Origin: Candidatus Rokuibacteriota bacterium
GTDB lineage: Bacteria > Methylomirabilota > Methylomirabilia > Rokubacteriales > CSP1-6
Assembly: GCA_003220225.1 (NCBI GenBank)
Contig: QHRU01000033.1
Span: forward strand, 1 to 64,000
DNA length: 64,000 nucleotides
Reading direction: 5' to 3'
The translations under genes and the position numbers were made by a program. Position 1 is the first letter of the stretch; each line of letters begins with the position of its first letter. The notes beneath the pieces were generated by a model. It did not search any database, was not told where the DNA came from, and saw only the letters and a list, made by a program, of their open reading frames with translations. Shown piece after piece: positions 1 through 64,000 of the stretch.

Positions 1-59
1 CGATCCTTTCGCCGAGCGTGGATCACAGCGTGCCGGCGCGCGGGCCTCGCGCGCGTCGT

Positions 60-377
60 CGAGCGGGATGGTCGAACGATCGTCTATCCCGCACGACTTC
101 CGCCGCACGGCGGCCGCAATCTCGAGCGCGCCGGCGTCCCGCGTCTACCGCGATGGCCATGGTCGGGCACCGCACTAAGTCGATCTACCGGCGATACGCG
201 ATCGTCGATGAGACGATGCTCCGGGAAGGGGCCGAGCGACTCACCGCGTTCTACCGCGGACGGTCGCCGCTGACGACTGTGGTCCCGCTCCGGAAGACCG
301 GACAGGCCAAAAAAACACGGCCAGTCACACGGGCCAGCCGACCGGAGCGAGGACCGCAGGCCAGCCTAACTACATAA
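60..377 (+). pseudogene. Tyrosine recombinase (integrase) C-terminal remnant
   Basis: Remnant of the catalytic C-terminus of a phage-type tyrosine recombinase. HDFRRTA (box II His/Arg, codons at 92-112) is in one frame, and GHRTKSIYRRYAIVDE (165-212, with the catalytic Tyr in RRYAIV) is in another, so at least one frameshift separates them. The N-terminal domains are absent or lie outside the window. The reading frame closes just before the tRNA-Phe-derived repeat at 382, the usual position of an integrase next to its att site. It probably belonged to an element extending left of the window. The family call is firm; the exact limits are not. Confidence 0.65.
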
Positions 378-381
378 AAGA

Positions 382-427
382 ATGGTGGGCAGGGACGGGA
401 TTGAACCGCCGACACCAGGATTTTCAG
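382..427 (-). repeat. tRNA-Phe 3'-end duplication, att copy 1
   Basis: Exact 46-base copy of the 3' part of the tRNA-Phe gene at 10556-10631, from the anticodon loop through the TPsiC arm, acceptor stem and CCA. The same 46 bases recur at 5946-5991. Sequence outside the block differs in all three places, as expected for a recombination core. It lacks the tRNA 5' half, so it is not a tRNA gene. Inferred to be an attachment site left by site-specific integration. Confidence 0.85.
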
Positions 428-978
428 ACCGACCAGCGCCGACGCGCAAGTATGCGGAGGTGTTGTACGTCGGAGATTTAGCGCGCCGTTGCTCATTGGT
501 TTCCATTGGTTCTCGTTGGTCCATCACCGGCACTCGCGGGCACAGAAGGGGCACACCACAACGCATTCTTTCGGCCTCGCGGTATTCGGCATCGACCTGG
601 CGCGCACCACGTCTCTGCGGCTGCGAACGCGCTGACATTGCGCCGCTGCCCGTGCTGGCGCGGCCGCGCGTAGTAGTTGGTGATGCTGAGCAGTATCGTC
701 CATGCCGCATGCGCGCGATCGTCGTTCCTCAGCGCGCTACGGCGGTCGTGGCGCCACCCGCCGCTCCTGCATCCGTGGGGGCCTCAGGGGCAGCTGGCGT
801 TCGCTCGTTCTAGAACCGTTTACGGCTTCAGGAGGGTGGATCTCTAGCCCTTGGGCGGCACCGTGGTGGCCACTGCCACTGGTACGTCACACCAGCTCAG
901 AAGTGCCGTCATCGTCTCCGTTGGCTCCGCACAGCCGGGGCATACCGAGCTCGCAATCGACAGCCGATCGGCTTCGCT
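428..978. other. Gene-poor stretch inside island A
   Basis: No coding region can be supported here on either strand: open frames are short, arginine/serine-rich and match no family I recognise, and the frame starting in the att repeat is a tRNA-derived artefact. It probably holds decayed mobile-element DNA. Confidence 0.4.
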
Positions 979-1086
979 CTACAAGGGCCGGCCGGTTCGC
1001 CATGCGCCGAGCGCTTCGGCGAGGCGAGCAGTGAGCCTCACGGTGCGCGCCTCCTCGGTCTTCGTGGTCTTGATCTGACCCCAGGA
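979..1086 (-). pseudogene. Integrase-like fragment (weak)
   Basis: A minus-strand stretch of about 35 codons ending at a stop at 979-981 contains KTTKTEEARTVRLTARLAEA. This resembles the segment of tyrosine recombinases where a K-T-x-x-S/A-x-R-x-V-x-L strand precedes the helix before the His-Arg box. No start, SAM-like domain or catalytic boxes are seen. It may be a further scrap of an integrase oriented opposite to the one at 60-377. Chance resemblance is possible. Confidence 0.3.
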
Positions 1087-1285
1087 GATCGCGCGCTCGA
1101 TCTGAAGGGACCAACACCTCGGCTGTGAGGCCATCTCCCTGCATTGCAGGAACCCGGCACGGCAATGCTCTCTATCCCAGCGTGTTCTCTGGCGGAAACT
1201 TCGTCCGTGTTTTTTTTGGTAAACACACAAGGCGCTAGGTCATGATCGAAGAGCGAGATCATGACGCGAAGAGTGGAGGGACACC

Positions 1286-2134
1286 ATGCCATACCAGGCC
1301 GAAATCAGTCGTAAGAACCCGGGTTGTTTCGTGTTTTTGATCGACCAGTCAGAATCGATGGAAGACCCTTTTGGCGGCGGAGAGGACGGCAGAAGAAAGG
1401 CCGAGGAGCTGGCGACGATACTCAACAAGCTTATTCATAATCTGTGCATCCGTTGCGCCAAATCGGATTCTATTTACGACTACTTTCATGTCGGTGTGCT
1501 GGGCTACAGCGCAGACAGCTGTAAACCGGCGCTCGACGGTGAACTGAGCGGGCGCTCTTTGGTACCAATCAGTGAATTGGCCACTAAGCCGTTGCGGATC
1601 GAAGAGCGAGTAAAGAAATCGGATGATGGCGCCGGCGGAGTGATGGACCAGACCGTGAAATTCCCAGTCTGGTTCGATCCATATTGGAAAGGGGGCACTC
1701 CGATGTGCGCCGCGCTCAAGGAGGCAACCCGGATTGTCGAGACATGGTGTCAGGAGCATCCCAAGGGATTTCCGCCGATCGTCATCAACATCACCGACGG
1801 CGAGGCAACGGATGGAGATCTCGTTGCCGAGGCCCGTAAATTGACGGCGGTCGGCTGCGATGACGGTTCGGTGCTGCTCTTCAACATCCATCTTTCGTCG
1901 ACGGCCGGACCATCGATCGAACTACCGAGCAGCGGCAGCAAACTCCCGGATCAACATGCCAAGCAGCTCTTTGAAGCCTCATCGACGCTCACACCATTCA
2001 TGGTTGCACGCGCGAACGAGCTGGGTATGTCGGCCGCGGAAAACTCGCGAGGATTCATCTTCAACGCGCAACCGTTGCATGTCATCCATTTTCTCGATAT
2101 CGGCACGCGGCCGGCTAATGTCCATCTGCGCTGA
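1286..2134 (+). CDS. TerY-type von Willebrand factor A domain protein
   Basis: 282-residue VWA protein, probably cytoplasmic (no signal peptide or membrane segment). The metal-ion-dependent adhesion site is complete: DQSES (D20-S24), T138 in GGTPM and D171 in NITDGEAT. The ATG is preceded by GGAGGG with good spacing. It is the first gene of a compact three-gene unit with a PP2C phosphatase (28 bases later) and a protein kinase. That combination matches the TerY-P triad described for tellurite-resistance-type stress signalling, in which VWA, kinase and phosphatase act together. The domain call is firm; the actual stress or defence role here is unknown. No other ter genes are nearby. Confidence 0.85.
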   Translation: MPYQAEISRKNPGCFVFLIDQSESMEDPFGGGEDGRRKAEELATILNKLIHNLCIRCAKSDSIYDYFHVGVLGYSADSCKPALDGELSGRSLVPISELATKPLRIEERVKKSDDGAGGVMDQTVKFPVWFDPYWKGGTPMCAALKEATRIVETWCQEHPKGFPPIVINITDGEATDGDLVAEARKLTAVGCDDGSVLLFNIHLSSTAGPSIELPSSGSKLPDQHAKQLFEASSTLTPFMVARANELGMSAAENSRGFIFNAQPLHVIHFLDIGTRPANVHLR

Positions 2135-2161
2135 GTACCACTGCCGCGGGCACCTGCGGCG

Positions 2162-2950
2162 GTGAAGCATGCCAAGGCGGGCAGAGAGCGCGACATCAAG
2201 GTCTTCTCCTGCCCAAAGTTGGGCAATAGTCTCGAGGAGTACGAGGATGCCTCGGCGCATCGGCACACTCGTACCCAAGTCGGCATCCGCGTGGCGGTGG
2301 CTGACGGCGCTACCGAAAGCAGTTTTGCCAAGTTATGGGCAGTGCTTTTGGCCGAAACCTATGTGCGAAGTGAGCTCACTGGGGCGGAGTTTTTTGACCG
2401 GTTGACGCCGGCCCGCCGCCTCTGGCGGCGAAAATTATCGGGCCGACCTCCTCTCCCCTGGTTCGCGAGCGAAAAGGCCGAGCAGGGTGCCTTTGCGGCG
2501 TTCCTCGGTGTCCAGATCGACGCTCACAAGAACCGGTGGACGGCGTTGGCCGTTGGTGACTGTTGTTTCATGCAGGTCGATAACGTCGGTAAGCGGATGC
2601 GGGTCGTCGAAACGTTCCCCTTACAGAAATCTTCGCAATTCACGATGAGCCCTTATCTGATCGGTTCCAAGTCGAACGACGAATCACTGAACGAACGGAT
2701 ACAAATCAGCAACGGCAACCTCCGCGATGGAGACATGCTCCTGCTCGCCACTGACGCGGTGGCCGCCTGGCTGCTCAAACAGCACGAAGACGGGCGACCA
2801 TTGTGGAAGTGGCTGTACCGCAAGCTGGGTACGCCAGAGAGCTTTGCCGCAATGGTCGCCTACGGCCGCCAACATGGATTGCGCAACGACGACTGCACCC
2901 TTGTCCGCGTTATTCATCACGATTCAGGGGTTGAAGCGAAGGAGGGCTAG
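2162..2950 (+). CDS. PP2C-family serine/threonine phosphatase (TerY-P triad)
   Basis: 262-residue cytoplasmic PP2C-like phosphatase. Metal-binding motifs are visible: EDAS (E28-D29), ADGA (D48-G49), GD (132-133) before a hydrophobic strand, ATDAV (D198, where many members have TDG) and the terminal NDD (242-244). The GTG at 2162 gives the full N-terminal strand, but its ribosome-binding site is weak, so the start is less sure. It ends two bases before the kinase ATG and should be co-translated with it. Expected role: reverse phosphorylation by the neighbouring kinase, perhaps on the VWA partner or on itself. Confidence 0.83.
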   Translation: MKHAKAGRERDIKVFSCPKLGNSLEEYEDASAHRHTRTQVGIRVAVADGATESSFAKLWAVLLAETYVRSELTGAEFFDRLTPARRLWRRKLSGRPPLPWFASEKAEQGAFAAFLGVQIDAHKNRWTALAVGDCCFMQVDNVGKRMRVVETFPLQKSSQFTMSPYLIGSKSNDESLNERIQISNGNLRDGDMLLLATDAVAAWLLKQHEDGRPLWKWLYRKLGTPESFAAMVAYGRQHGLRNDDCTLVRVIHHDSGVEAKEG

Positions 2951-2952
2951 CG

Positions 2953-4014
2953 ATGGGGGCATGGCCAGACCTGACCGAATACCATGAGGCGGTTCAGCAC
3001 CCGCAAAAGGCGTTTGCGGACCCCGGATTGAAAGCGGTCACGCTCGAGCTCGATCGGTTCGGTATGCCCAAACCGGCCACCGGCGGCAACGCGGTGGTCT
3101 ACAAGGCCAAAGAACCGGGCGGGTTTTTATCATTCAAGAAGACCTGGGCGATTCGCTGCTTCCTGCGCCCGATCAGCGACCACGCCGAACGCTATGACGC
3201 GATCTCCAAACATCTTCGCAAGGTCCGCCTGCCTTACGATGTCAATTTTCAGTTCCTCAAGCAGGGCATTCAAATTCGCTCCACCTGGTTCCCCATCGTC
3301 AAAATGCAATGGGCGGATGGCGACCTTATGCACATTCATATCGAGAAGCATCTACGCTATCCGGCCTCCCTCGCGGCATTGCGGGAAAAATGGGTGACAC
3401 TCGTTCGCCACCTCGAAGCCGCTCAGGTGGCGCACGGCGACTTACAGCACGGTAATATCCTGGTGCGCGGCGGATCGATCCAGTTGGTGGACTACGACGG
3501 TATGTGGGTGCCGGCCTTGAGGGGCCGCAACGCCACGGAAACCGGCCACCGCGCCTACCAACATCCCGAACGTGGCGGGCAAGACTACGGCCAAGAGATC
3601 GATCGTTTTTCAGCTCTCGTCATTTATCTATCGCTGGCGGCGCTGGAGAGGGATGCCACCCTCTGGGAACGTTTTCATACCGGCGACAATCTGATCTTCG
3701 TGCGCGAAGACTTCCTCCAGTTGGGTCGATCGGCGATCTGGCAACAATTGGGTCGTATCGGATCGGCGCAAATCGATCAACTCGCCGCTGCCGTGGCGGC
3801 CATGGTGCAGCGGCGTCCGATGAAGGTCAGCAATCTCGATAGCGTTCTCCAAAATCTGGCGAGCTTTAAGTTCCCTACCTCGATTCCCGCGTCGACTCCG
3901 GCCCAGCGGACGCCGCCAGCGTCCAAATCACCGGCTGTGCAAGGCGACCGGGCGGCGGGTGCCATGCCGAGCTGGATGAAAAGGAGCGGTTATCGTGATC
4001 ATTCGGATGACTGA
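2953..4014 (+). CDS. Protein kinase-like protein of the TerY-P triad
   Basis: 353-residue kinase-fold protein. Glycine loop GGNAVVYKA (44-52); catalytic loop HGDLQHGN (161-168, D163 and N168); metal-binding DYDG (180-183) in place of DFG, followed by MWVPAL; then EIDRFSALVIYLSL typical of this bacterial subfamily. The usual VAIK lysine is replaced by Arg (WAIRCF, R68), so ATP anchoring may be unusual or the protein may be weakly active. The last 50 residues are Pro/Ser/Ala-rich and look disordered. It starts two bases after the PP2C stop. Third gene of the VWA-PP2C-kinase unit. Confidence 0.83.
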   Translation: MGAWPDLTEYHEAVQHPQKAFADPGLKAVTLELDRFGMPKPATGGNAVVYKAKEPGGFLSFKKTWAIRCFLRPISDHAERYDAISKHLRKVRLPYDVNFQFLKQGIQIRSTWFPIVKMQWADGDLMHIHIEKHLRYPASLAALREKWVTLVRHLEAAQVAHGDLQHGNILVRGGSIQLVDYDGMWVPALRGRNATETGHRAYQHPERGGQDYGQEIDRFSALVIYLSLAALERDATLWERFHTGDNLIFVREDFLQLGRSAIWQQLGRIGSAQIDQLAAAVAAMVQRRPMKVSNLDSVLQNLASFKFPTSIPASTPAQRTPPASKSPAVQGDRAAGAMPSWMKRSGYRDHSDD

Positions 4015-4039
4015 ACGGCGCTGAGGCACTCGCAGACAA

Positions 4040-4114
4040 CACCGCCGGCAGCAGCCGCACTCCGCCGACCTCGCCTGGCCGCTCGTGACCGACTTCCTGC
4101 AGCGCCGCGTGTGA
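4040..4114 (+). pseudogene. Alpha/beta-hydrolase C-terminal scrap (weak)
   Basis: About 24 codons ending at TGA 4112-4114 read HSADLAWPLVTDFLQRRV, resembling the last helix of alpha/beta-hydrolase or dienelactone-hydrolase proteins. Nothing recognisable lies upstream before the kinase stop, so at most the 3' tip of a gene survives. Its stop overlaps the GTG of the next gene (GTGTGA), suggesting the two were once translationally coupled. Confidence 0.3.
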
Positions 4115-4947
4115 GCGCGCGGAGCGCGGTCGCCGTGCTCGCACTGCTCGCTGGCCCCGGCCTCACCGCCTGCTCGAGCCCGCCGCCCGCGCCGCCGCGG
4201 CAGCCGGTCGTGGTCGAGACGAGCGTCTCGACCCGCTACTATCCGGTGCGCGGGACGACGACGCCGGCGGTCTTCGCGGCCATCGACGCCAACGGTCCCG
4301 TCGAGACGAGCGGCCAGCGCGCCCTGGGCCTGACGTCCGCGGAATGGAAGCTGAACTCGGGCGACGTGGACGTCCGCGCGGTCCCCTGCGTCTTTCCGTC
4401 GCTGACGGTCACGCTCCACCTCGTGGTCATGCTGCCGCGCCACGAAACGCCGGACGACCTGCCGGCCGACCTCCGGGACCGCTGGGAGCGCTTCGTCGCG
4501 CGGGTTGCCGCCCACGAGCAGCGTCACGTCGACATCTACCTGGAGGGCGCGAAGGCGATGAAGGCGCCCCTGGAGGCGACGCGGACGGCCGTGTCCTGCG
4601 CGGACGTCGAGAAGGCGATCGACGCCGCGTGGCGGGCCCAGCAGGCGGACATCGAGCGCGCGCAGGCGGAGTTCCACGCCGAGGACGAGACCAGGGCCCG
4701 GAGCGAGCGCGAGGCGCTGCAGGCCCGGCTCGACGGCACCCGCGCGCAGCTCGAGCCCGTGGACGCGGAGATCCGCCGCCTCAACGCCGACCTCGCCGAC
4801 CTCCGGCGTCAGGTCGATGCCGGGCGCGCGGACCTCGTCGCGCAGCACAACGCCCTCGCCGGGCGGCGCGGCGCGCTCGCACAGGAGTACAACCGACTCG
4901 TCGCGGACGCCAATGGCCTGATCGACGCCCTCAACTGGGCGCGCTGA
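4111..4947 (+). CDS. DUF922-type zinc protease-like lipoprotein
   Basis: 278 residues. The N-terminus is a lipoprotein signal (LTAC lipobox, Cys at about 21), so the protein should be membrane-anchored outside the cytoplasm. The central part (about 40-170) matches DUF922, with a HEQRH (HExxH) zinc-binding motif inside AAHEQRHVDIY. Residues about 190-265 form a charged Glu/Arg/Leu-rich coiled coil. DUF922 proteins are predicted secreted Zn-dependent proteases; substrates are unknown. GTG start overlaps the TGA of an upstream remnant. Higher GC than the triad genes just upstream, so it may have a different origin. Confidence 0.7.
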   Translation: MSARSAVAVLALLAGPGLTACSSPPPAPPRQPVVVETSVSTRYYPVRGTTTPAVFAAIDANGPVETSGQRALGLTSAEWKLNSGDVDVRAVPCVFPSLTVTLHLVVMLPRHETPDDLPADLRDRWERFVARVAAHEQRHVDIYLEGAKAMKAPLEATRTAVSCADVEKAIDAAWRAQQADIERAQAEFHAEDETRARSEREALQARLDGTRAQLEPVDAEIRRLNADLADLRRQVDAGRADLVAQHNALAGRRGALAQEYNRLVADANGLIDALNWAR

Positions 4948-5026
4948 TGACGTGAGCGGCCCGTGGGCGCTCCCGCGCTACCGTAGACGGCACAGGAACT
5001 TGCCGCGAAGTGGGAAGTGCGTACCG

Positions 5027-5821
5027 TCAGAGACGGTCGAGGATCGCCTGAATCGACACGATCCGGGCTTCCTCGCGATTCCGGTGGCCCGCGCGCACGA
5101 TCGGGTCGAGCGCGTCGCCCATGATGATGCGCGGCGCGAAGTAGGGCGGGATTGCGTCCGCGGTCCCGGGACCGGCCGTCTCCGCGGTGACGTCGTCCCA
5201 GGCACGCACGCGGAATCCGGCGGCCTCCATCACGGCGCGCATCGCCGCCGGCGTGCGGAGGAAGCTCGACGACGCGTCGCGCGCCCACATCACCGGGAAG
5301 ATCACGGGCTGGACGGGACCCGCCATCGGCTCCTGCGTCGCGAGCACCCCGCCCGGGCGCAGCGCGCGCGCGAAGCCGCGGTAGAGACGCTCCTTGTCCG
5401 CGATGTTCATCCCGCTGTTCTGTGTCCACACCAGATCGAAGCTCGCGGCCGGGACGTCGAGCTCGAGCGCGTCGCCCACGCGATGCTCGACGCGATCGGC
5501 GAGGCCAAGACGCGCCGTGAGCGCGGCCCCGGTGCGGACAAACGACTCCGTCACGTCCACCACGGTGACGTGCGCGCCGCACGTCGCGGCCAACGTTCGC
5601 GCCGGGCCGCCGAGTCCGCCGCCGACGTCGAGGACGCGCATGCCGGGACGGATGCCGGCCAGCCGCGCGAGACGATCGGTCGCCGCCTTGCCACCGCCGT
5701 GGAAGTGATCCGCGGGCGCGAGGTCGTCGATGGTGAGCGCGTCGACGTCGCGTCCCGCCCCCGCGAGCGCGCCGAGGATCGCGCTCTCCAGGCCCTCCCG
5801 TTCCCAGTACCCCGCCGTCAC
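5027..5821 (-). CDS. SAM-dependent class I methyltransferase
   Basis: 264-residue cytoplasmic methyltransferase. Motif I VLDVGGGLGGPAR lies at about 63-75, VVDVTESF follows as the acidic SAM-ribose contact, and DLVWTQNSGMNI is the post-II region, as in UbiE/sarcosine-dimethylglycine-type enzymes. The C-terminal half is a variable substrate cap. GTG start. The substrate cannot be told from sequence. It lies alone on the minus strand, 125 bases from att copy 2, so it may be cargo of the integrated island. Confidence 0.75.
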   Translation of the reverse strand: MTAGYWEREGLESAILGALAGAGRDVDALTIDDLAPADHFHGGGKAATDRLARLAGIRPGMRVLDVGGGLGGPARTLAATCGAHVTVVDVTESFVRTGAALTARLGLADRVEHRVGDALELDVPAASFDLVWTQNSGMNIADKERLYRGFARALRPGGVLATQEPMAGPVQPVIFPVMWARDASSSFLRTPAAMRAVMEAAGFRVRAWDDVTAETAGPGTADAIPPYFAPRIIMGDALDPIVRAGHRNREEARIVSIQAILDRL

Positions 5822-5945
5822 GGCTCCTCCGCGCGCACGTGCAGGAACAGGGCGGCGTGATTACGCTCCGTTAGCGACGAACTCCCTGACCGGCGTAAAA
5901 CCCAGTTCGACTCGCGCACCCGGCTATTCAGAAGTGGGCGAAAAA

Positions 5946-5991
5946 ATGGTGGGCAGGGACGGGATTGAACCGCCGACACCAGGATTTTCAG
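5946..5991 (-). repeat. tRNA-Phe 3'-end duplication, att copy 2
   Basis: Second exact copy of the 46-base tRNA-Phe 3' segment (others at 382-427 and within 10555-10600). It separates the two putative islands. The 276 bases to its right, up to the MEMO fragment, hold no gene I can support. Confidence 0.85.
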
Positions 5992-6267
5992 TTCTCGCCG
6001 TCAACCCCCGCATCGTTCGTCATTTCATTGAGCTGTGCTTCACCGCACGCGGGGCGTCGTCGCGTCATGTTGCGGTCGGTTGCAGCCTGGAGCAGAGTGT
6101 GAGTGACAATCTCGGTGACAGCCATCGCGTGCCAGCCATTGCCCGGAGCAAGATGACGACTCCCGGCTCGGGATGTAGGCACCGGCACGCGAGGGACGGG
6201 CTCAGGTTCCAGCCGACGGCGCGAACGCGAGCCACCCGACCGTCGCTTGTCTCATAGCCCGAGCCGG

Positions 6268-6477
6268 TCACGGCAGCGCCGGTTTGGTCGGCGTCGCGAT
6301 CGCGGCGGGCAATAGCCCATCGACGATGCGCGTCAGGTCGCCGGCTTCAGCGGGATAGAACGACCCCGCCACCGCCGGCGGGCGCGTGCTGAGGCCTCGC
6401 TGGGGACGTGGCACCTCCGCCGCGCTGGCCGGGCTGCGCACCTGAGCCTCGCGCGCGACCAACGCGAGCAGGCTCAC
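6268..6477 (-). pseudogene. MEMO-family (AmmeMemoRadiSam system protein B) N-terminal fragment
   Basis: Encodes 69 residues containing RPPAVAGSFYPAEAGDL, the hallmark N-terminus of MEMO-family proteins. It stops after KPALP, exactly where the family normally continues into the PHAGY metal-site strand. So only about the first fifth of the gene is present. The GTG start overlaps the stop of the secreted-protein gene upstream (GTGA), though the family start is probably nearer the RPPAVAG motif. The matching C-terminal part is at 7512-7965, upstream in transcription order, so this is not a simple insertion into one gene. Confidence 0.65.
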
Positions 6478-7460
6478 TCCCAGCTCGCCTGGATCGTGAC
6501 CTCGATGCTGTTCAATCCGGCAAAGCCGCCTAGCTGGCCTCGGATGTCGACCACCTGGTAGGTGAGCAGCCGGTCACAACACGGGACTGCACTCTGGGCC
6601 TGTCTGATGGCGTCTTCCAAGGCTCTTTGGAAGTTGCCCGTCTCATCCCTCCCCGTGAAAAGCGGCGCGGCGACCGTGAAGCCTTCTCGCCCGATCTCTT
6701 GAGGCGGCCCTCCCGCCTGCGAGTGCGTGGCGACCGCTTGATAGGTGTCTGCGGCAAGCTGGCCGATCGAGACCTTCAGGCTCCAAGGCGTCAGGACCAA
6801 CAAGCAGACCCTGCCCGGATTGAACGTGTCGATGCGGATCTCGCGACCTGCGATCGAGACCTTGGCATCTTGGGGGACGCATGAGTCCGGCCAGGTACCG
6901 AAGAGCCTGATGGAGATGTCATCCGCTGGGGTCGGATGGGGCGGGATGATCTCGAACTGCGCGATCCTCCCCTCTGGAGCGGCGTTGACCACGATCACCC
7001 GGTCGTAGCAGTACTGGCGATTCATCGAAATCGTAGTCTGAATCTTGGGGAACCCGGAGCCCCCGGGAATCAGGCCGCTGTCAAAGTGCTGCGAGGGCTG
7101 CTCCCCAACTTTCAAATCCAGCTCCATTCGGTGAAGCAGGGCGACCTCACCGCCGACGCGGTACGTCCCCGAGCCCGTGATGCGCAAGTCGGCACTGCCG
7201 ATCGAAACGATCCAGCTCACGTCGGTGATGGCGTACGTGTTGAACAAACCGTCGAAGCCCGCCGGCGTGAGATTGAACGTCCCGCGCACGCTCACCTCTT
7301 GCAGGAGCGGGCACAGGCATGGAGGGAAACATCCCTGCTGAAAGGTAGTACCCGGTTCCAGCCGGTAGACGGTGGGAGCGGCGGCGACTCGAGCCTGGGC
7401 GGTCAGCCCGAGCGTCAGCGCGAAGCCAATGATCGCCGAGACGAGCGGTCTACGAGGCAT
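6474..7460 (-). CDS. Secreted protein of unknown function
   Basis: 328 residues with a clear Sec signal peptide (MPRR..., hydrophobic stretch, cleavage near ARVAAA at about 28). The ATG has GGAGGGG upstream at ideal spacing. After the signal there is a Cys-rich patch (CFPPCLC), then beta-rich sequence that looks like two immunoglobulin-like sandwiches (about 55-140 and 160-260). No catalytic motif is seen. I do not recognise a named family. Codon use is less GC-biased than in the core genes. It lies between the two MEMO fragments on the same strand. Confidence 0.6.
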
Positions 7461-7511
7461 CGTCCCCTCCTAGCGCATTTCGTTCTTGCGAGGGTGTTCG
7501 GCTCGCCCAGT

Positions 7512-7965
7512 CTACCCGAAGAGCATGCCGGCGTAGCCGACGACGCTGTTGGTGTCGCCGCCGGCGTCCGCGCTGGTGCCGTAGCCGACGGGCTGGCACG
7601 TGTGCAGCAGATCGAGCCGGCGCAGCGTGTCCAGCACGACGAGCGTCGGCAGCAGACCGCACATGCTGATCTTGTGCTTCAGCGTCGTCCGATACACCTC
7701 GGCAGGATCGAGGCGTTCGAGCGCACTCAGGGCGATCGCATCGAGACGACGATTCTCCGCCTCGCTCGCGTAGTGATTCAGGTCGGTGGAGATGGCGAGC
7801 AGCGGCTTCTCCTGCCGTGCGCGGAGGACGTCGGCCAGGCCGGCGGCGAACTCGCGGCAGCGGTCCAGGTCTCCCGAGCCCAGCGCGATCCCGACCACAC
7901 GGGCGTGCGGCGCCAGGCGCGCGAGCAAGGGCAGTTGCACCTCGATGCTGTGCTCGCGCTGATGG
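7512..7965 (-). pseudogene. MEMO-family C-terminal fragment
   Basis: The last 150 codons of a MEMO-family protein: [15 protein letters not shown] at the left edge, then ISTDLNHY and the conserved region [20 protein letters not shown] near the end. Homology stops abruptly at the 26-base repeat (7965-7990). The open frame continues upstream only into unrelated sequence. In transcription order it precedes the N-terminal piece at 6268-6477, so the gene was split by rearrangement rather than by one insertion, or the pieces come from two copies. Confidence 0.7.
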
Positions 7966-7990
7966 GAGCATAGGTGGTATAAAGGCCCCG
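7965..7990 (+). repeat. 26-base direct repeat, copy 1
   Basis: Identical to 10259-10284 (core AGGTGGTATAAAGGCCCCG). It marks the exact break of the MEMO C-terminal fragment. The two copies bound 2.27 kb carrying the aldo/keto reductase fragment and the beta-propeller protein gene. Confidence 0.75.
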
Positions 7991-8042
7991 CTGACGGAAC
8001 CGCCGTTCTCGGCACCCCCACCCCCGCCCCCCTCCCCCGGCA

Positions 8043-8330
8043 CAGAAGAACCTCGAGCGCAACGTCGAGTTCGTGAAGCGCGTGGAGCAGTTCGCGCGCG
8101 AGAAGGGCTGCACGCCGGGCCAGCTCGTGCTGGCGTGGCTGCTCGCACAGGGGTCTGACATCGTGCCGATCCCCGGCACCAAGCGCCGCGACCGCGTCGA
8201 GGAGAACGTCGGCGCCGCCGCCGTGCGCCTGAGCGCGGACGAGGTCAAGCGCATCTCGGACGCCGTGCCGCCGGGCGCCGCCGCGGGGCTGCGCTATCCC
8301 GAGCCGCAGATGAAGGCGGTGTACATCTAG
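8043..8330 (+). pseudogene. Aldo/keto reductase C-terminal fragment
   Basis: In-frame sequence from KNLERNVEF through [18 protein letters not shown] and [16 protein letters not shown] to the natural end at a TAG matches the C-terminal third of NADP-dependent aldo/keto reductases (the IPGT-(K)xxR NADP-binding region). The catalytic Tyr/Lys/His part is missing, and sequence to the left is C-rich and unrelated, so the gene is truncated at about 8043. An internal GTG at 8073 could start a peptide, but that would not be an enzyme. Confidence 0.75.
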
Positions 8331-8537
8331 TCGCCCGCCCCTGGCGCCGCTCGGCGCCACAACGCCAGCCTTCTTATATGCGTACCTGGTTCGGGCGGGA
8401 AGCCCGAGCGCTGCCCGAACACTCTGGCACGCGCCTCGCGTGAAATGTCCCAATGTCAGACGTTTACGCGCGGCACGATTGATGCGTTCCAGATGGCCGA
8501 TTCGATCCAAAGGAACGGACGACTGGAGGATAGAACG

Positions 8538-10142
8538 ATGGCGGCCAATTCTTTCCGGAACGCTGTGATGAAACTCAGCCTCATCGCGTGCGTCATGATC
8601 CTCTTCGCTCTGCCAAGCGGCGCCTTAGCTTTTAGTTGCAGCCAAGCACCGGGACTGCGCTACCCGCTGATCGATTGGCGCTCCGTCAACGGCGGCGCGC
8701 TGCCTCAGACGTTTACGTACGGCATGAAGGAAGACGCGTTCGCAGTCACCATTGAAGCGGGCACCCTGCAAAATGTCGGCCCGGATGAGATGATCGTCAT
8801 CCTCGAATCGGCTGGTTCGTGGATGTGGAGAAAAGAGATCTGGAGTTTCAATAGCTTTACCGGCTTAGACCTGGCAGCCCCAATCATCCGTACCGACGTC
8901 GGAAGCCCGGGCCCGGTGTCTATGCGTCTCACGCGGGCTGAATGTGGATCCTCGCGTGGTACGAACACGATCGTATTTTGGAAGATAGACGCTCTCGGGT
9001 TGTTCACGCGCGACATGTATCACCTCGACATCGATCATTTCTGGAGCACGTTGGGCGGGACAATCGTCACGTTCAGGTGGTTGGAGGACAACTACGGTGA
9101 TCCCCATACGGATCCTCAGTATCCACCCAAGTATCTGTCGCCCTTCATGATTCCGTTTGACCGAAATCTCGCCGCTGTCTCCGGCTTTGGGGGGACATAC
9201 AATCGGATCGATCTCTTCGAGACGGTAACCTCGCTGCACGATGCTTCTAGTCCTCTCCACCAGCGAATCGGCTCGCTCAACCATTCTTGGTGGGATGGCT
9301 CGTGGAGCGACGAGAACATCGGCTGGACATGGAACTCTAGCTTTTCGGATGCTGCTCGGCCGCTCAGCGCTGGCCCCGCCGCGGCTTACCGCGGAGTCAA
9401 CGACATCGATGTGTTTGTGAGGGACGATTGCAACAGGCTGTTCCACGTTAACGGGCCTGTTGGAACGTCGGGCTGGTATTGGCACGTCCACCAGGATCCC
9501 AGGCAGACGTGCGCCTCTCATGGCGGAGGTTTGACTTCATCGCCCGCGGCAGTCGCGTGGGGGTCGCATCGCTACGATGTCGTCGCGCGAGGAGAAGACT
9601 TTGCCTTCTGGCACCTATCTGAGGGGCACCTTCAGGGGCACGACTGGCAGCCTCTCGGAGGGGCATTCACGTCGGCGCCTGCGATCGTGTCAAGCGGCAC
9701 CGATCGCTTGGACGTGTTCGGACGTGGCATGGACAACGCCCTCTGGATGAACTCATGGACCGGGAGCGCGTGGACTGGTTGGTCCTCGCTGGGCGGCATC
9801 CTCACGTCGGACCCGGCCGCGGTTGTCTATGGGACCGCGTATGGGACCGCGCACATCGCCGTCTTTGCTCGAGGTACGGACAACGCGCTCTGGGTCATCG
9901 TGGACAACGGTTCGGGATGGGGGGGATGGGGCTCGCTCGGCGGGATTCTCACCTCCGCGCCTGCCGCGACCGCTCGTGACGGGCACATCGACGTGTTCGT
10001 GCGCGGCACGGACGACAAGGTTTGGCAAAAGTCGTGGACCAGCCCCTGGGCCAGAGGCTACGGCGGCCAGCCGGCGTGGAGTGGTTCGATTGGCTGGGGC
10101 GCGTGGTCGCAGCCGGCACTCCCGTTCTGCACTGCGTGCTGA
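8538..10142 (+). CDS. Secreted PLL-type beta-propeller (lectin-like) protein
   Basis: 534 residues from the ATG at 8538, chosen because GGAGG lies eight bases upstream and it starts a clean signal peptide cleaved near SGALA. Residues about 35-250 form an uncharacterised N-terminal domain. From about 250 onward, repeats of the type SLGGxLTSxPAAVxxG...DVFxRGTDNALW occur at least four times, typical of the PLL family of seven-bladed propeller lectins that bind sugars. Likely extracellular and carbohydrate-binding. Less GC-rich than core genes. It lies inside the 26-base repeat pair in island B, so it is probably acquired cargo. Confidence 0.7.
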   Translation: MAANSFRNAVMKLSLIACVMILFALPSGALAFSCSQAPGLRYPLIDWRSVNGGALPQTFTYGMKEDAFAVTIEAGTLQNVGPDEMIVILESAGSWMWRKEIWSFNSFTGLDLAAPIIRTDVGSPGPVSMRLTRAECGSSRGTNTIVFWKIDALGLFTRDMYHLDIDHFWSTLGGTIVTFRWLEDNYGDPHTDPQYPPKYLSPFMIPFDRNLAAVSGFGGTYNRIDLFETVTSLHDASSPLHQRIGSLNHSWWDGSWSDENIGWTWNSSFSDAARPLSAGPAAAYRGVNDIDVFVRDDCNRLFHVNGPVGTSGWYWHVHQDPRQTCASHGGGLTSSPAAVAWGSHRYDVVARGEDFAFWHLSEGHLQGHDWQPLGGAFTSAPAIVSSGTDRLDVFGRGMDNALWMNSWTGSAWTGWSSLGGILTSDPAAVVYGTAYGTAHIAVFARGTDNALWVIVDNGSGWGGWGSLGGILTSAPAATARDGHIDVFVRGTDDKVWQKSWTSPWARGYGGQPAWSGSIGWGAWSQPALPFCTAC

Positions 10143-10258
10143 GGTTACGCCGAAGTTGCTCCCGAGGCATGGAACTGACGGGCGGGGTTGCAACCTCCGC
10201 ATGAAGCGCATCTCCGCCGACGGAAGGACCGTGTCGATCACCGCGTGTGGGCGATGGC

Positions 10259-10284
10259 GGAGCATAGGTGGTATAAAGGCCCCG
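10259..10284 (+). repeat. 26-base direct repeat, copy 2
   Basis: Exact copy of 7965-7990. Immediately to its right begins the integrase C-terminal fragment, so here too the repeat sits at a gene breakpoint. Confidence 0.75.
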
Positions 10285-10289
10285 TTGGC

Positions 10290-10550
10290 CCGGGCTCCTG
10301 CTCCACGACTTAAGACGCTCGGCGGTGAGGAATCTCGAGCGCGCCGGCATCTCGCGATCGGTCGCGATGAAGCTCACCGGCCACAAGACCGAGGCCGTGT
10401 ACCGGCGCTACGCGATCGTCGTTGAGAGCGATCTACGCGATGCGGGCAGCAAGCTCACCGCGGTGCTGGGAACGACGCCGGAATCAGGTCCGCTCAATTC
10501 CGGTGACAATTCGGTGGCAGCGCGAAAAGCGCGACGTCTAAACGGCTGGA
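10290..10550 (+). pseudogene. Tyrosine recombinase C-terminal remnant next to tRNA-Phe
   Basis: About 80 codons of integrase C-terminus: LLHDLRRSAVRNLERAG (His-Arg box), GHKTEAVYRRYAIVVES with the catalytic Tyr, then a diverged tail running into the tRNA gene. The rest of the integrase (arm-binding, core-binding, first Arg box) is missing to the left, where the 26-base repeat lies. It resembles the remnant at 60-377 (NLERAG, GHxT, YRRYAIV), so the two elements carried related integrases specific for tRNA-Phe. Confidence 0.7.
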
Positions 10551-10555
10551 AAAAA

Positions 10556-10631
<76 letters not shown>

Positions 10632-10690
10632 ACCAAGGCTCTCAAGACTACCACGCAGCGCGCTAGAATCTCGGCGTGGGGGGGCTCGTC

Positions 10691-11866
10691 ATGCGCATCA
10701 CCGCGACGCTCGCCGCCGTCCTGGCCGGCATCGCGCTCGTCGGTCCTCCTGAGCGCGCCGGCGCTCAGGAAGTTTATCGCTGGTACGACAGGGACGGGAA
10801 CGTTCACTACACGCAGCAGCCGCCGCCCCCCAACGCGCTCCGCGCGCCGCCCCCGCCCGCGCCCGGCGCTCCGCCGTCACCACCGGAGCCCGAGACCGCG
10901 GAACCCGCCGCTCCGTCCGCCACCGAGCGGACGCCGCCCGCAGAGACGCATCCGGCACCGCGCGTGACCGCGGATCCCGCCGAGCTCGCGCGCGCGCTCG
11001 AGGCCTACCGCCGCGGCGACTACGCGACGGCGATGGACATCATCCGGCCACTCGCCGAGAAGGGTGACGCGACGGCGCAGTCGCGGCTCGCGGGACTCCT
11101 CGAGCGCGGCGCCGGCGTCGAGCCGGATGTCGTGGAGGCCGCGCGCTGGTACCGCAAGGGGGCCGAGGGCGGTGACCCGATCGCCCAGGACAACCTCGGA
11201 AGCATGCTGAGCGAGGGCCGGGGCGTGGCGCGCGACGAGGCGGAGGCCGTTGTCTGGTGGGAGCGCGCCGCCGAGCGTGGAGTCACCGCGGCGCAGGTGA
11301 AGCTTGGGAGCGCGTACGCCGAGGGCGCGGGTGTGCCGAAGGACGAAGCCCTCGCGGTGCAGTGGTGGCGCCACGCGGCCCGACAGGGATTCCCGCCGGC
11401 GCAGGACCGTCTTGGATTCGCGTACGAGCACGGCACCGGTGTCGGGCGGAGCGACGCGGACGCGATGGGCTGGTATCTCGCGGCCGCCGAGCAAGGCTTC
11501 GCGCGCGCCCAGGTCAACCTCGGCAATCTCTATCGCAAGCGCCGGAAGCCGGAGGACCTGGCGGAGGCGATCCGGTGGTACCGCGTCGCGGCCGCGCAAG
11601 GCTACCCGCCGGGGCAGCACAGCCTCGCGGAGGCGTACGCGCTCGGCGTGGGCGTGAAGCAGGACTATGTGGAGGCCGCACGGCTGTACCGGCAGGCGGC
11701 CGAGCAAGGATTCACGCCGTCACAGATGGCGCTCGCCGGCATGTACCTGCGCGGCGAGGGCGTGCTGAGGAGCCGTGACGAGGCCGACCGCTGGATGCAG
11801 CGCGCGGTGGATGCGGGCGACCCGCGGGCCAGGGAGGCGCTGGACTCTACTCCACTGTCGCGATGA
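10691..11866 (+). CDS. Secreted DUF4124 / Sel1-repeat protein
   Basis: 391 residues from ATG 10691; a G-run upstream may serve as the ribosome-binding site (a GTG at 10676 is the alternative). Signal peptide cleaved near AGAQ, then a DUF4124-like EVYRWYDRDGNVHYTQQ segment, a Pro-rich linker (about 45-95) and at least seven Sel1-type repeats (AxxWYRKAAExGxxxAQxxLGxxYxxGxGV). Sel1 repeats form TPR-like solenoids for protein-protein interaction, so a periplasmic scaffolding role is likely. Its last 20 bases overlap the convergent PCu(A)C-like gene. Adjacent to the intact side of the tRNA, hence probably core genome. Confidence 0.75.
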   Translation: MRITATLAAVLAGIALVGPPERAGAQEVYRWYDRDGNVHYTQQPPPPNALRAPPPPAPGAPPSPPEPETAEPAAPSATERTPPAETHPAPRVTADPAELARALEAYRRGDYATAMDIIRPLAEKGDATAQSRLAGLLERGAGVEPDVVEAARWYRKGAEGGDPIAQDNLGSMLSEGRGVARDEAEAVVWWERAAERGVTAAQVKLGSAYAEGAGVPKDEALAVQWWRHAARQGFPPAQDRLGFAYEHGTGVGRSDADAMGWYLAAAEQGFARAQVNLGNLYRKRRKPEDLAEAIRWYRVAAAQGYPPGQHSLAEAYALGVGVKQDYVEAARLYRQAAEQGFTPSQMALAGMYLRGEGVLRSRDEADRWMQRAVDAGDPRAREALDSTPLSR

Positions 11867-12266
11867 CGCCGAGGCCGCCCATCTTTTCCAGGACGAGGGT
11901 GACGATGATGGTATCGCCGAGCACGAGCGGGCGCGTGAGCTCGCTGAGCACCACGTGCGGGCCGGTCGGCGTGAAGCTCAGCACGGCGGCTCCGGGCACC
12001 TCGAGGCGCGTGAGCGGCTTACCCTTGCCGCTGACGAGCTGCGCCTGGCGCGCCACCGGCGTGTGCACGCCGGTGATGACGTCGCCGTACTTGCCGGTGC
12101 TCTTGAGATCGAAGTAGACGAGGGCGCCGGCGCCCTCGCGCACGGCGCGCCCCTTGTCGGGCCGGACCATGGTGCCGCCCGCCTCCATCACCGTCGGGTA
12201 GTGCACGCAGCCGCCGCACGCGAGGGCGCCGGCCAGTGCGGCGACGGCGAGCGCGCGCGGCGTCAC
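11847..12266 (-). CDS. PCu(A)C-like copper chaperone lipoprotein, ligand residues lost
   Basis: 139 residues. Short N-terminal signal with a possible lipobox ending CGGC. The body matches the PCu(A)C fold (VYFDLKSTGKYGD, PGAAVLSFTPTGPHVVLSELTRPLVLGDTI, VTLVLEK). The family binds Cu(I) through an H(M)..M..HxM set. Here the first His-Met position reads AQLVS and HxM is reduced to HVV, so the copper site looks lost or altered. GTG start overlaps the upstream aminotransferase stop (GTGA), so it is co-transcribed with that gene. Confidence 0.6.
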   Translation of the reverse strand: MTPRALAVAALAGALACGGCVHYPTVMEAGGTMVRPDKGRAVREGAGALVYFDLKSTGKYGDVITGVHTPVARQAQLVSGKGKPLTRLEVPGAAVLSFTPTGPHVVLSELTRPLVLGDTIIVTLVLEKMGGLGVIATVE

Positions 12267-13591
12267 GAGCGGAAGGCGCCCTCGGCGGCGAGCGCGCGGA
12301 ACGCGGCGTCGTAGCCGCGCCGCGTGCGCTCGAGATCCTCCGGGGAGTGGAGCGCGGAGATCCAGCCGTGATTCATCGAGCAGTCGACGCCGTTGTTCAG
12401 CAGCGCGCAGCGCAGCAGGTGGTACACGGTGCCCTTGCGCGGCCGGTCGAAGCCGGCGAGACCGGGCTTGCCCTCGAACGAGACGTGGAAGATCGACGCC
12501 TCGCCGTAGCACGTGCCCGGCGCTCCGGCGCGCTTCATGGCGTCGGCCAGCTCGCGCCGCAGCTCCTCGCCGTACTTGTTGGCCTTCGCCTGCAGCGAGG
12601 CGTCGGCGACGAGCTCGAGCGTCGCGATGGCGGCGGCCGCCGAGAGCGGGTTGGCGTTGAACGTTCCCGCGTGGGCGACCCGCTGGCTGCGGTCCCAGTC
12701 GGGGTCGCCGCGAAAGGTCAGCATCGACATCAGCTCGCGCCGCCCGCAGAGCGCGCCGCCCGGCAGGCCGCCCGCGACGATCTTGGCGAGCGTGGTGAGG
12801 TCGGGCGTGACGCCGAAGTACGCCTGCGCGCCGCCCGGCGCGTAGCGGAAGCCGGTGATGACCTCGTCGAAGATCAGCACCACGCCGTGCTTCGTCGTCA
12901 GCGAGCGCAATTCTTGGAGATAGCCGGGGATCGTCGGCGTCGTTCCCGACTGCCCGCCGGCGGGCTCGAGAATGACCGCGGCCACGTCGCCGCGCTGCAG
13001 CGCGACCTCCACCGACTTGATGTCGTTCGGCGGGCAGATGACGACCTGGTCGAGCGTGGCGCCGGGGATGCCGGCCGACATCGGAACTTCGTACGGCGGG
13101 TTCACGGCGGCCACCGCGCCGTCGTGCCAGCCGTGAAAGTGGCCCGTGAATTTCAGGATCTTCGTGCGGCCGGTGGCGGCGCGCGCCACGCGCATCGCGA
13201 GGTGCGTGGCCTCCGTGCCCGACATCGTGAAGCGCGTCAGCTCCGCGCACGGAACCAGGCGGTTGACGAGCTCGGCCCAGCGGACCTCCAGCTCGTGGCT
13301 CGCGCCCACGTGCGTGCCGCGCGCGACCTGCTCCTGCACCGCCGTCACGACGGCCGGGTGGCAGTGGCCGAGGAAGAGCGCGCCGTGCCCCATCCAGTAG
13401 TCGACGTACTCGTGGCCGTCCACGTCCCATTTGCGCGTGCCGCTCGCGCGATCGATGTACGTCGGGAACGGGGCGAGGTGGCGGATGTCGTGGGTGATGC
13501 CTCCGGGAATCGCGGCCCGCGCGCGCTCCGCGAGCGCGGCCGAGCGCGGGTGTTTGGCGCGGTACTCCTCCTGGATCGTCATGCGCTCCAT
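12263..13591 (-). CDS. Class-III aminotransferase, glutamate-1-semialdehyde aminomutase-like
   Basis: 442 residues, fold-type I PLP enzyme. Motifs: GGITHDIRHLAPFP at the N-terminus, SGTEATHLAMRVARAATGR (phosphate loop), GHFHGWHD, FDEVITGFR (Asp on the PLP ring nitrogen) and LAKIVAGGLPGGA with the Schiff-base Lys. The length equals glutamate-1-semialdehyde 2,1-aminomutases, but the N-terminal FPTYIDRASG differs from canonical HemL and no heme genes are adjacent. It is therefore more likely a HemL-like aminotransferase of secondary metabolism or amino-acid degradation. Followed by the PCu(A)C-like gene with a GTGA overlap. Confidence 0.8.
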   Translation of the reverse strand: MERMTIQEEYRAKHPRSAALAERARAAIPGGITHDIRHLAPFPTYIDRASGTRKWDVDGHEYVDYWMGHGALFLGHCHPAVVTAVQEQVARGTHVGASHELEVRWAELVNRLVPCAELTRFTMSGTEATHLAMRVARAATGRTKILKFTGHFHGWHDGAVAAVNPPYEVPMSAGIPGATLDQVVICPPNDIKSVEVALQRGDVAAVILEPAGGQSGTTPTIPGYLQELRSLTTKHGVVLIFDEVITGFRYAPGGAQAYFGVTPDLTTLAKIVAGGLPGGALCGRRELMSMLTFRGDPDWDRSQRVAHAGTFNANPLSAAAAIATLELVADASLQAKANKYGEELRRELADAMKRAGAPGTCYGEASIFHVSFEGKPGLAGFDRPRKGTVYHLLRCALLNNGVDCSMNHGWISALHSPEDLERTRRGYDAAFRALAAEGAFRS

Positions 13592-13598
13592 GATAACG

Positions 13599-14486
13599 CT
13601 ATGCTCGCGCCTTCGCCGCGACGCCGAGCAGCGTCACCAGCGCCGCGTGCGTGTCGAGGGCCAGCCCGTCCACGGTCGGCTCGCGCCGCCGCGTGACGCC
13701 GTCGCACGCGCCCGCCGCCACGCACGCGGTGACGAGCCGGCGCTCGTCGTCCGGGGTGTGGAGCAGCGGCCGGCCGGCGAGACGGCCCAGGTGGGCGACG
13801 ATGCCGTAGGCGCCCCAGTTCGAGACGCCGGCGACCACGAGGTGGTCCACGCTCACGACCGAAGCGATGCGCGCCGCGAGGCCGCCCCCCTTCGCGAGCC
13901 GCGCGCGCACGTTGCCCATACCGATCTCGTTGCCCCCGTCTCCCACGCCGACGGTCGTCACGCGTCCGGCGCGGACGAACAGCTCGTCGATTCCCGCATT
14001 CCACTCGGACACGTCGGCGCCTCGCATGTTGCGGTACGTGCCGTCGCGAGCGCGGCCCGGCCGCTCGATCGCCACGAGGTGCGTCGGCCGCTCGCTCGCG
14101 AGCAGGCGCCGCGCCGCGTCGTCGCCGTCCGGCCAGGCGATGACGTCCGCCGCCTCACCGAGCGCGGTCAGCGCGGCGCTCAACACCGGGGCGGTGACGG
14201 CATCGGTGACATACCGCACCTCGGCGCCCAGCGCGCGCAATGCCCGGCCCAGCACCGCTGCGCCCGGGGGGCCGTCCGTCTCCGCGGCGCCCGAGTCCAC
14301 CACGAAGCCGGTCGTGACGAGGACCCGCCGCGCCCGCCGCAGCGTGTCCGCGGCTCGCCGCGCGCCACCGGGCTGGAAAAATCTTCCGATGCCGCGCCCG
14401 CCGGGATCGAGGGCGAGGAGATGGTCGATGGGATCGGCGCCGAGGTCTGGCAAGGCGCTTGCTCTTGTAGCAGGGCGGAGGCCCAC
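13599..14486 (-). CDS. DUF4392 protein, D-glutamate cyclase-like
   Basis: About 295 residues. Matches the DUF4392 family, whose mitochondrial homologue DGLUCY converts D-glutamate to 5-oxoproline. Visible: LDPGGRGIGRF near the N-terminus, RRVLVTTGFVV, DELFVRAGRVTTVGVGDGGNEIGMGNV (signature), VAGVSNWGAYGIVA and the C-terminal PTVDGL. The start is uncertain: GTG 14486 has AGGAG about ten bases upstream, TTG 14453 fits the domain edge, and ATG 14591 would add Arg/Ser-rich residues unlike the family. Transcribed with the aminotransferase that ends next to it. Confidence 0.7.
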   Translation of the reverse strand: MGLRPATRASALPDLGADPIDHLLALDPGGRGIGRFFQPGGARRAADTLRRARRVLVTTGFVVDSGAAETDGPPGAAVLGRALRALGAEVRYVTDAVTAPVLSAALTALGEAADVIAWPDGDDAARRLLASERPTHLVAIERPGRARDGTYRNMRGADVSEWNAGIDELFVRAGRVTTVGVGDGGNEIGMGNVRARLAKGGGLAARIASVVSVDHLVVAGVSNWGAYGIVAHLGRLAGRPLLHTPDDERRLVTACVAAGACDGVTRRREPTVDGLALDTHAALVTLLGVAAKARA

Positions 14487-14487
14487 G

Positions 14488-14598
14488 ATGCAACGACTCC
14501 TGGAGCGCGCGTTCCTTGTTTGCCCCGGCGACTTCATCATCGACACCGTGAAGGGCGCGGGCAGCAAGGCCGCCGGCGCCTCCATGGTCATCCCCTAG
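14488..14598 (+). CDS. Possible 36-residue microprotein
   Basis: A 37-codon frame (MQRLLERAFLVCPGDFIIDT..., ending ASMVIP) starts at ATG 14488 with GGAGG six bases upstream, one of the best ribosome-binding sites in this stretch. It is divergent from DUF4392, whose candidate GTG (14486) almost touches its ATG. If DUF4392 started at 14591, the two would overlap antisense. I recognise no family; one Cys, moderately hydrophobic. Function unknown. Confidence 0.35.
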   Translation: MQRLLERAFLVCPGDFIIDTVKGAGSKAAGASMVIP

Positions 14599-14612
14599 CG
14601 AGCGACGCGGGA

Positions 14613-14689
14613 TATCGAGGAGCGCCTCGGCTGTGCCGGGGCGCTCCGAGCGTTGGGGAGTGTGGGGGCCATGTCGGGGCCCCCACGTT
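14613..14689 (-). repeat. Palindromic dispersed repeat, locus 1 (after treZ)
   Basis: A two-hairpin element on the minus strand, beginning at the treZ stop. First stem GGGGGCC...GGCCCCC, then CCCCAACGCTCGG, second stem GAGCGCC...GGCGCTC, ending in CTCGAT. The same architecture recurs at 30200-30615 (five tandem units), 50295-50419 and 63785-63861. It may also end treZ transcription by its hairpins, although no T-run follows. Confidence 0.7.
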
Positions 14690-16500
14690 CAACTAGGCGT
14701 CTCGTAGAGGAGCAGCTGGAAGGGCGCCAGCGCCGGGCGGCCCTGGCCCGCGAAGCGCGGATCGTCGGAGTCGAGCAGCAGGCGCCAATCGGCCGGCACC
14801 GACGGTGCCTGCCGAGCCTCGTTCGTGAGGTTGGCGAGCAGCCGCAGCCCGGCGCCGGACTCGGCCTCGCGGGAGAGCGTGAGCATCGTCCCCTTCGCGT
14901 CCACCGTCGCCTGCGCGCGCTCCTTGCCCCGCGCGCCCAGCGCGGGATGCGAGCGACGCAGGGCCAGCCAGCGCCGGTAGTACTGGGAGAGCTCGCGGTG
15001 GCGCGGCGCGCCGGCCAGCGGGTGATTGAGACGCGAGCGCACGAACGTCGCGGGCTCGCCGGGATCGGGCACCGCGCCCTGCCACGCGAAGCGGCTGAAC
15101 TCCTCGGCGCGCCCCTTCTTCACCGCCTCGGCGAGGTCGCGATCGAGGAACGACGTGAAGAACTGGAACGGCGCCGTCTCGCCGTACTCCTCGCCCATGA
15201 AGAGCAGCGGGATCGCCGGCGCCACCAGCAGCAGGCCGGACGCCAGCTTCACCGCCTCGAACGGCGCGATCGTGCTCAGCCGGTCGCCCTGGGCGCGGTT
15301 GCCGACCTGATCGTGATTCTGCGCGCAGATCACGAACCGCTCGCCGGGAAGGTCGGCGCTCGGCGTGCCGCGATCGCGGCCGAAGTACTCCGAGTACTCG
15401 CCCTGGAAGGCGAAGCCCTCGGCCAGTGCCGTCGGCAGGCGTCGCGGCTCGGTGAAGTCCGCGTAGTAACCGCCGCGCTCGCCGGTGAGGCGCGCGTGCA
15501 GCGCGTGGTGGAAGTCGTCCGACCACACGGCGTCCAGCCCGAGGCCGCCCTCGGCGGCCGGTAACACGATGCGCCGGTCGTTGTCGTGCGACTCGGCCAT
15601 GACGTGCACCGGCCGGCCCAGCGCCCCGGCCTCCTCGCGCGCCGCGGTCGCGATCTCGCTGAGGATGTGCACCGGGCTCGCGTCGAAGATCGCGTGGATC
15701 GCGTCGAGCCGGAGACCGTCGACGTGGCACTCGCGGACCCAGGCACGCGCGTTCTCGACGAAATGGCGCCGCACCCCCTCGGCGTCCGGGCCATCGAAGT
15801 TGAGCGCGCCGCCCCAGGGCGTGCGGTAGCGGTCGGTGAAGAACGGCCCGAACTCGCCGAGGTAGTTCCCTTCCGGCCCGAGGTGGTTGTAGACGACGTC
15901 GAGGATCACCGACAGCCCGTGGGCGTGGCAGGCGCCGACGAGACGCCGCAGGCCGCGCGGGCCGCCGTACGTCGACTGGGCCGCGAAGAGGTGCACACCG
16001 TCGTAACCCCAGTTGCGCGAGCCGGGGAACTCCGCCACCGGCATCAGCTCCACGGCCGTGACGCCCAGGTCCACGAGGTGCGGCAGGTGCGGCACGATGG
16101 CCTCGAACGTGCCTACGCGGGTGAAGGTGCCCACGTGTAATTCGTAGATCACGAGATCCGCCAGCGCGTGGCCGGTGAACACCTGGTCCGTCCACGGAAA
16201 GGAGCCGGGATTCACCGCCATCGACGGCCCGTGCACGCCCTCGGGCTGGAAGCGCGACGCGGGGTCGGGGCGATAGCGCGCGCCGTCCAGGCGGTACTGA
16301 TACCGCGTGCCGGGCCGCAGACCGGCCACGACCGCCTCGAAGAGCCCGTCGTCCTGCCGGCTCATCGCGAGCGGCCGGCGTCCCTCGATGACGACGTCGA
16401 GCGTCCGGCAGCGCGGCGCCCACGCCCGGAACACCACGCCGTCGTCGCGCACGGCCGCGCCCAGATGAAGGCTTGCGCCCAGGGACTTCATACGGTCCAA
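14689..16500 (-). CDS. treZ: Malto-oligosyltrehalose trehalohydrolase
   Basis: 603-residue GH13 enzyme, cytoplasmic. It releases trehalose from malto-oligosyl-trehalose made by TreY. An N-terminal early-set domain (about 1-95: FRAWAPRCRTLDV, YQYRLDG) precedes the barrel. Conserved regions: VIYELHVGTFT, DVVYNHLGPEGNYL, VDGLRLDAIHAI (nucleophile Asp), VMAESHDND (acid Glu) and QNHDQVGNRAQGDR (third Asp). Length is normal. Start ATG at 16500, divergent from the GH57 operon 55 bases away. Its partner treY (21915-23336) is broken, so this enzyme may lack a substrate unless another TreY exists elsewhere. Confidence 0.92.
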   Translation of the reverse strand: MDRMKSLGASLHLGAAVRDDGVVFRAWAPRCRTLDVVIEGRRPLAMSRQDDGLFEAVVAGLRPGTRYQYRLDGARYRPDPASRFQPEGVHGPSMAVNPGSFPWTDQVFTGHALADLVIYELHVGTFTRVGTFEAIVPHLPHLVDLGVTAVELMPVAEFPGSRNWGYDGVHLFAAQSTYGGPRGLRRLVGACHAHGLSVILDVVYNHLGPEGNYLGEFGPFFTDRYRTPWGGALNFDGPDAEGVRRHFVENARAWVRECHVDGLRLDAIHAIFDASPVHILSEIATAAREEAGALGRPVHVMAESHDNDRRIVLPAAEGGLGLDAVWSDDFHHALHARLTGERGGYYADFTEPRRLPTALAEGFAFQGEYSEYFGRDRGTPSADLPGERFVICAQNHDQVGNRAQGDRLSTIAPFEAVKLASGLLLVAPAIPLLFMGEEYGETAPFQFFTSFLDRDLAEAVKKGRAEEFSRFAWQGAVPDPGEPATFVRSRLNHPLAGAPRHRELSQYYRRWLALRRSHPALGARGKERAQATVDAKGTMLTLSREAESGAGLRLLANLTNEARQAPSVPADWRLLLDSDDPRFAGQGRPALAPFQLLLYETPS

Positions 16501-16555
16501 TTATCCGTGACCGACGCTCGGCCCGGCCTCCGGCTGACGAAAGGTGCTCGCTGAC

Positions 16556-18253
16556 ATGGGTTATCCGTTCGCACTGGTCTTACACACTCATCTTCCGATG
16601 GTGGTCAACCACGGTCGTTGGCCCCACGGCAGCGACTGGCTCAACGAAGCCACCTTCGAGTGCTATCTGCCGCTGCTCGAAGTCGCGCACCGGCTCGTGG
16701 GCGACGGCATCTCGCCGAAGTGGACGCTGAACCTCTCGCCGGTCCTCACCGAGCAGCTCGCCTCGCCGGAATTCCAGAAGGAGCTGGCCTTCTACCACGA
16801 GAACGTGCGGCGCGCGTGCGCCGAAGGGCGCGAGCACTTCAAGAAGACCGGGGCCTCGGAGTACCTCGGGCTCTGCGATTTCTGGGAGGAGCATTACGAG
16901 CGGATGTGGGAGCTGCACCGCCGCATCGGCGGCGACATCCCGGGCACCTTCGCCGAGCTCCAGCGCGGCGGCCACGTGGAGATCATCACGTGCGGCGCCA
17001 CCCACGGCTATCTCCCGCTGCTCTCGCGCGACGAGTCGATCCACATGCAGCTGCGCACGGCCGTGGTGACGCACAAGCGCCACTTCGGCGTGGCGCCGCG
17101 CGGGATCTGGCTGCCCGAGTGCGCGTACCGCCCGCGCTACGAGTGGACGCCGCCCACCGGCCGCGGGCGCGGCCGCGACCGGCAGATGCGCCCGGGCATC
17201 GAGGAATTGCTGGCCGCGCACGGGCTCGAGTACTTCGTGGCCGACTCACACCTCGTGGCCGCCGGCGCGCCCGTCTTCCTCTATCGCGACTACATCCCGG
17301 CGCGCAAGGAGATGCCCGAGCCCTCGCCGGCCATCCCCGTCAACGAGGCGCGCTCGCCCTACGCGCCGTACCGCGTCGCCTCGCGCGGCGGGAACGGCTC
17401 GGCCATCGCCTTCATCCGCGATCCCAAGACGACGCTGCAGGTCTGGAGCCGCGACCACGGCTATCCCGGCGACTACGCCTACCTCGAGTTCCACAAGAAG
17501 CACTTCCCGGGCGGCCTGCGCTTCTGGCGCATCACCGACAGCAAGGGCGACCTGGGCACCAAGATTTTGTACGACCCGAAGCTCGCCGCCGAAAAGGCCG
17601 GGCTGCAGGCCAGCCACTTCGCCGGCCTCGTGCGCGAGACGTCCGAGGCCGCGACGAAGGCCGACGGCCGGCCCGCCTTGATCTGCTCGCCGTACGACGC
17701 CGAGCTGTTCGGGCACTGGTGGTTCGAGGGGCCGGTCTGGCTGGAGCACGTGGCGCGCGACATGGCGCGCGCGGGCGTGACACCGGTCACGCTCGGCGAG
17801 GCGCTGACCATCGTGCCGCCGCGCGCGACGCTGTCGCTGCCCGAGGGCTCGTGGGGCGAGGGGGGCGACCATCGCGTGTGGCTCAACCGCGAGACGGAGT
17901 GGACGTGGGACCGCGTGTACAGCGCCGAGGCCGAGTGGGTCGAACACCTCGCGGCCGGCGTCGGCGGCCATCCCGACCTCGCCCGCGTGCTGGCGCAGGC
18001 CACGCGCGAGCTGCTGCTGCTGGAGGCCTCGGACTGGCAGTTCCTGATCACCACCGGCGCCGCCCGCGACTACGCGGAGCGTCGCGTGGCCGAGCACTAC
18101 GCGGAGTTCAAGCGCCTGTCGGAGATGGCCAACACGCTGCGCGGCGGTGAGCCGCTGTCCGTCGAAGCCGCCAACACGCTGCGGCGCCTCGAGCGCGAGG
18201 ACTTCGTCTTCCCCGATCTCGATCCGGCCTGGGCCCAGCCGCCCGCCTCGTGA
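16556..18253 (+). CDS. GH57 1,4-alpha-glucan branching enzyme
   Basis: 565 residues from ATG 16556 (MGYPFALVLHTHLPMV), preferred over GTG 16544 because it gives the family N-terminus and leaves room for AAGG. GH57 barrel with HTHLP, WLPECAYRP (catalytic Glu) and SPYDAELFGHWWFEG (catalytic Asp), then the C-terminal helical DUF1957-type region with the Trp-rich WTWDRVYSAE and DWQFLITTG. These features match GH57 branching enzymes that introduce alpha-1,6 links. First gene of the glucan operon; its stop overlaps the glgC GTG (GTGA). Confidence 0.88.
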   Translation: MGYPFALVLHTHLPMVVNHGRWPHGSDWLNEATFECYLPLLEVAHRLVGDGISPKWTLNLSPVLTEQLASPEFQKELAFYHENVRRACAEGREHFKKTGASEYLGLCDFWEEHYERMWELHRRIGGDIPGTFAELQRGGHVEIITCGATHGYLPLLSRDESIHMQLRTAVVTHKRHFGVAPRGIWLPECAYRPRYEWTPPTGRGRGRDRQMRPGIEELLAAHGLEYFVADSHLVAAGAPVFLYRDYIPARKEMPEPSPAIPVNEARSPYAPYRVASRGGNGSAIAFIRDPKTTLQVWSRDHGYPGDYAYLEFHKKHFPGGLRFWRITDSKGDLGTKILYDPKLAAEKAGLQASHFAGLVRETSEAATKADGRPALICSPYDAELFGHWWFEGPVWLEHVARDMARAGVTPVTLGEALTIVPPRATLSLPEGSWGEGGDHRVWLNRETEWTWDRVYSAEAEWVEHLAAGVGGHPDLARVLAQATRELLLLEASDWQFLITTGAARDYAERRVAEHYAEFKRLSEMANTLRGGEPLSVEAANTLRRLEREDFVFPDLDPAWAQPPAS

Positions 18254-19491
18254 AACGCCGCGCGCGGGTCCTCGCGATGATCATGGCGGGCGGCAAGGGC
18301 GAGCGCCTGCACCCGCTGACGCGGGACCGCTCCAAGCCGGCCGTGCCGTTCGCGGGCCGCTACCGCATCGTGGACTTCGTGCTCTCGAACTTCGTGAACT
18401 CCGACATGCTCTCGCTCTATGTGCTCGTGCAGTACAAGTCGCAGTCGCTGATCGAGCACGTGCGGCTCTCGTGGCGCACCACCGGCATCGTCCCCGACTA
18501 CTTCGTCACCGTGGTCCCGCCGCAGATGCGCTTCGGGCCGGCGTGGTACCGCGGCACCGCCGACGCCGTGCTGCAGAACCTCAACCTCATCGACGACTTC
18601 AATCCCGACATCGTCGCCATCTTCGGCGCCGATCACGTCTACCGGATGGACGTGAACCAGATGCTCGCCTTCCACGACGAGACGGGCGCCGACGTCACGG
18701 TGGCCGCACGCTCGGTGCCGAGCGCGGAGGCCTCCGCCTTCGGCGTGCTGTCGGTGGACCGCCAGGGCCGCGTGGTGGACTTCGTCGAGAAGCCCAAGCA
18801 GCCGCCGGCGATGCCGGGCGATCCCGAGCGCGCGCTGGTGTCGATGGGCAACTACCTGTTCAAGCGCCAGGCGCTGGTCGACGCGCTGCTCGTGGACGCG
18901 CGCCGCTCGACGGATCACGATTTCGGCCGCTCGATCATCCCCGAGCTGGTCCCCGCCGGGCGCGTGTACGGCTACGACTTCATGGGCAACGAGGTGCCGG
19001 GCGTGAAGCCGTACGAGGAGCAGGGCTACTGGCGCGACGTCGGCAGCATCCTGTCGTACTGGGAGGCCCACATGGACCTCCTCGGGGAGTCGCCGCGCTT
19101 CGACCTCGACAACCGCTACTGGCCGGTGCGCACCGGCGCGCATCCCGGCCCGCCCGCCCGCTTCCTCGGCAGCGACGTGGACAACGCCCACGTCGGCGAG
19201 GCGTCGCTGGTCAAGCGCGCGACCATCCGCAACTCGATCCTCGGCCGCTCCGTGTGGGTCAACGAGGGCGCCGTCATCGAGGACTCGATCGTCATGGACC
19301 ACACGACGGTCGGCAAGGGCGCGCGGCTGCGGCGCGTCATCGTCGATCGCTTCAACATCATCCCCGCGGACAGCGAGATCGGCGTGGACCCAGCGATGGA
19401 CCGCCGGCGGCACTTCGTCGATTCCTCCGGGCTCGTGGTCGTTCCCCGCGGCGGCCGGCGGGAGTTCCTGTCGGGCCTCGAGGAGTTCTAG
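18250..19491 (+). CDS. glgC: Glucose-1-phosphate adenylyltransferase
   Basis: 413-residue ADP-glucose pyrophosphorylase: glucose-1-phosphate + ATP to ADP-glucose, the committed step to glycogen and a donor for TreT/GlgM-type enzymes. N-terminal IMAGGKGERLHPLTRDRSKPAVPF, the YRGTADAVLQN loop, IFGADHVYRMD (metal Asp), FVEKPK, and a C-terminal left-handed beta-helix (VDNAHVGEASLVKRATIRNSILG). Normal length. The GTG start overlaps the branching-enzyme stop. No glgA occurs in the window, which points to the GlgE route or a distant glgA. Confidence 0.95.
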   Translation: MKRRARVLAMIMAGGKGERLHPLTRDRSKPAVPFAGRYRIVDFVLSNFVNSDMLSLYVLVQYKSQSLIEHVRLSWRTTGIVPDYFVTVVPPQMRFGPAWYRGTADAVLQNLNLIDDFNPDIVAIFGADHVYRMDVNQMLAFHDETGADVTVAARSVPSAEASAFGVLSVDRQGRVVDFVEKPKQPPAMPGDPERALVSMGNYLFKRQALVDALLVDARRSTDHDFGRSIIPELVPAGRVYGYDFMGNEVPGVKPYEEQGYWRDVGSILSYWEAHMDLLGESPRFDLDNRYWPVRTGAHPGPPARFLGSDVDNAHVGEASLVKRATIRNSILGRSVWVNEGAVIEDSIVMDHTTVGKGARLRRVIVDRFNIIPADSEIGVDPAMDRRRHFVDSSGLVVVPRGGRREFLSGLEEF

Positions 19492-19506
19492 CGGGAGGGA
19501 GACGCT

Positions 19507-21915
19507 GTGTCGTCGGGCCGCTTCGTCACCATCCACGGACACTTCTACCAACCGCCGCGCGAGAATCCGTGGCTCGAGACCGTCGAGGTCCAGGACGCGG
19601 CGGCGCCGTTCCATGACTGGAACGAGCGCATCACGGCGGAGTGCTACGCGCCCAACACGGCCGCGCGCCGGGTGGACGACGACAACCGCATCCTCGACGT
19701 CGTCAACAACTTCGAGAAGATCTCGTTCAACGTCGGGCCCACGCTCTTCGCCTGGCTCGAGCGCCAGGCGCCCGAGGTCTACCGCAAGATCCTCGCGGCC
19801 GACCGCGCCAGCGTCGGCGCGCGCGGGGGCCACGGCAACGCGATCGCGCAGGTCTACAACCACATGATCCTGCCGCTCGCCAGCCGGCGCGACAAGGTCA
19901 CGCAGGTGGCCTGGGGCCTCGCCGACTTCCGCGCGCGCTTCGGTCGCGAGCCGGAAGGGCTGTGGCTGCCGGAGACGGCCGTCGACACCGAGACGCTCGA
20001 GGTGCTCGCCGAGGCCGGCGTGACGTTCACGATCCTGGCGCCGGATCAGGCGGCGCGCGTGCGGCCGACGGGGGCCGGGGACTGGGAGGCGACGAGCGGC
20101 GGCGTGGATCCGCGCCGGCCCTATCGCTGGCGCGGCCCCGGCGGCCACGAGCTGGTCCTCTTCTTCTACGACGGGCCCGTCTCGCGCGCGGTGGCCTTCG
20201 CGAACCTGCTCGAGGACGGCCGGCGGCTGGCCACGCAGCTGCGTGGCGCCTTGGGCGACGCCCGCGAGGCCGCGCAGCTCGTGCACTGTGCGACGGACGG
20301 CGAGTCCTACGGCCACCACCGGCGCTTCGGCGAGATGGCGCTGGCGACGGCGGTCCGGCAGCTGGAGACGGACGACGACGTGACGCTGACCAACTACGGC
20401 GCGTTCCTGGCCGCGCATCCGCCGACCCACGAGGTGGAGATCCACGAGCGCACCTCGTGGTCCTGCGCCCACGGCGTCGAGCGCTGGCGCAGCGACTGCG
20501 GCTGCCGCGTGCGCGGCACCACGCACCAGCGCTGGCGCGGGCCGCTGCGCGAGAGCCTCGACTGGCTGCGCGACGAGATCGACGCCTTCTACGAGACGCG
20601 CGCGGCCATCTGGCTCAAGGATCCGTGGGAGGCGCGCGACGATTACGTCAACGTGCTCCTCGACCGCAGCCCCCAGCGGCTCGACGCCTTCTTCGGCCGC
20701 CACCAGCGGTTGTCGCTCGATCCCACCGCGCGGCTGGAGGCGCGCCGCCTCCTCGAGCTGCAGCGGAACCGCCTGCTCATGTACACCTCGTGCGGCTGGT
20801 TCTTCGACGAGCTGTCGGCGATCGAGCCGGTGCAGATCCTCCGCTACGCGGCCATGGCGCTCCAGTACCTCGCCGACCTCGGCGGCCCGCGGCTGGAGGA
20901 CGAGTTCGTGCGCCGCCTGGCCACGGCGCCCACCAACGTGCCCGCCTACCCCGACGGCGGCGTCGTGTGGAAGCGCCTCATCCGTCCCGCCGTGGTGGAC
21001 CTGCGCCGCGTGATCGCCCACTACGCGATCACCGGGCTCGTCGAGGCGCGGCCCGACGACGCGGCCGTGTACGCCTACCGCGTGCAACGCGTCGACGAGG
21101 CGCGCGAGGCGTACGGCGGCACCGCGTTGAAAGTCGGGCACGTCCGGGTGTCGTCGACGATCACGGGCGAAGTGCGGGACGCCACCTACGCGGTGCTGCA
21201 CTTCGGCGGTCATGATTTCTCGTGCGCGGTGCGCGCCTGGGAGGCGCCCCGCGCCTACGAGGCGATGAAGGCGGACCTGCTGCGCCGCTACGCGCGCTAC
21301 ACGCTGGCCGACATGGTGCGCGGCATGGACGAGTGGTTCCCCGGCGAGGGCTTCTCGCTCACCGACCTCTTTCTCGACGAGCGGCGCCGCGTGCTCGCCA
21401 GCGTCACGCGCGCCACGCTCGACAAGTACGAGGAGACGTACCGGCGCATCTGGGAGGAGAACCGCAAGCTCGTGCACTACCTGCGGCAGGCCGACGCGCC
21501 GATTCCGGAGGCGCTGGCACTGGTGGCGCGCCACGTGCTGAGCCAGGAGCTGCTCGGCGAGCTGGACCGCTTCGAGTTCGCCGGCGACGCCGGGCCGCTG
21601 CCCGCCCGCCTCTTCGATCTCGCCGGCGAGGCCACCGCCCTGGGCCTCACCCCCGATCTCGCCGACGGCAAGGCGGCGACCACGCGGATGGTGGCGCGCG
21701 CGCTCGACGCCGTGGCCGACGCGCCGACCCCGGAGCGGGTGGCCGAAGCGCTGGCGCTGATCGAGGGCGCCAACCGGCTCGGCCTGCGCTACGCGCTGTG
21801 GGCGACCCAGAACCGCTTCTTCGAGATCTGGAACCGGCAGACCGAGGCGCGCGGCCGGCTGCAGCCGCTCGGCGCCGTGCTCGGCTTCCGTCGCGGTGAC
21901 GGGGCGCCGGCGTGA
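19507..21915 (+). CDS. GH57-family protein with DUF3536
   Basis: 802 residues from GTG 19507 with GGGAGGGAG six bases upstream. N-terminal GH57-like barrel (HGHFYQPPRENPWLE, WLPETAVD with the likely catalytic Glu, HCATDGESYGHHRRFGE with the likely acid Asp), then the DUF3536 region (RTSWSCAHGVERWRSDCGC, CGWFFDELSAIEPVQILRYA) and a helical tail. The family is seen in glycogen/trehalose loci, but its reaction is not established; an alpha-glucan hydrolase or transferase is likely. Cytoplasmic. Stop overlaps the start of the treY pseudogene. Confidence 0.82.
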   Translation: MSSGRFVTIHGHFYQPPRENPWLETVEVQDAAAPFHDWNERITAECYAPNTAARRVDDDNRILDVVNNFEKISFNVGPTLFAWLERQAPEVYRKILAADRASVGARGGHGNAIAQVYNHMILPLASRRDKVTQVAWGLADFRARFGREPEGLWLPETAVDTETLEVLAEAGVTFTILAPDQAARVRPTGAGDWEATSGGVDPRRPYRWRGPGGHELVLFFYDGPVSRAVAFANLLEDGRRLATQLRGALGDAREAAQLVHCATDGESYGHHRRFGEMALATAVRQLETDDDVTLTNYGAFLAAHPPTHEVEIHERTSWSCAHGVERWRSDCGCRVRGTTHQRWRGPLRESLDWLRDEIDAFYETRAAIWLKDPWEARDDYVNVLLDRSPQRLDAFFGRHQRLSLDPTARLEARRLLELQRNRLLMYTSCGWFFDELSAIEPVQILRYAAMALQYLADLGGPRLEDEFVRRLATAPTNVPAYPDGGVVWKRLIRPAVVDLRRVIAHYAITGLVEARPDDAAVYAYRVQRVDEAREAYGGTALKVGHVRVSSTITGEVRDATYAVLHFGGHDFSCAVRAWEAPRAYEAMKADLLRRYARYTLADMVRGMDEWFPGEGFSLTDLFLDERRRVLASVTRATLDKYEETYRRIWEENRKLVHYLRQADAPIPEALALVARHVLSQELLGELDRFEFAGDAGPLPARLFDLAGEATALGLTPDLADGKAATTRMVARALDAVADAPTPERVAEALALIEGANRLGLRYALWATQNRFFEIWNRQTEARGRLQPLGAVLGFRRGDGAPA

Positions 21916-23336
21916 TGCGCGTGCCGCGCGCGACCTATCGCCTGCAGCTCGGCCCCGGCCTCACCTTCGACGCCGCGGCGGCGCTCGTCGACTATCTCGA
22001 CGCCCTCGGCGTGAGCGACGCCTACACGTCGCCGTTCCTCGACGCCCTCACCGCGTCGCTGGGCGGCGAGCACGCCGACGTCGTCGCGCTGAAGTCGCTC
22101 ATCACCTGGTTCGCGACGCTGCCGCCGCACGCGGAGAAGGGCCCCGAGGGGGTGGCCGCGCGCCGGCGCGACAAGGAGGTCGGCCGCGAGAAGCTCGTCG
22201 CGCTGCTCGAGGCGTCGCCCGCCGTGCGCGCCTTCGTCGGAGAGAACATCAGGCTCTTCAACGGCAAGCCCGGCGACGCGCAGAGCATGGACCTGCTGGA
22301 CGCGCTGCTGACCGAGCAGGCCTATCGCGCCGCCTGCTGGCGCGTGGCGGGCGAGGAGATCAACTACCGGCGCTTCTTCGACATCAACGAGCTGGCGGCC
22401 ATCCGCATGGAGGAGCCCGAGGTCTTCGAGGCCACCCACCGGCTGCTCTTCCGCCTGGTGCGGGAGGGCGCGGTGACGGGGCTGCGCATCGATCATCCCG
22501 ACGGGCTCTACGACCCCGCCGATTACTTCCGGCGCCTGCACGAGGGCGCCGGCGGCGAGATCTACGTGGTGGCCGAGAAGATCCTGGCCCCCGGCGAGCA
22601 GCTGCCGGACTCGTGGGCCACCGCCGGCACCACCGGCTACGAGTTCCCGAATCTCCTGAACGGCATCTTCGTCGACCGGGCCCAGGCGCGCGCCATGGAA
22701 CAGAACTACGCGCGCCTGATCCGCCACCGGCCGGGGTTCACGGAGATCGTGCACGACTGCAAGCGGCTCATCATGGAGACCTCGATGGCCGCCGAGCTGA
22801 ACATGCTCGCCCATCGTCTCAACGCGATCTCCGAGAAGCACCGCACCTCGCGCGACTTCACGCTGGGCGCGCTCACGCGCGCGCTGCGCGAGGTCATCGC
22901 CGCCTTCCCCGTCTACAGAACATATGTCACTGCATATGTCACCGCCGCGCAGTCGCCGCCCGACCGTCGGGCGCCGGAGGCCGCCGAAGGCGCCCCGACG
23001 GCAAATACAGGAGTCATCACCGACCGCGACCGCGAGTACGTCCGCCGGGCCGTCGCCCATGCCCGGCGCCAGGTGGCGTCCGCCGACGCAGCATCTCTGC
23101 GCCTTCGCGCGCGTCGGCGCGGACGGCGCCGCCCTCACCGTGGTGCCGCGCCTCCTCGCGCGCCGCGGCTTCGAGGCGCCGCCGCTCGGCCGCGAGTACT
23201 GGGAGGACACGACCCTCGTAGTGCCGGTCGACCTCGGGGTGCGCTTTGTCGACGCGAGGCGCGCGACGACGCCCTGCCGCTCGGCGACGTGCTTGCCCAC
23301 TTCCCGGTGGCTCTGCTCGGCTCGGACCCTCGATGA
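21915..23336 (+). pseudogene. treY: Malto-oligosyltrehalose synthase, internally deleted and frameshifted
   Basis: TreY (GH13) rearranges the end of maltodextrin to a trehalose unit. Here the N-terminus (TYRLQLGPGLTF, LGVSDAYTSPFLDA) jumps straight to the middle of the protein, losing the segment with the first conserved barrel motifs. EINYRRFFDINELAAIRMEE, GLRIDHPDGLYDP (nucleophile Asp) and VVAEKILAPGEQLP (Glu) are present. After RALREVIAAFPVYRTYV the frame breaks: ITDRDREYVRRAVAHAR continues, then AFARVGADGAALTVVPRLLARR appears one frame over (23100-23230), and ALPLGDVLAHFPVALL is back in the first frame. About 470 codons against roughly 900 expected. Multiple lesions make function very unlikely. 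Confidence 0.85.
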
Positions 23337-24001
23337 CCCTCACCGCGGCCCAGCCCTTCGTCTTCACCGGCTGCGTGGAGCTGCGCCAGGCGCTCGACCA
23401 TCGCGCCACCGACGAGCGCGAGCTGCTCGAGCGGCTGGAGGAGGTGCCCGCCGGCTCCGTCTTCTATCACACGCACGGCTACTTCCTGCGCCATCGCCCG
23501 ATCACCACCGCCTACGGCAACGACTTCGCGTCGTGGGTGGCCACGCAGGTACGCGACCAGGTGCTGGCCGAGCGGCTGGCCGTGGTCAACCCGTTCGAGT
23601 TCGCGAGCCTCGAGCACGTGCGTGAGGAGCTGGCCTCGATCATCCACGACCATCTGCTGCGGCTGCCGGCGGTGCCGCGCGTCGAGTTCGGCGCGCCGTT
23701 CTACTTCCAGCAGTCGCACATCGTGGAGGTGTCGCTGGGCGCGGGCGCCACCACGCTCGCCGAGTTCCGGGCGGGGCTGGCCACGGTGGACGCCAGCGCG
23801 ATCTACTTTCACATGGTGGAGGCGCGCGCGCGCCTGGGCCGTCGCGCCGGCGACTTCGCCGAGTGGATCCGTACCTCGCTCGGCATGCCGGAGCTGGCCG
23901 ACGGCATCGAGCTCATCGACACCTACATGACCAGCCTCGAGCGCGTGCGCGCGCGCGTGCTGGCGCTGGTGGACGGCGCGCTGGAGGCCAGCCCGCGATG
24001 A
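23333..24001 (+). CDS. DUF5752 family protein
   Basis: 222 residues from ATG 23333, which overlaps the treY stop (ATGA). Mostly alpha-helical; conserved features of DUF5752 include FVFTGCVELRQALD, VFYHTHGYFLRH, NDFASWVATQVRD and FYFQQSHIVEVSLG. No signal peptide or known catalytic motif. DUF5752 genes typically sit next to GT4 trehalose-synthase-like genes, as here (ATGA overlap into the next gene), so an accessory role in trehalose synthesis is likely but unproven. Confidence 0.75.
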   Translation: MTLTAAQPFVFTGCVELRQALDHRATDERELLERLEEVPAGSVFYHTHGYFLRHRPITTAYGNDFASWVATQVRDQVLAERLAVVNPFEFASLEHVREELASIIHDHLLRLPAVPRVEFGAPFYFQQSHIVEVSLGAGATTLAEFRAGLATVDASAIYFHMVEARARLGRRAGDFAEWIRTSLGMPELADGIELIDTYMTSLERVRARVLALVDGALEASPR

Positions 24002-25191
24002 TCCGCGTCGAGGACTATCGCCGCGTGGCGCCGCCCGGCGTCGTCGATATCATCCTCACCCTCGCCGAGCGCGTGCGCGGCCGGCGCTTCCTGCACCTCT
24101 CCGGCGGGCGCTTCGGCTCCGGCCCCGCCGAGATCCTCCAGACGCTGGTCCCGATGATGTCCGACCTCGGCATCGACGCCGCGTGGGAGATCACCGGGGG
24201 CGATCCCGGCTTCTACACGACGGCGGCCACCCTGCAGGCGGCCCTGCGCGGGAGCGAGCGCGTGCTGACCGACGAGGCGCTCGACCACTTCGTCGAGATG
24301 AACCGCGTGAACGCCAAGAAGCTGGCCCTCGACGCCGACCTCGTGCTCGTGCACGACGTGCAGCCGGCCACGCTGGTCGAGCACCGCGCCGCGCGCGGCC
24401 GCTGGGTGTGGGCCTGCCACTTCGACGCCTCGCGGCCACAGCGGCGAGCCTGGACGTTCTTCCGGCCGTTCGTCAACCAGTACGATGCCGCCGTCTTCGC
24501 GCTGCCGAACTTCAGTCGCCGCCTCGGCGTGCCGAAGTACGTGATCCATCCGTCCATCGACCCGCTGTCGGAGAAGAACCGCGAGCTGGCGCCGCGCGAG
24601 GTGGCGGGCGTGCTGCGCGCGCTGGCCGTCCCGCAAGACAAGCCGTTGCTCGTACAGATCGGCGCCTTCACGTCCGCCGACGACCCGCTGGGCGTGGTCA
24701 ACGCCTACCGGCTGGTCAAGAAACACCACGACGTGCGGCTCGTGCTGGCGGGGACCTCCGGCGGCGAGCCCGACAGCCTCGAGATCCTCGGCGAGCTGCG
24801 CGAGACGGCGCAGGCCGATCCCGACGTGCTCGTGCGCGAGCTCCCGCCCGATGCGTCGCTGCAGATCAACGCGCTGCAGCGCGCCGCCACCATCGTGCTG
24901 CAGAAGTCCGTGCGCGAGTCGTTCGGGCTGGGCGCCGCCGAGGCGATGTGGAAGGGCAAGCCGGTCATCGGCGGCTTCGTCGGCGGCCTGCCGCAGCAGA
25001 TCGTCTACGACGTCACCGGCTACACCGTGAGCTCCGTGGAGGGCGCCGCCTTCCGCGTGCGCCACCTGCTCAACGCGCCGGAGCTGATCGCGCGCATGGG
25101 CGCCGCCGGCCGCGAGCACGTGCGCCGCTCGTTCCTCATCACGCGCCACCTCGTCGACTACGTGGCGCTGCTGATCCACCTGAGCCGATGA
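23998..25191 (+). CDS. treT: GT4 glycosyltransferase, trehalose synthase TreT-like
   Basis: 397 residues, GT-B fold. Features shared with TreT and trehalose phosphorylase: LHLSGGRFGSGPAEIL, VHDVQPATLV (family HDPQP), FRPFVNQYDAAVFALP, YVIHPSIDPL, and the C-terminal donor site QKSVRESFGLGAAEAMWKGKPVIGGFVGGLPQQI. TreT makes trehalose from NDP-glucose and glucose, and would feed TreS downstream. GlgM (maltose-1-phosphate synthase) is another GT4 possibility but matches less well. ATGA overlaps on both sides tie it to DUF5752 and the next glycosyltransferase. Confidence 0.78.
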   Translation: MIRVEDYRRVAPPGVVDIILTLAERVRGRRFLHLSGGRFGSGPAEILQTLVPMMSDLGIDAAWEITGGDPGFYTTAATLQAALRGSERVLTDEALDHFVEMNRVNAKKLALDADLVLVHDVQPATLVEHRAARGRWVWACHFDASRPQRRAWTFFRPFVNQYDAAVFALPNFSRRLGVPKYVIHPSIDPLSEKNRELAPREVAGVLRALAVPQDKPLLVQIGAFTSADDPLGVVNAYRLVKKHHDVRLVLAGTSGGEPDSLEILGELRETAQADPDVLVRELPPDASLQINALQRAATIVLQKSVRESFGLGAAEAMWKGKPVIGGFVGGLPQQIVYDVTGYTVSSVEGAAFRVRHLLNAPELIARMGAAGREHVRRSFLITRHLVDYVALLIHLSR

Positions 25192-26402
25192 CGACGGCGG
25201 CGCCCGACACCGCGGCGGTCGCCGTCGCGCTCCTCACCTACAACAACGCCGAGACGGTGAAGACGGTGGCCGCGGCGGCGGCGGCGGGTCTCGCGCAGCA
25301 CTTTCCCGGCGTGCGGGCGGCGCTCGTCAACGCGGACGCGGGCTCCTCCGACGGGACGCCCGACTTGCTCGAGGCGGCCGGGCTGCCCGTCGTCGTCGCG
25401 CGCTACGAGCCGCCCGCCGGCGAGCGAGCGGCCGTGCCGTTCCACGGCGTGCCGGGCCGCGGCGAGGGTCTGCGCGCCGCGTTCGCGGCCGCGCGCGAGC
25501 TGAAGGCGCGCGCCTGCGTCGTGCTCGAGGCCGACGTCGCCTCCGTGGCCCCCGACTGGATCCGCGACCTCGCGGGGCCCATCCTCGGCGACAAGGCCGA
25601 TTTCGTCGGCCCCGCCTACGCGCGCCACCGCTGGGAGGGCACCATCACGCGCCTGCTGCTGGCGCCGCTCGTGCGCGCGCTCTACGGCCGCCGTCTGCAG
25701 CAGCCCTTCGGCGGCCAGCAGGCGCTCTCGGCGCGGCTGATCGATCACCTGCTCGTGCACCCGAAGTGGAACTGGTCGGGACGCGACGTGAGCGACCTCT
25801 GGATCACCGGCGCCGCCATCGCCGACGGCTTCGCGGTGTGGGAGGCGTGGCTCGGGCCCCACATCGTGCGCTCGCGCACGCGCACAGGCGATCTGCCCAC
25901 CATGCTCGCCGAGACGCTGGGGGCCATCTTCACGCTCATGGACCGCCACCAGGACCTCTGGCTCGAGGTGCGGGGCAGCGAGCCGCTGCAGACGATCGGG
26001 ACCCCGCAGGCGCCGCTGATCGAGCCGCGCCCGATCGAGGTGGAGGCGATGCGCGACGCCTTTCGGCTGGGCGTGCGCGACCTCGGCGGCATCTGGGATC
26101 TCATCCTGGCCCCCGACACGCTCGGCGAGGTGCTCGTGCTGGAGGCGGCGCCGGGCCCCGTCCTTCGCTTCCCCGATGATCTCTGGGCGCGCATCGTCTA
26201 CGAGTTCGCGCTCGGCCATCACTACGCCGTCGTGCACCGCGAGCACCTGCTGCGCTCCCTGGTGCCGCTCTACCTCGGCCGCACCGCGGCCTACGTGCAG
26301 GCGACGCGCGCGGCGACGGCGGAGGCGACGGAACGGACGCTGGAGGGCGCCGCCCTCGCCTTCGAGCGACAGAAGCCCTATCTCGTGGAACACTGGCGCT
26401 AA
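25188..26402 (+). CDS. GT2-like glycosyltransferase, glucosylglycerate-synthase type
   Basis: 404 residues, GT-A fold, cytoplasmic. N-terminal VAVALLTYNNAETV, ALVNADAGSSDGTPDLL (Rossmann-like donor site), CVVLEADVASVAPDW (the metal-binding acidic motif is ExD rather than DxD), QQPFGGQQALSARLI and WNWSGRDVSDLWITGAAI, then a helical C-terminal region. It resembles mannosyl/glucosylglycerate synthases and related GT2/GT81 enzymes making compatible solutes. The acceptor cannot be assigned from sequence. ATG overlaps the treT stop; glgE follows three bases after its stop, so it belongs to the operon. Confidence 0.68.
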   Translation: MTTAAPDTAAVAVALLTYNNAETVKTVAAAAAAGLAQHFPGVRAALVNADAGSSDGTPDLLEAAGLPVVVARYEPPAGERAAVPFHGVPGRGEGLRAAFAAARELKARACVVLEADVASVAPDWIRDLAGPILGDKADFVGPAYARHRWEGTITRLLLAPLVRALYGRRLQQPFGGQQALSARLIDHLLVHPKWNWSGRDVSDLWITGAAIADGFAVWEAWLGPHIVRSRTRTGDLPTMLAETLGAIFTLMDRHQDLWLEVRGSEPLQTIGTPQAPLIEPRPIEVEAMRDAFRLGVRDLGGIWDLILAPDTLGEVLVLEAAPGPVLRFPDDLWARIVYEFALGHHYAVVHREHLLRSLVPLYLGRTAAYVQATRAATAEATERTLEGAALAFERQKPYLVEHWR

Positions 26403-26404
26403 CC

Positions 26405-28444
26405 ATGCCTCGCGCACCCAAAGCCCGCCTGCCCGTCCGCAAGGAATCGGGGGCGCCCGCCGCCGCCCGCAAGACGGCCGGCCCGCGGGGCGACCTGCCC
26501 GCCGCCGCCGACCTCAAGCGCACCGTGGTCATCGAAGCGATCGCGCCGGCCGTCGACGGGGGCCGTTATCCGGTCAAGCGCGAGGTCGGTGCCGTGTTCG
26601 AGGTCAGCGCCGACATCTTCAAGGAGGGCCACGACGTGCTCGTGGCGTTCCTGCTCTACCGTCGCGCCGACGAGCGCGCGTGGCGCGAGACGCCGATGCG
26701 CTTCGTGGACAACGATCGCTGGGCGGGCGCGTTCACGCTCGCGGAGAACGCGCGCTGGGTCTACACGATCGAGGCGCTCGCCGACCCGTTCCGCTCGTGG
26801 CTCGCCGACCTCGCCACACGCGTGGAGGCCGGTCAGGACGTGGCGAGCGAGCTCGCGGAGGGCGTGGCGCTGCTCCGCGACGCCGCGCGGCGCGCGCGTG
26901 CGGGCGACCACCGCGACGCTCTGGCGGCCTATGCGCGGCGCATCGAGCAGACGCCGACGCAGGCCGAGGCCGTCGAGATCGCGCGCGACGTGCGGCTGGC
27001 GCACTTCATGGATGCGCACCTCGACCGCGGCGCCGCCACGCGCGTGGCACGGGAGTTCGAGGTGGTGGCCGACCGCGAGCGCGCGCGCTTCGCCGCCTGG
27101 TACGAGTTCTTTCCGCGCAGCAGCGGCGCGGAGGGCCGGCACGGCACGTTCAAGGACGCGGAGGCGCAACTCGACCGCGCGGCCGCCATGGGCTTCGATG
27201 TCGTCTACCTGCCGCCGATCCATCCGGTCGGCCGCGCGCATCGCAAGGGCCGCAACAACGCGCTCGCCGCCCAGCCCGGCGAGCCCGGCAGCCCGTGGGC
27301 CATCGGCGGCCTCGAGGGCGGTCACACCGCCATCCACCCCGACCTCGGCACGCTCGACGACTTCGATCACTTCGCGAAGGAGGCCGAACGCCGCGGGCTG
27401 GAGGTCGCGCTCGACTTCGCGATCCAGGCCTCGCCCGACCATCCCTGGGTGCGCGAGCATCCGGAGTGGTTCTTCCACCGGCCCGACGGGACGATCAAGT
27501 ATGCGGAGAACCCGCCCAAGAAGTACCAGGACGTCTACCCGATGAACTTCATGGGCGACGATCCGGGCCCGCTCTGGCAGGAGATGAAGCGCGTCATCGA
27601 GTTCTGGATCGCTCACGGCGTCAAAACGTTTCGCGTGGACAACCCGCACACCAAGCCCGTGCGCTTCTGGGAATGGCTGATCCGCGCGGTGCAGCTGGCG
27701 CACCCCGAGACGATCTTCCTGGCCGAGGCGTTCACGCGCCCGAAGATCATGAAGGTGCTCGCCAAGTGCGGCTTCACGCAGTCGTACACGTATTTCACGT
27801 GGCGCACCCACAAGCAGGAGCTGATCGAGTATTTCACCGAGATCACCACGCCCCCCGTGTCCGACTACTTCCGCGGCAACCTCTGGCCCAACACGCCCGA
27901 CATCCTGCACGAGACGCTCGTGCGCGGCGGCCGGCCGGCGTTCAAGTTCCGCCTCGTGATGGCGGCGACGCTGTCGTCGCTCTACGGCATCTACAGCGGC
28001 TACGAGCTGTGCGAGAACGTGCCGGTGCGCGAGGGCTCCGAGGAGTACCTCGACTCGGAGAAGTACCAGCTGAAGACGCGCGACTGGGACGCGCCCGGCA
28101 ATCTCGTGGACTACGTCACGCGGCTGAACCGCGTGCGGCGCGCGCACCCGGCGCTCCAGCGCTACGACAATCTGAGGTTCTACGGCGCCGACGATCCGGC
28201 CGTGCTCTGGTACGGCAAGGCGTGGGGCGACGATCGGGTGTTCGTGGCCGTGAACCTCGATCCGTTCCGCGCGCGCGCCTGTCTGGTGGACGTGCCGCTC
28301 GACGCGCTCGGGCTCGCGCCCGACCAGCCGTACCGGATGCGCGAGCAGTTCTCCGACGCGGCCTACGAGTGGCGCGGTCCGCGCGGGTACGTGGAGCTGG
28401 ACCCCCAGCGAGAGCCCGCCCAGATCTTCGTGCTGGAGAGATAA
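26405..28444 (+). CDS. glgE: Alpha-1,4-glucan:maltose-1-phosphate maltosyltransferase
   Basis: 679-residue GH13_3 enzyme: transfers maltose from maltose-1-phosphate to the non-reducing end of alpha-glucan. After a basic, Ala-rich N-terminal tail (1-35) come the N-terminal domain ([19 protein letters not shown]), a helical insert, and the barrel with [42 protein letters not shown] (nucleophile Asp), [13 protein letters not shown] (acid Glu) and [13 protein letters not shown]. Full length for GlgE. It lies immediately upstream of treS and the maltokinase, the classical GlgE pathway set. An inverted repeat (GGAGCC/GGCTCC) lies in the 85-base gap to treS. Confidence 0.95.
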
Positions 28445-28529
28445 TGCCACGCCGCGTGTCGCGTCGCCGACCGTCGAGCCGCGGAGCCCTGCGAAGCGGC
28501 TCCGACGGCGAGTAAGAAAGTCGAAGCGG

Positions 28530-30197
28530 ATGTCCGACTGGTATAAAGACGCGGTCTTCTACGAGGTCCACGTCAAGGCGTTCATGGACGCCGACGGCAA
28601 CGGCGTCGGCGACTTCGCGGGGCTGACCGGCAAGCTCGACTATCTGCACGACCTCGGCGTCGACTGCCTCTGGATCCTGCCCATGTACCCGTCGCCGCTG
28701 CGCGACGACGGCTACGACATCGCCGACTTCTACGGCATCCACCCGGCGTACGGCAGCCTCGAGGACTTCCAGAAGTTCCTCGACGCCGCCCACGACCGTG
28801 GCCTGCGCGTCATCGCCGACCTCGTGATGAACCACACCTCCGACGCGCACCCGTGGTTCCAGGCCGCGCGCTCCGATCCCGCCTCGCCCTATCACGAGTA
28901 CTACGTGTGGAGCGACTCGGACCGGACGTACCGCGAGGCGCGCATCATCTTCACCGACACCGAGAAGTCCAACTGGACGTTCGACCCGGTGGCGAAGCGG
29001 TACTACTGGCACCGGTTCTTCAGCCACCAGCCCGACCTCAATTACGACAACCCCGCCGTGAAGGCGGCCATGCTCGACGTGATGCGCTGCTGGCTGGACC
29101 GCGGCCTCGACGGCTTCCGCTGCGACGCCGTCCCCTACCTCATCGAGCGCGAGGGCACGAGCTGCGAGAACCTGCCGGAGACGCACGCGATCCTGAAGGA
29201 GTTCCGGCGCGTCATCGACGCGGAGTACAGCGGCCGCGTGCTCCTCGCGGAGGCCAACCAGTGGCCCGAGGACGTCCGGCCGTACTTCGCCGACGGCGAC
29301 GAGTTCCACATGGCGTTTCACTTCCCGCTCATGCCGCGCCTGTACATGGGCGTGCGGCGGGAGGATCGCCTGCCGATCACCGACATCTTCACGCACACGC
29401 CCGCGATCCCGCCCAACTGCCAGTGGTGCCTGTTTCTGCGCAACCACGACGAGCTGACGCTCGAGATGGTGACGAACGAAGAGCGCGACTACATGTACTA
29501 CGCGTACGCCTCGGACCCGTCGATGAAGCTGAACCTCGGGATCCGCCGGCGGCTGGCGCCGCTGATGGACAACGACCGCCGGCGCATCGAGCTGCTGAAC
29601 TGCCTGCTGCTCACGCTGCCCGGCAGCCCGATCGTCTACTACGGCGACGAGATCGGCATGGGTGACAACGTCTATCTCGGCGACCGTAACGGCGTGCGCA
29701 CGCCGATGCAGTGGTCGGACGATCGCAACGCGGGCTTCTCGTCGGCCGAGCCCGGCGCCCTCTACCTGCCCGTGGTCACCGATCCCGCCTACCATTACCA
29801 GGCGGTGAACGTGGCCGCGCAGGAGAAGGATCCGGCGTCGCCGCTCAACACCATGCGGCGGCTGATCGCCGTGCGGAAGCAGTCGCCGGTCTTCGGGCGC
29901 GGCACCATCGAGTTCCTCCGGCCCCGCAACCAGGCGGTGCTCGCTTACCTGCGCGCGTGGCGCGACGAGACGCTGCTGGTCGTCGCCAACCTCTCGGCGC
30001 GCACGCAGCCCGTCGAGCTCGATCTCGCCGCCCACGAGGGAGCCCAGCCCGTCGAGATGCTCAGCCGCAATCGCTTTCCCGCCGTGGCGCGTGCGCCCTA
30101 CTTCCTGAGCCTCGGCCCGCACGGCTACTACTGGTTCCGGCTCGAGCGGCGCGACCGGCGGCCCGTCCGCTATGGAATCGAAGACACCGCGATCTAG
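28530..30197 (+). CDS. treS: Trehalose synthase (maltose alpha-D-glucosyltransferase)
   Basis: 555-residue GH13_16 enzyme interconverting trehalose and maltose. [20 protein letters not shown] start, [48 protein letters not shown] (nucleophile Asp), [12 protein letters not shown] (Glu), [12 protein letters not shown] (Asp), [15 protein letters not shown] and [18 protein letters not shown]. Ends with the beta-sandwich C-domain; no maltokinase is fused, unlike many TreS proteins, but the kinase is the next gene. In the GlgE pathway TreS supplies maltose to Mak. The repeat array starts three bases after its stop. Confidence 0.94.
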
Positions 30198-30199
30198 GT

Positions 30200-30615
30200 A
30201 CATGGGGGGCCCCGAAATGGCCCCCCATACCCCCCAACGCTCGGGGCGCCCCGGGGGACCCGGGGCACCCCTCGATGCCGCTGTCTGACATGCGCCCCGA
30301 CATGGCCCCCCATACCCCCCAACGCTCGGGGCGTCCCGGGGAACCCGGGCGCCCCTCGATGCCGCTGTCTGACATGCGCCCCGACATGGCCCCCCATACC
30401 CCGCCGCGTTCGGGGCACCGCGGAGAACCCGGGGCGCCCCTCGATGCCGCTGTCTGACATGCGCCCCGACATGGCCCCCCATACCCCGCCGCGTTCGGGG
30501 CACCGCGGAGAACCCGGGGCGCCCCTCGATGCCGCTGTCTGACATGCGCCCCGACATGGCCCCCCATACCCCCCAACGCTCGGGGCAGCCCGGGGAACCC
30601 GGGCCGCCCCTCGAT
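30200..30615 (+). repeat. Tandem array of an about 85-base palindromic repeat (five units)
   Basis: Five head-to-tail units, with the marker ATGGCCCCCCATACCCC starting near 30217, 30302, 30386, 30471 and 30556, so the period is 84-85 bases. Each unit has a GGGGCGCC-type inverted repeat and the stretch CTCGATGCCGCTGTCTGACAT. The first unit begins with the full GGGGGGCCCCGAAATGGCCCCCC hairpin seen in the single-copy members at 14613, 50295 and 63785. Two unit variants exist (ACCCCCCAACGCTCGG and ACCCCGCCGCGTTCGG), the latter in two consecutive identical units, showing recent duplication. There are no spacers, so this is not a CRISPR. Confidence 0.9.
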
Positions 30616-31914
30616 ACGCGTCTGGCCGACTGGCTATCGACCCGGCGCTGGTTCGCGGCCAAGACGCGGCGGATCGTGGCCACGGCGGTCGACGATCGGG
30701 TGCGTGTCGGCGGCGCCACGCTCTGCGTGGTGCGCGTGGGCCTCGACGACGACTCTGACGACCGCTACGTGGTGGCGCTCGGTCCCGGGCCGGACATCGT
30801 GGACGCGCTCGACGACGCGGAGTTCTGCCGTGCCCTGCTGAGCCTCGTCGCGCGCGGCGGCGCGCTGCGCGGCGAGCGCGGAACGCTGACCGGCCGCCGC
30901 GGCCGAGCGTTCGTGGACGCGCTCGGCGCGGTACCGGCTGTGCGACGGCTCGCCGGCGAGCAGAGCAACACCTCGGTCGTCTTCGGCGAGGCGCTGATCA
31001 TGAAGCTCTTCCGGCGCCTGGCCGACGGCCTCAACCCCGGCCTCGAGATTGCGCGCTTCCTCACCGAGCACACGTCGTTCGACGGCACCCCGCGGCTGGC
31101 CGGCGCGCTCGAATACCACCCGGGCGACGGCGGGTCCGCCACGCTCGCCGTGCTCCAGGAGTTCGTCGCGGGCGGGCGGGACGGCTGGACCTGGATGCTC
31201 GAGCGGCTCGCCGGCGGCGAGCGCGCGCTCGACGCCCTGACGCGGCTCGGCGAGCGCACGGGCGAGCTGCACATGGCGCTCGCCACGCCCAGCGCCGATC
31301 CGGCGTTCGGCGCCGAGCCGATCACGCCGGCCGACGTGGCGGGCTGGGCCGAGGGCGTGCGGCGCCAGATCGCCGCGGCGCGAGAGGCGGCGCGCGAACG
31401 CGTGCTGCCCGACGTCCCCGACGTGGGCGGCCCGGCCGGGCTCGGCGCGCTCGTCGGACGCGTGAAGACCCGCCACCACGGCGACTTCCACCTGGGCCAG
31501 ACGCTGGCCGTCGCCGACGGTCGCGACTTCGCGATCATCGACTTCGAGGGCGAGCCGCTGCGCCCGCTCGAGGAGCGGCGCCGCAAGCACACGCCGCTGC
31601 GCGACGTGGCGGGGATGCTGCGCTCGATTGGCTACGCGGCGGCGAGCGCCCGGCTCGCGGCGTCCGAGCGGCGGCGGTGGGAGACGGACGCGCGCGCGGC
31701 CTACCTGACGGCGTATCGCGCGGCGACGGCCGGCGCGCGCTTCGTGCCGGAATCGGACGACGCGTTCGCGCGCGCCGTCGCGGTGCTGGAGGTCGAAAAG
31801 GCCGCCTACGAGATCGTCTACGAGGCGAACAACCGGCCAGACTGGGTGGAGATCCCGCTCGCGGGCTTCGTCAGCGCGACGGCGTCGCTCGGCCGCTCGG
31901 CTGGGGCGGCGTGA
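30529..31914 (+). CDS. mak: Maltokinase
   Basis: Phosphorylates maltose with ATP to maltose-1-phosphate for GlgE. Up to 461 residues. Core motifs: LADWLSTRRWFAAKTRRI (family N-terminus, starting about residue 32), EQSNTSVVFGEALIMKLFRR (nucleotide site with Lys), RHHGDFHLGQTL (catalytic Asp) and IIDFEGEPLRPLEERR (metal Asp). The first 28 or so residues are encoded by the last unit of the palindromic array: the only upstream in-frame ATGs (30529, 30544, 30556) all lie inside the repeat. No good ribosome-binding site is visible, so the exact start is open. The 3' end overlaps a convergent gene by 44 bases. Confidence 0.85.
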   Translation: MPLSDMRPDMAPHTPQRSGQPGEPGPPLDTRLADWLSTRRWFAAKTRRIVATAVDDRVRVGGATLCVVRVGLDDDSDDRYVVALGPGPDIVDALDDAEFCRALLSLVARGGALRGERGTLTGRRGRAFVDALGAVPAVRRLAGEQSNTSVVFGEALIMKLFRRLADGLNPGLEIARFLTEHTSFDGTPRLAGALEYHPGDGGSATLAVLQEFVAGGRDGWTWMLERLAGGERALDALTRLGERTGELHMALATPSADPAFGAEPITPADVAGWAEGVRRQIAAAREAARERVLPDVPDVGGPAGLGALVGRVKTRHHGDFHLGQTLAVADGRDFAIIDFEGEPLRPLEERRRKHTPLRDVAGMLRSIGYAAASARLAASERRRWETDARAAYLTAYRAATAGARFVPESDDAFARAVAVLEVEKAAYEIVYEANNRPDWVEIPLAGFVSATASLGRSAGAA

Positions 31915-32356
31915 ACACCATGCTCACCGCCGACCACGCCTCCTTGTCGAAGATGACGACCAGCCCCTCCTCGTAATAGAAGGAGTCGCTCCCGCCCTCC
32001 TTGCTGTAGCCGCTGGGGCGCCCCCAACCGGTGAGGATCGTGTCGCGCGTGAAGACGCCGTGATGCGGCTCGAGCCGGAACGAGCGAACGACGTCGCGCT
32101 TGAACCCGCCGGCCTGGAGCAGGCCGAAGTCTACGACCATGCGGGTCATGCCCGCTGGGGCCTGCGCGCCCTCGTAGATCCAGCTCGTCGTGTCGTAGCC
32201 CTCGACCTTCTGCCCCTCCGTGCGCGTCGGCCCGCCGTACTGCGCGCGCACGCCCTCCATCGTGCTCGTGGCGGGACTGATCGCCCCCCAGTCCGCCGCG
32301 GCCGCGGGCACGGCGGCGAGCGCGGCGAGCAGCGCGGCGGCGAGGACGAGCCGCAC
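31871..32356 (-). CDS. Small secreted protein of unknown function
   Basis: 161 residues from GTG 32356: an Ala/Leu-rich signal peptide cleaved near AAAA-DW, then a single small domain (GAISPATSTMEGVRAQYGGPTRTEGQKVEGYDTTSWIYEG, VVDFGLL, GWGRPSGYSKEGGSDSFYYEEGLVVIFD). The pattern of a threshold sequence GxPxR/T with repeated aromatic strands recalls periplasmic SmpA/OmlA-like folds, but I cannot name a family. It follows ggt by one base on the same strand and probably shares its transcript; its 3' end overlaps mak. Confidence 0.6.
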   Translation of the reverse strand: MRLVLAAALLAALAAVPAAAADWGAISPATSTMEGVRAQYGGPTRTEGQKVEGYDTTSWIYEGAQAPAGMTRMVVDFGLLQAGGFKRDVVRSFRLEPHHGVFTRDTILTGWGRPSGYSKEGGSDSFYYEEGLVVIFDKEAWSAVSMVFTPPQPSGRATPSR

Positions 32357-32357
32357 G

Positions 32358-33959
32358 TCAGAACCCCAGCGCGGCGCCGTCACCGCGCGGGTCGGCGCCG
32401 CCGAGCATGGTGCCATCGCGGAAGCTGATCGCGTGCGCGTGGCCGGTGCGCGTGAAGAACTCGGGCGCCGGCTTGATCGGGTGGCCCTTGCGCACGAGCG
32501 CCGAGGCGACCGGGCGGGGCACGCGGCTCTCGAGGTGGATGGTGTCGGCCGGCTCGCCCGGCAGGAAGGCGCCGATCAGGAAGCGCGGCCGCTCGATCGC
32601 CTCTTGCGGGTCGAAGCCGTAGTCGATCAGGTTGGTGAGGACCTGCACGTGGAACATCGCCTGGCCGTTGCCGCCCATCGTCGACAGCGCGTGGGCCGGG
32701 CGCTCGTCGCGCGTGACGATCGAGGCCATCAGCGTGTGGAACGGCCGCTTGCGCGGGGCCAGCGCGCTGGGATGGTTCGCGTCGAGCTGGAAGTGGCGGC
32801 CGCGATTCTGGAGGAGGACGCCGCAGCCGGGGACGACGATGCCGGAGCCGAAGGGGTTGAAGAGGCTCTGGATGACGCTCGCCACGTTGCCGTGGCCGTC
32901 GGCGGCGACGAACCCCGTCGTGTCGCCCTCGGGATCGCCCGCGGCGTACGCCTGCGCCTTGCGCGCGTCGAACGCCTTGCGGCGGCGTGCGGCGTACTTC
33001 TTGTCGAGCAGCTCGGCCAGGGGCACGCGCGCGTGCGCGGGATCGCCGATCCAGCGGTCCCGGTCCGCGTAGGCCAGCTTCACGACCTCCAGCAGCAGGT
33101 GCAGGTGCTGCACGGAGTGCAGCGGGCGCCGGGCGAGGGGAAACCGCTCCAGAATGTTGAGGGCGATGAGCGCGGCGAGACCCTGCGTCGGCGGCGGCGT
33201 CTCGTAGACGCGGAAGCCGCGGTACGTCGTCGCGATCGGCTCGCCCCACTCGCCCGTGTGCTCGGCGAGGTCCTCGGGCCTCAGGAAGCCGTCCGCGGCC
33301 ATCCGGTCGGCGATGGCGCGGCCGACGCGGCCCGTGTAGAAGAGGTCGGGGCCCTCGGCGCCGAGGTCGCGCAGCGTGCGCGCCAGGTCGCTCTGCACGA
33401 GCGGCTCGCCAAGCCTGGGGGCGCGCCCGGCCGCACGGAACACGCGGTGCCACTCGGGATCCGGGGTGAGGCTCGCGAACTCGTCGATGGCCTGGCTCGT
33501 CAGCCACGACGTCGGAAACCCTTCTGCGTAGTGGATGGCCGGCCCGAGCAGCGAGGCGAGCGGCCGCGTTCCGAAGCGCTCGAGCAGCATCCCCCAGCCA
33601 CGCACGCAGCCGGGCACGCTCACGGTCATGGCGCCGACCACGGGCAGCGCCGCGGCGCCGCGGCGCTTCAGCTCCTCGAGCGAGGCGCGCGAGCCGGAGC
33701 GGCCGGCGCCGTTCAGGAAGTGCACGCGCCGCGTGGCCGCTTCGTAGTAGAGGACGAAGAGGTCGCCGCCCACGCCGCACATGTTGGGCTGCGTCACCGC
33801 GAGCACGGCGTTGGTGGCGATCGCCGCGTCGGCGGCGGTGCCGCCCGCGCGCAGCACGTCCAGGCCCGCCACCGTCGCGTAGGGATGCGCGGAGGCCACC
33901 ATCCCCTCGCGGCCGAGCGCCACCGGGCGATGCGCGTAACCGATCTGGGGCACCCTCAC
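32358..33959 (-). CDS. ggt: Gamma-glutamyltransferase family protein
   Basis: 533 residues from GTG 33959, which overlaps the upstream stop (GTGA). Ntn-hydrolase proenzyme: GMVASAHPYATVAGLDVLRAGGTAADAAIA at the N-terminus, NMCGVGGDLF, and the autocleavage site GDTTGFVAADGHGNVAS, where the second Thr becomes the N-terminal nucleophile of the small subunit; FNPFGSGIVVPG and HTLMASIV follow. No signal peptide, unlike secreted GGTs, so it may be a cytoplasmic GGT-like acylase. Cotranscribed with the HypE-like gene upstream and the small secreted protein downstream. Confidence 0.87.
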   Translation of the reverse strand: MRVPQIGYAHRPVALGREGMVASAHPYATVAGLDVLRAGGTAADAAIATNAVLAVTQPNMCGVGGDLFVLYYEAATRRVHFLNGAGRSGSRASLEELKRRGAAALPVVGAMTVSVPGCVRGWGMLLERFGTRPLASLLGPAIHYAEGFPTSWLTSQAIDEFASLTPDPEWHRVFRAAGRAPRLGEPLVQSDLARTLRDLGAEGPDLFYTGRVGRAIADRMAADGFLRPEDLAEHTGEWGEPIATTYRGFRVYETPPPTQGLAALIALNILERFPLARRPLHSVQHLHLLLEVVKLAYADRDRWIGDPAHARVPLAELLDKKYAARRRKAFDARKAQAYAAGDPEGDTTGFVAADGHGNVASVIQSLFNPFGSGIVVPGCGVLLQNRGRHFQLDANHPSALAPRKRPFHTLMASIVTRDERPAHALSTMGGNGQAMFHVQVLTNLIDYGFDPQEAIERPRFLIGAFLPGEPADTIHLESRVPRPVASALVRKGHPIKPAPEFFTRTGHAHAISFRDGTMLGGADPRGDGAALGF

Positions 33960-34975
33960 GCCTCCTTGAAGAGCCGCGTGATCTCGTCTCGAGCGAAGGT
34001 GGGCATCGGCCACGACTTCGTGCCCTCCACGAGCGTGACGCCCTGGGCGCGCTCCACCACCTGGCCGATGAAGTGGCAGTCGATCGCCTCGCGCGCGAGC
34101 GCGTGGATGACCACGCCCGCGTCGGCGGGATCGAGCGTCATGAGGAGCGCGCCGGAGGCGATGGTGCCGAGCGGGTCGAGACCGAACGCCTCGCACAGGA
34201 GCTTGCCCTCCGGCAGCACCATGATGCGGTCGCGGTCGATGCGCAGCCCGACGCCGGCGGCGTCGGCGAGCTCGTGGAGCGCCGTCGCGATGCCGCCCTC
34301 CGTCGGATCGTGCATCGCGTGGACGCTCGCCAGCTCGCAGGCCAGCTCGGCCTCGGGACGGACGCTGATGCCCGGCACCCTCAGCAATCCCCGGGCGCGT
34401 CGAATGGTCGCCGCCGGCACGCCGCGCGCCCGCAGCTCGGCCTCCTTCTCGCGCGCGATGATGGCCGCGCCTTCGAGGGGCACGCCCTTGGTCAGCACGA
34501 TCGCGTCGCCGACACGCGCGCCGCCGGTCGTCACCAGCTTGTCCTTCGCGACCTCGCCGAGCATGGTGCCGGCCACGATGGGCCGGTCGAGGCCGTGCGT
34601 GACCTCGGTGTGGCCGCCGACCAGCGCGACCTCGAGGTCCTCGCAGGCCTCGGCGAGCTGGCCGAATAGCGCGCGTACGCCGACCTCGTCGGTGGCGCCG
34701 GCGGGCAACAGCAGCGTGGCGAGGAACCAGCGTGGCGTGGCGCCGCGCACGACGATGTCGTTGGCGTTGACGTGCAGCGCGTACCAGCCGATCTCGTCGG
34801 TCGCGAACGTGATCGGATCGGCCGTGGCCACCAGGTAGCGATCGCCGAGGTCGATGACGGCGGCGTCCTCGCCGACGCGCGGACCCACCACCACCCGTGG
34901 ATCGCGGGGCGCGTGCTTGTCGAGAAGCGCCTGCAACAGGTCGCCCGGAAGCTTCCCGAGTGGCAGGAACGGCAT
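33956..34975 (-). CDS. AIR synthase-related protein, HypE-like
   Basis: 339 residues, ATP-binding PurM/HypE superfamily. Features: GPRVGEDAAVIDLGDRYLVATADPITF (metal/ATP loop), YALHVNANDIVVRGATPRWFLATLLLP, VGGHTEVTHGLDRPIVAGTM, and a C-terminal domain with MHDPTEGGIATALHELADAAGVGL. The characteristic C-terminal Cys of true HypE is absent and no hydrogenase genes are near, so it is a HypE-like protein of unknown substrate. ATG 34975 is divergent from ftcD 18 bases away. Its stop overlaps the ggt start. Confidence 0.8.
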   Translation of the reverse strand: MPFLPLGKLPGDLLQALLDKHAPRDPRVVVGPRVGEDAAVIDLGDRYLVATADPITFATDEIGWYALHVNANDIVVRGATPRWFLATLLLPAGATDEVGVRALFGQLAEACEDLEVALVGGHTEVTHGLDRPIVAGTMLGEVAKDKLVTTGGARVGDAIVLTKGVPLEGAAIIAREKEAELRARGVPAATIRRARGLLRVPGISVRPEAELACELASVHAMHDPTEGGIATALHELADAAGVGLRIDRDRIMVLPEGKLLCEAFGLDPLGTIASGALLMTLDPADAGVVIHALAREAIDCHFIGQVVERAQGVTLVEGTKSWPMPTFARDEITRLFKEA

Positions 34976-34993
34976 CGCGCCTCGTAGTATACC

Positions 34994-35923
34994 GTGGTGA
35001 CGCGGCGCCCCATCGTCGAGTGCGTGCCGAACGTCAGCGAGGGCCGAGACCCGGCGCGCCTGGCGCGCTTCGCGGCCGCCGTGCGCGCCACGCCGGGCGT
35101 CACGCTCGCCGACCTCCACGCCGACCCGGATCACCATCGCTCGGTCTTCACGTTCCTCGGCGAGCCCGCCGCCGTCGCCGCCGCCGCGCTCGCGCTGGGC
35201 GACGCCGTGTTCGCCGAGATCGACATGCGACAGCATCGCGGCATCCATCCGCGCATCGGCGCCCTCGACGTGCTGCCGTTCGTGCCGCTGGCCGGCGTGA
35301 GCATGCCCGAGGCCGTCGCGCTCGCCCGCGACACCGGCCGCGCGTTGGCGGACCGCCACGCGCTGCCCGTCTATTACTACGGCGAGGCCGCGCGGCGTCC
35401 CGAGCGCCGTGTGCTGCGCGAGCTGCGGCACGGCGAGTACGAGGGGCTGGCCGTGCGGCTCGGCGTGGACGACGGCCGGCCCGACGACGGCCCGGCGCGC
35501 TTCGACGCGCGCCGCGGCGCCATTCTGGTCGGCGCGCGCGATGTGCTGATCGCCTACAACGTCTGGCTCGCGAGCGACGACCTCGTCGCCGCCCGCGCGA
35601 TCGCGCGCGAGGTGCGGGCCAGCGGCGGCGGGCTGCCGGCCGTGCAGGCGCTCGGCCTGCCGCTGGCCAGCCGCGGGCGTGTGCAGGTCTCGATGAACCT
35701 GCTCGATCACCGCCTCACGCCGATCCCCGCCGCCTTCGACCGGGTGGCGCAGCTGGCGGCGCGACACGGGATCGCCATCGAGCGCGGCGAGCTGGTGGGG
35801 CTGGCGCCGCACGCGGCCTTCGCCGGGCGCGCGCCGGCGTCGGTGGGCCTGGTCGGCCTCACGAAGGACCAGCTGCTCGACACGCACCTCGCCCGCGCCG
35901 CCGACGCTCACGCCGCCGGATAA
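34994..35923 (+). CDS. ftcD: Glutamate formiminotransferase
   Basis: 309 residues: transfers the formimino group between formiminoglutamate and tetrahydrofolate in histidine degradation. Motifs: VECVPNVSEGRDPARL at the N-terminus, DPDHHRSVFTFLGEP, MRQHRGIHPRIGALDVLPFVPL with the catalytic His region, LPVYYYGEAA, AYNVWLAS and VQVSMNLLDHRLTPIP. The cyclodeaminase domain of bifunctional FtcD is absent, as in many bacterial stand-alone forms. GTG start (34994 or 34997). No hut genes are in the window. The broken DinB gene follows nine bases after its stop. Confidence 0.9.
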   Translation: MVTRRPIVECVPNVSEGRDPARLARFAAAVRATPGVTLADLHADPDHHRSVFTFLGEPAAVAAAALALGDAVFAEIDMRQHRGIHPRIGALDVLPFVPLAGVSMPEAVALARDTGRALADRHALPVYYYGEAARRPERRVLRELRHGEYEGLAVRLGVDDGRPDDGPARFDARRGAILVGARDVLIAYNVWLASDDLVAARAIAREVRASGGGLPAVQALGLPLASRGRVQVSMNLLDHRLTPIPAAFDRVAQLAARHGIAIERGELVGLAPHAAFAGRAPASVGLVGLTKDQLLDTHLARAADAHAAG

Positions 35924-35932
35924 GGAGACCGC

Positions 35933-36315
35933 ATGGACCACGCGTTCCTGGTCGAGACGTACGCGTCGGAGCGCCTGAAGACGCTCAGCGTGTGGAGCAT
36001 GTTCGCGGACGAGGATCTGAACGTGCGTCCGCACCCGCGGTGGTTCGTCGGGATGTTGGGATCGACGTCGGCGCGCCGCCACGGCCGACGGAGGACAAGC
36101 GGCTGGCGTTCATCCGCCGCTACGCCGACGACTCGGGCGACCGGCTCGCCGCCCTCGGGACCAAGGACGCCGCGTGGTGGGCCGAGGAGGTCGCGTTCTT
36201 CGATACGCGGCACAACCGCGCGTGGATCATGGGCGAGGGTGAGGCGCGCGGCGGCGCCAAGGCGCCGCTGCCGGGGCCGGGCCGCCACGCGAGCACCGAG
36301 CGGCCCGAGCGCTGA
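35933..36315 (+). pseudogene. DinB-family protein, deleted and frameshifted
   Basis: The start (MDHAFLVETYASERLKTLSV, WSMFADEDLNVRPHP) and a later part (GIDVGAPPRPTEDKRLAFIRRYADDS, AWWAEEVAFFDTRHNRAWI) both match DinB-like four-helix proteins, but they lie in different frames joined at about 36050. The helix with the first metal-ligand His (typically SVHExMVH) is missing between them. The C-terminus also ends early in low-complexity sequence. So the gene is non-functional. It lies directly behind ftcD and probably used its transcript. Confidence 0.7.
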
Positions 36316-36318
36316 GCG

Positions 36319-37206
36319 TCAGGCGCGCGCGGCGAGCAGCTTCAGGAGGTCGGCGGTGAGATCGTAGAGCTGCGCGCAGCCCGTCGGCCCACCGAGATGC
36401 AGCTGGATGCGCCGGCGCAGCCCGTCGTCGACCATCTCGCCGAGGAGCGCGCCGATCTTCCGCTGCGGCTCCGAGCAGATGCCCATGTACGGCAGGCGGG
36501 GCGTGAGGTGCTCGGCCTTCACGATGCGGCCGGCGGCGTCGATCTCGTAGGTGATCTCGAAGCCGTGGCAGTTGTCGTGCATCGAGTGGAAGAGCGCCAG
36601 CCGCCCGTCGCGCCGCTCGAGCCGCGCGACCTTGCGGCGCTCGAAGACCCCGCGCTGACCGGGGCGCGGGCTGTAGAGATCCGGCTGCATCGGCGTCGCG
36701 ATGGTCCGCGTGCCGAAGAGCGCGCGCCCGGCGTCGCTGTAGGTGAAGCACGAGTCGGGCAGGTCCACCCAGCCGGTGGTGTCGAGCTGCCAGCACTCCC
36801 AGGGATCGCCGCCCGCCGCGCGCTCCGCGCGCTCGCGCGGAAACTTCGCCACCTGGCGCGCCAGCCGGGCCGCCTCGACCACCGCGTCCACCGCGAGCGC
36901 GGCGCCGGCGCCGCCGCCGGCCGCCTCCATCACGCGCCGGGTGAGGCCGCCGACCATCGCCACACCGGCGAGCCGCGCCACGCCGTCGGCGACGGACGCC
37001 GCCACCTCGCCGCGCTCGACGCGACAGCGCGCGGCGCGGATGGCGTAATCCGGCGAGGGCGTCGCGACGATCGCCACCTCGAGGGCGCGGTCGGGATCCT
37101 CGAGCCGCACCGTGTGCGTGAAGGCGTCGTCGTGAGTGTTGTCCACCCGGCCGGTCGTCACGCGCTCATAGCGGTCGCGGCCACGTAGCAGCGCCGGCTC
37201 GATCAC
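36319..37206 (-). CDS. DUF2889 domain protein
   Basis: 295 residues, cytoplasmic. The C-terminal half matches DUF2889: LERRDGRLALFHSMHDNCHGFEITYEIDAAGRI, PRLPYMGICSEPQRKIGALLGEMVDDGLRRRI, and the terminal GGPTGCAQLYDL where the family has GCTHL. The N-terminal half (TGRVDNTHDDAFTHTVRLEDP) is also typical. The biochemical role is not known. GTG start overlaps the YHS stop (GTGA), placing it at the end of the csoR-copA-YHS transcript, a surprising partner for a copper operon. Confidence 0.75.
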   Translation of the reverse strand: MIEPALLRGRDRYERVTTGRVDNTHDDAFTHTVRLEDPDRALEVAIVATPSPDYAIRAARCRVERGEVAASVADGVARLAGVAMVGGLTRRVMEAAGGGAGAALAVDAVVEAARLARQVAKFPRERAERAAGGDPWECWQLDTTGWVDLPDSCFTYSDAGRALFGTRTIATPMQPDLYSPRPGQRGVFERRKVARLERRDGRLALFHSMHDNCHGFEITYEIDAAGRIVKAEHLTPRLPYMGICSEPQRKIGALLGEMVDDGLRRRIQLHLGGPTGCAQLYDLTADLLKLLAARA

Positions 37207-37376
37207 CGGGGTCCGCTCATCCGACTCGAGCCGCCGGCGAGGTACTTCTCCGGCTCGCGATCGAACTTCTGCTTGCAGCCCACCGCGCAGAAGTAATAGG
37301 TCTGGCCCTTGTAGGCAGACTGGGCTGCCGCCTTCGTGGGCTCCACGGTCATCTTGCAGACGGGATCAGTCGCCAC
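37203..37376 (-). CDS. YHS-domain small metal-binding protein
   Basis: 57 residues: DPVCKMTVEPTKA, YKGQTYYFCAVGCKQKF and DREPEKYL form a complete YHS domain with the two Cys pairs expected to bind a metal. The GTG at 37376 has GGAG seven bases upstream; GTG 37379 is the alternative. YHS domains commonly accompany copper P-type ATPases, fused or adjacent, and here it lies directly behind copA. Likely role: copper handling in the cytoplasm for the ATPase. Confidence 0.85.
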   Translation of the reverse strand: MATDPVCKMTVEPTKAAAQSAYKGQTYYFCAVGCKQKFDREPEKYLAGGSSRMSGPR

Positions 37377-37388
37377 CACCGGACTCCT

Positions 37389-39635
37389 TCACTGGCTCGA
37401 GGGTCGCCAGCGCTTCAGCCGCAGGCTATTCGTCACCACGGATACCGACGAGAAGGCCATCGCCGCGCCCGCGAGAATCGGCGAGAGCAGCACGCCCCAG
37501 AACGGATAGAGCAGCCCTGCTGCCACCGGGATCAGCACGACGTTGTAGCCGAACGCCCACCCGAGGTTCTCCTTCACGATCCGGATCGTGCGCCGCGAGA
37601 GATCCACCGCGGCCACGACACCGCGCAGGTCGCCGCGCATCAGCGTCACGTCGGCCGCCTCGATGGCGACGTCGGTGCCCGAGCCCATCGCGATGCCGAC
37701 GTCGGCCTGCGCCAGCGCCGGCGCATCGTTGATCCCGTCGCCCACCATCGCCACGCGCCGGCCGTGCTCGCGCAGCCGCGCGATCTCGCGCGCCTTGTCC
37801 TGGGGAAGAATCTCGGCCAGCACCCGGTCGATGTCGGCCTCGCGCGCGATCGCCGCCGCCGTACGCCGGTCGTCACCGGTGAGCATTGTGACCTCGATCC
37901 CGCGCTGCCGCAGCGCGCCCACCACCGCCCGCGCCTCCGGCTTGAGCGTGTCGGCGACGGCCACGAGGCCGAGCGGGCGGAACGCGACGGCGAGGTAGAC
38001 CACGGTCTTGCCCGCCTGCGCGAGCGCCTCCGCGCGCGGCGCCAGCGCGCTGACATCCACGCCGCGGGCCTCGATCAGCGCGCGATTACCGAGCAGCAGG
38101 CGGCCCTCCGGCGCCAGCGCGTCGATCCCCTGCCCCGGCACCGTCACGAACTCCGTGACCGGCGGCAGCGCCAGGCCGCGCTCCTTCGCACGCGCGACGA
38201 TGGCCTCGCCGATCGGGTGCTCCGAGCCCTGCTCGGCGGCGGCGGCGAAGGCCAGAAGGTCCTCCTCCGCCACGCCCGGCGCGGCGATCACGTCGGTCAC
38301 CGTGGGCCGACCGACCGTCAGCGTGCCCGTCTTGTCGAACACGACCGTATCCACGTTCGCGAGCGTCTCGAGCGCCGTCGCGCTCTTGACGAGGACGCCC
38401 ACCTCGGCGCCACGGCCGGTGGCGACCATGATGGCGGTCGGCGTCGCCAGCCCCATCGCGCACGGGCACGCGATCACCAGCACGGCCACGGCGTTGGTCA
38501 GCGCATAAAGAATGGAGGGCGAGGGGCCGAGCAGCCACCAGCCGACCAACGTCGCCGCGGCGATCGCCAGAACGACCGGCACGAACACTGCTGCCACCTG
38601 ATCCGCGAGGCGTTGAATCGGGGCACGGGAGCCCTGAGCCTCCTCGACCAGCTTCACGATCCGCGCGAGCGTCGTCTCGCCGCCGACGCGCGTGGCGCGG
38701 AAGACGAACGAGCCGGTGCGGTTGACCGTGCCGCCGAAGACGGACGCGCCCGGCGCTTTCTCCACCGGCAGGCTCTCGCCCGTGAGCATCGATTCGTCGA
38801 TCGTCGACGCGCCCTCGACCACCTCGCCGTCGACGGGCACGCGCTCCCCGGGCCGGATCCTCACGAGGTCGCCGACGACCACCTCGGACGTCGGCACGTC
38901 GACCTCGACGCCGTTGCGGAGCGCGCGCGTGGTGCGCGGCGCCAGCGAGACGAGTCGGCGAATCGCCTCCGACGTTCGGCCGCGCGCACGGGCCTCCAGC
39001 CAGCGGCCGAGAGCGACGAGCGTGATCACGACGGCGGCCGTCTCGTAGTACGGCATCGCGCCGAGATCCATGAACACGTGCGGCCAGAGCGTCACGGCCA
39101 GGCTGAAGAAGTAGGCCGCGTTGGTGCCGAGGGAGACGAGCGTCGACATGCTCGCGCTGCGGTAGCGCACGTCATGGAGGAAGCCGCGGTGGAAGTCGGC
39201 GCCGACCCAGAACTGCACGGGCGTGGCGAGCAGCAGCAGCGTCCACGGGTCGCGCAGCCACGCCGGCGCCCACGGGAAGACCTCGGTCATGCTGCCGAGC
39301 ACGATCGGAATCGAGAGCGCGATGCCGACCAGCACGCGCCGGCGCAGGCGCCCCTGCTCCTCGGCGCGCGCGATCTGCTCGCGGTCCTGGGTCGCGTCGC
39401 CCGGCGTCGCCGGCGCGGACGCCTCCGCCAACTCGTAGCCCGCCGCCGCCACCGCCGAGGCGAGCGCGGGCGCGTCGGCGCGCGCCGGGTCCCATTCCAC
39501 GGTCGCGCGCTCGGTGGCGAGGTTCACCGACGCCGCGCCGACCCCCGGCACCCCGCGCAGCGCGCGCTCCACCTTGCCCACGCACGCCGCGCAGTGCATG
39601 CCGCGGACGGCGAAGGTGCGCTTCTCCTTGTCCAT
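37389..39635 (-). CDS. copA: Copper-translocating P-type ATPase
   Basis: 748 residues, P1B-1 type Cu(I) exporter of the inner membrane. One N-terminal heavy-metal domain ([15 protein letters not shown]), eight predicted membrane segments, actuator TGES ([14 protein letters not shown]), the transport motif [11 protein letters not shown] in TM6, phosphorylation site DKTGTLT, HP motif [10 protein letters not shown], nucleotide/hinge [12 protein letters not shown], and the C-terminal NVVLIP...[15 protein letters not shown] typical of copper specificity. ATG overlaps the csoR stop (TGATG). Regulated by the CsoR operator upstream of csoR. Confidence 0.95.
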
Positions 39636-39916
39636 CAGCGTCCGCCGAACCGCGCGAACACGTCCAGCAGCTCCTCGACCTTCTGCTGGCGGTCGTTGCG
39701 GCTGCCCGAGCGCATCGCGTCGGCGACGCAGGACTCGATGTGCCGGCCGAGCAGGAGCTTCTGGCACTGCTCGAGCGCGCCCTGCACGGCGGAGATCTGG
39801 AGCAGGATGTCCACGCAGTAGGCGTCGTTCTCGAGCATCCGCTGCAGCCCCTGCACCTGCCCCTCGATGCGCCGCAGCCGGCCGCGCGCCTTGGCTTTGG
39901 TCTCCTCGTTGAGCAT
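39635..39916 (-). CDS. csoR: CsoR-type copper-sensing repressor
   Basis: 93-residue all-helical DUF156 repressor. The Cu(I) ligands are present: Cys34 (AYCVDIL), His59 and Cys63 ([10 protein letters not shown]), matching the Cys-His-Cys set of CsoR; an extra Cys51 is also present. It represses when copper-free and releases DNA on Cu(I) binding. It sits first in the operon with copA, YHS and DUF2889, and a GC-rich dyad typical of its operator lies just upstream of its ATG, so autoregulation is likely. Confidence 0.92.
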
Positions 39917-39920
39917 GCGT

Positions 39921-39957
39921 TATACCCCCTGGGTGCTGATACCCCCGGGGGGTAATA
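39921..39957 (-). promoter_or_regulatory. CsoR operator / copper-regulated promoter
   Basis: Near-perfect dyad TACCCCC/GGGGGGTA at 39940-39954, and a second, partial half-site ATACCCCCTGGG at 39922-39933. This matches the known GC-tract CsoR box. It lies 5-40 bases upstream of the csoR ATG on the minus strand and probably overlaps its promoter; TATAAC just before the start codon may be part of a -10 region, but the spacing is tight. Confidence 0.8.
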
Positions 39958-39978
39958 TCCGCCCGGGGCCCGCGCCTG

Positions 39979-40878
39979 TCAAGCGCCGCGCGGCACCCGC
40001 AGGCGCAGGGCGCCGGGCTCGAGCGTGAACACGACGGGCGTGGCCCCGACGGGCTCGCCGTCGACGTGGGTCGGGAGCGGCGTCGGCGCGCTGACCCTCA
40101 CCTGCCGCGCGCGGCGGACCGTCACGCGCGGGTTGCGCAGGTGCGTGCCCGGATAGATCGTCGGCAGCCAGCGAAGCAGCTCGACGCGACCGAGCGCGCC
40201 GAGCACGACGACGTCGAACACGCCGTCGGCGGGATCGGCGTCGGGCGCGATCTTCATGCCGCCGCCGAACCAGCGCCCGTTGGCGGCGACCACCGCGGTG
40301 ATCGGCACCGCCGGCTCGGCGACGCCGTCCAGCTCGAGCACGGCCGGGGTCGGACGATGCAGGTGCACGCTCGCGATCACCGCGGCCAGGTACGGCAGCG
40401 TCCCGCGCATGCGCACCGACTGCGCGCGGCGCGCCACGGCGGCGTCGAATCCCGCCCCGGCCGAGATCGTGAACCAGCGCCGGCGGCCGTCGCCCCACTC
40501 GGCGCGGCCGAGGTCGAACTGCCGGTCGCGGCCGTCGGCGAGGGCACGCACGGCGGCGATCGGATCGCGCGGCACGCCGAAATTGCGGGAGGCGTCGCAG
40601 CCGCGCCCGGTGAGCACGGCGCCGACCGGCGTCCCCCTGCCCGCGGTGCGCACGCCGTTGACGACCTCGTTCAGCGTGCCGTCACCGCCGACGGCCACCA
40701 CGAGCGGCGCGCCGGCGGCCGCGGCCTCGCGCGCCAGCCGCTCACCGTCGCCCGGCCCGCGCGTCTCGGCGTGCTCGGCGGGCAGCGTCGCGGCGAGGAC
40801 GTCGCGCAGCCGCCGCCACGCGCGCGCCGTGCGGCCGCCGCCCGCGGCGGGGTTGACGACGACGAGGGCGCGCGTCAC
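39979..40878 (-). CDS. YegS/diacylglycerol kinase-family lipid kinase
   Basis: 299 residues. N-terminal NAD-kinase-like domain: [38 protein letters not shown] (the GGDGT nucleotide motif), then the beta-sandwich domain with [54 protein letters not shown] and [23 protein letters not shown]. Such enzymes phosphorylate diacylglycerol or other lipids at the membrane. GTG start overlaps the stop of the upstream 119-residue gene (GTGA). The gene ends near the csoR operator. Confidence 0.87.
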
Positions 40879-41234
40879 TCGAAGAGCGAGATCTGCAGCG
40901 CGGCCGCGGCCGCCGCCGCCCGGGCACGGGCGCGCGCTTTCGCGGCCTTCGCCGGCTTGCGCGACGTCTCGGGCGGCGGCGCCGTCTTCGGCAGCTTCCA
41001 GCCCTTCTGGTGAGCGATGCGCTCGCCCTGCTTGATCAGCAGCATGTCGACGAGCCGCGCGAGCGGGTTGCGCAGCAGCGTGAGGTACTTTTCCCAGTAT
41101 TTCGGCGAGTGCGCCAGCGTGCGCATCTGGTCGAGGGCCAGCGTGAGCGCCGCGCGATCGCCCTTCTTCGCGGCCAGCCGCAACTCGCCCAGGATCTTCT
41201 GGCCGCTGATCCGCGACGGCGCCGTCTTCGCCAT
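40875..41234 (-). CDS. Conserved-looking 119-residue protein of unknown function
   Basis: Mostly helical: KILGELRLAAKKGDRAALTLALDQM, HSPKYWEKYLTLLRNPLARLVDMLLIKQGERIAHQKGW, then a Lys/Ala/Arg-rich low-complexity tail ending ALQISLFE. No signal peptide. The central Tyr-Trp-rich segment looks like a real fold, and the basic tail suggests nucleic-acid or membrane-surface binding; this is inference only. Translationally coupled (GTGA) to the lipid kinase downstream. Confidence 0.6.
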   Translation of the reverse strand: MAKTAPSRISGQKILGELRLAAKKGDRAALTLALDQMRTLAHSPKYWEKYLTLLRNPLARLVDMLLIKQGERIAHQKGWKLPKTAPPPETSRKPAKAAKARARARAAAAAAALQISLFE

Positions 41235-41279
41235 AGGCGCGGGATGCTACCACGAAGGCCCGCCGCGGAAGCGGCCCCA

Positions 41280-41390
41280 ACGCGGATACTGTATATACTG
41301 CGAGCTGCGACGCCTCCGGACAATACTCGTTGGGCGGACGAAGAACAGTGCGAAAGCTGCCGATCAACACGACGCTCGCCGGCGAATGCC
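41280..41390 (+). pseudogene. GIY-YIG endonuclease-like remnant (weak)
   Basis: YILRAATPPDN in one frame and ILVGRTKNSAKAADQHDARR in the next frame together resemble the N-terminus of small GIY-YIG proteins (YxYxLRS..PDxxYVGxTxDLxxRLxEHNAG). The frames do not join and no gene body follows. Seen as a decayed scrap; chance similarity cannot be excluded. Confidence 0.35.
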
Positions 41391-41907
41391 GCTGCTGCCT
41401 TCGCTGCACCGTGTCTCCTGGTGCGCTGTCGTGAACGCGGGCCTGACGGTTGCCTCTGCCCTGTGCGGCCTTCTGGCAGCGGCTTGCGCGAGTCATCAGG
41501 CCGGGCCGGCGGCGGCACGGACCGCGCAGGGCGCCAAACTCCTGGGCACCGCTTGGCGATTGGTCGAGTTCCAATCCCCAGACGACCGCATTGGAACCGT
41601 CCGGCCGAAGAACCCCGCCGCCTACACGATGGCGTTGGAGCCTGACGGCCGCGTCGCGCTACGGCTCAACTGCAATCGAGGAGCTGGCGCCTGGTCAGCG
41701 ACGGCGACCGGCCCTGATGCTGGATCCTTCAGGCTTGGCCCTCTTGCGGTGACGAAGGCGTTTTGTCCACCTCCATCGCTCGACGTGCAATTCGCACGTG
41801 ACGCTGAGTACATTCGTTCCTACGTCCTGAGGGACGGCCGGCTCTATCTCCATCTGATGGCAGACGGTGGCACGTATGTCTGGGAGCCCGCCAGGGGAGC
41901 TCGATAA
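41386..41907 (+). CDS. META-domain (HslJ-like) lipoprotein
   Basis: 173 residues from ATG 41386, or 158 from GTG 41431; neither has a clear ribosome-binding site. Signal peptide with lipobox LLAAAC, then one META domain: LLGTAWRLVEFQSPD, TMALEPDGRVALRLNCNRGAGAW, GSFRLGPLAVTKAFCPP and a closing beta-strand YLHLMADGGTYVWEP. META domains occur in outer-membrane or surface lipoproteins such as HslJ, linked to stress and novobiocin tolerance in E. coli; the molecular role is unknown. Likely periplasmic. Confidence 0.72.
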   Translation: MPLLPSLHRVSWCAVVNAGLTVASALCGLLAAACASHQAGPAAARTAQGAKLLGTAWRLVEFQSPDDRIGTVRPKNPAAYTMALEPDGRVALRLNCNRGAGAWSATATGPDAGSFRLGPLAVTKAFCPPPSLDVQFARDAEYIRSYVLRDGRLYLHLMADGGTYVWEPARGAR

Positions 41908-41992
41908 GCGCCCGGTCGTGAGCGGCTCAGCCAAGCGCGAGGGATCCTGAGGCATCCGCCGGGTCCGTAGGCCGGCAGGGTCGGAGGTCACG

Positions 41993-42169
41993 ATGCAGCA
42001 GCTTTTTGCGGTGATTCGTACACGCGGCCCGGCCTGGCAGGATTCCCGATCCATGGAGAGCCAGGCTGACTGGGCATCCCATGCTTCGTTCATGAACTCG
42101 CTGGCGAAAGAGGGGTTCGTGATCCTCGGCGGTCCGCTGGAAGGCAGAGGATCTCTCGAGGACAAGTAA
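41993..42169 (+). pseudogene. YCII-domain protein, truncated after 58 residues
   Basis: ATG 41993 has GGAGG five bases upstream, so translation should start well. The product begins like a full YCII-related protein (FAVIRTRGPAWQ, DWASHASFMNSLAKEGFVILGGPLEG) but ends at LEDK shortly after the GGPLEG strand, about half of the usual 95 or so residues. The missing half carries the second beta-alpha unit. Probably a recent truncation, or a short form of unknown activity. Confidence 0.6.
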
Positions 42170-42187
42170 CGGCCAGGAGGATCTTGC

Positions 42188-42475
42188 ATGTGTCGAAGCA
42201 TCAAAACGCTGCACAACTTCACGCCGCCGGCCACGAACGAAGAGATCCGGGCATCGTCCCTGCAGTTCGTCCGGAAACTGAGCGGTTTCACGAAGCCGTC
42301 CAGAGCGAACGAGGCCGCGTTCAGCCAGGCGGTAGACGAGGTGGCGCAGGCCGCACGGGCGCTACTCGATGCGCTCGTGACGACTACTCCGCCTCGCGAT
42401 CGGGACGTCCAAGCGGCGAAAGCCCGCGCGAGGGCGGCGGATCGTTTTCGTCCTCAGCGTAGCCGGATGTCGTAG
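42188..42475 (+). CDS. DUF2277 family protein
   Basis: 95 residues: MCRSIKTLHNFTPPATNEEIRASSLQFVRKLSGFTKPS is the family signature, with NEAAFSQAVDEVAQAARALLDALVTTTPPRDRDVQAAKARARAADRF completing the domain. AGGAGG lies seven bases before the ATG. Helical, cytoplasmic, function unknown; DUF2277 proteins are often near DNA-related genes. Its last 22 bases overlap the convergent rng gene. It follows the truncated YCII gene by 18 bases. Confidence 0.85.
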   Translation: MCRSIKTLHNFTPPATNEEIRASSLQFVRKLSGFTKPSRANEAAFSQAVDEVAQAARALLDALVTTTPPRDRDVQAAKARARAADRFRPQRSRMS

Positions 42476-43995
42476 TCCTCGCGGTGCTGTTGCTTGTCCG
42501 CCGGCTGCACGATCACCTTCACGTCCAGCGCGGCCTCGAGCCGCGCCAGGTCCTCACGGCCCTCCTCCTCGAAGTACGCGGCGAGATCGGCATGCACGCG
42601 CGCGACCACCTCGTGGCGCGCGGGCTCGGTCTCGGCGGCGACCTTGGCCTGGATGACGCGATAGACCTCGGCGGCGAGCGTCTCGTTGGACCTCGTCACG
42701 CCGCTGCCGCGACAGGTGGGGCACGTGACGGACAGCAGGGCGCGCAGGTCCTGGCGGACGCGCTTGCGGGTCATCTCGACGAGCCCGAGCTCGGAGATCT
42801 CGAGCACGTTCGTGCGCGCCTTGTCCTCGGCCAGCGCGCGCTTGAGGGCCTTGTACACCTGCTCGCGGTGCTCGAGGACCTCCATGTCGATGAAGTCGAT
42901 GATGATGATGCCGCCGAGGTCGCGCAGCCGGATCTGCCGCACCACCTCGCCCACCGCCTCCATGTTGATCTTGAGCACCGTCTGCTCGAAGTCGCGCTTG
43001 CCGACGTACTTGCCGGTGTTGACGTCGATGGAGACCAGCGCCTCGGTGTGGTCGATCACGATGTAGCCGCCGGACTTGAGCCACACGCGCCGCCGCAGCG
43101 CCTTCTCGATGTCCTTCTCGATCCCGTGGTGGTCGAAGACGGGGACGCGCTCGGTGTAGAGCTTCACGCGGTCCTCGAGGGCGGGCACGAGGGCGCGCAC
43201 GTACTCCAGGCACTTGCCGTGGACCTCGGCGCTGTCGACGACGAACTCGTCCACCTCGGGCGAGAAGAGGTCGCGCACCACGCGGAAGGTGAGGTCGGCC
43301 TCCTCGTGGAGCACGGCGGGCGGCGTGGCCCGGGCGTAGCGCGCCTGGATCTGCGCCCACAGCCGCGACAGGAACTCGACGTCGGCCGCGAACTCGGCCT
43401 CGCCCTTGCCCTCGGCGTTCGTGCGGAGGATGAAGCCGCCCGGCGGCAGGTTCAGCGAGCGCAGCGCCGCTCGCAGACGGTCGCGCTCGCGATCGTCGCG
43501 GATGCGCCGCGAGACGCCGACGTGCTGCGACTGCGGCATGTACACGAGGTAGCGTCCCGGCAACGAGATGAACGACGTGACGCGCGCGCCCTTGGTGCCG
43601 AGCGACTCCTTGGAGACCTGGACCAGGACCTCCTGGCCCTTCCGCAGCATCTCCTCGATGGGCGCGACGGCTTCGCGGCGCGGGGGCTCGGCCTCGTCGA
43701 CCTCGGCGTCGGCGACGTCCTCGGCCTCGTCGGCGGGAAGCGCGACGGGCGCCGCCTCGACGCCGCGGCTGGCCGTGTAATCGCCCGCGTACAGGAAGGC
43801 GTCCTTGGCCAGGCCTATGTCCACGAAGGCCGCCTGCATGCCGGGGAGCACGTTGGTGACCGTGCCCTTGTACACGCTCCCCACGATCGAGCGGTGGCGG
43901 TGCCGCTCGAGGTACAGATCGGTGAGGAGGTTACCTTCCTGGACGGCGACGCGGGTCTCGATCGGGCCCGCGTTGACGACGATGCGCTTGCTCAC
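42454..43995 (-). CDS. rng: Ribonuclease G/E family endoribonuclease
   Basis: 513 residues, RNase G-like (no long C-terminal scaffold of RNase E). S1 domain (SIVGSVYKGTVTNVLPGMQAAFVDIGLAKDAFLYAGD) interrupted by an acidic Ala/Glu/Pro-rich insertion at about 75-110; catalytic Asp pair in ALVSIDVNTGKYVG and GGIIIIDFIDM; zinc-link CPTCRGSG. It processes rRNA 5' ends and decays mRNA. GTG start with AAGGGG upstream. It follows rodA by 51 bases at the end of the mre operon, a common bacterial arrangement. Confidence 0.93.
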   Translation of the reverse strand: MSKRIVVNAGPIETRVAVQEGNLLTDLYLERHRHRSIVGSVYKGTVTNVLPGMQAAFVDIGLAKDAFLYAGDYTASRGVEAAPVALPADEAEDVADAEVDEAEPPRREAVAPIEEMLRKGQEVLVQVSKESLGTKGARVTSFISLPGRYLVYMPQSQHVGVSRRIRDDRERDRLRAALRSLNLPPGGFILRTNAEGKGEAEFAADVEFLSRLWAQIQARYARATPPAVLHEEADLTFRVVRDLFSPEVDEFVVDSAEVHGKCLEYVRALVPALEDRVKLYTERVPVFDHHGIEKDIEKALRRRVWLKSGGYIVIDHTEALVSIDVNTGKYVGKRDFEQTVLKINMEAVGEVVRQIRLRDLGGIIIIDFIDMEVLEHREQVYKALKRALAEDKARTNVLEISELGLVEMTRKRVRQDLRALLSVTCPTCRGSGVTRSNETLAAEVYRVIQAKVAAETEPARHEVVARVHADLAAYFEEEGREDLARLEAALDVKVIVQPADKQQHREDYDIRLR

Positions 43996-44046
43996 GGCAG
44001 CACCCCTTGGGCGCCCTCACGCGATCCATGACCGCCCGAGCGCGTC

Positions 44047-45150
44047 TCATTGGAACTGCCGCATCCGCACGGAGAGCAGGAGCCCGAGGCCGGTCAGCGA
44101 GACCAGCATGGACGTGCCGCCGTAGCTCATCAGCGGTAGTGGCACGCCCACCACGGGCAGGAGGCCGGTGACCATTCCGACGTTGACGAGTACCTGCGTC
44201 GCGAACAGGGCAGTGACCCCGAGCGCGATCAAGCGGCCCACGGGCTCGCGCGACGAGGCCGCGATGTCGAAACCGCGGAGCAACAGCAGCGCGTAGCAGG
44301 TGAGCAGCACCAGACACCCGACGAACCCCCACGTCTCGGCGAACACGGCGAAGATGAAATCCGTGTGACGCTCCGGGAGAAAGGCGAGCCGGCTCTGCGT
44401 GGCGCCGGCGACGCCCTTGCCCAGGAGCTGTCCTGAACCGATCGCGATCTTGGCCTGGATGACGTTGTACGCGCTCCCGAGGGGATCGCGGAACGGATCC
44501 AGGAAGACGAGAATACGTTCCCGCTGGTACTCCTTCATCGCGAGGAACCACACCAGGGGCAGCGCGGACAGCCCGGCGAGCGCGAACCCGCCCAGCAGCC
44601 GCAACTGGATCCCGGCGCCCACGAGAAGGGCCGTCAGCACGGGGAAGAGAAGCAGCGCGGTGCCGAGGTCCGGCTGCTTGACGATCAGCGCGACGGGCAC
44701 CACGAGCACCGGCACCGTCAGCGCCAGCGTCGTCTTGCCTACCGGCTGCGCCCAGCGCGACGTCAGCACCCACGTGGCCATCAGCACGAAGCAGAGCTTG
44801 AAGACCTCCGAGGGCTGCACCGACATCGGCCCGAGCAGGATCCAGCGCCGCGCGCCGGAGACCGTTCGGCCCAGCACGAACACGGAGGCGAGCCCGACGA
44901 GGCCCATCACGAAAAACACGGGCGCCAGCCGCACGAGGCGGCGGTAGTCGACGGAAGCGACGGCGACCAGCGCGAAGAGTCCCAGCGTGAACCAGGCGAG
45001 CTGCCGGAAGGCGACGTTGCCGCCGGCGCGCCCGATGTGCAGGCTGGCCAGCGTCGTCGCGCTCAGGATCACGAGGCCGCCCATGGCGCCCAGCAGCGGC
45101 CAGTCCACGTTCTGCAGCAGCCGCCGGTCGATACCGCCCAGGACGGTCAT
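44047..45150 (-). CDS. rodA: Rod shape-determining protein RodA (SEDS glycosyltransferase)
   Basis: 367 residues, about ten membrane segments. SEDS peptidoglycan polymerase that works with PBP2 in the elongasome. Hallmarks: GARRWILLGPMSVQPSEVFK, IVKQPDLGTALLL (the catalytic Asp region), GSGQLLGKGVAGATQSRLAFLPERHTDFIFAVFAETWG, and the C-terminal GVPLPLMSYGGTSML. Normal length. It follows mrdA after nine bases and precedes rng. Confidence 0.95.
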   Translation of the reverse strand: MTVLGGIDRRLLQNVDWPLLGAMGGLVILSATTLASLHIGRAGGNVAFRQLAWFTLGLFALVAVASVDYRRLVRLAPVFFVMGLVGLASVFVLGRTVSGARRWILLGPMSVQPSEVFKLCFVLMATWVLTSRWAQPVGKTTLALTVPVLVVPVALIVKQPDLGTALLLFPVLTALLVGAGIQLRLLGGFALAGLSALPLVWFLAMKEYQRERILVFLDPFRDPLGSAYNVIQAKIAIGSGQLLGKGVAGATQSRLAFLPERHTDFIFAVFAETWGFVGCLVLLTCYALLLLRGFDIAASSREPVGRLIALGVTALFATQVLVNVGMVTGLLPVVGVPLPLMSYGGTSMLVSLTGLGLLLSVRMRQFQ

Positions 45151-45159
45151 GACGAGAGT

Positions 45160-46998
45160 TTAGCCGCTGATGTCGAGGCTCGCGACCTTCTCGAAGAAGA
45201 TCGCGTTGTAAATCTGGCGGGCGATCGGCGCGGCCATCGAGCCGCCGTGGCCACCGCGCTCGACGAGCACGACGATCACGACCTCGGGATCCCGCGCGGG
45301 CGCGAAGGAGGCGAACCACGCGTGGTCCTGTCCCTTCTCCGACTTCGAGTTGGCGATCGTCTGCGCCGTGCCCGTCTTGCCGGCGATGTCGAGGCCGGGA
45401 ATGCGCGCGGCGATGCCGGTGCCGTTGCTGGTGTTCACGACCGCCCACAGGCTCCGACGCAGGAACGCCCAGACGGCGGGGTTCAGCTCGACGTGCCCGT
45501 TGACGGTGCCGGCGTCGCTCCACACGACGCCGCGATCGGGCCGCTCGATGCGCTGCACGAGGCGCGGCTTCCACAGCACGCCGCCGTTGGCGATGGCGGA
45601 CATGAAGCGCGCGATCTGCATCGGGGTCGCGAGCAGCTGGCCCTGGCCGATCGACATGTTCACGGTCTCGCCGGCGTGCCAGACCGGCGGCTTGCCCTTG
45701 CGCAGCGACTTGGGCGCCGGGATCAGCCCGAGCTTCTCGGTGCCGAGCTCGATGCCGGTGGCGACGCCGAAGCCGAAGGCGCTCGCGTATTTCGCCATCG
45801 CAGGCGCCCCGACCTTGAGGCCGGCGTTGTAGAAGAAGACGTCGCACGACTGCGCCATGGCGCCCATGAGGTCGACGGTGCCGTGGCCCTCCTTCTTCCA
45901 GTCACGGAAGACCCGGCCGCCGAACGGAAACTCGCCCTGGCAGTGGACGCTGTCGGAGGGCGTGAGCGTCCCCTCCTGCAGCCCGGCCGCCGTGAGCACC
46001 ATCTTGAAGATAGAGCCGGGCGGGTACTGGCTCTGGATGGTGCGGTTCAGCAGCGGGAATTCCGGGTCCTTCATCACGCGCAGCCACGCGTCGCGGTCGA
46101 TGGTGCCGGTGAAGCGGTCGATCTCGAAGGCGGGCGTCGACACCATGGCCAGCACGTCGCCGTTGCGCGGGTCCATCACGACCACGGCGCCCGTCTTGCC
46201 CTCCATCAGCTTCTCGGCGACTTCCTGCACGCGGCGATTGACCGTGGTGACCACCTGCGCGCCCGGATGCGGCTCGGTGGACTGCACGAGCCGCACGGGC
46301 CGGCCCATCGCGTCCACCTCGATGCGCTCGCCGCCATCCTTGCCGCGCAGGAACTCGTCGAGCAGCCGCTCGAGTCCGGTCTGGCCCACCATGTCGCCGC
46401 GGCGGTAGCGGCCCTGCTTGAGCTGCTCGTCGTTCGCCTCGCGGACGTAGCCGAGCAGGTGCGCGGCGAAGCGGCTGTTCGGGTACACGCGCTGGGGCTC
46501 GACCTCCACGATCACGCCGGGCAGCTCGAGCTTCCACTCTTCCACCTTCTGCATGTCCGCGATGGATAGGCCGCGGCGGATGCGAACGGGCAGGAACGAG
46601 TCCGACGACACCTTGGCCACCGCGTCCTGCAGCTCCTGGAATGGGATCTGGAGCAGCACGGCCAGCCGGCCGAGCGTCGCGTCGCGCTTGTCGAGATCGC
46701 GCTCGAGCTCGCGCGGGATCAGCGACAGGGTGAACGCGGGCCGGTTGTCGACGAGCGGCAGGCCGTTGCGGTCGAAGAGGATGCCGCGCGGCGCGGCGAT
46801 GGGCCGGATGCGGATGCGGTTCTTGTCGGAGGCCTCCTGGAAGCGGCCGCCCTCGAGGACTTGCAGATACCAGAGCTGGCACACGATCACGAGCAGCGCC
46901 ACGCTCACCGCGATCGACATCCCGACGATGCGCTTGCGCCCGGGGTCGTGGCTTTCCGGCAGCCCGCCCCGATAGCCGGGCCCGCTCCAGCTGTTCAC
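45160..46998 (-). CDS. mrdA: Penicillin-binding protein 2
   Basis: 612 residues, class B PBP, peptidoglycan transpeptidase of elongation. A single N-terminal membrane anchor (about 35-55), the pedestal/dimerisation domain (IAAPRGILFDRNGLPLVDNRPAF), then the transpeptidase with SxxK (PPGSIFKM), SxD (AQSCDVFFYN) and KTG (AGKTGTAQT) motifs. GTG 46998 overlaps the mreD stop (GTGA), which fixes the start. Acts in the periplasm with RodA encoded next. Confidence 0.95.
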   Translation of the reverse strand: MNSWSGPGYRGGLPESHDPGRKRIVGMSIAVSVALLVIVCQLWYLQVLEGGRFQEASDKNRIRIRPIAAPRGILFDRNGLPLVDNRPAFTLSLIPRELERDLDKRDATLGRLAVLLQIPFQELQDAVAKVSSDSFLPVRIRRGLSIADMQKVEEWKLELPGVIVEVEPQRVYPNSRFAAHLLGYVREANDEQLKQGRYRRGDMVGQTGLERLLDEFLRGKDGGERIEVDAMGRPVRLVQSTEPHPGAQVVTTVNRRVQEVAEKLMEGKTGAVVVMDPRNGDVLAMVSTPAFEIDRFTGTIDRDAWLRVMKDPEFPLLNRTIQSQYPPGSIFKMVLTAAGLQEGTLTPSDSVHCQGEFPFGGRVFRDWKKEGHGTVDLMGAMAQSCDVFFYNAGLKVGAPAMAKYASAFGFGVATGIELGTEKLGLIPAPKSLRKGKPPVWHAGETVNMSIGQGQLLATPMQIARFMSAIANGGVLWKPRLVQRIERPDRGVVWSDAGTVNGHVELNPAVWAFLRRSLWAVVNTSNGTGIAARIPGLDIAGKTGTAQTIANSKSEKGQDHAWFASFAPARDPEVVIVVLVERGGHGGSMAAPIARQIYNAIFFEKVASLDISG

Positions 46999-47483
46999 GA
47001 GGGACGGCTCCGCACGGCCTCGGCCCACGCCAGCGCCAGCACGAGGGCGGCGCCGAGGAAACCGTTGTAGAGCGCCTGCGGCACGATCACGTACATCAGC
47101 AGCCCGCCGAAGGGCGCCGGGAAGTGGAAGAGCTGCAGCAGGCCGAAGCGCGCGAGTCCCTCGAGCAGCGAGAGCAGCACGAGGCCGGGCACCTGCACGA
47201 GCGGCTGGCTCACGGTCAGCCGTTCGCCGAGCGCCCCGATGGCGAAGCCGATGACCGCCTTCGTCAGCGCCTGCACGCCGAGGAGCCCGCCGGTGGCGGC
47301 GTCCTGGAGCAGCCCCGCCGCGAAGCCGGCCCCGCAGCCGAACTCCGGCCCGCGGCGCAGCGCGAGCAGCACCACCACGATGAGCGGGATGTCGGGCGCG
47401 ACGTCCGCGATGCGGAGCGCGGAGCCGACGGTGGCGTGAGCCACCCCGCCGCCGAGCACGGCGATCGCGAGGAAGGTGCGCAT
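46995..47483 (-). CDS. mreD: Rod shape-determining protein MreD
   Basis: 162 residues, five to six membrane helices, as usual for MreD. APDIPLIVVVLLALRRGPEFGCGAGFAAGLLQDAATGGLLGVQAL is the most conserved segment. It bridges MreC and the elongasome in the inner membrane. ATG overlaps the mreC stop (TGATG) and its own stop overlaps mrdA. Confidence 0.9.
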   Translation of the reverse strand: MRTFLAIAVLGGGVAHATVGSALRIADVAPDIPLIVVVLLALRRGPEFGCGAGFAAGLLQDAATGGLLGVQALTKAVIGFAIGALGERLTVSQPLVQVPGLVLLSLLEGLARFGLLQLFHFPAPFGGLLMYVIVPQALYNGFLGAALVLALAWAEAVRSRPS

Positions 47484-48319
47484 CAGCCGTCGCTCTTGAA
47501 CGACGCGGCGACGTCGCGCATGATGCCGCCGGTCAGCAGGAGCACCTCGTCGATCCGCGCGAAGTCCACGGCCGGCGTGACCTGCGCGTAGTTGAAGAGC
47601 GCCGAGCCGCGGTCGTCGATGGTGCGCACACGGCCGATGGGGATCCCGCCGGGGAAGAGCCCGCCGAGGCCCGAGGAGACGACGAGGTCGCCGATCTGGA
47701 GGCCGCCGCCGTCGCGCGGCATGTACTTGAAGCGCAGCGTGCCGCGCGGCTCACCCTCGATCACGCCCGGCGTGCGCGTGCGCACGACGTGCGCGCCGAC
47801 GCTGGAGGCCGGATCGGTCAGCACCTGGACCACCGAGGAGCCCGTGCGCACGTCGACGATGCGGCCCACGAGGCCGTCGGGCGCGATGACGGCGGTAAGG
47901 CGCGCGACCGCGTCGCCGCGCCCGCGGTTGACCGTGAGCGAGCGCACCCAGCCGCCCCATTCGCGCGCGATGATCTCTCCGGCCATGGTCTCGAGCGGCA
48001 GCGACTCCTTGAGCGTGAGCAGCCGGCGCAGCCGATGGTTCTCGGCGTCGGTCTCCGTCACCCGCAGTGCCTCCACGCGCAGCCGCTGGCTCTCCTCGCG
48101 CAGCCGGCGGTTCTCGACGCGGACGTTCTTCCAGTCGCGGTAGGTGCCCCAGACGCCGAGGGTGGCGCGGTTGATGCGGGCGAGCACCGTCTGGACCGGC
48201 GTGGTCACCACGGCGAGCGCGTCGGCGGCGCCGCCGACGCTGCCGCGCATCTGGAGCGTGAGGAGCAGCAGGCAGACGCCGGCGATGATGCCCAGCAGTG
48301 CCAGTGCACGAATCCTCAC
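47483..48319 (-). CDS. mreC: Rod shape-determining protein MreC
   Basis: 278 residues: an N-terminal membrane anchor (LLGIIAGVCLLLLTL), a coiled coil (about 65-100: ENRRLREESQRLRVEALRVTETDAENHRLRRLL), and the periplasmic double beta-barrel (SLTVNRGRGDAV, GLVGRIVDVRTGSSVVQVLTDPASSVGAHV, GDLVVSSGLGGLFPGGIPIGRV). Activates PBP2-RodA. GTG start, 28 bases after mreB. Confidence 0.93.
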   Translation of the reverse strand: MRIRALALLGIIAGVCLLLLTLQMRGSVGGAADALAVVTTPVQTVLARINRATLGVWGTYRDWKNVRVENRRLREESQRLRVEALRVTETDAENHRLRRLLTLKESLPLETMAGEIIAREWGGWVRSLTVNRGRGDAVARLTAVIAPDGLVGRIVDVRTGSSVVQVLTDPASSVGAHVVRTRTPGVIEGEPRGTLRFKYMPRDGGGLQIGDLVVSSGLGGLFPGGIPIGRVRTIDDRGSALFNYAQVTPAVDFARIDEVLLLTGGIMRDVAASFKSDG

Positions 48320-48347
48320 GTCGACCTCCCCGGGAGGCGACCTCCGA

Positions 48348-49705
<1,358 letters not shown>

Positions 49706-50266
49706 TCACGGACTTTGCACCTGCTCGCGATCTCGCTTGGGGGCGATCGTATCGCGGTAAAGCCGGGCCGCGTCCTTGATCACCCGCTCGGCGTCGGCGT
49801 GCCCGCGGATGCGCCCGACCTCCACGGTCTTCTGCTCGAGCACCTTGTAGTCGAGAAAGAAGCGCTCCAGCTCCCTGAGCCGGTGCGGCGGCAGCTCCGC
49901 GATGTCCTGGTAGTGTGCGTACTCCGGGTCGTCGACGTGCACGGCGATGACCTTGTCGTCCTGGCCCTTCTCGTCGCGCATGGTCATGACGCCGATCGCC
50001 CGCGCGCGGAGGATGCAGAGTGGCACCACCGGCTCCTGGCCGAGCACGAGCACGTCGAGGGGGTCGCCGTCCTCGCAGTAGGTCTGCGGCAGGAAGCCGT
50101 AGTTCGCCGGGTAGTGCACGGCGGAGTGCAGCACGCGATCGAGCCAGAGCAGGCCCGTGCGCTTGTCGAGCTCGTACTTCACCTTCGAGCCCTTGGGAAT
50201 CTCGATGATCGCGCGGAAGTGACGCTCGACGTGGTCGCCCAGCTCGACGTCGTGCCATGGGTGCAT
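49706..50266 (-). CDS. ppa: Inorganic pyrophosphatase (family I)
   Basis: 186 residues, soluble family-I pyrophosphatase hydrolysing PPi to drive biosynthesis. [42 protein letters not shown] at the front, the metal-site signature [11 protein letters not shown], then [14 protein letters not shown] and a C-terminal [12 protein letters not shown] 50266 gives the family N-terminus; longer in-frame sequence upstream is repeat-derived and not part of the protein. Divergent from the next gene across a palindromic repeat. Confidence 0.95.
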
Positions 50267-50294
50267 AGCACAGCCGATGATACCCTGCGACGGT

Positions 50295-50419
50295 GATCGA
50301 GGGCGCGCCACGGCGCCGCCGGGGCGCGACGAGCGATGGGGGCTTTGATCGAGGCGCGCCACGGCGCCGCCGGGGCGCGACGAGCGATGGGGGGTTTGGG
50401 GGCCATTTCGGGGCCCCCA
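50295..50419 (-). repeat. Palindromic dispersed repeat, locus 3 (with a 52-base duplication)
   Basis: On the minus strand it starts GGGGGCCCCGAAATGGCCCCC, then CCCATCGCTCGTCGCGCCCCGG...GCGCGCCTCGATC; the second part is duplicated in tandem (GATCGAGG blocks starting at 50295 and 50347). Same order of motifs as the members at 14613, 30200 and 63785. It fills the divergent gap between ppa and the next gene and contains that gene's start codon at its edge. Confidence 0.75.
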
Positions 50420-51447
50420 TGAAAATGGACTTCGAGGCGTGGTTCGACAAGGGTGTGACCGACGGGCTGCCCGTGGTGCCGCCGACGCGCGAGCGCGTCG
50501 AGTCGATGCTGACGGCGACGCGCCGAGTGCGCGACGAGCTGCTCGGCGAGATGCCGCCCAACTACGGACGCGTCACCGTCGAGAAGGCCGCCGTGAACGC
50601 GGTGATGGCGGGCTGCCGGCCGGAGTACCTGCCGGTCGTGCTGGCCGCCGCGGAGTGCGCGTGCGAGCCCGCGTTCAACCTGCACGGCGTGTCGACCTCC
50701 ACGCATTTCTCGGCACCGCTGATCGTCGTGCACGGGCCGGTCCGCCAGCGCATCGGCCTCAACTGCTCGTTCGGCGTCTTCGGCCCGGGCTACCGCGCCA
50801 ACGCGACGATCGGCCGCGCGCTGCGCCTGCTCATGATCAACGTCGGCGGCGCGCGGCCGGGCGAGATCTCGATGTCGACGTTCGGCCATCCTGGCCGCTA
50901 CACCTACTGCATCGGCGAGCACGAGGAAGCCAGCCCGTGGCCGCCCTATCACGTCGCGCGCGGCCTTGCCCCGGGCTCGAGCGCGGTGACGCTGTTCGCC
51001 GGCGAGGCCCCGCACGGCATCTCGGACCACTCGAGCCGCACCGCGAAGAGCCTCGCGGGCTCGCTCGGCTGGTCGATGGCAGGGCTCTGGAACAGCAAGC
51101 ACTTTCCGCTCTACTCGCACACGATGCTCGTCGTCGGCCCCGAGCACGCGCGCACGTTCGCCGACGATGGCTGGAGTCGGGACGATCTGGCACGTCACCT
51201 CTATAACACGATCCGCATGCCCTATCGCACGCTGCTCCCGGACGAGCATCACGGCGAAGGGACTAACCTTAGATTCGGAAAGACAGCGCCGGCGCCCGAC
51301 ACGCTGGTCAGTAAATTCCCATCTGTCGACGAAATCCACATCATCGTGGCCGGCGGCACGGCCGGACGCTTCTCGATGGCCATCCCGGGCTGGCTCGGCA
51401 CCAGGAACGGCTCGCGCCCCTTGACGCGGCTGGTAGAGTTTGAGTGA
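50419..51447 (+). CDS. Conserved protein of unknown function (DGLPVVPPT-type)
   Basis: 342 residues from ATG 50419 (or 340 from ATG 50425). N-terminal [23 protein letters not shown], then [55 protein letters not shown] and [50 protein letters not shown]. The DGLPVVPPT start is shared with proteins found beside UGSC-type (seleno)proteins. No catalytic motif can be named; several Cys and His are conserved-looking. Cytoplasmic. The start codon lies at the edge of a palindromic repeat and no ribosome-binding site is obvious. Confidence 0.6.
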
Positions 51448-51474
51448 CGCACCACGCCGCCCGCCAGAATTCGG

Positions 51475-51502
51475 TTGACAGGTTCCCTGCCCCATGTAAT
51501 TC
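51475..51502 (+). promoter_or_regulatory. Sigma-70-type promoter upstream of the cold-shock genes
   Basis: TTGACA (51475-51480), a 16-base spacer and TAATTC (51497-51502). The -35 box is perfect, the -10 box moderate. The predicted transcript would start near 51509 and run into a hairpin-plus-T-run at 51556-51591, then on to csp at 51688. Confidence 0.55.
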
Positions 51503-51508
51503 TTGCCG

Positions 51509-51591
51509 CGGTTCAGGTTCACACGGAGTCGATACGATTGACGAGATCGAGACACACGCCGCGCGGACCAAAAGTCGCGCGGCGTTTTTTT
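51509..51591 (+). ncRNA. Candidate small RNA or attenuated csp leader
   Basis: About 83 bases bounded by the promoter at 51475 and the intrinsic terminator ending at 51591, with no ORF. Either a free-standing small RNA or a leader whose terminator is read through to express csp. Bacterial csp mRNAs commonly have long structured leaders. No Rfam family is recognised. Confidence 0.4.
51556..51591 (+). terminator. Intrinsic terminator
   Basis: Perfect 10-base stem ACGCCGCGCG/CGCGCGGCGT, 10-base loop containing CCAAAA, followed by seven T. It could end the upstream 50419 gene's transcript or the short transcript from the 51475 promoter. Confidence 0.8.
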
Positions 51592-51687
51592 GTTTTGTAG
51601 CTTGCCTGCCAATACCGGCAGGTAACCCCGCGATTCCCGCGGGCGCACGCAGGGGCTGAAGACCCCCGAAGAGAGAGGTCAGAAGGA

Positions 51688-51888
51688 ATGGCACAGGGAC
51701 AGGTGAAGTGGTTCAACGATGCAAAGGGTTACGGGTTCATCACGCAGGAGGGCGGCGAGGACGTCTTCGTGCACTACAGCGCCATCCAGGCTCAGGGCTT
51801 CAAGTCCTTGGCCGAAGGTGACCGGGTCGAGTTCGAGGTGACCCGCGGCCCCAAGGGTCTTCAGGCAGCGAACGTCCGCAAGGTTTAG
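51688..51888 (+). CDS. csp: Cold-shock protein
   Basis: 66-residue CspA-type OB-fold protein. RNP1 KGYGFIT and RNP2 VFVHYSAI are intact, and it starts [15 protein letters not shown]. Binds single-stranded RNA/DNA and melts mRNA structure. AGAAGG precedes the ATG. Nearly identical to the csp at 53184 (differences mainly AQGQ/ATGT, Y/F, A/V and the last residue). With the helicase between them this looks like a cold-response cassette. Confidence 0.96.
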
Positions 51889-51909
51889 GTCCTACCCCTG
51901 TCGCTTCCG

Positions 51910-51933
51910 CCCGGGCCCGCCGGCGGGCCCGGG
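51910..51933. other. 24-base perfect palindrome after csp
   Basis: CCCGGGCCCGCC followed by its exact reverse complement. It folds into a 10-12 bp GC hairpin without a T-run. It lies 22 bases after the csp stop, so it may protect or pause the csp transcript before the helicase gene. Confidence 0.6.
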
Positions 51934-52001
51934 TGCTCTTCGAAGTACCTGCCAGGTAGAAGCCTCAGATCGAGACCAACGAGAAAGGTAAACGACCCCA
52001 A

Positions 52002-53108
52002 ATGATCTGTTCGTTCAACCAGCTGCACCTCAGCGCGCCCATGCTCGACGCCATCGCGCGCGCGGGCTACATCACGCCCACGCCGATCCAGGCGCGGGCC
52101 ATCGGCATCGCACTCGAAGGCAAGGACCTCATCGGCTGCGCCCAGACGGGCACCGGCAAGACGGCCGCCTTCGCGATTCCGACCATCGAGCGCCTCTGCG
52201 CGTCCCGTCCGGGCGCCGGCGCCCGCGCCCTCGTGCTCGCGCCGACGCGCGAGCTGGCGCTGCAGATCGCCGAGCACTTCGCGATGCTCGGCGCCGCGCG
52301 CGGCCTCCGCACGGTCACCCTCATCGGCGGCGAGCCGATGGGGCCGCAGCTGGCCGGGCTCGCGCGCCGTCCCGACGTCATCGTGGCCACGCCGGGCCGG
52401 CTCTTCGACCACCTCGAGCGCCGCAGCGCCACGCTGAGCTCCGTGCGCATCGTCGTCCTCGACGAGGCCGACCGTATGCTCGACATGGGCTTCGCGCCTC
52501 AGGTCGAGCGCATCCTGGCCGTCACGCCGCTCGACCGCCAGACGCTCTGCTTCTCGGCGACCATGCCCGAGGAAGTGGAGCGCCTCGTGCGCAAGCACCT
52601 CTCGCGCCCCGAGCGCGTGGAGGTCGGCACCGTGGCCAAGCCCGTGGCCGCCGTCACGCAGCGCCTCTACGCGACCGACAACCGCGAGAAGATGCCGCTG
52701 TTGCTGCAGCTCCTGGGCGAGGAGCGCGGCCAGACGCTGGTCTTCACCCGCACCAAGCACCGCGCCGACCGCCTGGCGCGCGCCGTGGCCGCCGCCGGCC
52801 ATCGCGTCACGCGGCTGCACGCCGATCGCACGATGTCGCAGCGCCGCGAGGCGCTCGACGGCTTCCGCGCCGGCCGCTACCGCATTCTCGTGGCCACCGA
52901 CATCGCCGCGCGCGGCATCGACGTGCCGGAAATCGCGCACGTGGTCAACTTCGACCTCCCGCATACGCCGGAGGATTACATCCACCGCATCGGCCGCACC
53001 GCGCGCGCCGAGGCGACCGGGCAGGCGACGAGCTTCGCCGTGCCCGAGGAACGGGACCAGTTGCGCGCCATCGAGCGGCATCTCGGCCACCCCGTGCCGC
53101 GGAGCTGA
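52002..53108 (+). CDS. DEAD-box RNA helicase (RhlE/CsdA-like)
   Basis: 368 residues: minimal two-RecA-domain helicase with Q motif (YITPTPIQARAI), Walker A AQTGTGKT, PTRELALQ, TPGRL, DEAD (VVLDEADRMLDMGF), SAT, then FTRTKHRADRLA, ATDIAARGIDVP and HRIGRTARAE. It lacks the basic C-terminal tail of larger DEAD proteins. Unwinds RNA duplexes, plausibly at low temperature given the flanking csp genes. Confidence 0.94.
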   Translation: MICSFNQLHLSAPMLDAIARAGYITPTPIQARAIGIALEGKDLIGCAQTGTGKTAAFAIPTIERLCASRPGAGARALVLAPTRELALQIAEHFAMLGAARGLRTVTLIGGEPMGPQLAGLARRPDVIVATPGRLFDHLERRSATLSSVRIVVLDEADRMLDMGFAPQVERILAVTPLDRQTLCFSATMPEEVERLVRKHLSRPERVEVGTVAKPVAAVTQRLYATDNREKMPLLLQLLGEERGQTLVFTRTKHRADRLARAVAAAGHRVTRLHADRTMSQRREALDGFRAGRYRILVATDIAARGIDVPEIAHVVNFDLPHTPEDYIHRIGRTARAEATGQATSFAVPEERDQLRAIERHLGHPVPRS

Positions 53109-53126
53109 AGCAGAAGCTCGCAACAC

Positions 53127-53174
53127 CCGACCATGATGGTCGGATCAACAAGGGGCGCAACGACGCCCCGGAGG
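53127..53174 (+). promoter_or_regulatory. Structured 5' leader of the second csp
   Basis: Two hairpins: CCGACCA-TGA-TGGTCGG (53127-53143) and GGGGCG-CAACGA-CGCCCC (53152-53169), the second ending directly against the Shine-Dalgarno GGAGG (53170-53174). Such stem placement could tune ribosome access with temperature. Seen in sequence; the regulatory role is inference. Confidence 0.45.
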
Positions 53175-53183
53175 ACAGTAGAG

Positions 53184-53384
53184 ATGGCAACCGGTACCGT
53201 GAAGTGGTTCAACGACGCGAAGGGCTTCGGCTTCATCACCCAGGAAGGTGGCGAGGACGTCTTCGTGCACTACAGCGCGATCCAGGCGCAGGGCTTCAAG
53301 AGCCTCGTCGAGGGTGACCGCGTGGAGTTCGAAGTGACGCGCGGCCCGAAGGGTCTGCAGGCGGCGAACGTCCGCAAGGCCTAG
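53184..53384 (+). CDS. csp: Cold-shock protein (second copy)
   Basis: 66 residues, [19 protein letters not shown] start, RNP1 KGFGFIT and RNP2 [13 protein letters not shown] nine bases before the ATG. A close paralogue of the csp at 51688, likely a local duplication around the helicase gene. The upstream leader is structured; a long GC hairpin follows the stop. Confidence 0.96.
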
Positions 53385-53389
53385 CGCGC

Positions 53390-53425
53390 CCGGCGCCGCC
53401 CGTGCGCGCGCGCGGGCGGCGCCGG
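53390..53425. terminator. GC hairpin between convergent csp and aldehyde dehydrogenase
   Basis: Perfect 13-base stem CCGGCGCCGCCCG with its complement and a 10-base CG-rich loop. No T-run, so it is a weak intrinsic terminator candidate, but it lies in the convergent gap where both genes must end. Confidence 0.45.
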
Positions 53426-53447
53426 CCGCTCGATTACAGACGGTCGA

Positions 53448-54893
53448 TCACGAGAGATCGACCCAGACCGTCTTGACTTCCGTGTACTGCTCCAGTCCCG
53501 CCGCGCCCATCTCGCGCCCGAAGCCGGATTCCTTGAAGCCACCGAAGGGCAGCGCGGCGTCGAACAGGTTGTAGGCGTTCACCCACACCGTGCCGGCGCG
53601 GATCGTCTGCGCGGCGCGCAGGGCCTTGGCGACGTCGCGGGTCCACACGGCGGCGGCCAGCCCGTACGTCGTGTTGTTGCCCTCGGCCAGCCCCTCCTCG
53701 AGTGACTTGAACGGGATGACCGACAGCACGGGGCCGAAGATCTCCTCGCGCGCGATCTTCATCGAGTTGCGCACGCCGTCGAAGATGGTCGGCTGGATGA
53801 AGTAGCCCTTGCCGTTGCCGACGGTGGCCCGGCCGCCGCCGGTCACGAGGCGCGCGCCCTCCTGCTTGCCCGCCTCGATGTAGGACAGCACGGTCTCCAT
53901 CTGCGCCTTCGACACCACGGGACCCATGCGGGTGGCTTTGTCCATGGGATCGCCGACGGTGAGCCCCTTCACGCGGTCGGTGAGCTTGGACATGAAGGCG
54001 TCGTGGATGGAGTCCTCGAGGAACAGCCGTGAGCCCGCGGCGCACACCTCGCCCTTGTTGTAGAAGATCCCGGTGAGGGCGCCCTTCACCGCCGCCTCCA
54101 TGTCGGCGTCGGCGAACACGATGTTGGGCGACTTGCCGCCGAGCTCGAGCGAGAGCCGCTTCAGCGTGCCCGCCGCCTCGCGCATGATCTGCTTGCCGAC
54201 CTCGGTGGAGCCCGTGAACGCGATCTTGTCCACGCGCGGGTCGCGCACCATGGCCATGCCGACCTTGCCGCCGGGACCCGTCACCACGTTGACCACGCCC
54301 TCGGGCACGCCCGCCTCCTGGCAGAGCTCGGCGAACTTGAGCGCGGTGAGTGGCGTCTGCGACGCGGGCTTCAGCACGATCGTGTTGCCGGCGGCGAGGG
54401 CGGGCGCGAGCTTCCACGACGAGAGGAGGAAGGGGAAGTTCCACGGCACGATGGCGCCGACCACGCCGACGGGCTGGCGGAGCGTGAACGTGAAGGCGCC
54501 CGGCCGGATGGCCAGCGTCTCGCCGTGGATCTTCGTGGCCCAGCCCGCGAAGTAGCGGAACACGTCGGCCGCGAACGGAATCTCGACCTTGCCCGAGTCG
54601 AACATCGTCTTGCCCGTGCAGAGGCTCTCGAGCTTCGCCAGCTCGTCGAGATTCTTGGTGATGAGGTCGCCGAGCCGCCAGACGATGCGGCCGCGCTCGT
54701 GCGCGCTCAGCTTCGGCCACGGCCCGGAGTCGAAGGCCTTGCGCGCGGCCGCCACCGCGGCATCGATGTCGCGCTCGTCACCGCGGCCGACCTGGGTCAG
54801 CGGCTCCTCGTTGGCGGGGTTGATCGGCTGGTAGGTCTCGCCCGAGGCCGGAGCCTGCCACTTGCCTGCGACGAAGATCTCTCCTGCGTTCAT
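53448..54893 (-). CDS. NAD(P)-dependent aldehyde dehydrogenase
   Basis: 481 residues, ALDH superfamily, oxidises aldehydes to acids. VGAIVPWNFPFLLSSWKLAPALAAGNTIVLKPASQTPLTAL (cofactor site), FTGSTEVGKQIM, LELGGKSPNIVF (general-base Glu), NKGEVCAAGSRLF (catalytic Cys; usually GQxCxA) and EEIFGPVLSVIPF. The ATG overlaps the ModE-like stop (ATGA), so the two are coupled. The substrate cannot be fixed; a betaine- or general aldehyde dehydrogenase is likely. Confidence 0.92.
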   Translation of the reverse strand: MNAGEIFVAGKWQAPASGETYQPINPANEEPLTQVGRGDERDIDAAVAAARKAFDSGPWPKLSAHERGRIVWRLGDLITKNLDELAKLESLCTGKTMFDSGKVEIPFAADVFRYFAGWATKIHGETLAIRPGAFTFTLRQPVGVVGAIVPWNFPFLLSSWKLAPALAAGNTIVLKPASQTPLTALKFAELCQEAGVPEGVVNVVTGPGGKVGMAMVRDPRVDKIAFTGSTEVGKQIMREAAGTLKRLSLELGGKSPNIVFADADMEAAVKGALTGIFYNKGEVCAAGSRLFLEDSIHDAFMSKLTDRVKGLTVGDPMDKATRMGPVVSKAQMETVLSYIEAGKQEGARLVTGGGRATVGNGKGYFIQPTIFDGVRNSMKIAREEIFGPVLSVIPFKSLEEGLAEGNNTTYGLAAAVWTRDVAKALRAAQTIRAGTVWVNAYNLFDAALPFGGFKESGFGREMGAAGLEQYTEVKTVWVDLS

Positions 54894-55255
54894 CGTGTCG
54901 ACCTCGTGGGGCGTGTCGCCCGTGGTTGCTTGAACGATTGTTCGAAGTGGCGCGTCATGGACTCTTCGAGCGCGCTCCGGAACGTCCGGTAGCGCGCGAG
55001 GAACCGCTTGCCGGGCTCCGTCAGCCGCATGCCGCTCTCGGGGCCGCCGCCCGCCGCGCGCTCCACGAACTTGAAGCCGGCCGCGTGCTCCAGCTCGCGC
55101 AGGTAGCCCCAGGCATTGCGGTACGACATCTCGAACGCCTTGGCCGCCTGCTTGAGCGAGCCGCGCTCCTCGATGGCCTCCAGCAGCCGCGCCCGGCCGT
55201 CGCCGAACTTGAGATCCTCGCCGAACGTCACCCAGACCTTGAGCTTCGGCTTCAT
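54890..55255 (-). CDS. ModE-like winged-helix DNA-binding protein (no molybdate domain)
   Basis: 121 residues from ATG 55255. It matches the N-terminal HTH domain of ModE: DLKFGDGRARLLEAIEERGSLKQAAKAFEMSYRNAWGYLRELEHAAGFKFVERAAGG, GMRLTEPGKRFLARYRTF. The C-terminal molbindin domains that sense molybdate are absent. Stand-alone forms like this occur near molybdenum enzymes. Here it is translationally coupled to an aldehyde dehydrogenase and lies near a molybdenum hydroxylase operon, so it may regulate either. The effector is unknown. Confidence 0.8.
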   Translation of the reverse strand: MKPKLKVWVTFGEDLKFGDGRARLLEAIEERGSLKQAAKAFEMSYRNAWGYLRELEHAAGFKFVERAAGGGPESGMRLTEPGKRFLARYRTFRSALEESMTRHFEQSFKQPRATRPTRSTR

Positions 55256-55324
55256 GACAGACCCCGATCTTACGTCACGAACACGTCTCTGTCGCGTCAC
55301 GCCGCCAGCATCTTCGCCTGCGGT

Positions 55325-55545
55325 AACAGGGCCGCGCCTCGGCCGCATGGCGTTCGAGAACGTCGTGGCGAGCCCGTATCCGCAAGACAGGACGGTCGTC
55401 GTGCTCACCGACGACGGCTCGCTGAGCACGGCGCCGATCGCCGCCAACTTCTCGGGAGAGGTCTACGTCTACGTCGGTACCAAGACCACGCACGACCATC
55501 CGGTCGAGCAGGCGGGCCTGACCAACGGCACGCTCTCCGGCATCG
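55325..55545 (+). pseudogene. PhoX-like (DUF839) phosphatase fragment
   Basis: About 70 codons reading PRLGRMAFENVVASPYPQDRTVVVLTDDGS, EVYVYVGTK and EQAGLTNGTLSGI, which match an internal part of PhoX/DUF839 alkaline-phosphatase-like beta-propellers. No start, no calcium/iron ligands of the full protein, and homology ends where the convergent xdh gene ends. A leftover of a gene otherwise deleted between the two oxidation operons. Confidence 0.55.
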
Positions 55546-55546
55546 T

Positions 55547-57856
55547 TCAGCGCGCGGCGATGGCCAGGGCGATCCGCTCCGGTGTCATCGGCAGCTCGGT
55601 GAGGCGCACGCCGGCGGCGTCCTCGATGGCGTTGGCGATGGCGGCCGGCGCGGGGACGATGGGGGGCTCGCCGACGCCGCGCGCCCCGAACGGGCCAGCC
55701 GGTGACGGCTTCTCGACGATGATGCATTCGATGTTCGGCAGGTCGGCGGCCGTCAGCTTGCGGTAGTCGAGCAGGCTCGGGTTCATCAGCCGGCCCTTGT
55801 CGTCGTACATCAGGCCCTCGGTGAGGGCGATGCCGAGGCTCTGCACGGCGCCCCCCTGCATCTGCCCCTCGCACGCGAGCGGGTTGATGGCCTTGCCCAC
55901 GTCCTGCGCGACGACGAACTCGTGCAGCGTGACCTCGCCCGTGTCCGGGTCCAGCTCGATCCGCGCGAGCTGGCCGGCGAAGGCCGGGGCCTGCTGCGTG
56001 AAGGCGGGGTTGGCCACGCCGAGCACGGGCGGGACCTTCGACATATAGAGGTTGCCCTTCTTGCCGATGGAGGCGATGGTCACGCCCTTGTCGGGCACGC
56101 CGCGCACGACCACCTTGCCGTCCTCGATCTCGAGATCCTGCACCGCCGCCTCCAGCTCCTTGGCGGCGATCTCGAGGGTCTGCCGCCGCGCGTCCTGCGC
56201 GGCCTGCAGCACTGCCGTGCCGACCGTGTACACGGTCTTGCTGCCGGCGCTCAGCCCGGTCATCGGTGCGACATCGGTGTCGCCGGTGGTGATCTTGACG
56301 CGGTCGATGTCCACGCCGTAGGCGGTCGCGGCGATTTGCGCGAGCGCGATGTTGGTGCCCGCGATGTCCACCTGCCCCGTCAGCACGCTCAGGGAGCCGT
56401 CCGGATTGAGGCGGACGGTGGCGCTGGTCGGCTGCAATCCGCCCAGCCAGCCGCCGAGCGACAGCCCGGTGCCGCGCAGCCGGCCAGCGGGGGCGCTCTT
56501 CTTCCATTCGTCGCGCTTTTTCCAGGACGGGTGCTGGGCGAGGCGCTCGAGCACCTCGTACGCGGCGTTGCTCGCCCATGGCTGGTTGTTCGCCATCGGC
56601 TCGCCCTCGCGCTCGACGTGGCGCAGACGAAACGCCACGGGATCCTGCCCGATCGCGTCGGCGATCTGGTCCATGTGCGAGTCGATGGCGTAGATCGTGT
56701 GCGGCGCCACCGGGGCCCGATACGCCGCAATGCTCGGCTTGTGAGTCAGCACCTCGAAGCCGCGCACTTCGAAGGCCGGCCACTTGTAGAGGCTGGCCAG
56801 GAAGACCGCGCCCACCGCGAGCACGGCGCCGGAGAACGCGCCCGACTCGATGATGATCTCGCCGTCGAGCGCCATCAGCGTGCCGTCGCGCTGGACGCCG
56901 GTCTTCAGCTTGATGATGACTTGAGGAGCCGGCATGCCCGCCACGAGCTCCTCGCGGCGGGTCATCACGTAGCGTACCGGCCGGCCGGTCACCCGCGCGA
57001 GCTCGGCAGTGACGGGCTCGCAGAGCGCGCGGATCTTGCCGCCGAAGCCGCCCCCGCACTCCACGGGGATGACCTTGATGCGGTTCTCCGCGATCTCGAG
57101 CACGTCGGCGACCTCGCTGCGCGTGTTGAACGAGCCCTGCGTGCTCGCCCACAGCGTGAGCTGGCCGGTCGTGTCCCACTGCGCGAGCACGGCGTGGGGC
57201 TCGAGGTAGCCCTGGTGGACCATCGGCACACGGTACGTCTTCTCGATGACGACGTCGGACTCGGCGAGCCCCTTGGCGACGTCGCCGCGCGCGAGCGTGG
57301 TCTGCTGCGAGATGTTCACGGCCTTCGCCGGCTTGGCCACGGCGGCCACGCCCGAGACGCTGCCGTGGGCCTGCGCCTCGCTGGTGTCCGCCTCGGTGCC
57401 GGCCTCGGCCACCGGCGGCGCGCCGGGCTTCATCGACTCGAGCGGATCGACGGCGGCTGCCAGCACCTCGTACTCGACGTCGATGAGGTCCAGCGCCTCC
57501 TCGGCGATGGCCAGCTCGTCGGCGGCGACGGCGGCCACCGGCTGCCCCGCGAACACCACGCGGTCGATGGCGAGCACCGCGTGGGCGCGCGTCGGCGCCT
57601 TCTTCTTCAGATACGGCATGTCGGCGGCCGTCAGCACGGCGCGCACGCCGGCCAGCTCCTTGGCGCGGCTCGTGTCGATGCGCTTGATGCGCGCGTGGGC
57701 GTGCGGGCTCCGCAGCAGCTGGGCGTGGAGCAGACCCTTCGGCTGGATGTCGGCGACGTACTGCACCTTCCCCGTCACCTTCTCCGGTCCGTCGGGGCGC
57801 GGAATCGAAAGCCCGACTCCCTTGACGTCGCGCGTCGTCTTCATCACCGTCGACAT
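55547..57856 (-). CDS. Xanthine dehydrogenase-family molybdopterin (large) subunit
   Basis: 769 residues, molybdenum hydroxylase large subunit (xanthine dehydrogenase / aldehyde oxidase / CoxL superfamily). RPDGPEKVTGKVQYVADI and LHAQLLRSPHAHARI start the aldehyde oxidase a/b hammerhead; then VECGGGFGGK, AYRAPVAPHTIYAID (not the AYxCSFR of CO dehydrogenase), GQVDIAGTNIALAQIAA and GPFGARGVGEPPIVP with the catalytic Glu. ATG 57856 is 27 bases after the 2Fe-2S subunit stop. The substrate is unknown: purine, nicotinate or aldehyde types are possible. Confidence 0.9.
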   Translation of the reverse strand: MSTVMKTTRDVKGVGLSIPRPDGPEKVTGKVQYVADIQPKGLLHAQLLRSPHAHARIKRIDTSRAKELAGVRAVLTAADMPYLKKKAPTRAHAVLAIDRVVFAGQPVAAVAADELAIAEEALDLIDVEYEVLAAAVDPLESMKPGAPPVAEAGTEADTSEAQAHGSVSGVAAVAKPAKAVNISQQTTLARGDVAKGLAESDVVIEKTYRVPMVHQGYLEPHAVLAQWDTTGQLTLWASTQGSFNTRSEVADVLEIAENRIKVIPVECGGGFGGKIRALCEPVTAELARVTGRPVRYVMTRREELVAGMPAPQVIIKLKTGVQRDGTLMALDGEIIIESGAFSGAVLAVGAVFLASLYKWPAFEVRGFEVLTHKPSIAAYRAPVAPHTIYAIDSHMDQIADAIGQDPVAFRLRHVEREGEPMANNQPWASNAAYEVLERLAQHPSWKKRDEWKKSAPAGRLRGTGLSLGGWLGGLQPTSATVRLNPDGSLSVLTGQVDIAGTNIALAQIAATAYGVDIDRVKITTGDTDVAPMTGLSAGSKTVYTVGTAVLQAAQDARRQTLEIAAKELEAAVQDLEIEDGKVVVRGVPDKGVTIASIGKKGNLYMSKVPPVLGVANPAFTQQAPAFAGQLARIELDPDTGEVTLHEFVVAQDVGKAINPLACEGQMQGGAVQSLGIALTEGLMYDDKGRLMNPSLLDYRKLTAADLPNIECIIVEKPSPAGPFGARGVGEPPIVPAPAAIANAIEDAAGVRLTELPMTPERIALAIAAR

Positions 57857-57882
57857 GCCAGTGTCCCTTCTGGCGACGGGGG

Positions 57883-58377
57883 CTACGCCCCCCTCGCGCT
57901 CCCCCGGTTGCGGGCGGTACCCGCCGCTTCGGAGATCGCCTCGACCATCTTGGTGTAGCCCGTGCACCGGCAGAGGTTGCCGGCAATCGCGTAGCGGATG
58001 TCGTCCTCGGACGGCTCCGCGTTCTCGGCGAGGAGCGCGGCGGCCGCCATCAGCACGCCCGGGATGCAGAAGCCGCACTGCGGCACGCCGTGACGCACGA
58101 ACGCGTCCTGCACGGGCGTGAGCGCCCCGCCGCGCGCCAGCCCCTCGATGGTGGTCACGGAGCGCCCTCGCGCCTGCATCGCGAGCACGAGGCAGCTCGC
58201 CACGAGCTTGCCATCCAAATGCACGGAGCACGCGCCGCAGTCGCCGGTGCCGCAACCCTCCTTGGGTCCGGTGAGGCCGAGGTCCTCGCGGAGCGCGTCG
58301 AGCAGCGTGACGTACGGCTGCACGAGCGCCTCGACGGGCTCGCCGTTGACGGTGAAGCTCAGGACTTGCTTGGCCAC
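57883..58377 (-). CDS. (2Fe-2S)-binding subunit of molybdenum hydroxylase
   Basis: 164 residues. N-terminal plant-type ferredoxin domain with KEGCGTGDCGACSVHLDG and a downstream Cys (VASCLVLA), then the helical second cluster domain with PQCGFCIPGVLMA and NLCRCTGYTKMVEAI, giving all eight cluster Cys. Transfers electrons from Mo to FAD. GTG 58377 with GGAGG seven bases upstream. Middle gene of the three-subunit operon. Confidence 0.94.
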   Translation of the reverse strand: MAKQVLSFTVNGEPVEALVQPYVTLLDALREDLGLTGPKEGCGTGDCGACSVHLDGKLVASCLVLAMQARGRSVTTIEGLARGGALTPVQDAFVRHGVPQCGFCIPGVLMAAAALLAENAEPSEDDIRYAIAGNLCRCTGYTKMVEAISEAAGTARNRGSARGA

Positions 58378-58391
58378 GACGAGACCTCCGT

Positions 58392-59258
58392 TCAGGCCGT
58401 CGCGCGCTCGAGCGCGATGGTGAGAGTGCGCCGCGTGAGAATGCGCACGAGGTGACGGCGGAATTCGGCCGAGCCGCGCTGGTCGCTGATCGGCCGGGCC
58501 GCCTCGACGGCGAGGTCGGCGGCGCGCGCGATCGCCTGCGAGGTCAGCGGCTGGCCCTCGAGCGCCTGCTCGGCCGCCGTCGCGCGCACGGGAACCGGCG
58601 CCACCGCGGCCAGCGCGATGCGCACCTTCGTGCAGACGCCGTCCGCGAGCGAAACCTGCGAGGCGACGCCGACGACGGCGATGTCGAGCTCGCGCCGCGG
58701 GGTGTGACGCAGGTAGGCGCCGCCGCTCTTCGGTCCGGTGGCGGGCACCGCGAACTCCACGAGCAACTCGTCGGGCCCCAGCACCGTCTGCCGCACGCCC
58801 TTGAAGAACGACGCCATGGGCACCCGCCGCCGGCCGCCCGCGCCGGCGATCACGGCCTCGGCGTCGAGGGCCAGGAGCGGCGGCGCCATGTCCGCCGAAG
58901 GCGCGGCGTTGCAGATGTTGCCGCCCAGAGTCGCGAGGTTGCGGATCTGAATCGACCCGACGAGCGCACCGCTTTCCGACAAGGACGGCAACGCGGCTCG
59001 CAGCTTTGCGTCGCGCTCGAGCGTGCGAGCGGTGACGGCAGCCCCGATGCGGAAGCCGCGCCGGGCGTCGCCCTCGAGCACGCGTAATTCCGCCACGCCC
59101 GAGAGGTCGACGACCGCGGCGACCTTGAGCATGCCGACTTTGAGCTGGGCGATGAGATCGGTGCCGCCGGCGAGAACCTTGACCTCCACGCCGCGGCCCT
59201 TCAGGGCGCTCAGGCAATCATCGACGCTGCCGGGGGTGACGAGCTCGAATCGACGCAC
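58392..59258 (-). CDS. FAD-binding (medium) subunit of molybdenum hydroxylase
   Basis: 288 residues: FELVTPGSVDDCLSAL, KVLAGGTDLIAQLKVGM (FAD pyrophosphate loop), ALVGSIQIRNLATLGGNICNAAPSADMAPPLLALDAEAVI (the TIGGN-type FAD motif as TLGGN) and the C-terminal CO-dehydrogenase flavoprotein domain (GGAYLRHTPRRELDIAVVGVA). GTG start. First gene of the operon; a perfect 9-base inverted repeat lies 75-96 bases upstream. Confidence 0.92.
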   Translation of the reverse strand: MRRFELVTPGSVDDCLSALKGRGVEVKVLAGGTDLIAQLKVGMLKVAAVVDLSGVAELRVLEGDARRGFRIGAAVTARTLERDAKLRAALPSLSESGALVGSIQIRNLATLGGNICNAAPSADMAPPLLALDAEAVIAGAGGRRRVPMASFFKGVRQTVLGPDELLVEFAVPATGPKSGGAYLRHTPRRELDIAVVGVASQVSLADGVCTKVRIALAAVAPVPVRATAAEQALEGQPLTSQAIARAADLAVEAARPISDQRGSAEFRRHLVRILTRRTLTIALERATA

Positions 59259-59332
59259 GCGAAGTCTCTCCGATCGCTGAAGGTGGGGTGATTGTGGGCG
59301 ATACCGCGCCGTCCGTCAAACGCTTGGACGGT

Positions 59333-59354
59333 ACTATGCTCTGGCGAGCATAGT
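59333..59354. promoter_or_regulatory. Palindromic operator upstream of the molybdenum hydroxylase operon
   Basis: ACTATGCTC-TGGC-GAGCATAGT: perfect 9-base arms with a 4-base centre. On the minus strand it falls between TTGACT (-35-like, 59351-59356) and a weak TACCGT, so a bound repressor would cover the promoter spacer. TTGGAC at 59324-59329 gives a possible plus-strand -35 as well. A divergent regulator gene is not present; the ModE-like protein is one candidate. Confidence 0.5.
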
Positions 59355-59381
59355 CAACCGGGGCGAGTGTAAAAATGAAAA

Positions 59382-59577
59382 GCCCCGACGATGGCTGCGG
59401 CGCGTTGGTGATGTCACTCGCGCGTCGCGCCGCCCCGCTGGTGAGGCGGGATCGTCGGGGCCGGTGGTGCCTGGACTCCCAGGCGCGCCACCTGGAGCTA
59501 GCGTGGACCCTGCCTAGGAGGCAACCACCTCACAGAGCACCGTAGGGGAACACATCGGCTGGATCACCTCCTATTCT
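59382..59577 (+). ncRNA. Candidate structured RNA with a 16S rRNA 3'-end-like tail
   Basis: Fold seen by eye: an 11-bp stem GCCCCGACGAT/ATCGTCGGGGC (59382-59392/59451-59461) enclosing two hairpins (GCGGCGCG/CGCGCCGC and CCCGC/GCGGG); then GGTGG-t-GCCTGG-ACTC-CCAGGC-gcg-CCACC (59463-59492); then TGCCT-AGG-AGGCA inside GTGG/CCAC (59503-59528). The tail (59540-59573) contains ACCGTAGGGGAAC and GGCTGGATCACCTCCT, both identical to the 16S rRNA 3' end (helix 45 loop and anti-Shine-Dalgarno). Upstream sequence is not 16S. Strand of expression is not certain: the minus strand has a T-run after the 11-bp stem and a small ORF. Confidence 0.5.
59521..59575 (-). CDS. Possible 13-codon leader peptide on the opposite strand
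   Basis: Reading the minus strand of the 16S-like tail: AGGAGGTGATCC (full complement of the anti-Shine-Dalgarno), five bases, then ATG and MCSPTVLCEVVAS followed by TAG. Downstream come the hairpins and the 11-bp stem with TTTTCATTTTT, a terminator-like end. The spacing is ideal for translation. It may be a real leader peptide, or the ATG may be incidental to the 16S-derived sequence. Confidence 0.3.
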
Positions 59578-59771
59578 CGGCAAGGCCACCACGCAGGCCC
59601 AGTTCCCACCTACCCCGAACCAGATGCCGACTCCCGGCCCCGGGCCCGGCCACGTCAGCCGCCGGCGGAATTGTCGGCGGGGACGCTTCAGGAGCGCTGT
59701 TGTCGCTCCGGCCGATTTGCCTCCATCCTACCCCCGGCTTTTTCTCCCTTCAAACAAAAAGTGTCAGTGGC
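59578..59771. other. Intergenic region before comEA-like gene
   Basis: No gene supported. It contains GC-rich inverted repeats (for example GGCCCCGGGCCCGGCC near 59636 and GGAGCG...CGCTCC near 59691-59718) that may end the comEA-like transcript coming from the right. Confidence 0.4.
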
Positions 59772-60080
59772 TCACTTCACGACGATGCGCTCGCGATTCC
59801 GCTCCCACAGCGCGGCGCCGATGCCCTCGACCTTGCGCAGATCCTCGCCGCGCTTGAAGGGTCCATGCGCCTCGCGATAGTGCACGATGCGCTCGGCCAC
59901 CGTGTGGCCGACGCCCTCGAGCTTCTGCAGCTCCTTCGCCGAGGCCGTGTTGATGTTGATCTTATCGTGGCTCTCGCCGACGGCGGCGGTGGCCGTGATC
60001 GACTCGGTGACGACGGCGGCGAGCGCCGGCGTGGCCGCGAGCGCGGCCAGCAGGGTGAAGGTGACGATGCGGCGTGCCAT
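59772..60080 (-). CDS. ComEA-like secreted helix-hairpin-helix protein
   Basis: 102 residues: signal peptide ([14 protein letters not shown]), then one ComEA-type double HhH unit, [46 protein letters not shown]. Such proteins bind double-stranded DNA non-specifically in the periplasm, and in competent bacteria they help DNA uptake. It lacks the transmembrane/SLBB part of full ComEA, as in many Gram-negative short forms. GGAGG six bases before the ATG. Confidence 0.87.
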
Positions 60081-60252
60081 GCGTGTCCTCCCGCGTGAGC
60101 GTGCACTGCGTGCTCGAGGAAGTTCGAGCGGCGCCATTGCACGGCGCGCGGCGTGGCGCGTCAATGTCCAACGTCTCTCACACGTATCGAGGACTGCACA
60201 GATGCGGAGGGCGACCCGGAACGAGTGAAGAGCTACCCGCCGATCGGCCCAG

Positions 60253-61146
60253 TCAAATGATGCCAAAGAAGTGGTTCAGAGCTTCGGCGGTTTGTTCGGG
60301 AGCCTCTTCCGGGAAAAAGTGGCCGGCCTTGAGCGGGCGTCCTTGAACATCGTCGCCCCAGGCTTGCCAAAGCGCGATGGGTCCAGATTCCTCGACGTAC
60401 CAAGTATCAAGCGCCCCTCTCGCGCTCCACAGGGTCAGGAGAGGGCAGACGATCCGACGCCCGCCGGCACGATCCGCCTTGTCATGCTCGCGGTCGATGG
60501 TGGCGGCGGCTCGATACTCCTCACAGATCGCATGTGCGTGAGCGGGATCTCGAAGAGCCTGAACATAGGCCGCACGAACCTCCGGAGGGAACACAGCCGA
60601 GGGAGAGCCCCATCCCCCGAGCGCATCATCGACGATGGCTTCAGGGGCCGCCGTCAGGATGCGTTCTGGAAGTGGTTCAGCCTGAGCGAGCAGCGACCAA
60701 GGCCAGAAGGCGAGCGCGAACCTTGCGTCGGCGCGGGCCCAGACCGTCTCCGTCGGCAAGATGTCGAGAACGGCGAGCCGGTCGACGCGATGTGGATGGT
60801 CAAGAGCCATCCGATAGGCGACGCGACCGCCACGATCGTGTCCCGCAACCGAGAAGCGCGGAAATCCAAGCCGCTCCATAACGGTCACCATGTCTTGCGC
60901 CATGGCTCGCTTCGCATATGGTGCATGGTCCGGCGTGGAGACCGGGCAGCCGCTGCGCCCGTAGCCGCGAAGATCGGCGCAGATGACCGTAAAGTTGCGA
61001 GCAAGCAGCGGCGCGACGCTGCGCCACATCAAGTGTGTCTGCGGAAAACCGTGCAACAAGAGGATCGGCGGCCCGGATCCGTACGAGCGTACGAAGATGA
61101 TGGTCTCACCCGTCTGGATCTCGGCGGCTGCGAAGTCATCCATCAT
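60253..61146 (-). CDS. Alpha/beta hydrolase, haloacetate dehalogenase-like
   Basis: 297 residues. [18 protein letters not shown] (oxyanion region), [29 protein letters not shown] with Asp as nucleophile instead of Ser and the two Arg that bind the haloacetate carboxylate in fluoroacetate dehalogenases, a cap domain with a Trp-rich stretch, and the terminal [17 protein letters not shown] with the catalytic His. So a haloacid dehalogenase of the FAcD type or a related epoxide-hydrolase-like enzyme. Cytoplasmic. Its start lies 20 bases from a divergent response regulator. Less GC-rich than its neighbours. Confidence 0.83.
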
Positions 61147-61165
61147 TTCAGTCTATGATGGTCCA

Positions 61166-61543
61166 GTGCCCCAGAGTGACGCTCCCCGCCGAAGGATCCT
61201 CGTGGTCGATGACGAGCAGGACATCATCGACATTCTTCAGGAGCACTTGGCGACGACCTACGACGTCACGTCGGCCCGCGACGGCAGGCGAGCGCTCGAG
61301 TTGGTCCGCGCCACGCGTCCCGATCTCATCTTCCTCGACATCGCCATGCGGGGCATCGACGGGATGGATGTCCTGAAGGCCGTGAAGGATTTCGACCCGA
61401 CCATCCCTGTCATCACGATCACCGCGAACACCGATACCTCTCTCGCGGCGGAGGTCATCAAGCGCGGAGCCTTCAGCTATCTCCCGAAGCCGTTCGACTT
61501 CAGATACCTGGAGCATCTCGCCGCGTCAGCATTGAGTCGCTGA
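61166..61543 (+). CDS. Single-domain response regulator
   Basis: 125 residues from GTG 61166 (no ATG is available before the domain). Complete REC domain: RILVVDDEQDIID (acidic pocket), LIFLDIAMRGIDGMDVL (phosphoacceptor Asp), VITITANTD (Thr/Ser) and FSYLPKPFDF (Lys). No output domain, so it acts by protein contact, CheY/Spo0F style. No histidine kinase is adjacent; the partner is elsewhere. Confidence 0.88.
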   Translation: MPQSDAPRRRILVVDDEQDIIDILQEHLATTYDVTSARDGRRALELVRATRPDLIFLDIAMRGIDGMDVLKAVKDFDPTIPVITITANTDTSLAAEVIKRGAFSYLPKPFDFRYLEHLAASALSR

Positions 61544-61709
61544 CTGTCGTTCTACGTCACCATCGTGACCACTCGGCACGTACCCGAGCCTCGCGTGTTC
61601 GACTAACTCGCCGACTTTGCTGCCCTGGTGACGTGGCGCGGCCTTTGCTCAGAACCCCCATCGCAACAGCATCCACCCTTAAAGGTTCCGTTCTCAACGG
61701 AGGCGCCGC

Positions 61710-62123
61710 GTGGTCGAACGTCGTCGTTGGTCGCGCCGACAGGTTGTCTGGTCAGCACGGCTGTTGATCGGCGACGGCAAGGTGATCGCTGCCAGGGCGA
61801 TGGATGCCAGCCTGCACGGACTGCGAATCGCGCTCGATGAGGGCGCTCACGCCTCGACCATGATCCGTCACGGAGAGAGCTGCGCGGTCGAGGTTCACGT
61901 CCCTGACAGCGAGGCAAGATTCTTCCGGCAGGGCGAAGTTCGTCACTTCGGCGAGCACGGCGTCGGGCTCGCCATCGCGGACCCGCTGCCTGCGGCCCTC
62001 GTGTCGTTGCTCGGCAAGGCGGTCAGTGACACGCCGGCCGCGTCGCCGAAGGCGAGGGGCGACGACACGGCTTCGATGATGTTGCGGCTGCGGCGGCTCG
62101 TCTCGGCGCTCTTCCGCCGCTGA
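61710..62123 (+). CDS. PilZ-domain protein
   Basis: 137 residues from GTG 61710 with GGAGG seven bases upstream. RRRWSRRQVVWSARL gives the RxxxR motif and AMDASLHGLRIAL the (D/N)xSxxG motif of c-di-GMP-binding PilZ domains; a beta-barrel follows (CAVEVHVPDSEARFFRQGEVRHFGEHGVGLAI). A C-terminal Arg-rich helix ends the protein. Likely a c-di-GMP effector linked to motility or surface behaviour. Confidence 0.8.
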   Translation: MVERRRWSRRQVVWSARLLIGDGKVIAARAMDASLHGLRIALDEGAHASTMIRHGESCAVEVHVPDSEARFFRQGEVRHFGEHGVGLAIADPLPAALVSLLGKAVSDTPAASPKARGDDTASMMLRLRRLVSALFRR

Positions 62124-62155
62124 CCGTATCCGCGCACCACACACCGTTCGGACAG

Positions 62156-62689
62156 CTATTTCTGGTCCAAGAACGCTTCCATCTCCGCGAGAAACCGCTC
62201 GTCCGAGTAGAGACCGCCGTTCTTGGTGAGGACGCGCTCGAGCACCTCGGGCGCCGTCGCGCGCTTGACCGCACGTCCGTTCGCGAAGAGCACGAAAACG
62301 ACGTCGTCCTTGACGTCGTAGGCGCGTGCCACGTGCGGGTGCGCGGCGATATCGACGCGGAAGACGGTGAGGATCCCTTTCCTCCGCGCACTGAGGCTCG
62401 TGAAGACGCCATCGGCGCCGTCGCAGCCGTTGGCCGCGTCGAAGTACACGAGCGCCGGCAGCGTGCCCTTCAGCACGCGGCGATCGAAATCCTGTTCGCC
62501 AACCGTCTGCCACCTGCCGTTGCCGGCCGGCGGGTCATAGCCCAAGAGCTGCCACACGTAGTCGAGGCCCCAGCCCTGGCCATGGACATCCTGAACCGAA
62601 GCGGACAGGAGCACGGCCACGGCGATCGCGCAGCTGAGGATCCGACGCAGGAGGAACGCGGGCGCTCGGGCGACGGGCATCTTCCACAT
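62156..62689 (-). CDS. Secreted thioredoxin-fold protein lacking CxxC
   Basis: 177 residues. N-terminal signal/anchor (RILSCAIAVAVLLSAS), then a thioredoxin-like domain: FDRRVLKGTLPALVYFDAANGCDGADGVFTSLSAR where the CxxC should be, then ILTVFRVDIAAHPHVARAYDVKDDVVFVLFANGRAVKRATA (without the usual cis-Pro). Only one Cys remains at the active site, so redox activity is unlikely. Possibly a structural or chaperone-like periplasmic protein. AGGAGG seven bases before the ATG. Confidence 0.72.
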   Translation of the reverse strand: MWKMPVARAPAFLLRRILSCAIAVAVLLSASVQDVHGQGWGLDYVWQLLGYDPPAGNGRWQTVGEQDFDRRVLKGTLPALVYFDAANGCDGADGVFTSLSARRKGILTVFRVDIAAHPHVARAYDVKDDVVFVLFANGRAVKRATAPEVLERVLTKNGGLYSDERFLAEMEAFLDQK

Positions 62690-62836
62690 CGATGCACCTC
62701 CTGGTTCCCGTCCTTCATTATATGAAAAGGCGGCCGGATTACGAAAAAGTGGCCGGCGGCGAGCGGCACTACCCGATCACGTGATCCGCTCGCAGCAGGA
62801 GCGCCGGGGGATCGTGAGAGGCCGGTGGTACTGGCG

Positions 62837-63313
62837 CTACGCTCCCCGGGCTGGCGCTGGCGGGCTGGAGACAGGATGCATGAGGGCGCCGATCGTCGCG
62901 CAGAGATCATCGAGGTCCAACGGCTTCTGAAAGTACGCGGCGAAGCCGCCGAGCCTCACCCCGGCAAGCTGGTCGGCGGAGCTCGTGATGGCGATCACGG
63001 CGACGCCGCCACCCTTGTCGTGCGGTTGCTGACGCAGCCAGGCGACGAACGCTGCGCCCGACTCCCCGACAAGCGCGGCGTCGGTGACGACCAGATCGAT
63101 CTTGACCGTCCCCACATACGCACGCGCGTCGAGAGTGTCGCCGGCCATCAGCACGCGGGCGCCGCACATCGTCAGCACGTCGGCAAGCGCCTGGAGGCTG
63201 TCGGCTTGGTCCTCGATGACGAGGATGATGGAGCCAAGGCCCCGCGCCCTCGCAAGAAATTTGTTCGCTTGCGCTCGGCGTGCCCGGGTCCAACGTTCGC
63301 GGCGTGCCCCCAC
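62837..63313 (-). CDS. Response-regulator receiver protein
   Basis: 158 residues from GTG 63313 (start uncertain, poor ribosome-binding site; the first 28 residues are basic and outside the domain). REC domain: IILVIEDQADSLQALADVL (acidic pocket reads ED), IDLVVTDAALVGESGAAF (phosphoacceptor Asp), VAVIAITSSAD and AAYFQKPLDLDDL (Lys). Ends soon after the domain, so no output module. Orphan regulator. Confidence 0.75.
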   Translation of the reverse strand: MGARRERWTRARRAQANKFLARARGLGSIILVIEDQADSLQALADVLTMCGARVLMAGDTLDARAYVGTVKIDLVVTDAALVGESGAAFVAWLRQQPHDKGGGVAVIAITSSADQLAGVRLGGFAAYFQKPLDLDDLCATIGALMHPVSSPPAPARGA

Positions 63314-63363
63314 CGTAGACGGCGGCGGCTATACTGCCGGCGACGGGAAGAGGAGGCGGCGCG

Positions 63364-63831
63364 ATGCTCAAGGACTTCCGGGCGTTCCTGATGCGAGGCA
63401 ACGTGGTCGATCTCGCGGTCGCCGTCGTGATCGGCGCCGCCTTCGGCGCCATCGTGACGTCGTTCGTGAAGGACATCCTGATGCCGCCGATCGGGCTGGT
63501 GCTCGGCCGCGTCAACTTCGACGACCTGTTCGTGACGTTATCGGGCGCCTCGTATCCGTCGCTGGCGGCCGCCAAGGCGGCCGGCGCGCCGACGCTGAAC
63601 TACGGCGCCTTCATCAACACGATCACCAACTTCGTGATCGTCGGCTCCGCCGTGTTTCTGCTGGTGCGCGTGATCGACCGGCTGCACGCGCGCCCGCTGC
63701 CGCCGTCGCCGTCCACGAAGGAATGCCCACAGTGCGCGATGGTGATCCCGGTGCGCGCGGTGCGCTGCCCGCACTGCACTAGTAACGTGGGGGGCCCCGA
63801 GATGGCCCTCCACACCCCCCAACGCTCGTAG
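63364..63831 (+). CDS. mscL: Large-conductance mechanosensitive channel with C-terminal zinc ribbon
   Basis: 155 residues. MLKDFRAFLMRGNVVDLAVAVVIGAAFGAIVTSFVKDILMPPIGLVLG is a canonical MscL N-terminus and first transmembrane helix; the second helix is INTITNFVIVGSAVFLLVRVI. Releases solutes on osmotic downshock. After the usual C-terminal bundle comes a zinc-ribbon-like CPQCAMVIPVRAVRCPHC (two CxxC). The last 16 or so residues (VGGPEMALHTPQRS) are encoded by the dispersed palindromic repeat, which also provides the stop codon. GGAGG lies upstream of the ATG. Confidence 0.92.
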   Translation: MLKDFRAFLMRGNVVDLAVAVVIGAAFGAIVTSFVKDILMPPIGLVLGRVNFDDLFVTLSGASYPSLAAAKAAGAPTLNYGAFINTITNFVIVGSAVFLLVRVIDRLHARPLPPSPSTKECPQCAMVIPVRAVRCPHCTSNVGGPEMALHTPQRS

Positions 63832-63861
63832 CGTCCCGGCGAAGCCGTGACGCTCCTCGAT
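63785..63861 (+). repeat. Palindromic dispersed repeat, locus 4 (mscL 3' end)
   Basis: GGGGGGCCCCGAGATGGCCCTCC first hairpin, CACCCCCCAACGCTCG, second stem AGCGTC...GACGCT, ending CTCGAT; same layout as loci 14613, 30200 and 50295. It overlaps the last codons and stop of mscL. Confidence 0.8.
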
Positions 63862-63865
63862 TTCG

Positions 63866-64000
63866 CTACTCCGGCGCGTCCGCGGCCAGGCGGTCGAGGT
63901 ACGCCTGCCACTCGACGGGCAGGAGCGACTTCTTGCGCGAGTTGCAGTCCTTGCACGCGGCCACGACGTTGCCCCGCGCCGAGGTGCCGCCGCGGCCGAG
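63866..64000 (-). CDS. HNH endonuclease, C-terminal part (runs off the window)
   Basis: Partial: 44 codons visible before the TAG. GGTSARGNVVAACKDCNSRKKSLLPVEWQAYLDRL is the second half of an HNH domain (the N and H of the ...NxxxxCxxCN..K finger). The first His and zinc Cys pair lie beyond the window edge. Such small HNH proteins are common as free-standing genes or in mobile elements. Confidence 0.75.
   Translation of the reverse strand, partial: LGRGGTSARGNVVAACKDCNSRKKSLLPVEWQAYLDRLAADAPE

Follow-up and report, generated by a model that had tools for sequence, protein, structure and literature searches.

The window, by which we mean the whole 64,000-nt stretch analysed (contig QHRU01000033.1, Candidatus Rokuibacteriota bacterium), carries near its end a short segment, positions 59382-59577, in which the plus strand resembles the 3' end of 16S rRNA. 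An initial annotation had described this segment as a structured element ending in an anti-Shine-Dalgarno (anti-SD) copy. Aligned with its homologues, the segment proves to cover no more than a portion of a longer minus-strand element, which appears to be a ~340-nt stand-alone RNA gene (window ~59718-59371). Read on the minus strand, the aligned homologues share the order GTAGGAT box, 5' domain, Shine-Dalgarno sequence (SD), mini-ORF, hairpin, GC stem and a run of T's (Table 1). Upstream in Rokubacteriales lies a gene for a ComEA-like HhH protein (HHH_3) on the same strand, and the downstream neighbour in the window is a co-directional gene for the FAD subunit of a molybdenum hydroxylase. The sole tRNA gene in the window is a tRNA-Phe (GAA) at 10556-10631 on the minus strand.

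Table 1. Predicted features of the element, in the order in which they are read on the minus strand (window coordinates)
Feature	Position	Strand	Basis and remarks
Putative -35 box TTGAAG	59748..59753	-	Sequence only; 17 nt from the -10 box
Putative -10 box TAGGAT	59725..59730	-	GTAGGAT block (gta.gat) conserved in the Rokubacteriales alignment
5' structured domain: UCGGCC/GGCCGG-closed three-way junction followed by a long hairpin	59612..59715	-	RNAalifold and single-sequence fold
Extended SD AATAGGAGGTGATCCAG	59559..59575	-	Complementary to the 16S 3' tail; conserved or G-U compatible in 80 distinct elements
Mini-ORF ATG...TAG, 13 codons, MCSPTVLCEVVAS*	59514..59555	-	Reading frame intact in 80/80 distinct homologues
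Second SD-like hexamer GAGGTG, codons -5 and -4	59526..59531	-	9 nt ahead of the stop codon; 5' arm of the long-range helix
Local hairpin GGTGGCGCGCCTGGGAGTCCAGGCACCACC	59463..59492	-	Folding; competes for the CCACC motif
Motif CACCACC	59463..59469	-	3' arm of the long-range helix, paired with GGUGGU in the ORF
3' domain/terminator-like stem GCCCCGACGA...TCGTCGGGGC, two inner hairpins, loop with UCACC	59382..59462	-	Contains the 11-bp closing stem of the initial annotation
T-rich tail CTTTTCATTTTT after the stem	59371..59382	-	Intrinsic-terminator layout; sequence, with the same layout in most homologues

The resemblance to 16S rRNA exceeds chance. The genome's own 16S gene (G000:C79) ends in GTAGCCGTAGGGGAACCTGCGGCTGGATCACCTCCTTTCT, to which GGCTGGATCACCTCCT on the window's plus strand is an exact 16-nt match, and the two have CCGTAGGGGAAC and CGGCTGGATCACCTCCT in common. 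The annotation had called both blocks exact 16S sequence, which is correct for the 16-nt tail and for 12 nt of the upstream block (CCGTAGGGGAAC), the leading A that it included being a G in the 16S. Across the 6.03 Mb of the genome, the string AGGAGGTGATCC is seen at four places: in the element, antisense of the true 16S and at two unrelated sites. On the minus strand, the supposed anti-SD letters read as a perfect extended SD, AATAGGAGGUGAUCCAG, and a perfect SD is likewise found in the aligned minus-strand homologues (AGGAGGTGRTCCAG). Because the homologues decide the strand, we take the minus strand as the functional reading of the 16S-like letters at 59517-59572 (+), and the alignment identifies the apparent anti-SD as the complement of a Shine-Dalgarno sequence.

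Among 80 distinct elements, positions -3 to +12 of the SD largely complement the 16S tail and positions -3 to +9 are nearly always identical to antisense 16S or G-U compatible, an invariance that is partly selected for the letters with which the search patterns were seeded (GGAGGTG, GTGAGGTGG and CTCCT), the frame, start codon and spacer being unseeded. Opposite a 16S U, the RNA carries A or G and almost no C or T (position +7, A55 G25; position -1, A70 G9). These A/G substitutions keep the pairing of the minus strand with 16S and spoil the identity of the plus strand to it.

This pattern bears on the model of the initial annotation, a plus-strand RNA that exposes an anti-SD and acts as an SD sponge or a mimic of the ribosome end. 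The exact 16-nt match would suit such an RNA, as would a good plus-strand fold (z -4.7 over the annotated segment, compared with -2.7 for the minus strand there and -3.2 for the full minus-strand RNA), and folding does predict the 11-bp stem with two inner hairpins that the annotation had drawn. However, the homologues lose plus-strand identity to 16S while keeping minus-strand pairing, the helix-45 part is not conserved, and the promoter-like boxes, start and stop codons and T-run all lie on the minus strand. Counts of G-U versus A-C (99 vs 75) gave only a mild strand signal. With start, stop and 16S pairing on the minus strand and the helix-45 letters drifting, we rejected the plus strand as the functional one, and consider a sponge or mimic very improbable.

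The extended pattern of helix 45 plus tail was found in two element lineages only (L001, and L005 with L082/L121), besides genuine 16S genes, and the helix-45 letters fall in codons 3-6 of the mini-ORF; for both reasons the helix-45 likeness is regarded as a coincidence or a weak extension of the pairing. A degenerate 16S fragment, the annotation's main alternative, would account for the letters in common with the true 16S end, but the sequence upstream of them is not 16S, no homologue carries a longer, decayed 16S there, and what different phyla conserve, away from rRNA operons, is an SD plus ORF. We give this explanation almost no credence. What survives of the initial annotation is a real and conserved structured RNA tied to SD/anti-SD pairing; its strand and polarity had to be corrected, the seeming anti-SD copy being a minus-strand super-SD. 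As judged from the homologues, neither a sponging anti-SD nor a dead 16S fragment accounts well for the element.

The SD is followed by a mini-ORF of mostly 13-15 codons, which in the aligned copies starts with ATG or GTG at a near-fixed distance from the SD. An in-frame start was present in 80/80 distinct peptides and in 3/80 and 1/80 for the other two frames, the 80 mini-ORFs being a non-independent set. SD-to-start offsets range from 12 to 20 and SD-to-stop distances from 51 to 77, making 13 spacing/length classes, and the frame is kept in every one, with TAG, TAA or TGA as the stop codon. In Rokubacteria, a 3-nt insertion (L023, L028) leaves the reading frame intact and a 1-nt shift in the SD-start spacer is offset by the position of the start, and a 5-nt insertion in L064 and L065 makes an in-frame GTG. 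By this pattern of conservation, the mini-ORF is real as a frame.

The encoded peptide is poorly conserved. Aligned ORFs end in ...CEVV(A/T)S-stop. Residues differ freely at the N-terminus and at the three final positions (S, C, P, F, L, T, G); the exception is E-V, which is fixed at the nucleotide level as GAG GTG. These codons lie exactly three codons before the stop (GAG 80/80, GTG 79/80), an invariance that arises partly by construction, since having GAGGT[G/A] 9 nt ahead of a stop was a condition for entry into the final collection. The puzzle is an ORF that keeps its frame, length and stop position with hardly any conservation of its product. The main rival explanation of the element is a dual-function sRNA/peptide gene, with the 13-15 aa peptide as the active product (a signal, regulator or arrest peptide). 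The strictly conserved frame, start and stop, the C-terminal V-x-C-E-V-V-A-S in many lineages and synonymous variation at codon -3 (GTG/GTT/GTC) all favour such a gene. However, E-V alone is invariant, and that as nucleotides, the N-terminal and last residues are free, and genes for processing, export or modification do not recur beside the element. Dual-function RNAs such as SgrS/SgrT and RNAIII/hld are autonomous sRNAs with a small ORF; the element differs from them in an ORF of only 13-15 codons with little peptide conservation, and in conserving the 16S-tail complementarity and a fixed layout of GAGGUG, 9 nt and stop. We consider a peptide gene unlikely, although it deserves more weight than the other rivals.

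A second conserved feature of the ORF is its pairing with the 3' part of the RNA. The ORF segment GGUGXY is complementary to y'x'CACC just 5' of the terminator stem; this long-range helix has 6/6 pairs in 57 of 65 elements and at least 5/6 in all 65, and in the same set the local competitor helix reaches 6/6 pairs in 8. Natural compensatory sets include GGUGGU:ACCACC, GGUGGC:GCCACC, GGUGAC:GUCACC, GGUGAU:AUCACC and GGUAGU:ACUACC. In a covariation set of 28 distinct but related combinations, 90.8% of cells are paired, compared with 31-78% in slid registers, and four helix pairs are changed on both sides; cells with a double change number 11, where shuffled data give 6.0 +/- 1.8, and the two outer pairs are often unpaired (8/28 and 10/28). 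The G-A that precedes GGUG lies outside this helix yet is part of GAGGUG, which is complementary to CACCUC of 16S; for this reason we would assign GAGGUG a separate role as a second SD.

Upstream, a putative promoter lies ~150 nt from the SD, its GTAGGAT box being present in most Rokubacteriales copies. The closing stem of the 5' domain shows paired changes in RNAalifold (GC/GU/AU and CG/UA/UG). At the 3' end, the aligned copies have a GC stem GCCCCGACGG...CCGTCGGGGC followed by T's, and a GC stem with a T-rich run was located in 78/80 distinct elements, a few of them mislocated. A simple scan of promoters and terminators called neither promoter boxes nor a terminator here; presumably the branched stem made the strict scan miss the terminator. 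In many homologues from different phyla, the SD is preceded by a hairpin whose CUGG-type loop is conserved (GCGGG..CUGG..CCCGC; window 59593-59607, minus strand). In three loci of family f8 (L036, L037, L038) an insertion of ~100-145 nt separates the mini-ORF stop from the 3' hairpin, the remainder being intact. Between the terminator and the next gene, the window also has a short inverted repeat, GACGGTACTATGCTC..GAGCATAGTC (59328-59356).

In 99 genomes searched at the DNA level, nearly every member of the window's family and of its order, Rokubacteriales, carried the element, and it also turned up in one sister family. The initial annotation had proposed a covariance-model search, and this recovered homologues in and beyond Methylomirabilota: 62 of 95 genomes of the phylum carry one copy each, and none was found in five other families. 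A genome-wide pattern scan and two covariance models added loci titled Binatota/Binatia, Deltaproteobacteria, Myxococcales, Acidobacteria and Planctomycetota, and further homologues belong to Actinomycetota and two more groups (L258, L259), the phylum names being taken, for part of these groups, from the title of the genome at the centre of the search. In a broad sample of ~290 genomes outside the window's phylum only 3 had a match, one of which is antisense 16S, so the distribution is patchy. Viral spread was rejected, with 0 matches in IMG/VR. We discarded four R2 matches (L211, L220, L222, L260) as antisense of true 16S, and further loci, such as L107, L116, L117, L122, L131, L133, L143, L144, L149 and L155, as chance pattern matches in coding DNA. 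One locus titled Klebsiella pneumoniae MAG (L150, 819-872) encodes a mini-ORF peptide identical to that of a Deltaproteobacteria MAG (L108) and is probably mislabelled or contaminated.

The annotation's statement that no described family has this layout agrees with Rfam 15, in which the window and seven loci from other groups matched no family at the gathering cut-off; at E values up to 10 the window gave chance-level matches only, far below the cut-offs. An identity with tmRNA or 6S RNA was rejected, since the genome has separate genes for both: the window has no RF00023 match or tRNA-like domain and a genuine tmRNA lies at G000:C166, and the element has no RF00013 match, with 6S RNA at G000:C110. 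Like tmRNA (RF00023), the element would be a stand-alone RNA of ~350 nt whose short internal frame is read by ribosomes; unlike tmRNA, it lacks tRNA-like ends and has its own SD and start codon. Extended SD sites in Staphylococcus aureus, seen structurally, show SD-aSD pairing that runs past the canonical core toward the start codon (PMC13009471); those sites are in ordinary mRNA, whereas the element is complementary to ~13-16 nt of the 16S tail and is a putative small stand-alone RNA gene. The programmed frameshift site of RF2 (prfB) has an SD-like sequence within the ORF near the stop codon; in the element the stop lies 9 nt after GAGGUG, a distance unlike that used for frameshifting, and it is not known to be followed by a long ORF. 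The RF2 site is a topic of PMC12421855, and coding sRNAs are discussed in PMC5521070. The literature on the peptide, on anti-SD small RNAs and on similar sRNAs yielded no match in a search of open-access journal papers, so that an earlier description may exist. What emerges is a candidate single-copy RNA, conserved in several phyla and lacking an Rfam 15 entry, whose core is maximal pairing with the 16S tail together with a 13-codon ORF.

We considered control of neighbouring genes in cis. Downstream genes elsewhere encode a DEAD-box helicase, a cold-shock protein, an ABC1-like kinase, a MoeB/ThiF-like protein or bL31, as identified by eye unless Pfam was run. They vary from one phylum to another and also inside phyla, often lie on the opposite strand as convergent genes, and the phyla have no neighbour in common. 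The regulation of the adjacent molybdenum hydroxylase operon that the annotation had suggested is not supported, because this neighbour is not conserved. A 3' UTR of the upstream ComEA-like gene was also rejected, as that neighbour is conserved in Rokubacteriales only. In two loci of acidobacterial type (L175, L186), bL31 (rpmE) directly follows the element, ~200-260 nt past the mini-ORF; elsewhere it does not. A leader-peptide attenuator, in which translation of the mini-ORF would choose between termination and read-through into the downstream gene, resembles the element in layout: trp- and erm-type attenuators likewise combine a strong SD, a short ORF, competing helices and a terminator hairpin, the short ORF with a strong SD is present here, and the next gene is co-directional in the window (FAD subunit) and is bL31 at the two acidobacterial loci. 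Unlike such attenuators, the element occurs in several phyla as a seemingly self-contained unit, with no conserved or consistently co-directional gene downstream, and the differing, often opposite-strand genes downstream make this reading quite improbable. With neighbours that vary and are frequently convergent, the element is unlikely to exert control in cis and probably works as a trans-acting RNA.

Comparison of the homologues supports an SD with extended 16S complementarity, a conserved frame and stop, a long-range helix, a terminator-like end, a single copy per genome and a variable context. From these features we consider it probable, with some reserve, that the element is a stand-alone minus-strand RNA gene that combines super-SD, frame-kept mini-ORF and long-range helix and acts in trans by capturing or sensing ribosomes; this role is more plausible than that of a source of a specific peptide and is the most likely one. 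In the mechanism that we propose, 30S subunits would dock on the super-SD, and reading of the 13-15 codons would melt the helix between ORF and 3' motif. With a ribosome at the stop codon, GAGGUG would lie 6 nt from the P-site codon, which is typical SD spacing, and by this geometry might retain the terminating ribosome. The RNA would then toggle between a closed and a ribosome-held fold, act in trans, and report or buffer ribosome availability. More tentatively, and with less confidence than in the general role, we suggest an undescribed class of autonomous RNAs in about six phylum-level groups that may sense or buffer the pool of free 30S subunits or of intact anti-SD tails, using a docking site for the full 16S tail, a mini-ORF of little content but constrained in frame and length, a second SD to hold the terminating ribosome and a fold that toggles with ribosome occupancy. 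If true, this would be a new way to couple the fold of an RNA to the state of the ribosome pool.

Three further observations concern SD-like and anti-SD-like motifs. A hairpin between the SD and CCUCCU is strong in Rokubacteria, but was rejected as a universal feature as CCUCCU is lost in many Myxococcota and Acidobacteriota copies. A weak model match (L218, ~1500-1580) has a super-SD and a short ORF in which AGGAGG replaces GAGGTG 9 nt before the stop. The loop of the 3' hairpin contains UCACC (59440-59445, minus strand), an anti-SD-like motif that many phyla keep and that might base-pair with GGUGA in the ORF or with the SD.
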